Shown here: positions 1 through 64,000 of the stretch, one piece after another
Layout: each line of letters starts with the position of its first letter
Position numbering within the stretch: the stretch's first letter is position 1
Assembly (NCBI GenBank): GCA_964017235.1
Contig: OZ024931.1
Span: forward strand, 103,558,221-103,622,220
DNA: 64,000 nucleotides
From: Sabellastarte sp. h YS-2021
Taxonomy: Eukaryota; Annelida; Polychaeta; Sabellida; Sabellidae
Direction of reading: 5' to 3'
Notes under the pieces: generated by a model
Database searches by the model: none
Told to the model about the DNA's origin: nothing
What the model saw: only the letters and a program-made list of their open reading frames with translations
Program-made: the position numbers and the translations under genes

Positions 1-1129
1 AGATTGTTATTGGAAGGATTATAACCAGCCTAGCTACAGAAATGAGAGCTAAGTGATCAATATTTCCCATTTTCAAAAATTTGATCTGGGCACTAACATT
101 CTTATACTTATAATAAGAATTTTTTTCGAAATTTTCTTAGAAGATTCTAAGAATAATAATTTTGGTATTGACTAGATTCTTATTCTTAGAATTTTTTCTT
201 ATTCTCGGGATTTTTTTCTAAGAATTATGTTCAAATCTAAAAATGATCAAGACCATAAATAAGTTAAGAAAAAGGTGACATATTTCATGTTTTTATATCA
301 GTTGCATGCAAATAGACATTTTTTTTCTGAAACCAGACAAATCCACTGTCCAAGAGATTTAGATTTACAGCTCAAGGCTGGAGTAAGTGACTTATGCTAT
401 CTTCTTGACTGGTTTTAAATATGACCGCCATGTATATTTTCCCCGCTTCAAAATTTTAAATGGCTCGAATTAAGTTAAAAATACTTAGATAATTCTCTGA
501 ATTAGTTTTTGAGTCAACAGTAAGTGGGCAAGTGTACATCAACACATATTCTGAACATTCTCAACAACATTTAGCACATTTTGAGTTGAATACATATGTC
601 CACATTGATTTGATGTACATATCCCACTGTGAGAGTTTTATGTTTACTCTTCTAATCATTTTATCCATTTAGTGCAACTATTTTATTACATAATAACTCA
701 AATAAATGTGTAATAAGATTTACAATTATATATGCCACAAAAGTATTGATAATATCATATATTTATTTGTGTGGGATATATTTACAGATAATAAGCACAC
801 CGCTGTGCGATTTATGTTTGATAAGTTGTGTTTTATGAAAAAGTCTTGGTCTTAAAGTGATGACTTTTATTCTTGCCAAAACCCGCTTTAATGAATACCT
901 ATTAATGAAAATTCTTAGCTGAGAGAAAAATGTTTTATTATTCATCACAAGCCGTAATTGACCCATATGGGGATATTGAGTGGGATATATATTTTGTGTG
1001 TACACAGTGCCTCCGTACCATGGATAATAAGTGTCAATAACTTCCAGTTTTTCCTCTAGTATCTCAGAAGGTATGTTAACTACAAATATGTCCCTGAAGC
1101 GGGGATACTATGGATTCATCATCGTCATC

Positions 1130-2210
1130 GTCCGCGCCCGTGTCCGTGTCCGCAGAGATTTCTTGTTAGCGACCTACAGTCCACATTTCTTTCCAGATTT
1201 CTTTCACATTTGGCAGTTGCCTTGATATGGTGGAGGACTCGCCACCCTATCTTTTTGGTAGGCTTTATGTCTAAATTAGGCCTGTGGTAGACAAAAATGT
1301 CTAAAATGTGGAATATTGCTTGTTAGCGACCTACAGTCCACATTTCTTTCCAGATTTCTTTCATATTTGGCAGGTGGCTTGGTATGGTGGACGACTCGCC
1401 ACCCTATCTTTTTGGTAGGCTTTATGTCTAAATTAGGCCTGTGGTAGACAAAAATGTCTAAATTAGACCTATGGTAGACAAAAATGTCTAAAATGTGGAA
1501 TATTGCTTGTTAGTGACCTACAGTCCAGATTTCTTTCATATTTGGCAGGTGGCTTGGTATGGTAGAGAAGTCACCACCCTATCTTTTCGGTAGGCTTTAT
1601 GTCTAATTTAGGCCTGTGGTAGACAAAAATGTCTAAAATGTGGAATATTGCTTGTTAGCGACCAACAGTCCACATTTCTTTTCAGATTTCTTTCATATTT
1701 GGCAGGTGGCTTGGTATGCTAGAGGACTCGCCACCCTATCTTTTTGGTAGGGTTTATGTCTAAATTAGGCCTGTGGTAGACAAAAATGTCTAAATTAGGC
1801 CTATGGTAGACAAAAAATGTCTAAAATGTGGAATATTGCTTGTTAGTGACCTACAGTCCACATTTCTTTCCAGATGTCTTTCATATTTGGCAGGTGGCTT
1901 GGTATGCTAGAGGACTCGCCACCCTATCTTTTTGGTAGGGTTTATGTCTAAATTAGGCCTGTGGTAGACAAAAATGTCTAAAATGTGGAATATTGCTTGT
2001 TAGCAACCTACAGTCCACATTTCTTTCCAGATTTATTTCATATCTGGCAGGTGGCTTGGTATGCTAGAGGACTCGCCACCCTATCTTTTTGGTAGGGTTT
2101 ATGTCTAAATTAGGCCTGTGGTAGACAAAAATGTCTAAAATGTGGAATATTGCTTGTTAGCGACCTACAGTTCACATTTCTTTCCACATTTCTTTCATAT
2201 TTGGCAGGTC
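1130..2210. repeat. Satellite array, about 155- or 188-bp units
   Basis: About seven units begin with CTTGTTAGCGACCTACAGT, near 1163, 1319, 1506, 1651, 1840, 1996 and 2152. Spacings alternate between about 145-156 and 187-189 bp. The longer units contain an extra copy of a roughly 33-bp internal block (GTCTAAATTAGGCCTRTGGTAGACAAAAAT). Units are very similar to each other, which suggests recent expansion or homogenisation. The open frames crossing the array look non-coding. Confidence 0.9.
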
Positions 2211-2700
2211 GCTTATCGCTTAAAAGTATTGCAGATAGCCAATTTTTCTCAAATAACTCATTCATCTAGTTTTGGGAGAGCTTTCACATGGCGCAGTTTC
2301 AGACCCGTAGATAATTACTCACCTACTCAAAATGAGTAAATGCAAATTATCTCTGAAACTATTGCGGATAGCCAATTTTTCTCAAATAACTCATTCATCT
2401 ACTTTTGGGAGAGCTTTCACATGGTGAAGTTCCAGACCCGTAGGTAATTACTCACCTACTCAAAATGAGTAAATGCGAATTATCTCTAAAAGTATTGCAG
2501 ATAGCCAATTTTTCTCAAATAACTCATTCATATACATTTTGGAGAGCTTTCAATTAGTGAATTTTCAGATCCGTAGCTACTTACTCACCTATTCAAAATG
2601 AGTAAATGCCTATTATCTCTAAAAGTATTGCAGATAGCCAGTATTTCTCAAATAACTCATTCACCTACATTTTGGAGAGCTTTCACATGCTAAAGTTTTT
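2209..2700. repeat. Second tandem array, about 135-bp units
   Basis: Four units carry AGTATTGCAGATAGCC followed by CAAATAACTCATTCA, then GAGAGCTTTCA and ACTCAAAATGAGTAAATG, at about 2227, 2360, 2501 and 2626. The array abuts the 155-bp satellite without a spacer, so the two families have been joined head to tail. Confidence 0.85.
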
Positions 2701-2749
2701 TTATGAATTTTTTATATAATTTAATGCATTAAAATTAATGAAATGATGC

Positions 2750-3060
2750 ACTAAATCAATTATAACTTGAAAAGTACTGCATTTAGAGCACTTTGTTAAA
2801 ATATGTTATTCAGCTACTTTTTCCATAGCTACAACATGGTGAGTAACTTGGGTGTCTATCTCAATAGCTAAGTGAGTAATAGCTACTTTTGGACTTTTCA
2901 GTAACTTCCATCATGAGTAAAATCACTTGTAACTTGAAAACTATTGCATTTTGAGAATTTTGTGCAAATATGTTATTCAGCTACTTTTGGGTCAGCTATA
3001 ACATAGTTAAATTTCAGACCTCTAGCTCGTGGCATAGCTAAGTAATAGGTACTTTTGCCT
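2750..3060. repeat. Degenerate tandem repeat, about two units of 165 bp
   Basis: Two diverged units share TAACTTGAAAA, TATGTTATTCAGCTACTTTT and an AGCTAYAACATRGT segment, starting near 2760 and 2928. The wording resembles the adjacent 135-bp array (CTACTTTTGG, GAGTAA), so this may be an older relative of it. Confidence 0.55.
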
Positions 3061-3756
3061 TTGCCAGTGGATACATCTTGCATCTGGCCACAGATGCGTC
3101 CTTATTCTAGTTATAAAGGTCGTCTTACAGCACTTCTGCTCGTGTTTGTTGCATAAATATCCATGCAAAAATGACTGAGATATTGCAAATTAAAGATTGA
3201 GGGTCTTATATTCACTGTTGCTCATGCTTTTGACAGCTTTTATCACATTCTCTCATTAAATATTCATTTTATTAAACCCATAAATCGTACAAAATGGTGG
3301 ATAATAAAACATCCCCATTAGACATATACAGAAATGTATCATTCACGAAGATTAACACTAATACTCATGCTTCTCACTCATATGATATTGTTATCTCCAT
3401 TTGTGACATTTTGTCTGTATATATCATCTGGGAGATTTTCCTATTGTATTTGAGACTGGGCTAAACGTAAGAAAATACTAAGATTAAGACCTTTTGTGAA
3501 TCCAGTACCTAATCCTGACATTGCAAACAGTAAAAGTGTAAATAAATCACATGACTGATCATGTGACATAAAAAACTATATGCATGCACATGTTTCTGTT
3601 TACTATTCTTAATTAAGAAATTCTTATTCTCAGAAATAATTCTTAACTAAGAATTGTTTTGAGAATACAATGTTTTTCGTAGATTTAGAAAATTCTGAAA
3701 TAAGAAAATTTTCTAATTCTAAGAAAAATTAGTAAGAATGTTAGTAAATATGGGCC

Positions 3757-4195
3757 CTTGGCCCTACTCTGCCTCTGCCTCTGTCTGAATCAACATAAAC
3801 TTATACTTCAGAGGTAAGATGTGATACTTCATGTTACAAACTGGATTTATGTTATATCCAGGTTGACTTTTTTTTTTGCAGATATGTAATGCATTTGTAT
3901 GGGTCTGCTGAAACAAAGTGGGGATATATCGGTGTAGTAAGACTTAAGTGTGATCGCTACTTGAGGGATTACGTGCTTTGAAGTTTAACAGAAAAACAAG
4001 TTTTTATTTTTAAACAACATTTCCCTTATTTTCACACACTTTTAAGATGTATTATACACAATACAGTTTGTAAAATACTTTTTAAGGTTAAACCAAGAAT
4101 TTTCCCACTGCCTTCATCAGCTTATCAAAATAAGTACGGGTTAAATGTCCAGTAAAACAGCAGACAAAACTTTGAAATAAATCCTCTAGGCAGCT
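3757..4195. other. Intergenic or intronic DNA, no feature recognised
   Basis: AT-rich sequence. I see no reading frame, repeat end or RNA gene that I can support here. Confidence 0.5.
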
Positions 4196-4520
4196 CAATT
4201 CGTATTGTACTGTTCATTTATACTAAAGGGAATATATCCGCGTACTACAGGACTCAAAGTGTTATTTAACCCACCTGACTGCACAAGTACAGGCCAAGCT
4301 CTCAATTTATAGACATTCCAGTAACTCAAAGACAGAAGGTTCATCGCTGAACATTTATCAATGCCCCTGAGGTTCTTTAAAATGCAACTGATGATAGGAC
4401 CCAATAACAGAGGAGAGTCATTTTTAGTGGTCATTTGAACCACTATGTATCTGCCTGAACCTGGGTTTGAACATATGTCCTCTGTGCCCCTAGGCGAGTG
4501 TGTTATCCGCTAATTCACAT
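4196..4520 (-). repeat. tRNA-derived SINE relic (family C)
   Basis: On the minus strand the sequence has a tRNA-like head (CTAGGGGCACAGAGG) and a B-box-like GTTCAAACCCAGG, followed by a body that shares CCCCTGAGGTTCTTTA with a second copy at 47540-47735. It is diverged and has no clear tail. The open frame across it is not a gene. Confidence 0.5.
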
Positions 4521-5099
4521 TGACAGATTATTTGGTGAAAGATAAAGCCTGATAAAAAAAAAAAAGTACTGACAGACTGATGAATTACATTTATAAAATA
4601 TAAATAACATTGTTGTTATATTAATTCAAATAATTCAATATCCCTTCAATCTAATTATAATTTCAAATTATAAATTCAGGCTGTGTTGTAATTATACTAC
4701 GGCAGCACTGACATATTATGTCATAGGGGTGTTCCACTGGGGCCGTCTTGTGAGTAACTATGGATTTTTTAAGGGGCAGGAGCAATGTTTAAAGAGTCAG
4801 TTGGGGTCAGTTGTGGTTTCCTGGCTTGTCACAGTGGATTAGCAAAATATAAAACACTCTCCACGACTCTGTATCTGGACCTTGGCTCCTCCCACCTGGA
4901 AACTGTCCTGTCAAGGGTCTCTATGGCTTGTTGGACACACTTCCCGCCTTGTCCTATACGATCTTGCCTGGCATCACTTCCTGGCCTGTCGTGGTTAAGT
5001 ACCTGAACACCACCTCCTGACAGGCCGTACAAACAAACCAACCATACTTGAAAGGAAACTAGTCTGTCATATACATAACCAACCTGACTTGGTCACTTC

Positions 5100-5900
5100 T
5101 CGTCAATATAGGAAGTTTCCAGGTCTTCGACCATCGACTGGGTAACATCTAATGGGCCTGTTCCACCAAAAGATTAAGCCCCGATCCTGTCGGCGACCCT
5201 TAATCGTGGGTAGTCTTGGAAAAAATGGAAAAAAAATTGACCAATGGGGTGGAAGACAGAATCGGTATGAAGGTCTGGGATTAACTACAGATCGGCCTCA
5301 GGACACCCCAGGAGGCCCCAGACAGTCCCTAACTGGTCTGGGACTAAGAACAGACTAAGCCATTTTTCTGGTCGGTTTGAACCATGATCCTGTCGTAGAC
5401 AAACCGACTGGGTCCCAGGACGCCTCAGGCCTCCTGGGACTAAGAGCCGACTAACCCAGGATTAAGTCCCAACCCCACAAGGTGTCCTGAGGCGTCCCCA
5501 GGCGTCCCCAGACCGAGATAGCCGATTTTTGTTTTGCAATGGGACTAAGGGTCGCAGGAGGCCTGGGACTAAGAATAGAGGGTCTGGGACTAAGGGTCGG
5601 CGACTAAGGGTCCCAGGCGGCCTGGGACCACATAGGACTGTGTAAATTTGGTCTGAGGAGGCCTGAGGACACCTGGGACTGGACATTTTGTTTATGGCGG
5701 GAAAAAATAATCGGTTGGGGTCGGGAGAAATATCAAACATGTTTGATTTCTCACACGGCCCCAACCGACCACAACCGACCCTTACAGAAGGTCTGGGACT
5801 AAGCAAATATTTCAAACCGACCCTCAAAAACCCTTAATCGGGAGCCTTAGTCGTGTGGTGGAACACCCACATAAGCAGGACAAACTCGGAACACATCACG
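5100..5900. repeat. Harbinger subterminal GC-rich short repeats
   Basis: A dense field of short motifs such as GGTCTGGGACTAAG, CAGGAGGCC and ACCGACC repeats in both orientations. It lies inside the left arm of the Harbinger element and is probably a subterminal transposase-binding or structural region. The long minus-strand frame here has repetitive, Arg/Pro-rich composition and is not treated as a gene. Confidence 0.45.
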
Positions 5901-6216
5901 ACAAGCTGTAAAAACCTGACAAGGCAGTTACAGCAACAGACAAGCTGCGAAGTGAAAAGGAGAAGCAGGCTTCATTTTACTGACCCACGGCTTGTCAGTT
6001 ATGAAATCTCTGTCTATATAAGGTGAGTCAGTTTGCACAATCCATCATTTGGAATCTGGCATCTGAAGGATTACGTCTGGCAGTGTTTAAGATAAGACTT
6101 TTCTTTTTAACAAATTAACTAGGATTTAGTGTTGAGATACAAGTTGGGCTGACTTGTTTATAGGCTTTTGTTTTGCACAAACACTGCTTTTGAAAAGAAA
6201 ACAGGTCATAAAAAAG

Positions 6217-6899
6217 CATGCAAGGACAGACAGAAGTGGTACAGAAATAGACACAGAGGGTGGAGGAGAGGCAGACACATCTCAATCGTACTCCAGGCCT
6301 AAGAAGGGGCATATGACGAACATTTACTTAACAGATTCAGATGAGGAGGCCATTGTGCACTTTGTCAAGGATCATGAGGAGCTCTATGACAAGACCAACG
6401 GGCATTTTAAGGACAAGGGTGAGAAGGAATGCCTGTGGGAGAGGTTCGCCAACAGCCGCAAGCTGTCAAAGTGTGCAAAACTTGGTTTGAATCCCAAAGG
6501 ACTCGCTATGGCAAACTCACCCAGTCCAAGTCTGGCCAGGCTCCCAAGGAAATGACAGAGAAGTAGAACTGGATTCAGGATAAATTTAGGCTCTTGAAGA
6601 CACACATCAGACAAAAGGAACTCAGCAAATCTTCAGCCTTAAAGTCCCCGGCCAGAAGAGCCATTGGATCTGCTGCCTCAGCACACAGCATCTCCAGAGG
6701 TTTAACCAACACAGATAGTATAGAAATCAGCATGCAATCAGACACCATAATACAGCCTGCAGTTACAAGCCCCAGTGAAGTTTCCCAGCATTCAACAGTC
6801 GACCAGCAGGCCATGGACCAGTTTGCACAGATGAAAACTATGCTGTCATCTTTTAGCAGGCCAAGGCAGGAGACCACCAGAACAGCCTTCTGTAACTAA
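6217..6899 (+). pseudogene. Harbinger Myb/MADF-like DNA-binding protein, broken
   Basis: In this superfamily the second protein helps bring the transposase to the nucleus and the TIRs. A candidate start ATG lies at 6313 (MTNIYLTDSDEEA). It is followed by a MADF/Myb-like helix region (EEAIVHFVKDHEELYD, ECLWERFANSRKLS). After about 6466 the conserved continuation (CKTWFESQRTRYGKL) is found in another frame, so a one-base frameshift has occurred, and an in-frame TAG follows near 6565. The C-terminal part (about 6594-6899) is Ser/Gln-rich and ends in a hydrophobic-spaced segment (QQAMDQFAQMKTMLSSF). The gene is non-functional as it stands. Family assignment rests on the domain pattern and the transposase partner. 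Confidence 0.65.
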
Positions 6900-7389
6900 C
6901 TTGTATCTGAGGTTGAGGCCTTAGAATATAAAGACTTTTAAACATTCGGAAGCAAGGCTATGAAACTTTTAAGCGGCATCCAGAGCAAGGCAGAGGAAAG
7001 GGGCATCCGCCCAGCAACCCCAGCAACTTACACTTTCTAGGAGCTCCAGTACAACTTCAACATATGTGCCACAAACTTTTCAACAGCTACAGCAACCAGC
7101 ACCAGCTGGTCGGGAATACATCTTAACTATTTCAGAGACTCAGATGCCAGCAAGCCAGGCCAGGTAACCAGTCCAGCAGAGCTAAGTGGCACCCAGAAAA
7201 CAGCAGCAACCCAGAGGGGAGTCGACTTCTTTTGTAGTTGTTGATGACCAACAGGTCAGACCTTAAAGACTGCTTACTTTCACACTGACTCTGACATAGC
7301 ACTTTAACCCACCGTCAATTGCCTCAGCCACAGGTAAATAAAAGTTCACACAACATATCAGATCTCTACGGAAGCCTATAAGGGTCATG

Positions 7390-7575
7390 TTGAAAAAAAA
7401 AATTAAGTCGTAATTACGACTTACACAAGTCGTAATTATGAGATACTAAGTCGTAATTACGACTTGTGAATTTTTTTTAAAACAAAAAACAACAATATTA
7501 TCTTGTAATTACGACTTACACAAGTCGTAATTACGACATGAATTTTTTTTAAAACGAAAAACAACAAAATTGTCT
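7390..7575. repeat. Palindromic AAGTCGTAATTACGACTT array, left arm
   Basis: Several copies and half-copies of the perfect palindrome AAGTCGTAATTACGACTT are separated by A/T-rich spacers. Its mirror lies at 8590-8765 on the right arm. The DNA can form nested hairpins at two scales, within each palindrome and between arms. Confidence 0.85.
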
Positions 7576-7734
7576 TGCAATTATAACTTAAGACTGGGTC
7601 ACATTGGGATGATTTTAAAACTATGATGGAGGTAGCTAATGCAGAATAAAGTTGACCAAACATTTTTCTTTTATAAAACCAATCTATGCTAATAGAGGGT
7701 GTGGTGTTTGCTCAGAGCTAAAGCTCTAAGTTGG

Positions 7735-8006
7735 GCATGATCTCCCTTAGTGGTCAAGTGGGTAACACATTTGCCTGGCACACTGTTAATTAGGGTTCAA
7801 GCCTGGGTCAGGGAGATAGATAGTGACTCAGATGATCACTATAATGGAGGTCCCGTGTTATTGGGCCCTTTCCCCAGTGACACCTAAAAGAACTTTGGAG
7901 ACGTTGATAATTAGTCATCTCCAAGCCTCTGTCTCTCTCTATTGTAAATGTGATAGTCCCAGTATGATCCTGAGTGGTTGATGTGGATGTTAAACAACTA
8001 AATAAC
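7735..8006 (+). repeat. tRNA-derived SINE (family C) inside the foldback element
   Basis: The head has a tRNA-like A-box region (AGTGGTCAAGTGGGTAACAC) and B-box-like GGTTCAAGCCTGG, a unique body, and an ending GTTAAACAACTAAATAA. A head-only copy in the opposite orientation lies at 8386-8490, forming part of the inverted repeat. It is a retroposed element, not a tRNA gene, because the predicted arms do not fold as a tRNA. Confidence 0.6.
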
Positions 8007-8589
8007 TTTACCTAAGTTGGGCATGACTGACAGGACACGGCAACAGTCTAGCTGACCATAAAATCTTTTGCTACATATACTCAAGGTAGGAAAGTGACTT
8101 TAACCGACATCAACCTAAGTAGCCAGTACCACCAGCCTACAGAACACTCACTAATAACATTCAATTAGAGCCAATTACATTAAACAACTAGCTTACACTC
8201 TCAAAATTGTGCACTGACTGTAGCCTGTTATTAACTAGTCATAGAGCCCCATAGACTTCCATATTGCCTGACCTAATTTTGCTTGCTTAGGCTAAAGTGG
8301 GTGTCCCAGTGTACTATCTTTTACAATGGCATGCCCACAACCCTAGAATGTGGTTTATTTTTGGGCGAGGGTTGTGGGCAACTTGTGTAGGCAGTTGTCT
8401 ATGTATCTCCCTGACCCAGGCTTGAACCTGAATTAACAGCGTGCCAGGCAAGTGTGTTACCCACTTGACCACTGGGGGAGATCATGCCCAACTTACAGCT
8501 GTAGCACTAAGCAAACACCACACCCTCTACTAGCATAGATTGGTGCTACAAAGGAATAATGTTTGACTTATGAAATTTTTTTAAAACCA

Positions 8590-8765
8590 AAAACAAGAAC
8601 TCCTAAGTCGTAATTACGACATAGGATCTCGTAATTACGACTTGTGTAAGTCGTAATTATGAGATAGTAAGTCGTAATTACGAGATAATGTTGTTGTTTT
8701 TTGTTTTAAAAAAAATTCATAAGTCGTAATTACGACATAGTAAGTCGTAATTACGACTTAATTTT
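8590..8765. repeat. Palindromic AAGTCGTAATTACGACTT array, right arm
   Basis: Mirror of the array at 7390-7575, with copies of TCGTAATTACGA and A/T-rich spacers. Together they form the outer stems of the foldback element. Confidence 0.85.
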
Positions 8766-8812
8766 TTTTTCAACATGACCCTTATAGGCTTCCGTAGATC
8801 TCTCTTGTCTCT

Positions 8813-9605
8813 AACATGACATCTTTTCGCTTTTGCTCCATGGTGGCCAGTAGTACCCTGAATCTGCTCACTAATATTTCAAACACAATATTTCTCCACC
8901 ACCCTCCTGCCTCTGGAGATCCTGTAGTTTGCTATTCTCTCGTCCCTTGTGAGTTGTCTTCTGCTGTAGGGTTTCACCATCCATGGCATCAAGGCAAAGG
9001 CGTCATCACCCAACAAGAAATAGTTCAAATCTGGTCCTCCCTCCCCAGCGGTTCAGTTGGCAGAAGCCCCAAGGTGCCATCTTCGATCTTCTTCCTCAAC
9101 TTGCTTCAATTAAAAATCTGTGTATCTGATGAAGATCCATTTGACCCAAAATTTACCCAGAGGAATCTGTATTCTGTGTCTACCAATGCTAGCAGCACCA
9201 GAGAAAAGAAGCCCTTGTAGTTATAATATTCACTTCCAGATTTCTTTGGCTTCTTCATGGCGATATGTTTCCCATCTAGTGCCCTTACAACATGGGGGCA
9301 TTCCATTCGGTTCTAAACCTTTTATCCACCTTTTTTCAGTTCTCAGGGTCAGCAGGACAGGTTAAATACTCTTCCTGAAATTCAGCAAGGATGGCTCGGC
9401 AGACATAAGGGACAAATTTACAGATGGCGGTTCGTCCAACCAACCAATGATACTGTAAGGAAGTGTACATTTCTCCTGTTGTCAGGTGTCTTAGCATTAT
9501 TGCCAGTTTCAATCCAACTTCTAAGGGCTTCCTGAAATTGCTGACTGACTTCTTGAAGCGCCGGTGTATACGTTCTTCATCGAGGTCCAAAAAGGCAGGT
9601 GGCAT
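8813..9605 (-). pseudogene. PIF/Harbinger DDE transposase, broken
   Basis: This enzyme would cut and rejoin the element's ends. The N-terminal helix-turn-helix region is at 9605-9336 (LAIMLRHLTTGEMYTSLQYH). The catalytic core begins near 9300 with [20 protein letters not shown], carrying the first Asp, then [21 protein letters not shown]. The later blocks ([16 protein letters not shown] and [11 protein letters not shown], carrying the second Asp and the Glu) are present near 9000-8890 but in other frames. At least three breaks are visible: a stop near 9340, a frame change just after it, and a stop near 9105. The C-terminus runs up to the foldback insertion. Clearly the DDE_Tnp_4-type family, and inactive. 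Confidence 0.85.
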
Positions 9606-9769
9606 CCTGACAAGATAAATAAATAGTCTGGTAGTCTGGGATATTAGTCTGTATTAAATCGGCCAGGAGGGTTCCTGTAGCATTCTCTTTCTTCTCTTTA
9701 TCTCTTTATCCAGAGCATGACCCAGGGATTTGGTGGCTTTCTTCTTATCCTGGGTGGTGGGCAGGCCTG

Positions 9770-9930
9770 GGGCAATGGTAATGTGTAATGCCCTGTAATG
9801 CATTACATTTTCCAAAGTAATGCAATGTAATGTGTAATGCACATTAAAAAAGGCAAAGTAATGTGTAATGTAATGCATTACTTTTGAAAAGTAGTGTGAA
9901 TTCACATTACTTTTACATTACATTGTCATT
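9770..9930. repeat. TAATGCATTAC-rich foldback insertion
   Basis: About 160 bp built from GTAATGTAATGCATTAC-like words in both orientations, forming a self-complementary block inside the Harbinger sequence. It resembles the ends of small hAT-like MITEs known from other animals, but no target duplication was identified. Confidence 0.6.
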
Positions 9931-10676
9931 ACTTCTTTGATGAATATTTTAACTTGTATATAGTTTTTGTATGAAGCCAGAGTTGTCATTTACTGTCACT
10001 GACAGTTCCTATTTTTTCCTATTTTTACATGGAAAAAACTTAAAATACTTTTAGATTATTCAGTAATATTTAAATATGACTGGTGGCTGTGGTGAAGGTG
10101 CTGTCTGAAGGGCAGGAGCTAGTTCTGGGTTAGATGTGTCCGTTGCTGTCTGTAAATCATTATGAAAATCAAAATATTAAACTCAGTAAAAACAAAAGCT
10201 TCTTTAGAAAGTTTCTCTGTTGTGTATCTGGGATCTTTGCAGTGATAAATGAAAGTTTACAGCAGCCAGAAGGGGTTTATAGTGTTGGTTTGATCTCAAC
10301 TCTGGATCCCAACTCCAGAAATTAATCAGTCCAGTCGTGGTGAGTCAGAAAAATGCTCCATTTCTGTCAGTTTGTCAGTATGGCTTGTCATGACCTGATA
10401 GGGCTTATCCTGGTAGTTCTCATCTAATCATGGAAAAAAGCATCCTGACCTGAAGTCAGGTCGGTATCTTGATCCAGACAAGCCGGCATGTACTGTCAGG
10501 AAGATGAAACTGAGCCAAACTTGGCCCCCAATCCCCGAATTTTGCAACCTAGTTGTAGAGTTGGTTATAGATTCGGCTCCAGTGGAACACCCCCATTAAA
10601 TATGAGTATCGGTCTTTGGGTATTCAGTTGCATCATATCATATGTTAAGATTTGAATGAAAGAATGTGTTTTGCAG

Positions 10677-10711
10677 GGGGACAAGACAAGCCAATCCCAC
10701 AGAGTAATCAG
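10677..10711 (+). CDS. TNF-ligand gene, possible short stalk exon
   Basis: A 35-nt block between an acceptor (TGTTTTGCAG) and a donor (GTAAAT). Read with two leading bases completing a codon, it gives a short polar peptide (GQDKPIPQSNQ) and ends in phase 0, matching the next exon's start. A hydrophilic stalk of this kind is expected between the membrane anchor and the TNF domain. It is short enough to be chance. No upstream exon for the cytoplasmic tail or membrane span was found. Confidence 0.4.
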
Positions 10712-11623
10712 GTAAATATTCTATTCAATTTTTATGGATAACAAAATCAATAAAGCTGTGCAAAAGATTTCAAAAGCTAAATGAAGTGTAGATATAAATC
10801 GGAATGATTTTAATCCAATGGCCGGGTCACAGAATTAGCAACACAAGACAAATGAACCAGACAATATTTTTAAAGTTTTATAAAGGCAATATCTGGGCAA
10901 AAGAATTTAACAAAAAAGAAACTGTGAATGTTACAGAGTAAATAATATGTGAAGGCAGAGTATATATTATGGAATGTGCATGACAGAGAACCGGATGGCC
11001 TCATTTAGTTTCGCTTCAAATCCATGGTTTGTGTCTAATGATCTGTTCACACTTATATGTCCAATGTGGCTTAATGTTCAACATATTGGGCAAATCGTCA
11101 TTCATGCAAGTGACATCTTTTTTTACATTTGTGGTACCACTTATCACTTATCACTATATAGTCATTTCAGGGAAATGGGTGCTCCCACCATGATTATTTC
11201 AAACATTTCCAAACAATTATAGGGTGACAAAACATGTCCGTTTGGGAAACGTTTACAGGCGATTGTAAAAAGTATCTCCACTTACACCTACTTACAGATA
11301 CTTTGGGCCACGACCTAATTTGTTAAAGATTTGTACTAATGAAACAGAGAGGTGGGAACAAGGAATAAACAAATATATTTATGTTTTTATTTTTTGCTAG
11401 GCTTTAGATTTTGCTTGCAAAGAATGAACACAAAAATTGTTTTCGATAAGATAACACTTAATTGACCAAACAGAGACGACCATTGTTTTAGTATACTATG
11501 TACAACTAAAAATAGCTGCTGTTTTTTTTAAAAAATATAAACATGAGACAAGATTGCCCAGTAAATGATATAAATTAATGTTTCACTTCCGTTTCTGTTC
11601 ATGTTTCTTTCTTGTTTTTGCAG

Positions 11624-11684
11624 GTGACTGCTGTCCATTTGGTGTTGGGTGCAAACATGTCTGTACCCTCTCTGACATCACAAA
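11624..11684 (+). CDS. TNF-ligand gene, first exon of the TNF homology domain
   Basis: The exon is bounded by a strong pyrimidine tract plus TTTTTGCAG and by the donor GTAAGC. In phase 0 it reads VTAVHLVLGANMSVPSLTSQ plus one base, which completes a codon with the first two bases of the next exon. The AVHLVLG segment fits the opening A strand of TNF domains (usually A-H-L). Its phase agreement with the next two exons is the main support. Confidence 0.7.
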
Positions 11685-12230
11685 GTAAGCAAAATTAAAG
11701 TATAAACTTATCACAGGGAATTAAAACTGGGACATTTGTTTGTGTGTGGAAAAGTAAACATGTGTATATCTTCATCTTACGTCATCTTACTTATAAAGTT
11801 ATATATTTAAGAATGCAGGTTATGGACATCTGCAATAAAATAAGCCATTTTCAAAACAAGAGAACCAGTGTATCCAAACTATAATATCTTATCCATTTAG
11901 CAATGCCTTATATACTGGTACTTTTATTATTTTTCGCTTTTGGAGGTTGTCAGATTTACTTACTTGTTATGGATGGCTCCAAACCTTTAAGTGTTAACAT
12001 GACCTGTGAAGTGACAATGATATGCTTCTGCTTATCCACAAAACAGAATTTTGTATGCAAATGGATCCATGTTATTTTTTTGCCATCCAGTTGCTTGTGC
12101 ACCTGTTCAGAGTTAACCCAATATGACCAATTATGATATTAGGTAGGGTTCAGCATCATAGATAAAGCTTTGAGAATCAGAAGTTTTATTTAAATAAAAT
12201 TCAGATTACAATAGTTGTGTTTGCAAACTA

Positions 12231-12480
12231 GGGCCTGTATTCACAAATATTCTTATTTTTGAATTAGTCTTATTCTTAGAATTTTTCTTAGAATTGCCAT
12301 TTTTCTTAGAAAAAATCTAAGAATAAGAATTTTTCTATTCACAAAGATTCTTATTCTTACAATCACACTTATTCTTAAAATTTTTTTCTAAGAATGGTTT
12401 TATTCTTAGAATTTTTCTAAGAATAAGAATATGCTATTCACAAAGATTCTTATTCTTAGAATATTTTAAGAATTTGATTT
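12231..12480. mobile_element. TTCTTAGAA-rich MITE in a TNF intron
   Basis: It begins GGGCCTGTATTCACAAATATTCTTA and consists of repeated ATTCTTATTCTTAGAAT-type words, with CTATTCACAAAGATTCTTATT occurring twice. Its start matches the ends of the block at 88-3756, so both belong to one family of small inverted-repeat elements. Confidence 0.55.
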
Positions 12481-12779
12481 AAATCTTATACTGGCACATA
12501 GTTGTTTCGATGATTATTGTGAAGCAACTGATTGCAAATCGACATCTAAAACAGAGTTTTACATATTAACTTGCCCATTGTGTGTACTGTACTGAAATGC
12601 AGCCTCTTTATATTATTTCAAAAATTTTAAGGTTGCTTACTAATGAAAATATTATTTGTATGTCTAAAATTGTAACATAGTGGCTTGGAAATTATTCAAA
12701 TCTTACTTTACAGATTGCATGTGGGGCAATTTTTGACAAAGTCCTCCAAAAATCCCCTATTATTGCTCACCACCATCTT

Positions 12780-13085
12780 TGTTTGGACATGTTTGAAGGT
12801 GAAAGTTTAATAAACATTATGAAAATAGGGGTTTAAAAAACGTTTTGGATAGAATGTTTTTAAAACATTTGATACAAACATTAAAAACGTTTTAAAATGG
12901 TGGGTTTTGAATTTGACCTCTGACCCCATTATTATTCAGACATTATTATGTTCATTTGTAACATTTTTTAAACATTTATCATTAAACGTTTAATTAACAG
13001 TATACATGAAACGTTTTACAAACATTTTATTATAAATGGTTTTTGTACCCATCATTTTTTAACCTCAAAATGTTTACTGGGTTGC
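12780..13085. repeat. AAACGTTTT-rich intronic repeat
   Basis: Repeated AAACGTTTTA and AAACATTTTA words in both orientations flank a non-repetitive middle (GACCTCTGACCCC). This suggests a decayed MITE. No target duplication was identified. Confidence 0.35.
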
Positions 13086-13276
13086 TTACCACCACCTGTA
13101 GTCTCAGTATTATGGGAATTAGAAAGACTCCGAGTCTTTTCATATCACAAAAAAAACAAAAACAAAGATAATTACCGGCCATTTTAGGCATTCAGTCCAA
13201 AACGTATGTAACTGCTCATTAAAACAGAAGGGAGGTAAAACGCTATGGACTTTTATTAACATGTTTCTCATCAAGA

Positions 13277-13435
13277 GCAGTGCACATAGAGATGTTGGAT
13301 GACATGTCCACAGATGCATTGATTGATGGCCTCCGCTGCTTTGTCTCTCTCAGGGGCCCTGCAAGATCTATCAGATGTGACAGAGGAACAAACTTTGTAG
13401 GAGCATCACCTGAATTTAAAGCAAAGATTCAATGA
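13277..13435 (+). pseudogene. BEL/Pao LTR-retrotransposon integrase fragment
   Basis: A short open stretch encodes an integrase core fragment: AVHIEMLDDMSTDALIDGLR, then FVSLRGPARSIRCDRGTNFV, and GASPEF, ending in TGA. The order of an H-[IL]-E segment, RRG-like turn and D-x-GTNFVGA block is typical of BEL/Pao integrases, and the Asp in CDRGTNF would be the second catalytic Asp. No LTRs, reverse transcriptase or gag are nearby. It is an isolated relic within the intron between the first and middle TNF-domain exons. Confidence 0.75.
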
Positions 13436-14069
13436 ACTTTCTGATGACAGAGTTAAACAGTTCCTGATGAAAAAATTCATAATAAAAGGATAATAGTATT
13501 CTTACTGACTTTGCTTTGTCAGTCACTTAAATGCATAATTAAAATCCAAATAATCTTCAGTTATCTTCAAACATTTGTCTGAACCTATCTTGGATCCTCT
13601 AAATATCTCAAAAGCATACTAAAAGAAATTACACAAAACATCAACTTTTCAAATAAAAATTGTGCTTGTTTTCAGTGAACAAAACAAACTTCAGGTTGAA
13701 AGTCTAAACTACACACATAAACATGTCAAGAGTATCTCACCAACTCATACTACGATACAGAGGACTGCAGTGGTAACACAAAGCACTCATACAGAATTTT
13801 TATCTTTAACAGAAATCAAACTGTCTTCATACAAGATTTTGCCTTATGGAGCATTGAGAATGAACATCATTTACAATATAACTTTACCTATATCTACATT
13901 TGGTGTGCGCCATTCAACCAGAGACATTTTAAAGAATGCATCCATTTATCTGGAGATGTGAGAAAGTCCTCTTAAGTATTTTGCATAACAAGTATCTGAG
14001 GACTTGCAGCTTTGTAAGAATTTATCTATTTTAAAGTCTCACTGATAAACTTACATGTTTCTATTTCAG

Positions 14070-14188
14070 ACAGACTTACTTGGGATATTGCAGACAAGAG
14101 CATCCACAGCCATCATGTGTTCAGCCTGGAAGACCTGGGCAGTGGATTAGCCGTGAAGCATTCTGGACTGTATCTGATCTACTCTCAG
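14070..14188 (+). CDS. TNF-ligand gene, middle exon of the TNF homology domain
   Basis: The acceptor is CTATTTCAG and the donor is GTATAG. The 119-nt exon encodes the central strands of a TNF domain: LTWDIADKS (the conserved Trp), VFSLEDLGSGLAVKHS, then GLYLIYSQ, which is the family's hallmark G-[LI]-Y-x-[IV]-Y-x-Q core. It ends in phase 0 and joins the final exon (ITYFDRSG), as expected where the family has QVyF. Family membership is certain; the subfamily is not fixed by this exon alone. Confidence 0.9.
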
Positions 14189-14886
14189 GTATAGGTTGCA
14201 CTGTTACTGAGTTTTTCAAATGCAAGGTACAGGTACTGTATAAGCAGAAATTTTAGCTAGAAGAAAATTTAACAAATTCTTCATTTTAAGAAATTTAATA
14301 GAATTAATTATCACTTATGGCTAGTTTCCACTTAAAATGTATATACAAACATAAAATTTCACTAGGGATTAGTCTTCACAATCCAAAAGCTTTAGCTAAA
14401 ATAACTGTGATTAATGTCTAGTGAACATTTTAACTGATATAGTATGTGTGGAAACACAGCAACTGTTGGGTTTTAGTAGATTTAAAAAAATAACTTTCAT
14501 GGTTTTCCTGAGACATGCAGAATTATCTTTTTTACAGTTGTTATTTAGGTCTAACTTAAGTGCATTTAAACTTTTGTTGAATTGTCATTGTCTTTAGGTT
14601 TTTATACCTTTAGCCTTTGCTTATGTTTGCAGATTTCATCAAAGTAGATCACAGTGTCATGAAACCACACCAACTGATACATAATTAAAATTTGTATTAA
14701 AGAGTCCGTAAAATGGTCAGTTAAAGTGAGCACTCAACAACAGTTCAAATCATCTAGTACAATATTTCTTCAAATTATAAATTCATGTACGAACTGCACA
14801 CAAACATGTAGCAAAATAAAGTTCACTCTTCAATTCCGCCAAGGGATGATACACAATAATAGTGAGGAATCTGATCTACTTTTTAG

Positions 14887-15150
14887 ATAACCTATTTCGA
14901 TCGGTCAGGTCGTTGGTCACATGCAGTGATGGTGGACTCCCTGCCTGTGTTCAAATGCATAGAGTCAAAGTGGGGTTTGGAGATTGATCCAGTGACCAAT
15001 GAGTACTACAATACAGTAGTCCAGTGCTATACAGCAGGGGTTCAGTACATCAGGAGAGGCCAGGAGATCAGTATCCGCAGTCTGTGTCCAGACAGACACA
15101 TCCATCAAGATAAGGACACCACCTTCTTTGGAGTTTTGAAGTTGGCTTAA
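14887..15150 (+). CDS. TNF-superfamily ligand, terminal exon with C-terminus
   Basis: TNF ligands are trimeric type II membrane or shed cytokines that bind cysteine-rich receptors. This exon starts after TTTTTAG and reads 87 residues to TAA at 15148-15150. It holds the second half of the domain: two cysteines (VFKC and VVQC) placed as in the CD/EF-loop disulfide, the strand CYTAGVQYIRRGQEISIR, and the C-terminal signature TTFFGVLKLA. The YNT-x-CYTAG and TTFFG wording most resembles the ectodysplasin/Eiger type, which is inference. The three domain exons give about 150 residues, a full TNF domain. The anchor and cytoplasmic exons are missing from what I can find and may lie left of the window or beyond the Harbinger insertion. 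No breaks are seen. Confidence 0.93.
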   Translation: MTYFDRSGRWSHAVMVDSLPVFKCIESKWGLEIDPVTNEYYNTVVQCYTAGVQYIRRGQEISIRSLCPDRHIHQDKDTTFFGVLKLA

Positions 15151-16236
15151 ATACACAATGTGTGTATGAAAACTAACATACTGTACCCTTTTTGAATAGT
15201 TAACAGGTGCAGCAATGTTCAGCAAACATGTATATTTGTGTATCACCATTTTATTGTGAGTCAATAATTTTATATCATCTTCTGTTTTAATTGCCAAATC
15301 CCAGAAATTGGTAAGATTGTCCAGTTATATCTTGGAGAAATTATTTCTACTATTTTTTTCTGTTTTTATCTCAGATTTGACCAACTCTGGCTTTAACTTT
15401 TGAGTTGAAATGCACGATCTTTCGTTGGAAATGCTTCTTTTACTTTCAAATTAAAATGTATTAACATCAAAATTGCATATCTGTGTCTTAAATAATGCTT
15501 ACAATATCTTATTTTGTTTTAGTATTAGGCTCCACACTAACTTCACAAAATTCCATAATTTCTTCTTCTGTTCCCTTTTGCAACAATGTATTGTCCCTTT
15601 TGTAAAGCCAACTATATTGATAAATTCATGCATCATCACTTACTCATCACTGTAAAAGAAACACTGTAAAAGGAAAGTTTTTAGATTTCGTATTCAGTTT
15701 TCATATTCTTGTAGTCATTTTAAGGAGCAAGAGTTATTCTCAACAGTTTCCTTATTAATCTAAAATGGAGATTATCCCTTAAAAAGAATTTATACCATGA
15801 ACAACAGATGAGAAGTATTTGAAGGACTCGGTCGATGAAATAATTTTCTAAATTTACAGTTGCAGAAACTGTCATGTCGCTACACCATAAAATATGAGGG
15901 TATAAGTTTTTGGTGTTTAATTTAAGGTCCTGTTCTACATAATGTTTTTACATAAGTCTTCTGAATTACTAGTAAGCTCAAAAATAATCTTGTGGTCTTT
16001 ATTTTGCATTTTCTTGCTTTCTTGTGAAAATATATACACACCCAGATTATGCTAATTGTACTCACATTTTGTATCTGGTATGATTATATATGCACTCTGT
16101 ACACTGTAAGCAAAAATAAATAAAATATAAAAAGGTAGTGTATCTTTGTTGTAATGGTGTAAATACATTCGGCTGGATGGAAACCGACGCATTGGTGTAA
16201 TGAGATTAAAGTCCCATGTAAGATTGCTTGTTGTGG
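15151..16236 (+). other. Probable 3' untranslated and downstream region of the TNF gene
   Basis: AT-rich sequence without reading frames. The clearest polyadenylation signal is AATAAA at 16115-16120, which would give a 3' untranslated region of roughly 1 kb. DIRS element 1 begins about 120 bp after that signal. Transcript limits cannot be proven from sequence alone. Confidence 0.4.
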
Positions 16237-16421
16237 CAGTTGCCTGTGGGTGCTGAGTTTAAGGCCTGAGTAAGTTTGCTAATCAGAGGTCATGCCTGAA
16301 GGTCAAATGAAGGTCAAGCACAGGAAGTAAAGATGGATGGTAGTTTGGGAATTTTATTTACATGTTAGTTAAAATAGAATACAGGTTTAAAATGTTACTT
16401 TGTAATGTTTTAAAGCCCCAA
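16237..16421 (-). repeat. DIRS element 1, split direct repeat B2
   Basis: Starts CAGTTGCCTGTGGGTGCTGA and ends CCCCAA. It matches B1 at 17320-17504 base for base as far as I can read. Its outer edge is the right end of the element in transcription sense; host DNA (TTGCTTGTTGTGG) precedes the CAG on the + strand. Confidence 0.95.
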
Positions 16422-16559
16422 CATGGGGAACATGACCATAAATGGTTAAAACTACCAATGGTACAAAAAAAAGAAATTTAAAATGACTCGCATTTGTATG
16501 TAACAGCAAGTGGTTGAGTTTGTCCATGTCTGGTCCAGTAAGCAGTGTGTCAATTCAGT

Positions 16560-17095
16560 AGGGGGATACCCGGGTCAGCCGGGTCCAGCCTTGATCATTG
16601 GATCTATGTAAGAGTGCAAACTACCGCCGAAAGTACCCAGTAGTTGAGATGAGCCACATCAATCCGAAGAGACCTCCCTCCAGGTGGGTAATCCCTGGAG
16701 GGGTCAAGCTCACCCAGAAGTCGAAATTAAGAGAACCTAAGACAGTTCGAGAGGGGGTTGCCCGGGTCAGCCGGGTCCTGCCTGAGTCTGATTTGATCAG
16801 TTGCCCCACCAGGGGGTTCGAAAGTACCCAATGGTTGAGGTGAGCCACATCAATCCGAAGAGACCTCCCTCCAGGTGGGTAAGTCCTGAAGGGGTCAAGC
16901 TCACCCAGAATCGAAATTAGGAATACCTAAGACAGTTTGAGAGGGGGGTGCCCGGGTCAGCCGGGTCCTGCCTGAGATCCATGTAATCAGTCACCAAAGG
17001 GGGGGAACTACCCCTGTCTAGAATGAGCTATGTGAGTCCTAGAAGACTTCCCTACAGGTGGGTTAATGCTGCAAGGGTCGCACTCATGACTCAAT
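16560..17095. repeat. Internal tandem repeat between B2 and A2, about 192-bp units
   Basis: Three clear units carry CCCGGGTCAGCCGGGTCC (near 16569, 16760 and 16952), with CCTCCCTCCAGGTGGGTAA and GGGGTCAAGCTCACCCAGAA between them. A fourth diverged unit follows near 17010-17090. It is GC-richer than its surroundings. It lies within the terminal region of the element rather than in the coding body. Confidence 0.85.
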
Positions 17096-17117
17096 ATGGT
17101 TAGAGGAGGGTGGTGGG

Positions 17118-17322
17118 TGAAATTTGCATGTTAACACAATGGCTGCCAATTCAAATATGACCCTTGGTTGGATACAAAGCCAAATAAGGCACTGGCCTGA
17201 TTTCTTATTGGATGACCAGAGGTCAAGAGTTCATTAGAGGCTATAAGCATACAATTAGTTATAAGGTTAAGGTAGGAGTCAACTGTCAGAGCAGGCCCCT
17301 TACATGGCCGTGCTGAATACAG
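17118..17322 (-). repeat. DIRS element 1, split direct repeat A2
   Basis: Runs from TGAAATTTGCATGTTAACAC to GCTGAATACAG. It matches A1 at 22591-22795 with one visible difference (ACAATTAG against ACAAGTAG). It overlaps B1 by the three bases CAG. Confidence 0.95.
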
Positions 17323-17504
17323 TTGCCTGTGGGTGCTGAGTTTAAGGCCTGAGTAAGTTTGCTAATCAGAGGTCATGCCTGAAGGTCAAATGAAGGTCAA
17401 GCACAGGAAGTAAAGATGGATGGTAGTTTGGGAATTTTATTTACATGTTAGTTAAAATAGAATACAGGTTTAAAATGTTACTTTGTAATGTTTTAAAGCC
17501 CCAA
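17320..17504 (-). repeat. DIRS element 1, split direct repeat B1
   Basis: A second copy of the B repeat, starting at the CAG shared with A2 and ending six bases short of the recombinase stop codon (17511-17513). The A2-CAG-B1 junction is exactly what joining the two outer ends of the element would produce. Confidence 0.95.
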
Positions 17505-17510
17505 GCCCAA

Positions 17511-18490
17511 TTAGAAGGAGGCAGGGATGAGCTTGGCGAATGTGGTAGGTATGATTGAGGGTGCCTGAGATGCATTCTCCAGATAAGTCCAAATGGCAGA
17601 GCTGCGCCATAGTCCGTGTGCCATAATGTTCTGGATCTTGACGTTGTTATCGAAGGCCAGGGTGGCTCCTGACCTCCTGAAGGTGTGGAACCCATGCCCC
17701 TTTGGAGATATATTCCTGTGGTCCAGTACTTTCTTCAATGCATCTCGAATGTGAGTGTCAATCACCTGGTTATAGGGTTGGAATTTATTAGCAAAGAGGG
17801 GGGCGGTGGGTGGGAGTGGGCGAGAGTTGAGGAGTGTCTTGAGGGCCCTGACTGGGCATAGGAAGTGGTTGGCCAAAGATGGTAATTGGATCCAGTGGTG
17901 GGACTTATGATTTTGTAAGGTCTTGGTCCATTTTATGAGTAAATGGGCACCAGGAGGAGCAAATATGAGGTCTTGCCTAAGGAAATGTGTACAGGGGTCG
18001 AATTTGGAAGAACTGTGAGGGGCAATATTGGACATTCTCAGGAACCCGAAAAATGCAGTGAGGAAAATGGCCCTGAAGAGAGGTGGGTCATGGAGGATGT
18101 CACATGACAAGGATATGTGGTATAAGGTTTGGATGTCAAAGACCCCCCGAGGGGTGGGGGAGAATTTTGAGTTGATGTTTATGCTTCTGATGAATCTATG
18201 GATGGCTGGGTGTGATAAAGAGGAAGTGTCCCAGCTATAAAGGCCCGCTTTTGAGTGGATGGAGGAAAGGTAGGAGGATATGACTTTTGGTGAAATGAGG
18301 TTCTGGTAAAGGTATTCCAGGAAAGTAAGGATATTATGGACAGAGATGGATACGGGAAGGTCCATAAATAGTAAGAAAGTAATGTAAGTTTTGAAGTGAA
18401 GGTGATGAGCTGAGGAAGTTGAAGGTCTGAAGGCCTGAGATATTCTGTGGCAAGCTTGCACCAGGAGTGGAGCAGAAGTGGAGGAAGAAC
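17511..18490 (-). CDS. DIRS element 1 tyrosine recombinase
   Basis: This enzyme would insert the circular element copy by site-specific recombination in place of an integrase. The fold has an N-terminal SAM-like domain (about residues 1-110) and a catalytic domain with Arg in TAFFGFLRMSN, then GHGFHTFRRSGATLAF (H-x-x-R), IMAHGLWRSSAIWTYL (second His and the Tyr nucleophile). All R-H-R-H-Y landmarks are present and the frame is open to TAA at 17511. There is no ATG before the domain; the frame opens only a few codons upstream, past a likely splice acceptor (AATTTCAG, cut at 18490/18491). The frame differs from that of RT-RNase H, which ends at 18497. Expression by splicing is inferred. Confidence 0.92.
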
Positions 18491-18500
18491 CTGAAATTAT
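18491..18500 (-). promoter_or_regulatory. Putative 3' splice acceptor before the recombinase frame (element 1)
   Basis: On the minus strand ATAATTTCAG overlaps the RT-RNase H stop (TAA at 18499-18497). The recombinase frame continues directly after the AG with two bases completing a codon. Element 2 has TTAATTTCAG at the matching place in the same phase. No donor was identified. Confidence 0.5.
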
Positions 18501-19783
18501 ATGGAGATATCCAGATTAAAGAATTGCATGGGTATTTTTCTCCAGATATGGGAGCTTTGTAGGTCTCTAAGGAGGCTTTGGTCAACAGGTTTGTCCGAAT
18601 ATATTCGAGATAATAGGTCAGCTATGTTGTTGGCCTTTCCCCTAATATGGTCAATGGTGACAGTTATATCATAGGTGGCTGATATTAACCAGATGTTTCT
18701 AAGGCATAGTGCCAACATATCATCCCTAGTCCTGCCAGTTTGAACTACTTGAACTACAGCTGAGTTATCACAGTAAAATTTTACTGTTGAATGGGCCCAG
18801 TTACCAGCCCAAAGCTTGAGGGCTATGACCAGATTAAGCATCTCAAGGTGGACAATTGTTAAATCTTTCTGATACACATTGAAGAGGGGGGTAGCATAGA
18901 CTTCCTTGTTCCAGACCCCTCCCAAGCCAGTGAGGGATGCATCAATATGGAGGGTGTGGCCCTGAGGGATGGGATCTTTGTTAATGTAGGTAATCCCCTT
19001 AAACCTGGGTAAGAAGACTAAGAACCAGGTAAGGTCTTTGTGAAAGTCATTTGTTAGGATAATTTTCTTAGCATCTGAATTTTCCCTGAACAAGGCCAAC
19101 ATTCTGTTGATAAACACGCGGGCTGGGGGAACACACTTATGGATGTATAACAGTTTGCCCAAGAGGGACTGAAAGGCCCCTTTGGACAAATGACGCTTAC
19201 TACTGGTTGCTACACATTCAGTATATATACTCTCAAGCTTTTCTGGGTGGATACTGAGTTCGTTTTTATCCAGGTCAATTTGAATGCCCAGGCATGTGAG
19301 CTTGCGACAGGGTGGGGTTTGTTTGTCAAGATTGCTAGGCAATCCAAGTTCAGTGAGAAGTGACGCCAGACGTCGGAAATGGGCGTCACCAGAAGCTTTC
19401 GAGGACACAATGATGTAGTCGTCGATGTATGCAAACATTTTGACTCCAACATTAGCCATGATGAACGTGACGGCGTCGCTGACGCGCTGAAACGCCGCGC
19501 TCCCGTGGACCCAGCCGAACGCCACCACAGCGTCAATGTAGACGTCATTTCCCCATGATATGCCCAATTTTATGGCGTCAGCTGGGTCCACACGGAGATT
19601 GCGAAAAGCTCTGGCCACGTCAATCTTTGCTATGACGGCGTCGTCTTTGTGACTACATATTTCCCTGACAATATCATCTATGGATGGAAACTTAAGGCAA
19701 AACAGGTCACCGTCAAATCTGGATCTATCAACCTGGTCATTCAATGCCAAGCCCTTAGGATAAGACAGATCGAGTATGACACG
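18497..19783 (-). CDS. DIRS element 1 reverse transcriptase - RNase H
   Basis: Copies the element RNA and degrades the template. Downstream of the in-frame TGA (19786-19784) the frame carries VILDLS (RT block), KIDVARAFRNLR with the first catalytic Asp, the FGWVHGSAAFQ block, and FAYIDDYI with the Y-x-D-D active site at about residues 108-111 counted from the ATT/ATG-like start at 19750. RNase H follows: LHIDASLTGLGG (Asp), VHLEMLNL (Glu), CDNSAVV (Asp) and HIRGKANNIADLLSR (His and Asp), so all catalytic acids are present. There is no methyltransferase domain. It is in the same frame as the preceding pre-RT and gag segments, and it ends just before the recombinase frame. Confidence 0.93.
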   Translation of the reverse strand, partial: RVILDLSYPKGLALNDQVDRSRFDGDLFCLKFPSIDDIVREICSHKDDAVIAKIDVARAFRNLRVDPADAIKLGISWGNDVYIDAVVAFGWVHGSAAFQRVSDAVTFIMANVGVKMFAYIDDYIIVSSKASGDAHFRRLASLLTELGLPSNLDKQTPPCRKLTCLGIQIDLDKNELSIHPEKLESIYTECVATSSKRHLSKGAFQSLLGKLLYIHKCVPPARVFINRMLALFRENSDAKKIILTNDFHKDLTWFLVFLPRFKGITYINKDPIPQGHTLHIDASLTGLGGVWNKEVYATPLFNVYQKDLTIVHLEMLNLVIALKLWAGNWAHSTVKFYCDNSAVVQVVQTGRTRDDMLALCLRNIWLISATYDITVTIDHIRGKANNIADLLSRIYSDKPVDQSLLRDLQSSHIWRKIPMQFFNLDISI

Positions 19784-21262
19784 TCACTTGCCTCTGTCCT
19801 TGGGTCTAGTTAGGATTGGTGAGCAATGAATTGAACTGTAATCAGGATGGTGCCCAATTTTGCTAAGAGGACCCAAAATGGCCTCATGTGAACGCTCCTT
19901 AGCCAGATAAGCCCCCACTGCATTCTCAAATTGAAGGGCTGAGTGATGATTTTTTATATTCTGGTTACAGAGAATTCTGGATTGAGTAAGTGACAGAGGG
20001 AAGCCAAACTGCAAGTAATGGATCAGTTTTTGGTCCTTATATTCATGTAAGTATTTGCTCCATGCTTCAATTCTAAGACCCGATTTTAAAGGGAATCTGA
20101 CCTGTTTGTAGTTGGGTAGCCCAGAGTGCCTAATAATTCGAGCCATTTCAAGGTACTGCTCAACAGATTCACACTTTATGGGGGCCCTATCAGGGCCAAT
20201 GAATTCAAAGGGTGTGGACTCTACTGCTATGTAACCCTTGGTTTTTGTAGGATAATTAATGTCCTGACACAGAGGTGAATTAACAATACCTGAACGCCTG
20301 GTGTTGGAGGTGTTGACAATGTTAACAACTTCGCCCCCATTAGTGTCACCTTGGTTAAGTGTCAGATCCTGTAAATTGTCAGTATTGTCAATGTCATTGT
20401 CACAATGGTCAGAAAGTTCGACAATTAACTGGTCCATATAAGCTTCGTATGTCAAGCCATACAAGTGCTGACTAGATAGGTCTCGCCTATAGTTGTCAAA
20501 TACTCTACGAGCCTCTAACAATTCTTGAGGCGTGTGATAACTAATGAAAATTACTGGCTGTATATACAAGTTTAATGAACCCCATACATTAAGATGTGAC
20601 TCAGGGTGAACATCACACTGAAAAACCTGAATATGACCATTGTTCCGTGAAATTTCGAGATAATAAAAGCCACCAGGGCTGCCACATGGGTAGCCATGAA
20701 TGTATGAATACCAGATGTCAGAGTTGTTAATTAGGTTATAGAACCCTGTGTCAAACAATGTGACAGGGTGACATGCTAATTGATAAACACCCTTTGAATT
20801 GGTACTGTCTGTAATTAAAGGGTTGGTAGGGTGGGGCTCCACCTGATGGGCAACATAGTGGTCAGTGTGATGAACATCAGAGAGTGTGGTACCCTGGGGC
20901 TCAGTATTATGACATTTACATTTGACATGTGTGGGAATGTCAGTCAATCTGCCAGTATTACATATACCTATGTCAACACACGAATTATCATAAACACTAT
21001 CACCCTGATAAACACTATGATATTCAGTACCTCTTGTACTCCCCAAGGGGTCAGAGGTCAAATTAATCAAATGTACATTGTTCGACTTGTCAGATGACGT
21101 CACTTCACACATATTGTCAGGTATTATGTCTAAATCTACATTTCTATCAACACATATATCATCAAATATAACATTTGTACAATTATTGTGTCCTTTGGAA
21201 CTACCCCCCACCCCGTCGATGACCTGAGGGGTCACACTGTGTTCAAATAGTTCACTCAACTG
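19784..21262 (-). CDS. DIRS element 1 pol N-terminal (pre-RT) region
   Basis: This stretch of about 490 codons is open from the gag TAG (21265-21263) to a TGA (19786-19784). There is no ATG at its head; the codons after TAG are CAG TTG AGT. The first 300 residues are acidic, Asn/Asp/Thr-rich and unrecognised. The last 150 match element 2 in order: CPNY/LPNY-K/A, FGFPLSL, NHHSALQFENAVGAYLAKE, ILGPL, ending at SPILTRPKD, the first RT block. The TGA falls where element 2 has an Arg codon, so CGA to TGA decay is likely. Otherwise it is a continuous part of a gag-pol frame. Confidence 0.75.
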   Translation of the reverse strand, partial: QLSELFEHSVTPQVIDGVGGSSKGHNNCTNVIFDDICVDRNVDLDIIPDNMCEVTSSDKSNNVHLINLTSDPLGSTRGTEYHSVYQGDSVYDNSCVDIGICNTGRLTDIPTHVKCKCHNTEPQGTTLSDVHHTDHYVAHQVEPHPTNPLITDSTNSKGVYQLACHPVTLFDTGFYNLINNSDIWYSYIHGYPCGSPGGFYYLEISRNNGHIQVFQCDVHPESHLNVWGSLNLYIQPVIFISYHTPQELLEARRVFDNYRRDLSSQHLYGLTYEAYMDQLIVELSDHCDNDIDNTDNLQDLTLNQGDTNGGEVVNIVNTSNTRRSGIVNSPLCQDINYPTKTKGYIAVESTPFEFIGPDRAPIKCESVEQYLEMARIIRHSGLPNYKQVRFPLKSGLRIEAWSKYLHEYKDQKLIHYLQFGFPLSLTQSRILCNQNIKNHHSALQFENAVGAYLAKERSHEAILGPLSKIGHHPDYSSIHCSPILTRPKDRGK

Positions 21263-22516
21263 CTAGTTACTGGCCTGTGGCTGCTTATTTCCTTGTCTGT
21301 GCTTTGCAGTGCATTTAGATTCTGGATGAGGAAAATTTTTACCTTGCTTGCTGCAGTATGTACAGAAATGCGAGTAGCTTCCGTGGTGGTTCTCATGTGT
21401 ACATGAGCCCTCATTAAAAAATTTACATGGTCTTCTGCCTGTTGATGGTTGGTTGGAGACTTGAGTGTGGGCCATGGCTATCTGTGATGAGCTCAACCTG
21501 TTTATGGCCCACTGTGTTGCATCTGCCCAAGATAGGTGGCCCTCCTCCACCTCGTGCATGGAGGAGGCCCAAGCTGTCCTGACTGCCGGCCAGGGCAGGG
21601 ATGTAGCATCCCGCATTGTGAAGATGACCTGTGAGAGAGCCTGCTTGACAAGAACTGGATCCGAGATGCTGTGTATATTGCAAAGTTGACCAGCAACCCA
21701 CTGGGGTAAGGAACGCTCGTCATATATAACCCTCTTTTTACCATTGGAGGAATGGAAGCCCTCATTGGGCCATCTGAGGTGGGGAGGGGCCACTACCGAG
21801 TCGTGTGTGTTATACCTTCCTGATTTTTTGACGGTTGGCTTACCTCTGGCTAGTTCAGATTGCAGGTTGCCCTCATATGATGCCAGAAGGTTGTTGACCG
21901 CCTCAGAGATGCCTGGGTTCCCTCTGAGATTCTGGATGCTTGGGATGACGGCGTCATGGCGATCCGGCAGCTGTCCCGCATTGTCCCGGGTATAGGTCAT
22001 GTGTTCCATCCCCTGGCTAGATTGGTGCTGCCTGGTGGGCTGCCCTTGGCCGTGGTGGGGACCTGCTACTGTGGCTGGCTGAGGATATTGTTGCCTGAAG
22101 TCATGTATATTCATATGGTCCCTCATTTGGTTGCCCATACCAGCCGATTGGGCGGGCTGTTGGGGTGAATTTGGCAGTGAAATCCCCCTGTGGTCGAATG
22201 CATGGGACCTAGGGTTAATGGGGGTGGAGTCTCGGGCTGCCTGTCTCTCCACTTTGTCCATTCTCTTCGATAGGGCATCATTTGATTCTTTAATGTCTTT
22301 AAGTATTGACAAAATGGCTTCGTTATCAGGATGGGAAACTGGCTGTTGTTTTTCTTTAACACAAGCAGTACTTACAGTCTTTTTGCTTTTCTGAACATAT
22401 GAACCATCGAGTTCAGAAGCCACCATCCTCTTTTGTTTTTTCACAGAAGTCCTGGCTCTTGCTGAGGCCGTTACCCTCTTCCTAGCATTTGGTATTTCCT
22501 TTTTAGATGAAGGCAT
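21263..22516 (-). CDS. DIRS element 1 gag-like protein
   Basis: A structural nucleic-acid-binding protein, 417 residues, from ATG at 22514-22516 to TAG at 21263-21265. The N-terminus is very basic (KKEIPNARKRVTASARARTS, KKQKRM), then a coiled-coil-like stretch (AILSILKDIKESNDALSKRM), a Gln/His-rich linker, and a conserved C-terminal half (WPNEGFH, QWVAGQL, AVRTAWASSMHEVEEGHLSW). The end carries a cysteine/histidine zinc-binding module, RPCKFFNEGSC followed by HFCTYC and HPESKC, which element 2 shares (ICKRFNEETC, ACFACF, HPELKC). It lies in the same frame as pol, separated only by the TAG, so readthrough to gag-pol is possible. Confidence 0.85.
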   Translation of the reverse strand: MPSSKKEIPNARKRVTASARARTSVKKQKRMVASELDGSYVQKSKKTVSTACVKEKQQPVSHPDNEAILSILKDIKESNDALSKRMDKVERQAARDSTPINPRSHAFDHRGISLPNSPQQPAQSAGMGNQMRDHMNIHDFRQQYPQPATVAGPHHGQGQPTRQHQSSQGMEHMTYTRDNAGQLPDRHDAVIPSIQNLRGNPGISEAVNNLLASYEGNLQSELARGKPTVKKSGRYNTHDSVVAPPHLRWPNEGFHSSNGKKRVIYDERSLPQWVAGQLCNIHSISDPVLVKQALSQVIFTMRDATSLPWPAVRTAWASSMHEVEEGHLSWADATQWAINRLSSSQIAMAHTQVSNQPSTGRRPCKFFNEGSCTHENHHGSYSHFCTYCSKQGKNFPHPESKCTAKHRQGNKQPQASN

Positions 22517-22590
22517 ATTGTATCCAATACTTTACTTGAGTCTATTTAAAATTTTGTTTGATAAAACACTAAAATTCCTTTTCCAATAAC

Positions 22591-22795
22591 TGAAATTTGC
22601 ATGTTAACACAATGGCTGCCAATTCAAATATGACCCTTGGTTGGATACAAAGCCAAATAAGGCACTGGCCTGATTTCTTATTGGATGACCAGAGGTCAAG
22701 AGTTCATTAGAGGCTATAAGCATACAAGTAGTTATAAGGTTAAGGTAGGAGTCAACTGTCAGAGCAGGCCCCTTACATGGCCGTGCTGAATACAG
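22591..22795 (-). repeat. DIRS element 1, split direct repeat A1 (upstream end)
   Basis: The 5' end of the element in transcription sense, and the other copy of A2. Its outer edge is GCTGAATACAG followed by host CCACCATATA. Promoter activity would be expected at or near here, but no core promoter motif is obvious. Confidence 0.93.
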
Positions 22796-22984
22796 CCACC
22801 ATATATTTTTACTCAATTGAAAGATTTCAAATTAAAGTTGAACCACTTTACCCAGCTCACTGATTTAAGAAAGTTTGCCAGTTGTAGTAAAATGTTCACT
22901 AGTTGAATTTCCTTTGAAAAGTTAAATTGCTATATAAACTTCAATTATTCTGGCCTGGCATGCTGTATACTTAGACTGCCAAAT

Positions 22985-23935
22985 TTCAATATTATTATTT
23001 GTAATGCCTACATGCCAAAAAGTATGTGTCCAGTCTTGATTCTATCAGTGAACTAAATAGAACTTACTATGATGTGTCAAGCATTATTAGCCGGTTTCCA
23101 AACCATCACATTGTAGTTAGAGGAGGTTTTAATACCAGTTTCCAGAGACCAGGTCATGCATTAAATCAGTTACATTCTTACATGGAAAGAATGGACCTCC
23201 AGTGTATTATTTTGTAGCTCCAATAACATCAAATTTAAATCTAAATAAATCATTGCGTGATGGAGACAATCTCTCTGATCATAACACAATGTACATCCAG
23301 CTAAATGTTTGAAGTAAAGCACATAGAGTGCCAAGCGGTACAATTACAAAATACTGGGAAAAGCTTCATCACATGAGATAGACCAGTATAAACTGATGTT
23401 AGGGGTTTTACTCAATGATATCAGTATTCCGATTAGTATACTCCAGTGAAACACTATTTCTTGTCAAAACAATGATCATTTTCAAGATATTGAGGTTTTC
23501 TATCAACACATGGTGGCTTCTTGTGTGAAGGATTGTAGTCAGTGTATTTCAAAGATGCAAAACAAACATTCAGCCGAAGACCAGTTAGTGGTTGGTCAAA
23601 ATCTGATGAACCTTTCAAACACAAAAGCATTTTTTGGAACTCCATTTGGCTAGAAAATGGTACTCCTACAACTGGATCCCTACATGCATCAACTATTGCA
23701 CAATTTCACGGTGTAATTAGACATGTCCAAAAGGTGAATGATCAAAGAATTTCTAATAGTCTAGCTACAAAAGTGCTGAACAGTAGATCAACTGAGATTT
23801 GGAGCATGACAGACATATTAAAGGTACATGTATATCTTTGCCAAATACAAATCATAATCATATTACAGGCAACAATAATATCAGTGAGTTACTTGTGTCT
23901 AAATACAACATATTTTATTGTGCTACAATAACTTA
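22985..23935 (+). pseudogene. LINE endonuclease and linker relic
   Basis: A non-LTR retrotransposon open frame in pieces. The first piece has an apurinic-endonuclease pattern: IIICNAYMPK, then YYDVSSIISRFPNHHIVV, RGGFNTSF (the usual GDFN has lost its Asp), and further on LSDHNTMYI (SDH box). The region between 23542 and 23830 matches the segment between endonuclease and RT (SIFWNSIWLENGTPTTG), then a tail NNNISELLVSKYNIFY near 23870. The reverse transcriptase is absent. Several stops and frame changes separate the pieces, so it is inactive. Confidence 0.7.
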
Positions 23936-24328
23936 TCATGTGAGACTAAGTGCTGTTCAGGAGGCTTCTGACAGCTTTGCCAACTCATGAAAAATGAGCA
24001 TATAATGATCAAACTGCCCATTCGGTGGCAGCACTTGCTGTCTCGGGGTGATGTAGATAGCGACGTAGTACACATCTTCCTTCTTCTACATACACATCAT
24101 TGAATACTGAAATTACGTCAAATCGTCAAGTTGTTTTTGAAAGAACATAGAATTCACAGAAAGGAGTAGTATGTCTAACGTATTTTACAGCTTAAACTCA
24201 ATCCCCGATTCTTGTAGTAAAGAATGGAGGCCTTGAATTGATTATGTATACAGCTTATATACAGGAACTGTACTTGTCGAAATAAAAATATTTTAGGGTT
24301 TTATCCCCAATGTGCTACATTCTCGACC

Positions 24329-24565
24329 TTTAATTTATTTATTTGGGGTTTTATGTCGCTTTCAACACTGTACAGGTCATATCACGACGGGTAGTTGGAA
24401 GGGCAGAGGAAACCAGTACATAGAGTTCGCTAGGGTTCTGTACTGTAAACTGCCGACCAACGGCAAGCAACTACCAGCTTTCCCACATAAGGCCTTGACG
24501 GGGATCGAACCCCGGCCTCAGAGATGGGAGGCGACAGTGCTACCACTCTGCCACCTTGGCCCCAC
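24329..24565 (-). repeat. tRNA-derived SINE, family A
   Basis: Reads on the minus strand: GGGGCCAAGGTGGCAGAGTGG (A-box-like) and GGGGTTCGATCCCCGTC (B box), a body including TTGCCGTTGGTCGGCAGTTT, and an end GCGACATAAAACCCCAAATAA. It matches the copy at 39499-39729 over most of its length. The open frames across it are not genes. Confidence 0.85.
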
Positions 24566-25300
24566 TTCTCGACCTTTAAGGTTAAAAGGTTAAAATGAAA
24601 CAAAAGAAAGCATTGAAAGGTTAAAATGAAACAAAAGAAAGCATTGAAAAAAGAGTCCTTTCGGTGAAGGAAAATCCCAGACAACTCCTTCATCTAGATG
24701 AACATGTGACTGTTAAATATTGGCAAATGGTAAATTTTGTGTAGTTTTGAAAACTTGAAGTAGATATTTGATGTGCACAACAGTATTCTATCATAATATT
24801 TAACGTGTTTTACACAAGTTCATCTCCCTTTTCAAACTAAGCGAATATTTAATGGACACTTGCAAAGCACTGTAGTTGGCAATTGTAGGGTATTGCCAAA
24901 CAGCCTTCTCTTCTGTGCATTTTGAACACTAGGACGCAGAAGAATTCATAGTGGTATCAAGAGTACCGGACGAAATGGCTGTGCATTCAAACATACTGTG
25001 TCAAAGTCCCTTGTTATACTTTTGTTGCTGATATTTTAAAATAAAAGAGAACCTAGAGATACTGCATTTTAATACAAACCAACCCATTTAATTGTCGAAC
25101 TCTCCACCCGACAATATCTTCCATTTCTAGAAATAGATTGTTCTAATCTAATCCATCACTCACCCATATATGTGTACATCAAATTTTGAGACTGTGAATA
25201 TAGTGTATTTTTCTCAGATAAAAACCCAAATTTTCATTGAACCTAAGCCCAGTAATACATAAAAAGATTTTAAAGATCGAAGTTTTATGTTCTGTTCAAC
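24566..25300. other. No feature recognised, except a short direct repeat
   Basis: AT-rich DNA. A 28-bp direct repeat (AAAGGTTAAAATGAAACAAAAGAAAGCATTGA-like) occurs twice at about 24587-24645. No coding signal is seen. Confidence 0.5.
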
Positions 25301-25580
25301 AGTCAGGGTCTTACTGGAACAAGTACTAGTTGTTAGCAAGTTTGGCATTTAATTCACAGGCTGTCACCTCTGTATGTGATCAACTCACAAAGGTGACAAA
25401 TGCTGAGACTTTGCCTTAATACTTCTAGAAGACTATGTAAAACTCCAACTTTACCCAACTTTGATCTGGTACTGACACCTTGCCTAAACTGCGGAGCCTT
25501 AAAACCCGCATTTGCACAGGGTATGGTCACCACTACTTGGTTTTATATTTGGCTGTTGAATGGGATATGAAATATCAACT
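25300..25580 (+). repeat. SINE family B relic
   Basis: GTTAGCAAGTTTGGCATTTAA, CAGGCTGTCACCTCTGT and the end wording GGCTGTTGAATGGGA match the better preserved copy at 49573-49728, with a large diverged or inserted middle. Confidence 0.55.
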
Positions 25581-26061
25581 TTGAACTTATATCTTAATTA
25601 TGTTTCTGTTATAAAATTGTCATAAAATGTAAAGGATATTCACAAAAGAAATGATGAATGAAAAGGCAGAAAGCACTCAAATCTTAACTATTAAATAAAT
25701 TGTTTATGAAGATGATGGCAATAAGAAGTTTGAATATTTTTATTTCCACATACTTATTTGATATATGGCAAACATAATTCTTAATAGGCTGGTAAAATCT
25801 ACAACAATATTAATGCATTAAAATGAAGGTTTTTACTTTGATGTTTCAACTTTTTCAACGGGTAATAAGATTATTTCAACCAAACTGAGAATTATTTATT
25901 TTGTTTTGTCAATATGTCACATTTGTTCATTAACTAGTTACTACTTGAAGGATAAATAGTATATCATATGGAACAGTTTGATAATGTTTTTGTATTGTGC
26001 TTTATAAATAGTGATTAAAGTTTAATGAATTATTACAAATTACATACATTGTCAATATTTA

Positions 26062-27781
26062 TGTTGGAACCCAACTTAAGAGTCAGCCCATCTTAGGATG
26101 GGCTATAGCCCAACTTAGGATCCTTAAGATCTTAAGATGGGCTAGCCGATCTTAAGATGGGCTAGAACATATTAGCCCAACTTAACATAATAAAACTCAT
26201 GAATGATTTTTATGTGGAATATAATATATACTATTTACAAGGAATTTATTTTTCATGAAAAATATGATATTAACATAAAACTTAACTGACCCTTGTACAG
26301 AAGTACTTTGTACTTCTTTTTTTTTATTTTATATAAATATGTTTGACTTATCTAACCTCAACAAAAAGTGTTTAATTGCAGAAAATAAAATGAATTGTGT
26401 TTCCTGAGCCTTGAAGGCATTAAAATATTCCTTTGATTTCGGTTTAATTGTCTTTCATTGCAATGATTTCTTAATTGGATTAGTCAAACAACACACAGGC
26501 GCATAAAATAAAAAAATTGACAAAATAATACACATTGCAAATAAAATTGGTGTTTTCTATTAGGTTAAATGGATAAATGTCCATTTAAGAACTTTGCATT
26601 AAACATTTGAAAATTATGATTTAATTAATCAGTTTATAAACATGTAGCAGCCCCAAAACACCTAAAAAGAGTCCTACAACAATGCCAAATTAATCCTGTT
26701 AGCTAGTCACTCAACCAGACTTGAAAGAAATCAAGTTCAAAAGAATGAAACAGAATCAATGATGCATCTGTTTGTTCATTGTTCACATGTTGTTAACCTA
26801 TGGACATCCTTGGAGTCATGGATATACTCTTCTACACGTAAAAGATTAATATTTTCACAAGAAGATATTATTTTAGGCTACTTATACAATGATAATAACT
26901 ACTATCCCGCAAATACCATCATAGCTGTCACAAAGATTTATATTTTCTCGAGTGCAGTACATGGGGCTATCCCAAACATCAATGCTTTGAAGCACAAGCT
27001 TCAGAAACAATTTAAAGATCAGCATCATGTAAATATGGAGATGAATAGGACTGATAAATGGAACATTCAAAAGAATGCTACAACAAAAGGTAAATCTAAT
27101 CCAGTTTCCAAGTCACACACATAGTCAAACAAATCAACTTAAAAGAATGTTGAAACAACAGATATATCCCAATCTGATCCAGTTGCCTAATAACTCCCCA
27201 CAAGTGAAACAAATCAAGCTGAAAGCAGTGGTTGATTAATAGACACTTTATGACCTAATGACCCTCCCATTGTCAAATTAACCGAGACAGAGTCTTGGAA
27301 CATTGCAATTATTACTATCAATGCATGAGGTAAAGAAAAGAAGTAACAATTAAGTAAAAAATAAGCAAATAATATTTAAATTACAAAAATAAAAACTACG
27401 TGTGAAAATTAAGTTGGGCTAATGTCTGTTCCGAAACCTTCAGATGAGATCAGCACAACAAATCTTAAATAATATTTCAGAAACATATATTGTATAATTG
27501 AAGATATAAGTATTTAAATAAACTAGCACAGTTTCATTCAATTTCATGATTAAAAGCACCAATGGAATGTGACATAACAAATTAATATTAAACTAGCTCG
27601 TTAATATTAAATTTTAGCTTCAAAATCATTCCTGAGTTTACTTACCCTAAGTTAGGCTAATATTTTCTAGCCCATCTTAAGATGGGCTTAGCCCATCTTA
27701 AGATAGGCTACTCAACTTAGGATCCTAAGTTGGGCTATAGCCCATCTTAAGATGGGCTGACTCCTAAGTTGGGCTCCAACA
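26062..27781. mobile_element. TIR element of 1.72 kb with hairpin-rich ends and TTTA target duplication
   Basis: The ends are TGTTGGAACCCAACTTA and TAAGTTGGGCTCCAACA, flanked by TTTA at 26058-26061 and 27782-27785. The inverted ends extend about 125 bp and are themselves built from AGCCCATCTTAAGATGGGCT palindromes. The interior is AT-rich, with a LINE tail fragment as its only protein signal. The superfamily is unassigned. Confidence 0.8.
26759..27124 (+). pseudogene. LINE reverse-transcriptase C-terminal tail relic
   Basis: The frame starts inside a LINE tail: MMHLFVHCSHVVNLWTSLES matches the H-L-F-x-C-x-x-V-x-x-L/F-W block that follows the RT in many L1-like or Tx1-like LINEs, and IILGYLYN and ITVAKIYIF-like segments follow. 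Residues after about 90 are low-complexity and polar. No RT domain is present. It lies wholly inside the TIR element at 26062-27781. Confidence 0.6.
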
Positions 27782-27785
27782 TTTA

Positions 27786-29702
27786 TATTCAAGTATATAA
27801 CACAGTTTATTATCTTTTTCACCTTAAAGAGCCTGTAGAACCAAATTTAACATACCACTTTTTTATTTGTATATAAAGTACATTCCCACACAACGACATT
27901 TACACTTCTCCCAGTTGCACCAGGGCAATGTTTATGCCACTATTTTGACTTTTGTCACTGAAATTTCTCACCCTCTTTGAAGAAAAAACTCAAGGCCAGA
28001 AGTCCAAAGAATGTGTGTACTAGGTCCTTGCACATAAACACACTGTAACAGTAAAGTATTCTTGTATTTATTTCGTGGCATTTAAAATCTAATTATGTCT
28101 TCTGATGTTGAAAATTGTCATGCATAGATTCAGAAATTGGTACTAGTGAAAATAAATCAAATTTTAGCAATGATAATAGTTATAAAAATAAAGGAAGCAC
28201 TGTGCTTTTATAAATTTGAACCCTTTCTGTCTGATGATGACAGTAAATGAATATACTGAAAATGAAGATATGAATATAAATGATATCAATGCTTCTTATA
28301 TCAGTAATATTTAGATAACAAAATACTGTATGTTATGCAAACTATTTCAAAAGTTAACAAGATTTTGTAATCCGATCCATATACAAAGTCATATAGGAGG
28401 CTAATGATTTTAAACCTGGCTTTGTATAGGTTTACTTAATATAATTTCTTTACAGAATGTTTAGCACAATAATAATTACTTAGATGGCACCATTGCTATT
28501 AATAATGAAAATAAATAAATAAATAAACAAAATATAGTATTGTAAATAATCCTTGCAATTACATATCTCTTATTAGTTTTTTGTCAAACATCACTTCAAA
28601 GCTTGGTTTTGCTGGTTTTTTGTATAAATTTTAGAAACTCTGTTTGCTCATAAAGCTTGTGTATATTATATAAGAAACATGAGAATTTCTGACATCAAAA
28701 TTCAAACCATGGCTAGGCATGTTTTAGCTAAACTACCATAGTTGACTTGATAAAGAGGAAAGTAGTATTAGGTAAACAAAAAAAGAGGGGATGATTATAA
28801 TTCTTCAAAGTAATCGAAAAATTTGGACCCACAATTTGATTTTGCAGAAGAATTATTCTGTCATAATTTAAATTCTGAATGAATCATATTCATAATGAAT
28901 GTAGACAAATTTTTGAATACTGTAAATAAAGTTTCAATCAATTAAGTTTAGTCAACAGAATTATAAATTCTGCTAACTGAACTTGATATTCTTCTAAACC
29001 ACTGCAATACAAGGATTGGAAATTCTGTCAAATAATTTCAAATTCTGCCATAAGAGTTAAAGTTCTATCATGACATTTTCATGTGATATAAATGTGTGCA
29101 TGATCAAACTCATAGAAGTTGATATTCTTGTAATTACAGCATTTATCAAGAAATTTTATAAAACATAAACGTAATCAATATTGAAACAAGGTATTATTGA
29201 CTATATTTGAGTGAGATGTCAAATGAAGAGCCATATACATAATTTAATCTAAATATTATTTAATATCAAGTTACTCAAAGAATTATTTCATGTCCATTGT
29301 CACTATTGTCACCTTTTATTGTGTACTTGTGCTTGTATTTCTTTTTTTTTTTGCTGTATGGGTTTTCAGTTTATAAAATGTGCAAGAAATACTATCTTTG
29401 AGTTATTATTGGCTATTTACTCAAGTAGAATAACTTTTATGTCAATTAAAACAATTTGTGTGCACCAGACAAAAATTTTACTATACAGTTTATAGTGCAA
29501 TATTACTAGGATATAAGTGGCCCCTGAGAAAACAATCCATTCTCATACGGCACAGCATTCTGCTAACATGGCTGTTTATGTTCAAAAGCTGGGGGGGAGG
29601 GGGGCTGCACAAAAATGGAAATATTTTTCAAAATGTTGTATGTGGGTGTTTTGTTTATGTGGTTTTTAACTGGTTGTGTTAAGTTGTGTTTGAGGGTGCT
29701 AT
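27786..29702. other. AT-rich DNA, no feature recognised
   Basis: About 1.9 kb of very AT-rich sequence with short AAATAAAT runs (near 28505) and no supported genes or repeat ends. Confidence 0.55.
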
Positions 29703-29826
29703 AGACTGATCTGATCCCATCAAAAGATTCCCAGCCGATGATTTCCTATAAGTTGGTGTCACATTGCAAACTTCTAGGAACAAAAATAAGCGAGTTATAA
29801 GCACTTTTAAGTTTGGCTATCCTCTA
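29703..29826 (+). repeat. Isolated satellite monomer
   Basis: Nearly identical to one unit of the array at 30830-31360 (CTGATCCCATCAAAAGATTC through AAGTTTGGCTATCCTC), although Harbinger sequence separates them. Confidence 0.85.
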
Positions 29827-30134
29827 ACTTTGTAGGTCATTTCATCAGTGAACATAGAATAAAACCAGTCTGACTTCCTCACAACCCTTGTCAATTTAAA
29901 GAATGAACTTTCCCATTTGTGAAACATTTTCGATTTACACACTAATGAAGAGGTGTTTTGGCAGAAACTCTGGTTGAAACACTAGGTTTGCATTAGTTTT
30001 AACAGAGGATATGCAAAATTAATTTGGAGTGAGGTAAAACAATGCTTATTGAATAATGTCTAGTGGGAGATACATGGTTGTAAAGTCCAAGTTTAGCATG
30101 CTTGTCTGGTTTCTGTTCCAGATGTTCATGTAAA

Positions 30135-33100
30135 TAACAGGGTAACTATGGATTTTTGAGGGTCGGGAGCACTGCTTACATAGTCGGTTAAGATCGGCTG
30201 GGATTTGATGGCTTATCAGGTGGATATGTAAAAATATCAAACATGTTTGATAATTCCCCGACCCACACCAACTCTGTATCCAGATCTTGGCTCTGCACAT
30301 CTGAAAACCATCCTGTTGTGAGTCTCTATGACTTGTCGGACAAACTTCCCGTCTTGTATTGCACTGCAACTATCTTGTTTGCAACAACTTATCAGACATA
30401 AACTGATCATACTTGAAAGGAAAGCTGCATGTTGTAAACACTACTGATCTGGCTTGGTTATTTCCTGTCAAGATGGGAATTCTCCAAGTCCTCAAACATA
30501 GGGTCAATAACATCTCAGCAAGACAAGCCAGAAACACATCACGACAACACGTAAACAGAAACCAACAAGACAGTTACAGCAACAAACAAGCCAGGAACTA
30601 TGTAGAACACTTCTGCAATTTATGAGTATATAAAGCAATTCAGTCTGTGCACTTCATCACTTGGAATATGGCATCTCACAGACACATCTAGCAGCGTTTA
30701 AAGATAGGTCTTTTGTTTTTACAAATTAACTAACTAGACCTACGCATCGGAGAACCAATGCAATTTTGTATCCACCAGAAGGACAACTCACCAAAACCAG
30801 TGAACCATTGTTTGACCTTGAAAGAGGAGCCAAAGGGCAAATCTAACAACATCAGAAGATTTCAAGTTGGTTTCACATTACAAACCTCTAGGATCAATAG
30901 TAAGCGAGTTATAAGCACTTTTAGGTTTGGCCATCCTCATTTCATGTTGAAGGAGGGGCTCAAGTTCAAATCTGATCCCATCAAAAGATTCCCAGCCGAT
31001 GATTTCCTATAAGTTGGTGTCACATTGCAAACTTCTAGGAACAAAAATAAGCGAGTTATAAGAACTTTTAAGTTTGGCTATCCTCGTTTAAACTTGAAGG
31101 AGGGGCACAATGTCAAATCTGACCACACCAAAGATTCTCAGTCCATGATTTCCTCTAGGTTGGTTTATCATCCCAAACCTCTAGGACCAATAATTAGCTA
31201 GTTATAAGCACTTTTAAGTTTGGCTATCCTCGTTTGGCCTTTAAAGAGGGGTCCAAGGTAAAATCTGACCAGAAGATTTGCAGCACATGATTACCTATAG
31301 GTTGGTTTCACATTGCAAACCTCTAGGACCAATAATAAGGGAGATATGGGCACTTTTAAAGTACACTATGTGGGTTACTTCGGCACTCCATGGATGACCT
31401 TGAATTAAGCGCTTCAAGGTCAAATGTCTGCAAGGTTGTAGAGGATATATATAATTGTTATACATATATCACCTATGAAGATATTCAACCTTCTACCTAT
31501 GATAAACCTTCAGTAGAAAAATGTAGTTAATTTTCAAAGAAATACCCACGGCGGCTATCTTGTAATTTCAGTCCCAGAGAAGCTTACCCCCCAGTAAAGA
31601 TATCCTGCAAATTTGGTGAACCTGGCTGGTGTAGTTTCCTCTGAGAGCATTAATGCTAAAAATCTCTCTACGCGCGGCGGTGTAGCGAACACTAAACCAA
31701 AGTATCCACCGGATGCCTCCGGTTGGATGTTGAAATACAAGTTCGGCTGACTTGTAGTTAGGATTTTGTATTTTACAAATGCTGCTTTTACAAAGCAAAA
31801 GAGGTCCAAAGATGGGCAGAAGAGTGAGGAAGATAGAAGTTCCACCTGCAGAGTTTGAGTTGGGGGATACTGCTCCTGACATACAGAGAAAGAGGAAGGA
31901 GAGGAAGGCAAGAGAGAGGCAGGAAGAGGATCGGAAACAGAGGGAGGAAGCCAGGAGGCTGATGCTGTGAAACTTCTAAGCAGCATCCAGAGCAGGGCAG
32001 AGGATAGAACCCGTCAGCACCAGCAACATAGCAACATACACTTTCTAGGAGCCCTAGTGCAGTTTCAACATTTGTGCCATAGTCATTTCAACAGCCACAG
32101 CAACCAGCACCAGCTGCAAGGGGATACATCTTAACCATCCCAGAGTCAGATGCCAGCAAGCCAGGTCAGCCAGCCAGCTCAGCAGAGCCATGTGGCAACC
32201 AAATGACAGCAGGAACACAGAGGGCAGCTGACTTCCTTCGAAGTTGCTGACGACCAAAAACCAAGGTCTTCAAGACCGCTTACTTTTACACTGATTCTGA
32301 CAAAGCACTTCAACCCACTGTCAGTTTCCTCTGCCACAGGTGAAGAAAGTCAACATAACACAATATAGTCAACCTCTTTGGGAGTTCCCAACATATCAGC
32401 ACACTGCATCCGTTTTCACCACCCAACCCACAACACACCACCTCTCCTCCAACCACCATCACACAGGAAGAACATCAGCAGCCAGCCCCTTTTCACTCTT
32501 CTCCACAGTCAGCCAACACCAAACAGCAGCAGCAATAGAACCACTGCACTTGCCTAAAACTGGTCCTTTTCAGAACCACTGCTGTAAAATAATTCAATGT
32601 CCTTTTCAGAACCACCTGAATCTTCCAAAAATAATAAATAAGCTACATGTTTTTAAAAAATCCTAAAGAAAGAAGCATTACACCGCCCACACCAAACACT
32701 TTACCCCCAAACACACACAAAACCCCCCAAAATGAGTGAAAAGTTGTGTGAGTACATGAAAATTTGAAGTTAAAAAAACTTAAAATTTTTCGAAATCTGA
32801 CTTCAAACATTTCTAACTTAGGAAATAAAGTAAAATAATGGGACGAAGAAATTAAAAAAAGAGACTTTAGCCACAAAAACTGGGGCAACGCAACTCCCTG
32901 GATCCCTAAAAATAAAAAAACTTTCCCTTTTTGAAGCTTGGACATTTGGGGAAAGTGTTTTGACCTTTGGATCCGACCTTTTGACTTTTAACCTTTGAGA
33001 AACTGTTGAGGTTCCCCAAATATTTTGAGTATTTGAAACTTAAAAATATCTTGCAAATTATCTTCTGATTTGGTTTGAAATAATTTTGAAAACTTGTTGG

Positions 33101-34110
33101 AACTTGTTGGAAATGGATTGGATTTTCTTTGGACATTGAGCGATACCAGCTTAAATAAAATTTCTTGGAATAATTGGGTAGTCCTGAAAAGGACTGAAAG
33201 ATGCCAGCTTCTTCTGTCCTCAGGGTAGCTCCCATCTCAGAACCTGTCCTCCTGCAAAGCCAATGTCCCCAAGCCAATGATTGAAGTAGTCTTTTAGTAG
33301 GTCTCATTGATGTTTGGCCTCCCTCAAAGGATTCTTGTAGTTGTAATCTGGCACATACACCACCTGTTCATTTTGTAATTCCGCTACATCATTTCCTGAG
33401 GTGGGTGCACTGTCTGCTCTGCCCTGGTGTGTCCTCAGCATGTTGTGCAACACCACACATGTAAAAATAATGTCTGATAATCTTCAACCTTTACTTTATG
33501 GTGCCCATCAGTAACCTAAATTGGCTCACTAATATTCATTCATTCTCCACCACCCTTCTGCCTCCTGGAGATCCTGTATTTCTATGGGATTCCTAAAATG
33601 GTTTCTATGGGCTTCTTTTGATGCGGTGGTGTATGCTTTCTTCTATGAGGTCAAAAAGGCAGGTGGCATCCTGACAAAATTCTGGCATCCTGGGATATCA
33701 GTCTGTAAGTCAGCCAGGAAGGTTCTGAAGCATCCTCTTTCTTCCCTTTGAAGTATCCATGGCATCACCCAGGAGTTTGGTGGCTTTCTTCTCCTGGGGG
33801 CTGACTGTTACTGTAGCTGTGGTGCTGGCTGTAGAGCAGGTGCTTGTCGTGGGTTAAGATGTGTCCTTTTCTGTCTGAAAATCATTATGAAGATGAAAAT
33901 ATTAAACTCAGTAAAAACCAAAAGTACCCTAAGCTTCTGTAGAAAGTCTCTCTGATGTGTAGCTGGCATCTTTGCAGTGATAAATGATGAATTATGACAG
34001 CCAGAGGGGGTTTATATAGTGTTGGTTTGATCCCGAATCTTGATCCTGACTGCATCCAGGAATTAATCATCAAATTCTCCCAACCCACATACTTATCATC
34101 CTTAATCAAA
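30135..34110. mobile_element. Harbinger relic, second copy, rearranged
   Basis: The left part (from GTAACTATGGATTTTTGAGGG) parallels the left arm of the 4.7-kb element. MADF-side sequence reappears at 31780-32340. Transposase pieces and the right-arm sequence appear at about 33540-34050. No left TIR is visible, and a satellite array (30830-31360) interrupts it. It has no open coding sequence. Unlike the first copy, it lacks the foldback element. Confidence 0.7.
30830..31360 (+). repeat. Satellite array, about 140-bp units, inside a Harbinger relic
   Basis: Four units repeat AAGCGAGTTATAAGCACTTTTA, TTTGGCYATCCTCRTTT, GGAGGGGC, CAAATCTGA and GTTGGTTTCACATTGCAAACC in order. Starts are near 30840, 30975, 31115 and 31260. 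Confidence 0.85.
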
Positions 34111-34186
34111 ACCAGTAGCCTTACTTGTGGAAATCTGCTTTCTTCAGTTCATCCCATGAAGGCCATTGGTAGGTGAAGTTTTGCAA

Positions 34187-34294
34187 ATGGCTTCTCCCAC
34201 TGAATGGAACAGATTCCTACAATCGGCCCAGTCACAGAACACAATAAGCCAGTTAAAAACCTACTTGTTTAGACTTGCATTCCCTCCACCATAG
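34187..34294 (+). pseudogene. LINE (CR1/Jockey-like) reverse-transcriptase C-terminal tail
   Basis: The last codons of a non-LTR element: PTEWNRFLQSAQSQNTISQL then KTYLFRLAFPP and a stop. The pattern W-N-x-L ... S-x-x-x-F/L-K-x-x-L-K-T-Y-L-F is the usual end of CR1/Jockey-type proteins. Only the tail remains, between two Harbinger relics. Confidence 0.7.
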
Positions 34295-34439
34295 TATATC
34301 TCCCCTTGCAGGCGCTAAATTTGGATTTTGACCCAGCATTTCCCTCAACTTTCCCTTTTCTGCCTCAAGAGCATTAGAGGATGTTGCATCATTTTTTTCC
34401 CTATATAAATGTTTCTATTCTATTCTAAATGGGACCATC

Positions 34440-35635
34440 CCGCCACAGAAGTTCAGGTGCGGTGAATCTGATGAAGATCCACTGAAACCAACATCTACCC
34501 AAAGGAATCTGTTCTCAGTGAAAAGAAGCCCTTGTAACTGTAAAATTCATTCCCAGATCTAGTAGGCTTCTTTATGACGACATATTTCCCATCTGTGGAA
34601 CCGACAACATGGAAGATATTCTAACTGTTGCTTCTTCTTGACCTGTCTCCATTTTTAAGAGTGGTAGGGCATATCAAAAACTCTTCTTGGAATTAAAAAA
34701 AGGGTGGACCTGCAGACAACAGGAATGAAGTTACACAAAGTGGTCCATCCCATCCTCAAGTACTACCCCAATGATTTGTAACTTTCTCCAGTAGCCAAGT
34801 ATCTGATTTAAGCCCACTTCTAAAGACTGCCTGAAATTGGTGGCTTCCTTCTTCAGATGGTGAAATATTTTCTCCTGAATGAGGTCAAAAACTGCAGTGG
34901 ACATCCTCACAAAGTTCCATTAGCCTGGAATGTCAGTTTAAATTTATTCAGCCAAAAGGGTTTTGTAACATTTCTTTAAATGGATCCATGGCAAAACGCT
35001 AGGGTTTGGTAGTTTTCTTCTTGATCTGGGTCGTTTTGGGGGCTGCTGTGCATGTGTTGGGTGTGTGGCAAGAGCTGGTTCTGGATTTATATTAATAAAG
35101 AGCAAAAGGGCCCTAATCTTCTGTTAGAAGTGAACCTGATATACAGCTGGCATCTTTGCAATGCGAAATGATAAGTAACAGCAGCAATTGGTGGTTTATA
35201 TTATGCTTATTGTATCTGCACTGGATATCTGGACTGCAAAATTTAATCAGTCCCGTCAGTGTGAGTCTGGACACTGCTCCATTTTTATCTGATTGTCACT
35301 ACATTTTATTATGGCCACCTACGACATGTCTGTTTGCCTCTATGGCTTGACATGTCAGGAGGCTGATCCAGAGAAGCTGGGATGTACCACATCCTGTCAT
35401 ATGGCTCCATTCTTATCTGATTATCACTACATTTTATTATGGCCACCTACGACATGTCTGTTTGCCTCTATGGCTTGACATGTCAGGAGGCTGATCCAGA
35501 GAAGCTGGGAAGTACCACATCCTGTCATAATGGTCCAACTTGCCCTTCATTTTCCCACGCTATCATTGCTCACAATTTGCCTTCCCGACCCTGTAGTCAG
35601 TTCGGGTTAGCTCCAGTGGAACACTCCCATAAAGG
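34440..35635. mobile_element. Harbinger relic, third copy, right half
   Basis: Matches the transposase and right-arm part of the 4.7-kb element again: GATGAAGATCCA, GAAAAGAAGCCCTTGTA, GACGACATATTTCCCATCT, and the end AGCTCCAGTGGAACACTCCC at about 35609. The transposase is fragmented by stops and indels. It probably comes from a separate, truncated insertion. Confidence 0.65.
35280..35525. repeat. Tandem duplication of about 123 bp
   Basis: The stretch TTATCTGATTGTCACTACAT through CCACATCCTGTCAT is repeated with very few changes, at about 35286 and 35409. It lies in the right arm of the third Harbinger relic. Confidence 0.9.
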
Positions 35636-35639
35636 CTTT

Positions 35640-37261
35640 AGTTTTGCCTTGTTACAACTTTGTTTATAATATTTGAATACAAACACACCAAAGATTACTC
35701 TTGCCTTTATCCCACTACAGGTTGTAGTGCCTATCTTTATGTGCATTTTGTATAATGCTCATTCCTCCATGTACTGCCAGAATTCTGTCAGTAAACTTTG
35801 CATACTGTGACATTCAGTACTTGCCATGGTCACACACATGCAGAAGTTTTGAACACTTCAAAATTTCCGTAGAATTATGTGCATTTACATAGTGTGATAG
35901 GTCTTAATTAGAGACACTGCTCAATAAACTTCAACACCGTCGCAACAGAGAAAATATCATCATTATGACAACCATTCAACCACCAACCCCAACGTGTCAG
36001 TCAATTTTAGCAAAAAAGTTTTGAAGCCAATTTTTTCCTCAGACTTGGTAAGTTAAATTCACTTTCATATCTCTTTTCTAGTATTCTCATGTTCTTCCAT
36101 GTCTACAGTAAAAAGCTAAGACAATGATTTTCTGGTGTTTTACTGTGGTAAAACATCAATACTTTTATATTGACATTGTGAAAACAAACATACTCAGCCT
36201 ATTGACAGATGTCTTTTCTCAGCATTAACACTACACACTGTATAATAAAATGCAAATACTTCACAGCTCAGTACAATGTACAATTTCATAAATAATATAC
36301 ATTCTTTCACAAAACAAAAGGCTGCTGAAGTCCGAAGTTCAGAAAGAGAAATGCAGAGCTGATGCTCAAACCAACCTGAGAGACTGACGGTGTGTTCACC
36401 ATTAATGCACAACTATGGCTGGTCCTATGCTTTTACAAATGTTCAGCAGACGCCTTGGAAATAAATCTGGGGGGAAGAGAATGCCCTGCATAGGATATGA
36501 CATAGGAGCAAAGGTTAGTTTGGCCATATAGTTGTCTTATACCAGAATTAGACACTTGAACATTTGCATTTCTGCCTGGAAAGTAATCTACAATATGCGT
36601 GTTTGGTAGCAAATTCCCGGTGTGGTGCAGAGGTCTATTTTTCAGTTCTTTACCTTTTGATAACATTATTGTGTATAACGTATTTCCATTTACATAGACG
36701 CCTCTGCAATATTAAATGGTGTCTCTGAAACTTGCAAGTGTTGAGAATTTGCCGTTTAGTGTCTAATTTCTTCTTCTGTACTGGTGAACATCCTCCAATG
36801 CGGAAATACTGGTGATGTACTCATTTATTTTTATGATAACCATCCCATATCAACTCTCCAAAGTAAAACGAGTTTTCTGAATTCGGACTTGTCATATTTC
36901 AATAGAAAAAAAAGAATATATACAGCTGTGTGTTTGTAGTAGACCTAGTGCAAAGCCCTTAGGGCACTATGATTCTATAAGTTTTCCAGTGACAGCATAA
37001 AATCCCAAATGTCAATGTTTTGTATAATTACATCTATGTGTATATTAACGAATTAGTAAATGAACATACATCTACTGACATCTATAAATAAATTTTATAT
37101 TTCTTCCTCATCGTAAGACGGCATAGTTTGTGATACAAGAGTGATTCAAAATGGATGCATGGAAATGTGTACACCATGGTAAGGCTTAATTCACACCATT
37201 CCGTGTTGTCCTAACAAGCTACATATAAACTCATATGAACTAAAAATAATAGACTTATCAA
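35640..37261. other. No feature recognised; may hold 5' exons of the downstream gene
   Basis: Non-repetitive DNA without a convincing exon. The aldo-keto-reductase-fold gene at 37.8 kb must have earlier exons, and this is the first place to look, but I could not support any. Confidence 0.4.
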
Positions 37262-37432
37262 GGCTCATTTGTAGTTCAACATGTTTCGTATGTTAGTTGT
37301 ATCCATAAGGTTCAATAAGTCAGATTTGTATTTGGGGGATGCATACAACCTCATTTGTAGTTCAACATGTTTCGTGTTTTAGTCGTATCCATAAGGTTTA
37401 ATAAGTCGGATTTGTATTTGGGGGATTCATAC
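37262..37432. repeat. Tandem duplication of about 86 bp
   Basis: CTCATTTGTAGTTCAACATG through TTTGTATTTGGGGGA occurs twice in direct order with a handful of differences. Confidence 0.9.
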
Positions 37433-37796
37433 GACAATGAGTGTAAACCTTTTTTGGGCATGTAATACCTTTTTCAAAATGTTTGAAAAACCTCTTCTGA
37501 GCTGGCACATGCTAAACTCAAATGTACATGTCAGAGGGGTGAGAGGGAGGATAAAATGGCAGTATGGGGAAGCTCATTTTTAAATACGCACTTCCAACAT
37601 ACAGGGTCAATTCACAGGGCAGTCAGGAGAAGATCGTGAAGCAAAGTTTAAATATATGTTGACATGACTGCACGGAATAGTGTGATCAAGCCTTAAGCTA
37701 GTATATTTTTTATGATTTCTGATATGGAGAAAGTAACACAGAAGGAAGCTGTCAGTCTGTTGTCTCCATTATCTCTATTTCCTGGCTATTTTACAG

Positions 37797-37946
37797 ATAA
37801 TGTTTGAGACAATTGCACATGCGTATCAGTGTGGGTACCGCCACTTCCTCTTTGAAGCTTATCAAACTTATCAACTTTTACAGTTAGAACAAGACATCTC
37901 TGAAAATGTCTGGATATTTAAAGATGATACTTTCCTAACTCTGAAA
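37797..37946 (+). CDS. Aldo-keto-reductase-fold gene, first recognised exon
   Basis: A 150-nt exon between ATTTTACAG and GTAAGT, open in phase 0. It reads IMFETIAHAYQCGYRHFLFE and then a polar helix, ending TFLTLK. The A-x-x-x-G-Y-R-H-F block is the hallmark of the first strand and helix of aldo-keto reductases, but the Asp and Tyr normally in HFDTA-x-x-Y are replaced. There must be earlier exons. The following three exons join it in phase 0. Confidence 0.7.
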
Positions 37947-38825
37947 GTAAGTTATGATAAGTTACATTGGAAATAATAGTTTTATTAGTTTTCTTATTTT
38001 TCTCTCATGAATATTTGTGGGCAGGGTTAATGTAACATTCTGAGTAATAGGGTCCAGTGATATGAACTTGAAAAATATCAGAGTTTATATATAAATATCT
38101 ATTTATGGGTTCCATAGAATTAGAAACATTTGCAGAAATGACATCAGAGGTGCAGCAAACCCACTGCCTTTGGAAATAGCATTGGACACCATGGAAAGAA
38201 GTCAAAAAGTGTAAAGATACGAAATCTTTCAGAGCATTCTAAGTTATGAAAAATACAGGAGAAATAACATTTGAGAAAAGGCAGTGGAAGAATAAGTATC
38301 AAAGCAAGACAACTTAACTGCATGATTACACCATTAATCTGTAAAGTTATGAGGCTGTAAAACATGTAATTAATCCATTTATTAATTGAAATATATCTTT
38401 CAAAGGAGATAGTACAATAAGGTAAAAGTGCATATGATAACTAACTGCCCACCCAGCCGGATGCCATGGTGATCACAATACCCACACAGATTTTAAAAGC
38501 TTTAGGCACTTGTTATACAAAACTTGCAAAATGTACCCTTATTAGAAATAATATTTTGTAAGTTATGGCCCAGTCACATATCCCTTACAGTGGTATCTGT
38601 ATATATTTGCATTCCTGTTCAGAACCTCATCCTTATGACTCCTAATGGAAACATTTATATCTGGGTTATACACAAAAATGACCCCCTCATCTCTCCAGTA
38701 TTTATATTTCTGTACAGCTCAATGTGCCTCGTGGGAGGTTTTTTGGGCACCTATAGGGATGACAATGTTATGGCTTAAATTGGTGTGGCTCCCGACCTAT
38801 ATTAAAGGTTGAACAACCCATTAAC

Positions 38826-38975
38826 AGAACAAAAGTTTTGATTTACATGCCCCTCTTCGGTTGTAAATTATGACCCCACTAAGGAGAGGTATGGACTGGG
38901 TGTTATAGAAGGTGTCGTTAGATGCCATGGCTGCTAACCCACTAGACCAATGAGGACCTTGTTTCAGGTGTTCTA
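38826..38975 (-). repeat. SINE family B relic
   Basis: The complement of CCATGGCTGCTAACCCACTAGACCA and AGGACCTT gives the AAGGTCCTCA...GTCTAGTGGGTTAGCA head seen at 49573. It is diverged. Confidence 0.5.
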
Positions 38976-39026
38976 GTTTATATATTCTAGAGTATATATG
39001 TACACTTGTGCATGCATATGTTACAG

Positions 39027-39134
39027 GTACCTGTTACCGCTCACAATAAATCCAGTCTAGAACAGAACATCGCAGAGGTTTGTTCTCTCCTTGGAAGGGA
39101 ATGCATTGATAATGTCCTCATATATGGCAATGTG
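39027..39134 (+). CDS. Aldo-keto-reductase-fold gene, second recognised exon
   Basis: A 108-nt exon between ATGTTACAG and GTACGT, phase 0 at both ends. It reads VPVTAHNKSSLEQNIAEVCS then LLGRECIDNVLIYGNV. This fits the aldo-keto-reductase segment with the catalytic Lys and His strands (TKL... LGLDYVDLYLIH): the helix and the hydrophobic strand are there, but Lys and His are not. Confidence 0.7.
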
Positions 39135-39498
39135 GTACGTGTAGCTTTGTTTTGTATGTGGACGTTGTACACTTAAGTACCACAACTATTTTTTTGATTT
39201 ACTATTAATATGTTTAGATCTGGGGGAAGGAGTTATTTGATTTACCTCTGCAAAAGAGGATATACTTGTTGTGGCGTTTGCTTGTCTTTTTTCAAAATAA
39301 CTAGAAAAGTTATGGACAGATTTTGGTGAAACTTTCAGGAAATGTCGACTATGGCAAATGGAACTGTTAATGCGATTTTTGTGATGATCCGGATCACCGT
39401 CAGGATCTAGGAATTTCTTGAAGAAATATTTCACAAAGAATTTGAACTTTTTAGCTAATTTTCATAAAATTTAAGTTATATACTTTGTGACTCCAATA

Positions 39499-39729
39499 GG
39501 GGCCACGGTGGCAGAGTGGTAACACTCTCGCCTCCCACCTCTGAGGCCGGGGTTCGATCCCTGTCATGGCCTGTAGTGGGAATGCTGGTAGTTGCTTGCC
39601 GTTGGTCGGCAGTTTACAGTACAGAACCCTAGCGAACTCTATGTACTGGTTTCCTCTGCCCTTCCAACTACCCGTCGTGATATGACCTATACAGTGTTGA
39701 AAGCAACGTAAAACCCCAAATACTAAATA
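39499..39729 (+). repeat. tRNA-derived SINE, family A
   Basis: GGGGCCACGGTGGCAGAGTGG and GGGGTTCGATCCCTGTCATG are the A- and B-box regions; the body matches the copy at 24329-24565, and it ends GTAAAACCCCAAATACTAAATA. It lies in an intron of the aldo-keto-reductase-fold gene. Confidence 0.88.
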
Positions 39730-39839
39730 CTTGTGACTCCAATAACTCAGGTTTCTGGTGTCAATATTTGACTGATAGTTTGTAATTCTCATAACACAAG
39801 CATGCTAGTCTCTACATTAATGCACAGTAACTTGTGACA

Positions 39840-40275
39840 CTTTGATATTAACTTTGATAATAACTCTGGCTTTCTAGTGACAGCATTTTCTGATACTTTG
39901 TAATTCGAACAACACAAGCTTCCCAGTGACAACATTTTATAACCCAATAACACAGGCTTTCCAGTGATAACATTTGACCAATAATTTGTCACTTAAATAA
40001 CACAGGCTTTCCAGTGATAACATTTGACCAATAATTTTTTAACTTATATAACACAGGCTTTCCAGTAATAACATTTGACCAATATTTTTTATAACTTAAG
40101 TAACACAGGCTTTCCAATGATAGCATTTGACCAATAATTTGGATCTTAAATAACACAGGCTTTCCAGTGATAACATTTGACCAATAATTTATAACTTAAA
40201 TAACACAGGCTTTCCAATGATAGCATTTGACCAATAATTTGGATCTTAAATAACACCGGCTTTCTGGTAATAACA
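39840..40275. repeat. Minisatellite, about 51-bp units
   Basis: Some eight units of TAACACAGGCTTTCCAGTGA and TAACATTTGACCAATAATTT; the clearest starts are 39949, 39998, 40050, 40102, 40152, 40202 and 40252. It is intronic. Confidence 0.9.
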
Positions 40276-40400
40276 TTTGACTCTCACTTCGTCTGGTGGT
40301 AACACACTCCTTTCACTTGAAAACGGTTGTAGATTCTAATCATAAAACTTGGGAAACTATGCAATTGCTTGCTGATGGCTGCGTAGTAAACAGTCCAGAA
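40276..40400 (+). repeat. SINE family A relic
   Basis: TGGTGGTAACACACTC and CAATTGCTTGCTGATGGCTGC match parts of family A in order, joined directly to the minisatellite. Strongly diverged. Confidence 0.45.
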
Positions 40401-40457
40401 AGTTACCCAGAAATCAGTTGAGATTAATTTCTTATCCAATGTGACTTTTGTTGGCAG

Positions 40458-40499
40458 GAATCTGACGAAGACATCACAGACTGGCTTCACAGCTGGAAG
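40458..40499 (+). CDS. Aldo-keto-reductase-fold gene, third recognised exon (42 nt)
   Basis: Between TTGGCAG and GTAAAA, phase 0 at both ends, reading ESDEDITDWLHSWK. In aldo-keto reductases the matching loop and helix start is the acidic stretch before the conserved W-x-x-L-E-E-L. It fits smoothly between its neighbours. Confidence 0.65.
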
Positions 40500-40544
40500 G
40501 TAAAAAGTCTTCAATCATTTCATCTCAAAGTGAAAGTCAAAAGT

Positions 40545-40690
40545 TTGGGTTCTTCATCCCATTCAAAACCAGGGTCATATTGGGAAAGGCCCACAGCATT
40601 ACCACCTATTGGAGTGGAACCCACACAGAGGGGACAGCCTGTGATTAGATACCAGACATGCTAACCACTAGGCCACCAAGGTCCTCACCT
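40545..40690 (-). repeat. SINE family B relic
   Basis: The complement gives AGGTCCT...GGTGGCCTAGTGGTTAGCA and then the ATCACAGGCTGTCCCCTCTGT body of family B. Confidence 0.6.
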
Positions 40691-41042
40691 CTAAGCTAGC
40701 AGTGGACACTTGGCTTCTAGTAACTTGCTAACACATTTTTATATGTGAGATTTCTCGCCTTTTGTGGACCAAATGTCTTATATGTGGATTGAAACTGAAT
40801 TGCATAAGTATTTGTGAGAAAATATGCAAACGTTTGATGCTCTACCATTTTCATTTTAAATATAATACAACCTCTAATGAGAGCTAATTTCAACCCTTCA
40901 TTCTTAACCATGATGAGACACATGAAAAGTTTTATTAAAACCGTTGGTGGTCTCAGTTCAAATCTGTAAGTTTGATGTAATTTGCCATCAGAGGAATAGG
41001 TGTATCTTGTGATTGTATAACTTCAGTGCTCTCTGATTACAG

Positions 41043-41159
41043 GAGGTGGAGGGACTGGTGTGTAGAGGTGTTGTACAGCATGCTGGCCTGGCTTCAGCTC
41101 ACCATCACATATTACAGCAAATCTCTACCCACTGCACAAACCAACCCAGCCTGCTACTG
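41043..41159 (+). CDS. Aldo-keto-reductase-fold gene, fourth recognised exon
   Basis: A 117-nt exon between CTGATTACAG and GTATGT, phase 0. It reads EVEGLVCRGVVQHAGLASAH and then HHILQQISTHCTNQPSLLL. This parallels the aldo-keto-reductase stretch A-L-E-x-L-V-x-x-G-x-x-x-x-I-G-V-S-N-F and the following helix up to the N-Q turn. Glutamate-cysteine ligase modifier subunits, a non-catalytic branch of the fold, have a similar pattern, and that is one possible identity. The next recognised exon needs two leading bases, so an exon of length 2 mod 3 is missing between them. Confidence 0.7.
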
Positions 41160-44100
41160 GTATGTCTGAATAATTCTGAATTTATGATTTTCTCTGACTA
41201 CATCTGTATCATTTTTGTTGATTGACCATTTTTCCATGTTCATATTTTCAGCTTTCTACTGGTAACTACCCGCTTAATATATGTTTATGTAATAACATAA
41301 TTGAGAATCCAGGATAAAAAATATAAAACATTCAATGTCTATTGAGATGTATCAGGGTGTTCATGAAATAATCCCTGCATTAAATTTGTTATTTAAGGCA
41401 AACTGTCGGTGTTAGTTTACTGCAAGGTTCGTTACTTCTTTTTAAATATAGACATAAAATATTTTTGGGAAATCAGGCAGATCAAAGGCTTATTGAAGCC
41501 GTTTAAATGATCAAAAGAAAAAAAATTATAGACTTGTGCAAATGAAACAGCAGATACAAATACTCATTTGTGATATAATGAGCAACTGATTCCCGTAATG
41601 GTCCATGAATCCATGTTGCACATAAAATTAATGAGAGACACTTGAAATGATTCATCTGAACTTCCTGATACAGAAAGAAATATTGATCTGAAGTGGTAGG
41701 GTTGTGTCGGATGTTTCAGGGCTTTCAGTTCAGCAGAGGTTGTGTTTTTCTAATTGCTTGGTTCCAATCCAATGGCTGGCTGTCCAAGTAAGTGTGATTA
41801 TCTCCTGCCACTGCTGCAGTCATCTGATGAGGTCACTGCAGGGCCTTCCTAATCAATGTGTATCCTTCATCCCAAAAGCTCATCAAAGTAGACCACAAAA
41901 ATACACGAGATACTATTTAATTGTCAAACGACGAGCATCCATTTTACTGCAGTTAACAACCCTGTAAAGGAACTGACGTCATGAAACCATAGGACATTAA
42001 ATCACAGATTTCTCTCCACTTCTAATTTTGACTTCTTCTTTGATGTTTGTGGCAGTTTGAAGTTATTAATGAAGTAAGCTCAGTCTATTTGTGGGAAGTT
42101 GTTGTTATGTTTTATAACTGTGTATGGAAATGACCATTGTGTCTTTAGAAGTACAGTGTAAAAATTAAAAATGGACAATATGATTGTATTATATTAATCC
42201 CTTCTTCAGCTCTTGTCATAACTTTTAATCGGTAAAGATACATTGCTTCTTTTTCTTTGAAAGAAATATTTAACTCAAGTCATCTCACAAAATTGCTCTC
42301 CCTTACTACTTTGGAACAAGAGGGTCTGGCTGACTTTACTCATTGAAAACTTCCTGAGTCAATCAGGCTGAATTGAGAGATGTGTGAGCCGGAAAGTTTT
42401 GACATCCAGGATATTTAAATGACAATCCCAGGAGTTTGTAGTACTACTAAAACACTACACAGAAGTATTATCCTCAGATGTCTGGCCATTAATCTGTTTC
42501 TTTGATAAGAACGACTCATTTCACTTAGTTTGTAACCACATACATTTATTCCTCAAATAATAAAAAAAAAACTATTTTTCACAAGCTCTGTTGTGAAAGA
42601 AGAAATGCACTACTCAATCTTCCAGTCTGACCCTGGGCGAAAAATTCCCTAGTATACAAGAATGAGTTTAAGTTGTTTCTTTGGAAGATCCAGTCCAATC
42701 TGCAGACTAGAGAGTTTGAAACTGACAATCCAAACTCTAGTAGATCATTATGAGATAGCTGTTAAGCCATATAAAGTAGTTAGAACTTGTTAGCTTTGAC
42801 ATGGTCCACAGGGACCAAAACCAAAAGTTTGAGTGTTGTATGTTTTAACCTTTTCATGTGTGTTTGAGAGAGAGAGTAGATCAGCCTGAGGGAAGTGTAA
42901 CAGTTACCAAAAACTTGTACACTTTGCACAGTGTAGTAAACGGGTTCAGATCCAGATGGAAGTTTAGTCTAATAATGGGAATGAGTGAGAACAATGCCAT
43001 GTAGTGCTGTATGCAAACTGTGCTTCAGGTGCCATTTTCAGCAGATATCCATTACAAAACAGAGGAGAAGGTGGCTTTACGTGAGAAAAGGAAAAGCTTA
43101 GACAAAACAAGATGTAACCTTTTCAACAGACAAGATGGGCTGGTCATTGCAGTGTCACTCAATCAGGACAGGTATCAGAACCACCTCCAAACAACGTCCT
43201 AATGATGTGCAATGTTTGTGTGATTTTTAAATTTTGGTTTGTGGCTTCTGACATTGCTTTTACCACATATACTAAGTACTTTGGATAATATCATGGTGGA
43301 GAAATGACGAGGCAGAAGAAAGCAGACATGCTAGTTGGACAAGAACCTGTAATAAAATCACCAAGTACTTAGAGGCAACTAATAACTTTCCAACATCAGG
43401 CCAGAGTCATTGATTCGAAAACACGATTTAAGACATTGTCTTACCAACTACACTCGTGTCCCTTTTTTTATAACTAACACTTATCATGGTAACAGAACTC
43501 GTCTCATTACCTCAGTGTCAAAAATACAATACTTTTCCTTTAACAAAATAAATAGGTCATTGTGACATTGTCCTTCCTCAGTAATTGACCGTTTTTATTT
43601 ACTTACAAATTTGTACAGTAAATTTAGCTTAAAAGGTAGCATACTATAATGGTAGAATGTTTCATGGAAAGTGAATCCCATATATTTCTTACTGAAACAT
43701 CCTATCTGGGCTACACATACATCTTAAACAGCTAAAATATGAACCAAAAAGTTATAATAGAACACAGACCTCCCGCAGCACGCGTTACTAAACATTCAGA
43801 ACTTTTCGTATCCAGAATATGATTCAGATCTTTCTGAAAATTTATTCTCTTCTTCCTTTGGTCATACCCTGCCCCTCACATAAACAATTTCATGAATATC
43901 TACTGATTACTTTTTGCGTAATATGAACCAGAAATCCAAAGTCATTGAGAATACACTGAAAATGGGATCCTTACAAATTTGGGATTTTTAGCAACCAAAA
44001 TATGATCCCGATCTTTTCCAAAATTTTATGACTTCTTCCTTTGCTCGGGCTCTACCCACATGAAACTTTCAGATATATCTGTTCATTTTCTTTGGAGTTA

Positions 44101-44226
44101 GTGCAAACACAGACAAAAACAAATACACCCAAAACATAACTGGTTGGTAGAGCTAATGGAGGGATCAAAACCTGTCCATGATTGTACACAATCCATGTTA
44201 TTTTTTTATATATTGTCACTTTACAG
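41160..44226 (+). other. Intron with an unlocated exon
   Basis: The phase break between the exons at 41043 and 44227 implies at least one further exon here. I could not identify it. A short open stretch at 43026-43200 follows a CAG but lacks a donor and recognisable content. Confidence 0.45.
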
Positions 44227-44275
44227 GCTGATGACAGAAGATAGATTTCATTCATGTGCAGACCACTTCCCCAAG
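44227..44275 (+). CDS. Aldo-keto-reductase-fold gene, later exon (49 nt)
   Basis: Between CACTTTACAG and GTAAGT. After one leading base it reads LMTEDRFHSCADHFPK and ends in phase 0, continuing into the next exon. Read in phase 0 from its first base it would hit TAG, so it requires two bases from a preceding exon I did not find. Confidence 0.5.
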
Positions 44276-44772
44276 GTAAGTTTTGTCTCTGAGTTTTATC
44301 CACTTTGTTTCCCTTTAATTTTTGTGAATAACTGGACCAGTTTTCTATTATACAGGCAGATTGCTGGGTTATTAGAACAAGTTGCTGAATCACATCTACT
44401 TATGCAAAAGCTCTCTTATTTAAGACCTTGATTTATGAGTCTGGTAATAGAGTTTCATTATGTGTACAGATATCTGAGATGAGAATCAAATCCAGTTGAT
44501 TAGTTTTTAAAGTTCTATCTAATGGCTCGCTTTTTGCCTTGTGTTTTGAGTGTGGGTTGTAGTTGATCATGAACTCATTATAGGTACACAATACTATTTG
44601 GGAATGACTGTCCAATTATAAAAACTGGATTAAATCACAAAATACATTTTACATTGTGATGGATGAAAACAACAATGCTTTAATCATTCATCTGTTGAAG
44701 CAGAAAAGTACATGGAATTCTTCTGTTTGGTAAAGCATGAAAAGGTAATACCTAGTTCACAGATTCCCTTAC

Positions 44773-44995
44773 TGGAGTCACGGTGGTAGAGTTTAACACA
44801 CTCGTCTCCCACCTCTGAGATCAGAGTTCCAATTCTGGTCTGACCTCCTGTGAATAAGCTTGCCATTGGTCAGCTGTTTACCGTGCAGAACCTTGAGCAA
44901 CCGTATGTACTGGTTTTCTCTGGCTTTCGAACATCCCATCACAATGTAACCAATAAGGTACTAGACATTGCATAGAACAATAAATAAATAAATAC
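44773..44995 (+). repeat. SINE family A, diverged, with AAAT tail
   Basis: GGAGTCACGGTGGTAGAGT and TCCCACCTCTGAGATCAGAG match the family A head; it ends in ACAATAAATAAATAAATAC. Confidence 0.7.
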
Positions 44996-47369
44996 TGGAA
45001 TCGCCACCTACAACTCGACATGCTCGTATACTTTTGCTTTTTCTTCAATCTGCCACGTATCTGGATATGATGTCTTTGATGAAATTAGCATTTGGATCAA
45101 ACATCTTTATCAGCATTCAGCTTAAGTCTGAAAACATTTTGCATTCGCGACTGCTCTATTTAGTGTTTTAAAAACATCCATTGGGCCTTCATGAGCTGTT
45201 CAGAAATATACTCACTGGAGGGGGAGAAGAAGGGGAGATGGATATTCAGGACAGCTCATTCTTCTGCATGTACTACAAAGATACGAGGGAACGAAGGGAT
45301 GTCTAGTTTAAACACATATATACAGATACAACCATAAGGAATGCTGTGAGCAGACCATAAGCTGGAAGTCCCTAGATATATGGACCACATAGGATATGTA
45401 TAATTCTGATACATGCTGGTGTCAGCAATTCTTATTGGTTGAACAGCAAAATGGCTAGATTAAAAACCTCTATAAAGGTCCACCTAGTAGACAAAAATAT
45501 TTTGTATATATTTGCATATTTTTGGCATTTGAATAGTAATAATCCATTACTGGTTACAGTTCATGCAGAATTATAGTCCACTGTGCAGTGTGGCACCATG
45601 ATAGGGTAAGTGATGTAGATGATGTCATGGAATTTGAACTGAAGGAATAGCAACAACAAAATGTGACTGGATCCATCTGCAAATCAGCATCAACCACTTT
45701 TTAAGTGCGGTAGATGAGTTACTTAAGTTTTTATTCAAACGAGAAACTAAAAATATCAAAATTTAAGGTTCATTGATTTTAACGTGATGGAAGTTTTAAA
45801 CTTTTCAAAGTGTTTAATTGTATGAAAGGCCCTCTCACAGTGTAACATAACTCTTAAAATAACAAGCAGGTGACACTGTAATAACATGACTCATTGGTGA
45901 GATAAGGGAATACTACATCTAGTTATATGGTAATTATGTAACGTGCAGAAAGACCTGGATACAGTTTTCACAGAATGTGAAGAATGTCACATAAATGTCA
46001 TATTCATATGTATTTCATCATACCTGGATTTTGTGTCAGACAGAAAATCGAGAAAGTTCCTTATCAAGTAGTCCTAATCATTCAATGCACTGGAGAAATG
46101 CCAAATATCCAACATGCACAGCCTCTTTCAAAAAGACAACTTTGGCCTGTTGACCAACAAACCGAGAAATAGGTGAAATACAGTCCTGAAAATTTGTCAA
46201 CTGCTTTTCCAGGCGTATTTTTTCAATCTTGGAAGTGTATGTTCGAGCATCTGCATCATCTTGAATTTTTTTTATCAGTAAGAGTTTCTTCGCGACAAAA
46301 ATAAGAATTAACCCAGATTGACGTCAGGACTGCATCAAAATTGCCCTCTTCAAAGACAGATTATCTTACTTAAATTGACAGTCTATAAATAATTAACAAG
46401 AATTTACAATGACTAGTTTTATTTGGTATTGTGTAATGACATCGTCCAAACCATTCTGCACTTTTATTGCATGTTCTTTCTTCTTTTATATAAACATTAC
46501 AGCAAGTGTGGAGAAATAACAAGTTGCAATGGTGCAATCATGACAAATGTACTGGCAAAACAAGGTACATTCAATTCCAAAATAATAAAGATAATATTTG
46601 GTGGCATCCTGTGGATATTTTAATTGTAAAAGTTTAATGATTGCCATCTCCACGCCTTGTACAGACATACAAATGATGAAGACGGTGCAAAGGTAGTCAT
46701 TAGAAGGATGAAGTCATGGTCCCAGTCTAGGGAACCCATCTATTATATCAGTATTGTAGAACAACCATGACTGCCACCCTGAAACCACAGTATGTATTGT
46801 CTCTGAAACCACAGCATCAGATGAATTAGTTTATGGCAGTAACCCTATATGTAAAACACAAGCTCTGGGTCCATTACAAAAGCCCCCTCATCAGTCATTT
46901 CATGCGGCTCAGTGTTTTTCGGTCACCTGAATCTGATTCATAATGACAAAAAAAGTGAACACAGTTTTTGTGGTGTTTACTATCATAATTGTGCATGTAT
47001 AGATTGATATGACAGATACTGGAATGTTTCAAGTGTTTTATCTGTCCATTTTATCAAGAAGGGTTTTTAAAGACTCACTTCACTAAATATAGACGTCTTG
47101 AGATTATGAATAATGCCAGCTGTCTTATGACAAATAATACTTTCTGAATGACTTTATATCATACCAATACTATAAAGTAACTTGTATTTCTACAAAAGTG
47201 TAGGATGATCAAAATGAAGATAATGACCTTTACTGGTAAATTATAGAGCTACTTATGAAGATGGAGCCATGTTTCACATGTGATCATGTATGTCAATGAC
47301 TGCAAAAATGACTTCAGGTGATGACAGTTCATGTGACACTGACTCACCATGGTGACACTTTACCCTAAA
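44996..47369. other. Intronic DNA, no feature recognised
   Basis: Between two exons of the aldo-keto-reductase-fold gene. AT-rich, no supported genes; short frames are isolated and uninformative. Confidence 0.5.
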
Positions 47370-47520
47370 TTCCGTAGTCTAGTGGTTAGAAGGTAGGCTA
47401 TCTCCAGTGACGGTCCATGGTTTAGTTCAGCTGTACCATGTAATTTATAGTGGATTATTTGTTGTATCAATACTCAGCAGAATATCACCTTCACTACAGG
47501 ACAAGTACAGCCTAATCATT
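47370..47520 (+). repeat. Possible tRNA-derived SINE relic
   Basis: AGTCTAGTGGTTAGAAGGTA resembles a tRNA-like A-box head, followed by GACGGTCCATGGTTTAGTTCAG. No second copy in the window. Confidence 0.3.
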
Positions 47521-47539
47521 AGCAACAGACATTCCCTTC

Positions 47540-47735
47540 ACTGAAAGGTAGAGGCTCGAGACAAGACCATTTAGTAACGCCCTTGAGGTTCTTTAGTTTG
47601 CTACTGGGGAAATGACAGAGGACTGCCAGTTCATGTGGTAAAATAATCCACAATGTATCTGAATATACTTATGATTGAACCCAGTTCCTCTGTGTTCCTA
47701 GGCCAGTGTGTTACCCACTTGGTAAAAGTGGAATT
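47540..47735 (-). repeat. SINE family C relic
   Basis: Shares CCCTTGAGGTTCTTTA, TTGAACCCAGTTCCTCTGTG and CCTAGGCCAGTGTGTTACCC with the copies at 4196-4520 and in the foldback element. Confidence 0.6.
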
Positions 47736-47930
47736 ATTGAGCAACATGTAATGACACCCTCTCCATATCTCTTGTCAACTACTGAACTCTTTTTATTCAC
47801 TCTGCCCTTATGTCTTTGACAATAATCATATATATGACACCACAATTCTGTACTTCACCTTATTTTCACCTGTCACAGTGAGTATGTGTAGTTATGTCTC
47901 CCAGTTCCTGTACTCTGTCTGTGTTTTCAG

Positions 47931-48014
47931 AGTATATGCCGCTCACTGATGGACCAGGGTCTTCCTTATATAGTTCAGTCCACTGATCATGACTTCATCA
48001 CCAAGTGTTTTCAA
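47931..48014 (+). CDS. Aldo-keto-reductase-fold gene, penultimate exon
   Basis: Between GTGTTTTCAG and GTAAGC, 84 nt, phase 0, reading SICRSLMDQGLPYIVQSTDH then DFITKCFQ. A helix followed by a hydrophobic strand (the barrel's G-I-x-V-x-A/T strand) fits the fold. It joins both neighbours in phase. Confidence 0.6.
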
Positions 48015-48261
48015 GTAAGCACACCTTAAACATTACAACCAATATGTATACAATATACATGTAAAACAAGAGCTAAAATATTCTGGATCCAAACGGTGTT
48101 CTGGATCACCATCCTATGTCAAATTGTTAATTCTAATAGGACCTTTAGAGTGCTTAATCTCCCCTATTCCAAGGGGACTCTAAGGCACAACAAAACCAAA
48201 ACAGTCAACCAATTTCAGTATCCAGAGACAGAAAAAAGGCCAAGCACCACAGAGAACACAA

Positions 48262-48365
48262 GGGGGTGTGTATGATTAAGGTAGGTTTTGAGCTGCTTTC
48301 TGAAAGAGGCTATGGAGGTGGACTCGCGAATCTCATCAGGAAGAGCATTCCAAACAGTGTGGGCA
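48262..48365 (-). pseudogene. LINE (CR1/Jockey-like) C-terminal tail
   Basis: On the minus strand: AHTVWNALPDEIRESTSIA then SFRKQLKTYLNH. This W-N-x-L-P-x-x-I-R ... F-R/K-x-x-L-K-T-Y-L motif ends many CR1/Jockey-type proteins. Only the tail is present, in an intron. Confidence 0.75.
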
Positions 48366-49572
48366 TCAAAAGCACAACTGTAACCACTTACGATAAATTA
48401 CACGCTATTTGTACTATTATCATCATTTCCTGAAAATTTTATCAAAATGTGCCCATAAGTTTTGGGTGTTTTTGCAAACAAACACACAAACAAAAGTATA
48501 AAAACATATCCACCTTGTGGTGGTAATATAAGAGCTGTTGCACAATGGACACAGCTCCTCTTCAAGTAATACACTGGCAATAAAAGCTTACAGTCCAACA
48601 ACTCCAATAATGGCATTCAGAGTATAAGGTGATTGACAGGATTGGGTTCAGATCCGCTAATTAAAACACTAGGGTTATTTGTTCTTGGTGTTACCACAAA
48701 AAACTTAAGAGTTCTAACAGTTAGGAACAGGTTGTAAGGGCGACATTTACGGTCACAGGACTTTTATTTTTACTTGGGATAAATTTGATGCTTTGACAGT
48801 TTTCACATCCTTTTTAATAGGACTATGCTCGCTTCCCAAGTTATGACTTGGCTAGCTCTTACCATACGCCACCTTTGTAGAATTGGGGTATTAGTTGGAT
48901 TGTAAACACATGCTAGAGTCAAACTTGATATCCGGGCCTTGTTGTAATCGGGGATGACTTTCTGGAGTAATACTGGGGCTTGTTTCACAAAAGGAATCAG
49001 AGTTAAGTCCACCTGTATATGCTTCTTCACTTGACATTTTAAAATACTTGAAAATAAAGGATAAACATATAGAACACCTCTCTAAATTGTCTTTGGATGT
49101 TATAATGTGGTTACAGGTTTTTCCATTGCAAAACAGTAACTTTTTTCAAGATACTATGCGTCAAACAAAGGAAATTTGTCCCTAGCAGATTATCTTCGCT
49201 TGAAATAAAGGGTCACGTGATTAGAAAACCACTGTGGTTATTTGATAAGCTTGGACTTAGCTAAGTCACCCTTTTAAAAGAAACATTTAAGTGCAAGACT
49301 TGGCCAAGACAAAAGGCTCAGATTTAAGTCCCCAACTTAACCTTAAGGTCATTCTGCATCTAAGGCCCTTTGTGAAACCGGCCCCTGATGTTTCTTTTTG
49401 AGTATGGGCTTGGCCAGAAATTATTATTTTACTATTTCAAGATTTTTATTCATGTTGAACTGTTATGCGATCACTATGGAATGCCAGATTAAAATCAATC
49501 AATAGATAAATCAAATTGTAATCCTACAAATGCTGACACCATATACGTTTTTGCATCTCCCTGTGTTTTATG

Positions 49573-49728
49573 AAGGTCCTCAGTGGCCTAGTGGTTAGCA
49601 AGTTTGGCATCTAATCATAGGCTGTCACCTCTGTGGGTTCGAGTCCCACAAGTGGCAATTCTGAGGACCTGTCCCAATATGACCCTGGCTGTTGAACGGG
49701 ACGTAAAACCCCAACTTTGACCTTTGAC
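49573..49728 (+). repeat. tRNA-derived SINE, family B (best copy)
   Basis: AGGTCCTCAGTGGCCTAGTGG (A-box-like) and GGGTTCGAGTCCCACAAG (B box) head, then CCCTGGCTGTTGAACGGGAC and GTAAAACCCCAAC at the end. It sits just before the last exon of the aldo-keto-reductase-fold gene. It is not a tRNA gene: the acceptor arm does not pair. Confidence 0.75.
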
Positions 49729-49747
49729 CCTGTGTTTTATGTTGCAG

Positions 49748-49771
49748 GTTTACGATTTCTGCAATAAATAG
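49748..49771 (+). CDS. Aldo-keto-reductase-fold gene, last exon
   Basis: After ATGTTGCAG the frame reads VYDFCNK and TAG in phase 0, giving a short terminal exon. The acceptor is only 20 bp beyond the SINE copy. AATAAA overlaps the stop (49763-49768), but whether it is used for polyadenylation is unknown. Confidence 0.5.
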   Translation, partial: VYDFCNK

Positions 49772-50267
49772 ACACAAGTCAGAGACGAAGAGGTAAAACC
49801 TGGATGGTTCACCTCAGTGATGTCACAAGGATACTGCACAGTAGCAGGAAACATATCACATGACCAACAGAAAACCCACATATATTTTGTATTGTTTTTA
49901 GTAAAATCTGGACATCAGGCCCCACAGCGCTTTGTGGCATAAAAGTAACTATCGGTTTATTTGTTTGATTGATTGAATGATACGATACCATTTGTACCAT
50001 AGGGAAAGTAGAAGTGTTGGATGAAAGCTGTTGTTAAAATTAGCTTGACAAGAATATCTTATCCAAAGCACCCAATACGGTTAACAACAGGATTTTTGTA
50101 TCACAGTATGACCCAGATCTGTTACAAATTTTAATCTTTTTGTTCCATTGATATATCCCCATTGACATAAAAAGATTCGTAAAGATGCACTTATATTCTT
50201 TGAAGTGACCATGACCACAGACAGCAAAAAATAGATGCACCCCAAATCTCTGCTAAAATAGGCTATG

Positions 50268-50372
50268 GTGGATATGCTAAGCGAAAGAGGTGAGACATCA
50301 GTTTCTTACTGAGGGAGATGATAGCAGAGGAAGCACATGTCTCATGAGGCAACTCATTCCACAGATGTATCA
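50268..50372 (-). pseudogene. LINE C-terminal tail
   Basis: On the minus strand: LWNELPHETCASSAIISLSK then KLMSHLFRLAYPP and a stop. Same terminal pattern as the tails at 34187 and 48262, but a different sequence, so it is a third element. Confidence 0.7.
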
Positions 50373-52077
50373 AAATGAAAATACAAGTCAGATTGTTTCA
50401 CTGACTTTCGAATTGTTGAAACAAAACTATGAAACTACAAGAACTTTACAATGACCTAGACACTATCTCATTTTGTAAAGCTTGACACAATGAGAAAGAC
50501 ATGCATCACAATGTTAAGGAAATGGGTTTGGAGTACTTTGTGGACAAACGAGGTAGTTTTATAAAGGGAGTGGCAATAGAACACCAGTGCAATTTCTGGA
50601 TTACAGAAGTCATTCTAGTATATCTACTCGCATTAGATACAATTATGATAGCACTGTCTTAAATAGATTGAAACTTGTGTATACTAGTATGGTATTCTAG
50701 AAAAGTTAATTACAGTAGTCAAAGCAACTACTACCTCCTTAGCATAAGCAATAGGCAAAAGTAATGACTGAGACATGTTGAACTTGCCTAAAATCTCCAA
50801 GTTGCACAAAAAACCCTTGCAGAGATTTTGCACATGTTCGGAGTAAGACCAAACGTCGAGATTCTTGACTGACAGGCTGGATGGGGGCTACCGGCTGTCA
50901 ATTAATAAACATTTTATGTGGCATTTAAATATTACCATTATTATTATATTTATAGCTTGACATTCTGTTTTCATTAACATATGCATTGTCTATTTGCCTT
51001 TTAATTTAAACAGAGCATTAGGAGTAAGTTTTTCATTTTTAACACAATAGAATGTACAGGATTATTTACCAGATTCTGCTCACAGCCTAAATTCGCTCTC
51101 CAAAGACTATATCTTCTTAAAACAGTAGTTGTCACACCACTACTGGGGGTTTTCCAGCACAGAACTGGCTGCTGTAATTTTGGGATTATTGCAGGTGACC
51201 CTGGGCCCTAGGTCTGTGGAACTGCTTATGAAGCTGCGTCACTGTGGTTAAAAGTCGGGGGCTTCATTTCCTGTGTAATTAAAGGGCGGTGTGTGGGGCA
51301 TTTTATCCAATATGTGATTTAAATGTCTTGACACATAAAAGAACATCTAAAATCTGCCTAAATCTACGATATTTTACTTCAATGTTTCTTCTGTGATTTG
51401 GATACATAAAAATGTAATTCTATCTTTGTATGTAACACTGACTATTATAGAATTTTTTTAAATTTTTTACAGAACGGTTCTTTGGTTTTCTAGGAAATTT
51501 TTATACATTCACAAATGCTTTGGACCAATTGCAGGACTTAACCAGTCCTGGTTGATATAGCTTGGATGACAATTGTAATTCATATGACTGGAGTTGTTCC
51601 AAGTCAAATAAAACTAAAAGAGAACCAGAGATGCCTGTACCCCACAGGAAATAGTTTTCAACACCATGAGATGCAAGAGTAGTGAAACAATATAAAGATC
51701 GGGATACTTTCAGAGCAGTGTCAGTTATAAAAGGTCCAAATAATGTTTGAGTAGAGAAAATAATGAGAAAATGTAAAGAGAAAGAAAATATATATCTAGA
51801 TAAAGTATTAAAACACGACAATTCAACAGTCTTTACACTACTTCCATTGAGTGAAAATGAAAATACTGGTTTAACGTTTGGAGCATTTATTTCATTTAAC
51901 AACCTTCACCATATATTACTGAGCATACACCTAAGGTGACCCTAACTTAAAGTAGGTATTTTACCACAACTGTAATTCAAGATAAGGTGACCCTAAGTGC
52001 ATAGGAACTATGTTAGGACTACTTCTATGCTACTTCTATTTACATGTATTGCGTGGATGAATATAAGCTGCCAAACG
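50373..52077. other. Intergenic DNA, no feature recognised
   Basis: The segment AAGGTGACCCTAA occurs twice near 51932 and 51984, close to the end of DIRS element 2, but no terminal repeat of that element could be recognised here. Confidence 0.45.
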
Positions 52078-53091
52078 TCAGACGTAGGGGTTGCAGTAGG
52101 AAGTTAGTGGAGAATGTTTTGAAAAGTCCGGGCAACTGAGCTGGCAGCCTGTGGGGGTCTTGATGAGGTATTTCCATATGGCATCGGATTTCCAGCCTCC
52201 ATGAGTTTTTATGTAGTTGAGGTCGATGTTGTGATCAAAGGCCCAACAGGCCCCGGATCGACGAAATGAGTGGTATCCGAACTCGCTAGGTTGAAGACCC
52301 AACTTTAATACGGCCTGTCTGAGCACTAATCTCACTTTGGTTGCTGTGAGGACTTGGGAGGAGTCCTGGTTGGTAACTGTGAAGAGTGGAAGGTCCCTGT
52401 GGGCCTGTCGCTTCGAAACAATGTCCTTCAGTGCGGAGACTGGGCAAATTAATTTGTCCTGTAGTACTGGCAACTGGACCACCTGGGAGTGGCCTGACGT
52501 CTGCATATTCTTTGCACATTTTGTGATCACATGAGCCCCAGGGGCTCCCCATATGACATCTCCATGGGTGGGATACCTGAAGGTGGAATAAGCAGCCTTG
52601 GAGGGGGGGGGGACGAGAGAGGACAGGCGGTAGAAACCGAAAAATCCCATCAGCATCACAGCTTTGTACGTGCTCGCTTTCGGGATGCCCCTTATTGCTT
52701 TAGTCAACTGTCGTAGTTTGTCCACTGTAAAGATACCTTTGACCCGAAATGATAAAGGAGCGTTGTGTGCTACAGAGCGGATTGCTAACTTTATAAGTCT
52801 GTTTTCTAGGGCACTGTCGTTCATCTTGTATATCAAGAAGAAGTGTTTTAACACTGTCATGTAGTTGTTGAGTGTTTGGGCTCGAAGCCCTTGTTGGGCT
52901 AAGTACTCCACGAATAGTGAGACAGCAGAGAACGAGTCTACTGGGCCTGGGTTTACACACACCATGAATGCCAGATAAAGCCTGAACTTGTTTGTGTATG
53001 CTTGAAGGATTCTTGGTCTGAAGGCTGTCGCGACCCTGTGGTTGAAGCCGACTAACAGAGCTGCCACAGGAGTGGGATCTGAAATTAAATA
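52078..53091 (-). CDS. DIRS element 2 tyrosine recombinase
   Basis: Homologous to the element 1 recombinase throughout: ALLVGFNHRVATAFRP at the start, the catalytic Arg in LMGFFGFYRLSSL, FGYHSFRRSGACWAF (H-x-x-R), IKTHGGWKSDAIWKYL (His and Tyr). The domain is open to TGA at 52078-52080 and looks intact. No ATG leads the domain; the first candidate initiator is GTG. Upstream is a pyrimidine tract and TTTAATTTCAG (AG at 53093-53092), again leaving two bases to complete a codon, as in element 1. Confidence 0.92.
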   Translation of the reverse strand, partial: YLISDPTPVAALLVGFNHRVATAFRPRILQAYTNKFRLYLAFMVCVNPGPVDSFSAVSLFVEYLAQQGLRAQTLNNYMTVLKHFFLIYKMNDSALENRLIKLAIRSVAHNAPLSFRVKGIFTVDKLRQLTKAIRGIPKASTYKAVMLMGFFGFYRLSSLVPPPSKAAYSTFRYPTHGDVIWGAPGAHVITKCAKNMQTSGHSQVVQLPVLQDKLICPVSALKDIVSKRQAHRDLPLFTVTNQDSSQVLTATKVRLVLRQAVLKLGLQPSEFGYHSFRRSGACWAFDHNIDLNYIKTHGGWKSDAIWKYLIKTPTGCQLSCPDFSKHSPLTSYCNPYV

Positions 53092-53226
53092 GAAAAATCT
53101 GGTTGGAGATCATTGGTATTTACTGTATGCCAGGTACAACCTTAAATACTGTATCACAGGGGACTGGGTATGCTTCATGCTGGGCCATCTCGAGAGAGTA
53201 TCCGCGTATACATTATCTTTGCCCCC
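52953..53226. repeat. 274-bp tandem duplication, first copy
   Basis: Identical, as far as I can read, to 53227-53500. It spans the end of RNase H, the intergenic acceptor and the start of the recombinase frame. Both copies begin TTACACACACCATGAATGCC. Confidence 0.95.
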
Positions 53227-53500
53227 TTACACACACCATGAATGCCAGATAAAGCCTGAACTTGTTTGTGTATGCTTGAAGGATTCTTGGTCTGAAGGCT
53301 GTCGCGACCCTGTGGTTGAAGCCGACTAACAGAGCTGCCACAGGAGTGGGATCTGAAATTAAATAGAAAAATCTGGTTGGAGATCATTGGTATTTACTGT
53401 ATGCCAGGTACAACCTTAAATACTGTATCACAGGGGACTGGGTATGCTTCATGCTGGGCCATCTCGAGAGAGTATCCGCGTATACATTATCTTTGCCCCT
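53227..53500. repeat. 274-bp tandem duplication, second copy
   Basis: Second copy of 52953-53226. It holds the intact end of RT-RNase H (53384) and a truncated, useless start of the recombinase. The frame of about 70 codons within it is an artefact of the duplication. Confidence 0.95.
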
Positions 53501-54250
53501 TATGTGGGAAACTGAGACTAGAATATTATACTGAGCTTTGATTAGCCATAATGTACGGGTACAGGCAGCGAGAAAAGGATCTCTGCTGCTGCCACTGTTA
53601 ATAACACTGACCACGGCTGCGTTGTCGCAATGAACATCCACTCTGTTGTTCACCCAATCGTGAGCCCACAAACGGAATGCCACCATGACGTTCAGCATCT
53701 CGAAGTGGACTATGGACAGCCTCATTTTATAACACAAGGGAAGGTCCTGGTAGTAGACGTGCGCGTTCGTGTGGCCTCCTATGCCAGAAAGGCACGCATC
53801 GACATGCAGGTGGATCGGGCTTGAAGTTTTGTTGTGTATCTTGGTTATGCCATTGAATGCAACCATGAACTTCCTAAACCAGTTGATGTCCTTATGGAAT
53901 TCTTCAGTCAAGCGGATCCTGCCCTTGGTTGGAGCGTTTCTCAAGGTTTGTAATATCCTATTCACGAACAGACACGCAGGTTGTACGCACTTGTTGATGT
54001 AGATGAGATGACCCACAAGCTTCTGAAGAGACTTCCTCGTCGCGTAGGTCCTGCTGGACCAGTCCTCACACAGCTGTCGTACTTCGCCGATTTTTTGCTC
54101 AGGGATTGTGAGTGTTCCTGTTGTTACATTAATGTTGATTCCCAGGCAGGTGAGACTGTGAACTGGCTGTGACACCTTGTCCTGGTTAATGGGGAGACCC
54201 AGGGATGTGATCAAATTACTTAGTGATAAAAAGGCACTGTGAGCACTGCT
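53384..54250 (-). pseudogene. DIRS element 2 RT (C-terminal part) and RNase H
   Basis: Continues the RT after the frameshift with SLGLPINQDKVSQPVHSLTC (RT block after the Y-x-D-D), LVGHLIYINKCVQPACLFVN (thumb), and an RNase H domain: HVDACLSGIGG (Asp), VHFEMLNVMVAF (Glu), CDNAAVV (Asp) and HIRGKDNVYADTLSR (His and Asp). All catalytic acids are kept. It is cut off from the N-terminal RT part by one extra base in a G8 run (54251-54258). The C-terminus lies in the duplicated 274 bp. Confidence 0.88.
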
Positions 54251-55712
54251 GGGGGGGGCTCACTCCCACTATATCATCCAGATAGGCACATGTCCAATGT
54301 CCGGATTCTTTCATAAGGTGGAAGATGCTATATGTGACCATCTGGCATGCCGAGGCCCCCGTCTTTAGGCCAAAAGGCACGCTGATGTCCACGTACTGCC
54401 TGCCCTGCCAGCTTAGGCCTAGCACCGAAAAATCCCGGGGGTCTGACCTTAAATTTCTGTAGGCCCGCTTGAGGTCGACTTTATAGATGAGAGCGTTCTT
54501 GCCAATCCTGGAGATGGCCTCCACTATAGTGTCCAGTGTGGGGTACTTCAATTTGCAATCAACGTTGTCACACACGTCATCTGGGATTGAGCTGTTAACA
54601 CTAGCCCCTTGAGGCCAGGACAGGTCTACAATAAGTCTCCTGCTCCCGTCTGGCTTTGCCCAAGTCATCATTGGAGAAGTGTGAAGTTTGTCGAAGGGGA
54701 GCTCGTCGAATGGACCTGCAATGGCTTTAAATTGTTTTTCTGTTTGGAGGTATTCGCTGACATGCGTTGGAAAGTTGAGGGCTGACGCATGATTTTCTAT
54801 TTGATTGTTGTACTGGAACACATCATAGTCGAGTGACAAAGGGAACCCGAACTCGATATAATCTGCCACTCTGTTGAATTTGTAGTCTTTCAGAAGCACT
54901 CTCCATTGTCGGGTATTTAATTGTGAAATAACCCTAACTCTGGCTACTGCGTAATTGGGGCAATTATGTTCTTTTGTTTTCTTACAGGCTAATTGGACCC
55001 ATTCTTCCATGCTTGAGTGTTCGATTGAAATGCCACCAATGTTAGCCAGTGCTGGGAGGGGGGCTCTGAATAGCAAGCCCCACTGAGTGTGTAATCCACT
55101 AATAATGTCATGCTTGCCTTCTCTTCTGTCGACCTGCTCGAGGGTTGAATTATTGTAGGTTGCCCCCTCTATTGCTTTAAGGCTATAATTGCCAAAACTA
55201 CCCTTATAAGGGCTGTTTAGCAAACTACCTAAAAATAAGCTAAAATCACTATGGGTGCTGTCCTGGGTTGTCGAGTCCCACTTTGCAGTTTGGCTGTGTG
55301 TACTATTAGTTAAGAAGCTTGTCGATATGTCACCCCCACTCTGGCGTGATGAAGCGACTGTAGAACGTCCCTGGTATAGGTTCTGTGCAATGCTTGAACA
55401 AGTGATGTCACTTTGGTGAGTGGTATTTGACATGCCACTCGAGTCGTAGCTGAGATCTACATACGAATTATGCGAGGAGAAATTGAAATTAAAGTTTTTT
55501 GTTTTTGGTTCACCTGCCCTGTTTGTCGAATCTTTGCTGCACCACTGGCACGTACACTGTCCAATGTGAGCATTGTTAATGAACGCATTCCCAATCAAGC
55601 ACCACTTACATATACATATTCCTAGATGCTTTGCAAACAGGGGCTCGTAGTTACTGACTTGAGGGCAGGCTACCTGGTTCTTAAACTCGCTGTTTTTCCC
55701 CTGATTGACTTG
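54216..55712 (-). pseudogene. DIRS element 2 pre-RT region and N-terminal RT
   Basis: Open upstream of the annotated TTG at 55598 back to a TAG near 55713, overlapping the end of gag by about 30 bases in the +1 frame. The N-terminus has a cysteine cluster (CICKWC, CTCQWC) of unknown role. The middle (GFPLSLDYDVFQYNNQIENH, SALNFPTHVSEYLQTEK) matches element 1. RT blocks follow: SRRLIVDLSWPQGASVN, YKVDLKRAYRNL (Asp), FGLKTGASACQM, CAYLDDIVG (Y-x-D-D). It then runs out of frame at the G8 run. Confidence 0.85.
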
Positions 55713-56346
55713 CTAGTCTTTTTGCCCTGTTGCATTTGAGTTCTGGGTGGCCATAATATCTCTTCACCGCCTTAAAGCAAGCAAAACAAGCGTGTTTATA
55801 GGTGATCTTCCCCTCTACATGATCTTTTGGCTGGCTGCATGTCTCTTCATTAAACCGTTTGCAGATCTTCACCTGCTCCTCCATTTGACCATTTTGCATC
55901 TTAAGTGTACGTTGTGTGAAACGCTGTCGTATCCTGTCTATGGATGCCTGATCTCCCCAGCGAGCATGCCCCCTTTCTATCTCCGTGAGGACAGCAGCGT
56001 GTGCGCGTTTGGCTGTGGGCCAGTTGAGTTCTTGCGCATCTTGCATTATGTGACCTTGATACTCCAACATATACAACCTCGTGTGAGGGTCAGTTTCCTG
56101 TAGGATACAGTGAGCGAAGCCTTGTACCCATTGGTATATGTTTATATCCTCGTAAGTTGGCATTTTAAAGCTCTCGTTGACTGTGCAAAATTCATGGGGC
56201 CAATGAACCATGTGTCTTACCCTCTGGTCGCCTAAGCGGTATCTGCCCGACTTAAACTTATTGGACGTACCTGTCGGTTCCTCTCTGCTGAGATTCTGGT
56301 ATTGTCTAAGTCTTCTGTCGACTTCTGCCTGCACTCGACTGTCGTC
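55681..56346 (-). pseudogene. DIRS element 2 gag, C-terminal part
   Basis: Same frame as the N-terminal gag segment, separated only by TGA (56349-56347). Conserved parts: VHWPHEFCT, YQWVQGFAHCI, NWPTAKRAHAAVLTEIERGH, then the zinc-binding-like module ICKRFNEETC, HACFACF and GHPELKCNRAK, aligned with element 1 gag. Ends TAA at 55683-55681. Confidence 0.8.
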
Positions 56347-56808
56347 TCATAGGTAGTCCATGGAGGGTAGTTCGCCCGAGTTATGTGAGTGACAAGAACG
56401 CCCTGCTGACCTGGATTCCTTTCTTTTGGGGGAGCTGTGCGCAGAGGGTTGGGTAAGGACAGATAGATGGCTGTTACGCCTCTCCTGGCTATCAAGTCGT
56501 TTTTCAATGTCTTCAAACCTGTTCAGGACGATATCCAACTTTTCCATTACCTCCGCCGTGGATGGGTGTTTCTTCTTTGCTAGCTGGCCCACCGTAGTTG
56601 ATTTTGTCGTGACTGCGTTTTCTGAGGCCAATCCTGGGGCTGCATCCACAGAACCTAGATTAATGTGGTTGGTGGATACCGCCGTAGTTGTTTTCCCGGG
56701 TCTGGCCGCTTTCAGTCGCGTACATGAGGTGCCTACTGGGGGTTTATGTCTCTGCTTACACTTAACACAGGCTATCCTGCCCCTGGTGTTGTAACCACTT
56801 GCCGACAT
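56347..56808 (-). pseudogene. DIRS element 2 gag, N-terminal part
   Basis: Begins ATG at 56808-56806 with two CxxC-like pairs in a basic context (RIACVKCKQRHKPPVGTSC), then a Ser/Thr-rich linker and a predicted coiled coil (AEVMEKLDIVLNRFEDIEKR). It ends at TGA where the frame continues (DDSRVQAEVDRRLRQYQ). Probably CGA to TGA decay. With the next segment it would make a gag of about 375 residues, near element 1's 417. Confidence 0.8.
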
Positions 56809-57199
56809 ATTGTCTGTTATAGGTATTATGACTATTCCCTTCTAAATTCCACAGCTTAATGTCAATGTACAAGCAATTATGTCCTGGGAACACAAATTAA
56901 AATTAACACTATTTACTCCCCAAAAGCAAAATTCAAACTGATTTAAAAATGGCTTCGCCACGCCAGAGTGAGGCTGAGGTCATGTCTAAAAGGAGGGGCC
57001 AGCTTAAGGTCGTATGTAACATTGTCACTAGATGTACAGACTGAGACTTGTTGCTACTGCCGATACTCAACCGAACATGGCAATATGATAGCATTAATCA
57101 GTAAACTATGAATTATAAAGCTGTAAGATTTATTTATTGGAGAATTATGTAAAAGTACAAATAATAATCAGTTTCAGCAATCCATACATCTTTGTCATA
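56809..57199. other. Upstream of DIRS element 2, no terminal repeat found
   Basis: A promoter or A1-type repeat of element 2 is expected here. I see neither a copy of this sequence elsewhere in the window nor an inverted match on the other side of the element. Confidence 0.4.
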
Positions 57200-58090
57200 A
57201 GAGAAACATGTCTCAAATATGACAGGTGAACACACTTTGGCAGAGCCAAAGTTAAAGGTCACACCATGATGCACATCTACAACCCCTACCCAATGTCCCT
57301 ACCAAGTGTCAACCTTCTACGCCTTACAAAATCCAAGAAATAGCCTTTACAAGATTTTAAAACTTATGGTCACTATGACAAGGTCAAATCAAGATCACTC
57401 CATAATGTTGCACACCTACAACCCCTAAGCAATGTTCCTACCAGGTATCAACTTTCTACACTTTACAGTTTCAGAGATATTGCCTGGCCAAAAAATTTAA
57501 AGGTCAAGGTTACTACAGCAACGTCCAAGGTCAAATCAAGGTCACACAATGACGTTGCACACCTAAAATCCCTAACCAATGTTTCTGCTAAGTATCAACT
57601 TCCTACACCTTACAGTTTTCGAGATACAGCCCAGACAAGATTTTATAGGTCAAGGTCAATATGCTAATGTCAAAGGTCAAATCAAGGTCACACCATAACG
57701 TTGCACACTTACAACCCCAACCAATATCCCTACCAAGTATCAACTTCCTACCTCTTATGGTTTCCGAGATATAGCCTGGACAAGATTTTATAGTCAAGGT
57801 CACTACACCAAAGTCAAAGGTCAAATTAAGGTCACACAATGACATTACACACCTACACCTTTAAGCAATGTCCTTCCCAAGTATCAACTTCCTACACCTT
57901 ACGGTTTCTGAAATATAGCCCGGACTAGATTTTAAAACTAAAGGTCACTTTGGCAAGGTCAAAGGTCAAATTAAGGTCACACCATGACGTTTCACACCTA
58001 CACCCCCTAGCCAATGTCTCTACAAAGTATAAACTTCCTACACCTTACAGTTTGTGAGATACAGCCACACAATTTTTTTACCGCTTCCTG
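57200..58090. repeat. Satellite array, about 145-bp units
   Basis: Six units carry CACACCTACAACCCCTAACC, AATGTCCCTACCAAGTATCA, ACTTCCTACACCTTACAGTT, GAGATATAGCC and AAGGTCAAATCAAGGTCACAC, with AATGT at about 57293, 57434, 57579, 57720, 57868 and 58015. The frequent AAGGTCA words resemble the nuclear-receptor half-site, but here they are repeat content. Confidence 0.9.
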
Positions 58091-61000
58091 CCCAACCACC
58101 AGCCTGCCCGCTCACCCGGACATCATGGGTGAAAACAATACCCTGACTCAGTTTTGATATTCCAAAGCCTACACTAAGCAAATGTTCCCTATACTGAATT
58201 TTCTGGGGAGGGTGAGGGTAAAGAATTTTATATAACCATTTTACTTTACTCTTTAATAAATATTAGGAGAAAGTTTTTTTTTTCTTTTTTTATATTAATC
58301 TAGCTTCAACTGATTCATATGAAAATATATTTGCTCATGAAGGAAATGCGTGTAGAATTCTACTCCGCTGGTTTTATTTAATATTGCCAACTGCTTGTAA
58401 TGATTTCCACTATCTGGTATTTCCTATAATATCACTCATGTACGTCATTATACGAAATCATCATTACAAGGATCAATTTAGTTGTTATTTGCTACATGAA
58501 AAGTTTTGACGAAGACATTTTTCTTTGACCAATAGCTGCCCATGATAAATTCTTTACTAGTAACCTCAGAGGATATTGAATACCAACTGAAAAAAAATAC
58601 TGATACTGTTTTATATACTTCAATCGAATACTTTCATGGTTACTTATCAAAATGCTATTTTTTTAACAAGAAACTCCTGTTGACTTTGATTCATATACCA
58701 AACATTTCAGAATTAAAAACTACATAATGAAATAATGGCAGGGTAGAAAATGCAGTCATCATTTGTAGGAGTTCATTTGTTCACCTTGTCACTCCACCTA
58801 CAACAACTTATTTCTGTCTTGGGTCAGTTCCAACAATGCCCTCCTATTTAAAGGACACGGATGAAATACACACGGTCTTACTCACCACTAAATCCTGTTG
58901 GTTTAGATCTTGAGATAATGATAATTGAATCAGGTGTTGGGTCTTTGTGTGAGATAAGATCTCTGTGACTCATTGCATGTACACAAGATCCCTGGATCTT
59001 TCGTCCCTTTGAATGAGGGTCCTGAGTGTGAAGTCCTGTGTGATCACCTCCAAACAAGTCCAATTATCTGCTAAAACACTGCCCTCTGTTTGCTGAGTTT
59101 ACATTTGGCTGAAATATCAATAAAAGCATCAGCGAAAACACTTGTCAGAGGACAACAGTCCAAATATAAACTATGTGACCAGTGTTAAAACATGTCTATT
59201 TAACTGAATTTTACAGAATATCCTTCTCACCACCTCACAGCATACATTCAGATTTGTCAGGGCATTGGCATGCTTTAAACTGAGCCATTGAATTGGCAAT
59301 GGACCAAAAAGAGAATTGAAAGTATCACAATTGTTCACTTTGTAAATAAGTTGTTGAAGTGAAGAACCCTTGAACGATATAAAACATTTTTCTCATTTGT
59401 GTACGCATCAATCAAACTTATTGTTGTACAAATGAGGTATAAAACATGAAGTGTTAAAAAAACTTCAAAGTGTTAGTCATTTCATTAAGCAAGATAATTT
59501 ATGTTGACAAGGAAGACTGGACGTAAAGAATCTTTTATAAAGTAACACTGGATTAATATGAAGCTGACCTAAAAGATAGATGCAGATTTAAGAGTACAAT
59601 AGCCCCCTCTAATATGTACCAGTTCACCTGATGTACTTCATCAAGAGTTATTACAGCAATCTTGATACACTTATTGGCAGTGACCTTCGCAACTTTATAG
59701 GAAAAGCTCAGCTTGACTTGTGATTTGCTGCAGGTTCTGGCTGTGTGTCCAGATAATGTTATTCACTATCTAATATATCCCCATTATCGCCCAACCTCTC
59801 CCTGACATCACAGAAAACTAGTCATATTGGAACTTCTACACATCTCTCTTTAACTTCTATAAGTACACTTTCAAATGATGTCTTGAAAGGTCCCTCTGTT
59901 GTGGATAGAATCCTGTTAGAATTCAGTTGACGGCTAAAGTATCAGAGAAGCATGACTTGTAAAATTTAATTGACTTGTAAAAATTTAAGTCTTTATCTAT
60001 ATTTAATAGCAAACAGTATTGGCTTCTCAAAATGGGATAAATGTGGGTGCACTTGGATTGTACTTTTATAGGTTACTCCTTGGCCTGGGAAGGTACTTAT
60101 TGCCCTGGCTGCTAACTGAAACATCAACCTGTGACTGTGCCAAGACATAGTCATTTTCTGTTATGCAAAACACACAGAAACAATACCTGGTCAAGTGGGC
60201 AATTAATACTCTTCACAATAAAATTAATAAAATCAATGAAACTACTCGAGATCCGACCAGAATGTAGTAGTTACATGTAAATTCATGTATAATGTCAAAC
60301 CACAGCTTAAGAGTCCTGGGACATAGTGCAGCCACATACACATATATCATGGTTGCATTAAAGGAAAATAAGTACCCGTTACAAGTTAAAAATTTGAACA
60401 ATACTGTATCTGTTGATGTGGATTTAACTGGCAGTGCACTGAATTGACTCTAGCTTGAATCTCCACCATGTCCAACCGTGACTTTATACCTGACTTTGTT
60501 TTGGTTATTATTTTTGCCATGATGCAAAGGATGCAGGGTGCAAATTATTATTTCTCAGTACCTAGTTATTCGGGATATCGCCTAATGTGTTTTCAGAACT
60601 AGGCATCTTGGAAAGGCATTCACGAAAGACAATCTAATGAAATGTGTGGAACTTGTACTTTGAGAAACAATTAAGATAGCTTCTTCTAAGTGTTTTTATT
60701 CAAAGTCATAACTAACACTTATCTTCCATTAGCAGACTTTAGTGGCGACTGGCCACGTGGTCACCTGCCACCCAACCCCCCACCCACCCATTCGGGGCCA
60801 GTTGCCATCCATTTTGACTGAGAGGGGTACAAGGATGGATACTAAGCTTCAATTGCAAGATTGTGGAAATATCAAACATTTTGTTCCACGACCTGCTGGA
60901 TCTCCTTTATGGGGTATTGGCGCGCCAATCATAAACCTAGTTCCTGATTGGAAATAATGAAAACATTCACGATCCAGGGTGTGGTTTGAGATAGGTTTAA

Positions 61001-61479
61001 GATCTCATCCAGATAGATTTACAATTAATACAGAGAGTGCCAAAGAAAAATATGACTTTACGAGCAAAACGATAGGTTTAAGATAAGATTTCAGATGAGA
61101 AAATAATGGGTGGGGAGCAGTTTGTGATGTAATTTCAAACAGTTTAGTATAGTCTTGTTTACTATGGCATTGAGGTCATTGTGATTGAAAAGATCTACCT
61201 TCCCAACTTTACAGGGTCGTAAACCTATCGTAAAGCATTATCGACAAGGTGGAATAGTCCTATTTAAATTTCACCACTTCAAAACTTTACAGCCAGTCGT
61301 TTCGTCTGCAAGGTCGGTTGCCAGACTGAATCCTGTGTGTACTTGTGTTGATTTTTCATCAATTTATCTCTTGTAATATATCATTAATGTTATAATACTG
61401 CTGTTATGAACAATATTCACAACTCTTTCCTTTCAATGAATTGAATTTCACAAACTGACATCAAATCATGTCAAACATG
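58091..61479. other. AT-rich intergenic DNA, no feature recognised
   Basis: About 3.4 kb with only short isolated frames and no supported repeats or exons. Confidence 0.5.
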
Positions 61480-61985
61480 ACATTCCCCAGGGGAGGAAGG
61501 ACAACAGCATTAGATGCAAGGCCAAATGGGATTATATATTTTATTAAAATAGTAATATATGAAATATATACAGTTACTAATTGATAATACTAACTGATTT
61601 TTAGCTATTAGGAGAACATATACATATTATAGGGTATTATGAGGAATTTGATTTTAAACAGTATACAAAGGTGTTTGGGCAGATGCCTCACCCATGATAT
61701 AATATACTAATTTTTTAATAATTTGAATAATTTTTTATCCCGAAAATGACAACTGTTTACTATCAGATAGAACCCCACCCCGAAAGAGTGAATGTCCCAC
61801 GTAACCAGGAAACACCATAAAGGTGAGGCAAATGCAATTTTAGAATTATGAAATAATTTATAACATTTATAAAGGTCAAAGGGCAAGGTCAGGACCAGTA
61901 TATATGTACAAACAGAGGAGGAACTATATGAGATTTTTACAGAGATATTTACTGGTCAATGTGAAAGAAATGGAAAAAGCCACCA
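61480..61985 (-). repeat. DIRS element 3, split direct repeat B2
   Basis: Starts ACATTCCCCAGGGGAGGAAG and ends AAAAAGCCACCA. Matches 63083-63588 with about two visible changes (CTATCAG/CTACCAG and CCCACG/CCCATG). Confidence 0.95.
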
Positions 61986-63082
61986 GAGGAGATTTTAGTA
62001 AAATATACTGGTAAATATATAAGATATATAAGAAATGAGAGTTTGAAGGTCACAGAGGGAGGTTGAAGGTCAAAGGGGAAGGTGATATAGGTGGAAATAA
62101 GGAGGATAATACCCATAAGATGCAAAGGTCAAAATTAAGAAAGGCAGTTGAAAAATTTGAAGTGTATAAAATAATGCCCATAAGATGCAAAGGTCATAAT
62201 GAAAAAGCAGTAGAAAATCTTTGGTCTTCATGGAAAGAATATAAAATCCAAAAGATAATAAGATGATCAGGTAAAAACAATAAAACACAGACTTCATGTA
62301 TAGAAGACAGTATAAAATAACATAACAAACACCTGTGTAACTGTTAAGGACAAGTACCTGTGACTGTCTAGCTCATCTGTAAACACCTTACTGAACTGTG
62401 CAATACAGCCCCCTTACATTTACTCAAAAAATGAGAAATATATAAAAAGCCACATTGACAACAGTACAAGCCCCAATGTCTGGTCATTATATGCATTTTA
62501 AGGAACTCCACAGAGATGGCAAAGCGTCCAAGCCAAATTACAAAATAAATCATAAAAATAATAAATATTAATTATTCTCCAACACAGAAGGGATCCACAG
62601 CCCAGGTAGTACTTGATGTAGGGAGGATCACCTTGCTCGGAGCCACCAGCATACAATACTTGATAACCAAGGCAAGAAGCTGCTAAGTTGCCAACAGAAA
62701 TAAGCACACATGAAGATGCCAGTCATAAACAACACCAGCAAATACGAGCCAGCCTACAACTAGAAAACTCAATTAGCATACATAATACACACATATCGTT
62801 AATGTGACATTGTTATGTAACATTTATGTAATATTTAAATATGATATTATACAATGATCTTACTCAGAATTACAGGCAAGTATTATTGGGAGGGAGGGAG
62901 GGAGGGTGTTTTGATGTTCACTGTCCCACCTCCAAGAACAAAGTGACCGATTTATGGTCAAGAAATTGGTTCAAAGTCTCTTGACCAATGAAATGACCTT
63001 TGACAAAGTGACCATAGTAAAAATAAATATTTAAGGTACACCCCAAAGGAATGAGCCCGGTGGCACCCCAATGCCACCCAGC
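61986..63082 (-). repeat. DIRS element 3, spacer that should contain A2
   Basis: By analogy with element 1, A2 should be the part next to B1 (ending CCACCCAGC before ACATTCC). Its partner A1 is outside the window, so its length cannot be set. A short tandem feature is visible: CCCATAAGATGCAAAGGTCA occurs twice (about 62113 and 62177), and GGGA repeats occur near 62889. Confidence 0.5.
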
Positions 63083-63588
63083 ACATTCCCCAGGGGAGGA
63101 AGGACAACAGCATTAGATGCAAGGCCAAATGGGATTATATATTTTATTAAAATAGTAATATATGAAATATATACAGTTACTAATTGATAATACTAACTGA
63201 TTTTTAGCTATTAGGAGAACATATACATATTATAGGGTATTATGAGGAATTTGATTTTAAACAGTATACAAAGGTGTTTGGGCAGATGCCTCACCCATGA
63301 TATAATATACTAATTTTTTAATAATTTGAATAATTTTTTATCCCGAAAATGACAACTGTTTACTACCAGATAGAACCCCACCCCGAAAGAGTGAATGTCC
63401 CATGTAACCAGGAAACACCATAAAGGTGAGGCAAATGCAATTTTAGAATTATGAAATAATTTATAACATTTATAAAGGTCAAAGGGCAAGGTCAGGACCA
63501 GTATATATGTACAAACAGAGGAGGAACTATATGAGATTTTTACAGAGATATTTACTGGTCAATGTGAAAGAAATGGAAAAAGCCACCA
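63083..63588 (-). repeat. DIRS element 3, split direct repeat B1
   Basis: Second copy of B2. It begins ten bases past the recombinase stop, the same tight spacing as in element 1. Confidence 0.95.
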
Positions 63589-63598
63589 AACAGCCAAA

Positions 63599-64000
63599 CT
63601 AGGAATGTAGTGCTGTACGAAAAGAGTTGGCAACAGGGGAAGTGGCTGAAGGGACAGTTTTAATGTATTTCCAAATGGCCTGAGAGGACCATGTGCCATG
63701 GGCCATTATATCTTGCAAACTGACCCCATGCTGGAAGGCCCACGTAGTGCCACCTTTACGAAACATATGAAAAGTTAAATGTGGAAACTTTAGTGAAGAA
63801 GCCAAAGCTTTAAGGTGTTTTCTAGCCACAGAATCTGTTAAAGTGACAATTTTTCCTTTTTGATAAATGGAAAACAAAGGGGCATTATTGTTCCCTGGGA
63901 CAACTTTAAGCATGGTTTTCAGAAGTGTACAGGGACATAATGGTGAGTCACCTAGATCCAGGACAACTATGGTTCGAACCTCACGTCTATCTTGCAAGGT
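63599..64000 (-). CDS. DIRS element 3 tyrosine recombinase, C-terminal part (partial at window edge)
   Basis: About 132 codons of the catalytic domain: HLTFHMFRKGGTTWAF (H-x-x-R), then DIMAHGTWSSQAIWKYI (second His and the Tyr), ending at a TAG at 63599-63601. The first catalytic Arg and the N-terminal domain lie beyond the window. It differs clearly from both other recombinases here and so represents a third family. The visible part has no break. Confidence 0.9.
   Translation of the reverse strand, partial: TLQDRREVRTIVVLDLGDSPLCPCTLLKTMLKVVPGNNNAPLFSIYQKGKIVTLTDSVARKHLKALASSLKFPHLTFHMFRKGGTTWAFQHGVSLQDIMAHGTWSSQAIWKYIKTVPSATSPVANSFRTALHS

Follow-up and report, generated by a model that had tools for sequence, protein, structure and literature searches.

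Circle closure and integration have so far been largely a model for retrotransposons that use a tyrosine recombinase (YR), a group from which Cryptons differ in having no reverse transcriptase (RT). Among these retrotransposons, Ngaro elements, as described in the available portions of PMC8547959, PMC3783388 and PMC4157794, are ordered A1-[ORFs]-B1A2B2 and carry gag, RT with RNase H (RH) and YR on one strand, without a methyltransferase. Where a family is young, its many copies almost identical, its uninterrupted sites readable and its derivatives resolved, the crossover, the target preference and the junction choice become legible from sequence. A copy of such a family lies in a 64,000-nucleotide stretch of Sabellastarte sp. 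h YS-2021 (GCA_964017235.1, contig OZ024931.1, forward strand, 103,558,221-103,622,220), referred to here as the window; the genome examined comprises 1.79 Gb in 647 contigs. In this family, comparison of copies shows that CAG belongs to one end of the element and need not be present where it inserts, a clue to the mode of insertion.

Structure and coding state of the window copy

The element occupies positions 16237-22795 of the window, with two direct repeats, A and B, interleaved. All of its open frames are on the minus strand, and in the coding orientation the order is A1-gag-RT/RH-YR-B1/A2-spacer-B2, with a CAG common to A2 and B1; the split direct repeat order A1-ORFs-B1-A2-B2, by which Ngaro elements are recognized, is thus present in the window copy. 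Its features are as follows.

16237-16421, minus strand: B2, outer repeat, 3' end in the coding orientation; CAG start against host DNA, like 19 of 19 such ends
16422-17117, minus strand: spacer, 696 bases, with three diverged tandem units of ~190 bases at 16551-17086
17118-17322, minus strand: A2, internal A copy, terminating in GAATACAG
17320-17322, no strand: CAG common to A2 and B1; the predicted element crossover is directly before CAG (GAATA/CAG)
17320-17504, minus strand: B1, internal B copy, from repeat comparison
17511-18461, minus strand: ORF3, putative tyrosine recombinase, 316 aa, from sub-threshold family matches and conserved residues
18497-19750, minus strand: ORF2 C-terminal part, RT (YIDD) and RNase H (RVT_1, 1.1e-10; RVT_3, 1.2e-5)
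19784-21259, minus strand: ORF2 N-terminal part, 491 aa, closing at an in-frame stop (19784-19786), without credible family match
21263-22516, minus strand: ORF1, gag-like by position and composition only, 417 aa, with a Cys/His-rich C-terminal stretch
22591-22792, minus strand: A1, outer repeat, 5' end in the coding orientation; GAATA (22792) is the element end
22793-22795, no strand: CAG, most likely target DNA; CAG is found at this place in 2 of 18 copies

The initial annotation had described a split-direct-repeat YR retrotransposon with near-identical repeats, and this description holds: the A and B repeats are interleaved, RT and RNase H are matched, ORF3 is a putative YR, the two A copies (17118-17322 and 22591-22795) show one difference, and the two B copies (16237-16421 and 17320-17504) are identical over 185/185 bases. 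Chance does not account for repeats 185 and 205 bases long: for scale, 45 exact sites in the 1.79 Gb match the 16-base A end, and none matches its reversed control. The left outer end reads ...TTGTTGTGG followed by CAGTTGCC (from 16237), and the right outer end reads ...GCTGAATACAG (to 22795) followed by CCACC. Joining GAATA to CAGTTGCC recreates the internal A2/B1 junction, as had been proposed for the joined outer ends. Since the corresponding three bases are variable among the other copies, the final CAG of the window copy (22793-22795) most likely belongs to the host.

The RT and RNase H matches (RVT_1 and RVT_3) are both above the Pfam cut-off. The best matches of ORF3, Pfam Phage_integrase (E = 0.044) and NCBIfam XerA (E = 0.03), are both below cut-off, and the PDB sequence search gave no credible match and no recombinase. 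In an alignment, R142, K177/K180, H259, R262, H282/W285 and Y293 of ORF3, which we take to be catalytic, are kept in two families, the second being a relative in the same window that is 32% identical and keeps the expected catalytic residues. ORF3 is also on the same strand as RH and downstream of it, the position expected for a YR. The sub-threshold family matches and conserved residues suggest that ORF3 is a tyrosine recombinase; the scan confirmed no recombinase relatives in viral contigs. For the other parts, no methyltransferase was found (no Dam match in any of the four open pieces up to E = 1, with ~36 residues beyond the RNase H match), the N-terminal part of ORF2 has no Pfam or NCBIfam match and a best PDB sequence match of E = 5.2, ORF1 has no family match above cut-off, and Rfam returned nothing at E up to 1 across the element including the spacer. 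A DTG-like motif was spotted by eye in the N-terminal part of ORF2.

With a methyltransferase not found and the Ngaro repeat order present, the element, a recently active retrotransposon, fits Ngaro, a placement made by repeat order and domains. The copy had been called complete, which is correct for its structure but not for its coding capacity, as ORF2 is interrupted by the in-frame stop at 19784-19786. A stop at this site is found in one of 18 probe-matched copies, namely the window copy alone; since its RT frame has this private stop, the window copy is young, yet probably disabled. In many of the other copies, frames for individual proteins are open.

Element ends, uninterrupted sites and target preference

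A search with the A2/B1 junction returned 432 candidates, of which 40 were scored (40/413 in a second first-look candidate set). Of the 45 exact A ends in the genome (1.79 Gb), 28 are part of exact A/B junctions and the other 17 are outer ends. Ends were examined in 23 elements, comprising the window copy, 20 other copies and two shorter derivatives (end letters), leaving aside several older, weaker or unclassified spacer matches, e.g. C2:66731717-66732616. All ends read fall at the same two positions, in line with the expectation that other copies would end where the window copy does: the left (B2) outer end starts with CAGTTGCC, i.e. with CAG, in 19/19 readable cases, and the right (A1) outer end stops at GAATA, or at GGATA in L040, L042 and L050, in 18/18. 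The left ends of L037 and L042 (B truncated) and of L041 and L050 (no B found) were left out, as were the right ends of L036, L037, L043 and L047 (truncated or missing) and of L041 (A continues into another B). The family is young, as judged from its repeats, and the youth first suggested for the window copy is thereby upheld: among 12 near-identical elements including the window copy, each of the 66 pairwise comparisons gives 0-2 differences over 202 bases of the internal A, and the paired repeats within a copy show no difference in most near-identical copies.

The three bases following the A1 end are variable. In the 18 readable cases they are CAG, TTG, CAC, AAG, TTG, TAG, TCC, AAG, AAA, CCA, CAC, AAG, AAT, CAG, AAA, ATT, ATG and GAC, that is, CAG in 2/18, the window copy and L048, which have CAG at both ends, and other trinucleotides in 16/18.

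Three insertions into repeats allow comparison with uninterrupted counterparts, which are paralogous repeat units and not alleles. L031 is inserted in a 169-base satellite, ten intact units of which in its own flanks match the joined sequence, differing by no more than two substitutions in 50 bases. L035 and L039 are inserted in dispersed repeats; the sequence runs unbroken across the joint in four uninterrupted copies of the former (two close, two more diverged) and in two of the latter, where small length differences occur only further downstream (the L039 stretch is spanned by at least 38 matches). At all three, the insertion adds exactly CAG...GAATA, with nothing duplicated and nothing lost. 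Past the joint, the counterparts read TTG for L031 (TTC in some units), TAG for L035 (TAA in one copy) and AAG for L039 (TAG in one copy). With exact insertion at sites whose counterparts are without CAG, the CAG therefore belongs to the B2 end and the bases past GAATA to the target. The check put forward for the initial annotation, that CAG would be present once at empty sites, thus gave the opposite result. For the window copy, no empty site was found, its flanks occurring only at the window among the matches listed.

The target nevertheless resembles CAG. Its bases match CAG at 26 of 54 positions, against a mean of 12.07 at random host positions, and 3 of 50,000 draws gave as many matches. 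Exactly CAG is present in 2/18 trinucleotides, and another 2/18 share no base with it. Beyond the joint, position 4 is a pyrimidine in 16/18 and position 5 in 14/18. The sequences read here thus indicate that the target is loosely CAG-like, a preference in which CAG is not required. CAG as a strict target word was rejected (16/18 A-side ends, counterparts of three insertions), and so was the possibility that a CAG originally at the A1 end had decayed, given that the counterparts show identical or similar bases other than CAG and that the repeats are otherwise near identical. A homology mechanism as modelled for DIRS1-like elements in the accessible text of PMC3266345, in which the 3-base junction word needs the same word at the target, so that CAG would be expected at each end and a single time at the empty site, has in its favour the window copy and L048 with CAG at both ends and target bases more CAG-like than chance; with non-CAG A-side ends in 16/18 and three uninterrupted counterparts without CAG, it is contradicted as a strict rule, leaving a preference, and is very improbable. 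A CAG shared by the two ends and the empty site, as first proposed, is not supported; the crossover would be better described as GAATA/CAG on the element against a loosely CAG-like target.

Junction choice, possible strand asymmetry and derivative forms

Junctions were classified in 32 rows representing 30 distinct junctions, two being seen twice, not counting one additional junction where L041 ends on the right. The 30 comprise 19 spacer/YR, 10 GAG/YR (all in one array), one spacer/spacer and no GAG/spacer junction; the outer-end type (GAG-A/B-spacer) is thus absent among them. A circle made from the element would carry two identical junctions, one internal and one closing, and if either were able to integrate, half of the copies would therefore be permuted. 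Of the 19 non-array junctions bordering YR, all have the spacer and none lies in a permuted copy, an outcome expected about twice in a million under 50:50 if these are independent insertions; the readable left flanks of these copies are all different. Permuted insertion via the internal junction was rejected, as none was seen among the 30 distinct junctions.

The ends are equally one-sided. A staggered exchange leaving a heteroduplex would be expected to yield both end configurations, and among the elements in which both ends could be read and the A side is not CAG, 14/14 show the same one. YR sites undergo staggered cleavage across the segment between their arms. Typical sites have two arms with 6-8 bases between them according to the available part of PMC3212892, in keeping with an ordinary double-strand YR exchange with a staggered overlap, after which host repair always restores the same strand. 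Such a repair bias could produce one-sided ends; random segregation of the heteroduplex, however, predicts both configurations, and a consistent bias would itself require a strand mark, making this explanation rather unlikely. The asymmetry of ends and junctions suggests instead that the integrating molecule was strand-asymmetric. With the open frames on the minus strand, the retained strand (plus in the window) corresponds in sense to first-strand cDNA. Integron cassettes offer an analogy, with exchange of one strand and replication filling the other. Tentatively, the circle itself might be strand-asymmetric: competence would be limited to the closing A1/B2 junction and exchange to the strand of first-strand-cDNA sense, with replication filling in the other. 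If true, this would explain the constant CAG at B2, the host bases kept at A1 and the absence of permuted copies among those seen.

Several derivative forms accompany the full copies. The 17 exact outer A ends represent 12 full copies, three ORF-only forms (~5.47 kb) and two spacer-only forms (~1.08 kb). The five short forms, listed below by match coordinates, are defined by these and not by their interiors, with end letters for one ORF-only and one spacer-only form.

C4:166220659-166226131 (5473 bp): ORF-only
C4:142493125-142498600: ORF-only
C11:37915224-37920695: ORF-only
C5:49054369-49055449: spacer-only
C1:169448881-169449957: spacer-only

In addition, L038 contains two spacer units that differ at 11 of 912 positions, and an array on contig 8 (C8) has ten junctions at a 5.7 kb period without spacer; 19 of its 45 unit pairs were compared, and these differ at 2-37 of ~3,388 bases. 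Homologous recombination by the host, acting between direct copies of A or of B, might be the sole origin of all these forms, in the manner of solo LTRs: exchange between A and A or B and B predicts every one of them, the differences among the C8 units fit stepwise unequal exchange, and the same explanation is given for isolated AB repeats in Cafeteria Ngaro in the accessible portion of PMC8547959. Recombinase exchange at GAATA/CAG predicts the derivatives equally, and 5 of 17 exact outer A ends is a high share for so young a family. Host recombination as the sole source is somewhat probable, and the derivatives as such can be explained by either route.

Overall, the data probably reflect conservative integration of a circle cut at GAATA/CAG, via one junction and with one favoured strand, with the derivatives produced by later recombination between repeats. 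Element RNA would be reverse-transcribed and its ends joined into a circle through the internal B1/A2 template, following the published model for the order. The putative tyrosine recombinase would then exchange the closing junction, cut at GAATA/CAG, with a loosely CAG-like target, giving host-CAG...element...GAATA-host without duplication or loss, the product seen at three insertions. With only the closing junction used and the outcome of one strand always kept, one junction and one strand of the intermediate would be favoured, as suggested by the asymmetries of ends and junctions. Later recombination between direct repeats, by the recombinase or by homology, would generate the ORF-only, spacer-only, double-spacer and tandem forms.

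Comparison with known systems

The window element shares with Ngaro the repeat order, gag, RT/RH, the strand of the putative YR, the lack of a detected methyltransferase and isolated repeat derivatives. It may differ in its 696-base spacer between A2 and B2 with ~190-base tandem units, and it does differ in the 491-aa N-terminal stretch of ORF2 without family match. Amphibian Ngaro elements carry an SGNH hydrolase according to the available part of PMC9210276, whereas the window element has no such match. PAT elements, as far as PMC4157794 describes them in its accessible text, also have split direct repeats but include a methyltransferase domain, none being found here. Cryptons share a eukaryotic YR and a proposed circle integration, but are transposons whose two ends carry short direct repeats of 4-6 bases (PMC3212892, available part).

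No report of one-sided trinucleotides in Ngaro was found in the literature searched, mostly outside subscription journals and including portions of PMC6681497, PMC5633606 and PMC2632668, which is weak evidence of absence. DIRS1-like elements, in the accessible sections of PMC3266345, resemble the window family in a 3-base junction word, a circle model and the lack of target duplication, but have inverted terminal repeats and a methyltransferase, and their model requires an identical word at the target. In the window, no inverted pair of at least 30 bases is present in 15500-23500, and the junction trinucleotide is not a constant feature of the target (three insertions and 18 A-side ends). By our own count of Table 3 in that source, 26 annotated elements (not copies) have a 3-base junction, of which 18 match at both ends, seven at the start only and one at the end only, so that one-sidedness may extend beyond the window family. 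Where the match is one-sided, it lies mainly at the 5' start in DIRS1-like elements and at the 3' (B2) end in the window family, opposite in the coding orientation. That the junction is one-sided and that no copy read is permuted are testable constraints that the identical-word circle model does not predict.

The N-terminal part of ORF2

Positions 19787-21259 of the window, minus strand: N-terminal stretch of ORF2 in the first element, 491 aa

No credible family match was found for this stretch, which is conserved across the four copies compared. Its sequence includes a DTG-like motif that reads DIG in one of them. The stretch could be an unrecognised domain.

Array and broken copies in the host genome

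C8:4742905-4794779 (contig 8): tandem array with ten A/B junctions and a 5.7-kb period

The repeated units of this array are without the spacer. In two further genomic copies, L037 and L043, the YR end of the copy breaks off, and past the break lie stretches from another family, 24-42% identical to the proteins of the first element; those in L043 match gag and the ORF2 N-terminal part only.

A second YR retrotransposon

Positions 52078-56808 of the window, minus strand: second YR retrotransposon, diverged and partly broken
Positions 52953-53499 of the window: 273-base tandem duplication within it, reported as 100% identical

The duplication is either of very recent origin or an assembly matter. 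A search for long split direct repeats around the second element found none, the only flanking pair being 35 bases long with 71% identity, at 50761 and 57034. Aligned with the YR of the first element, that of the second is 32% identical.
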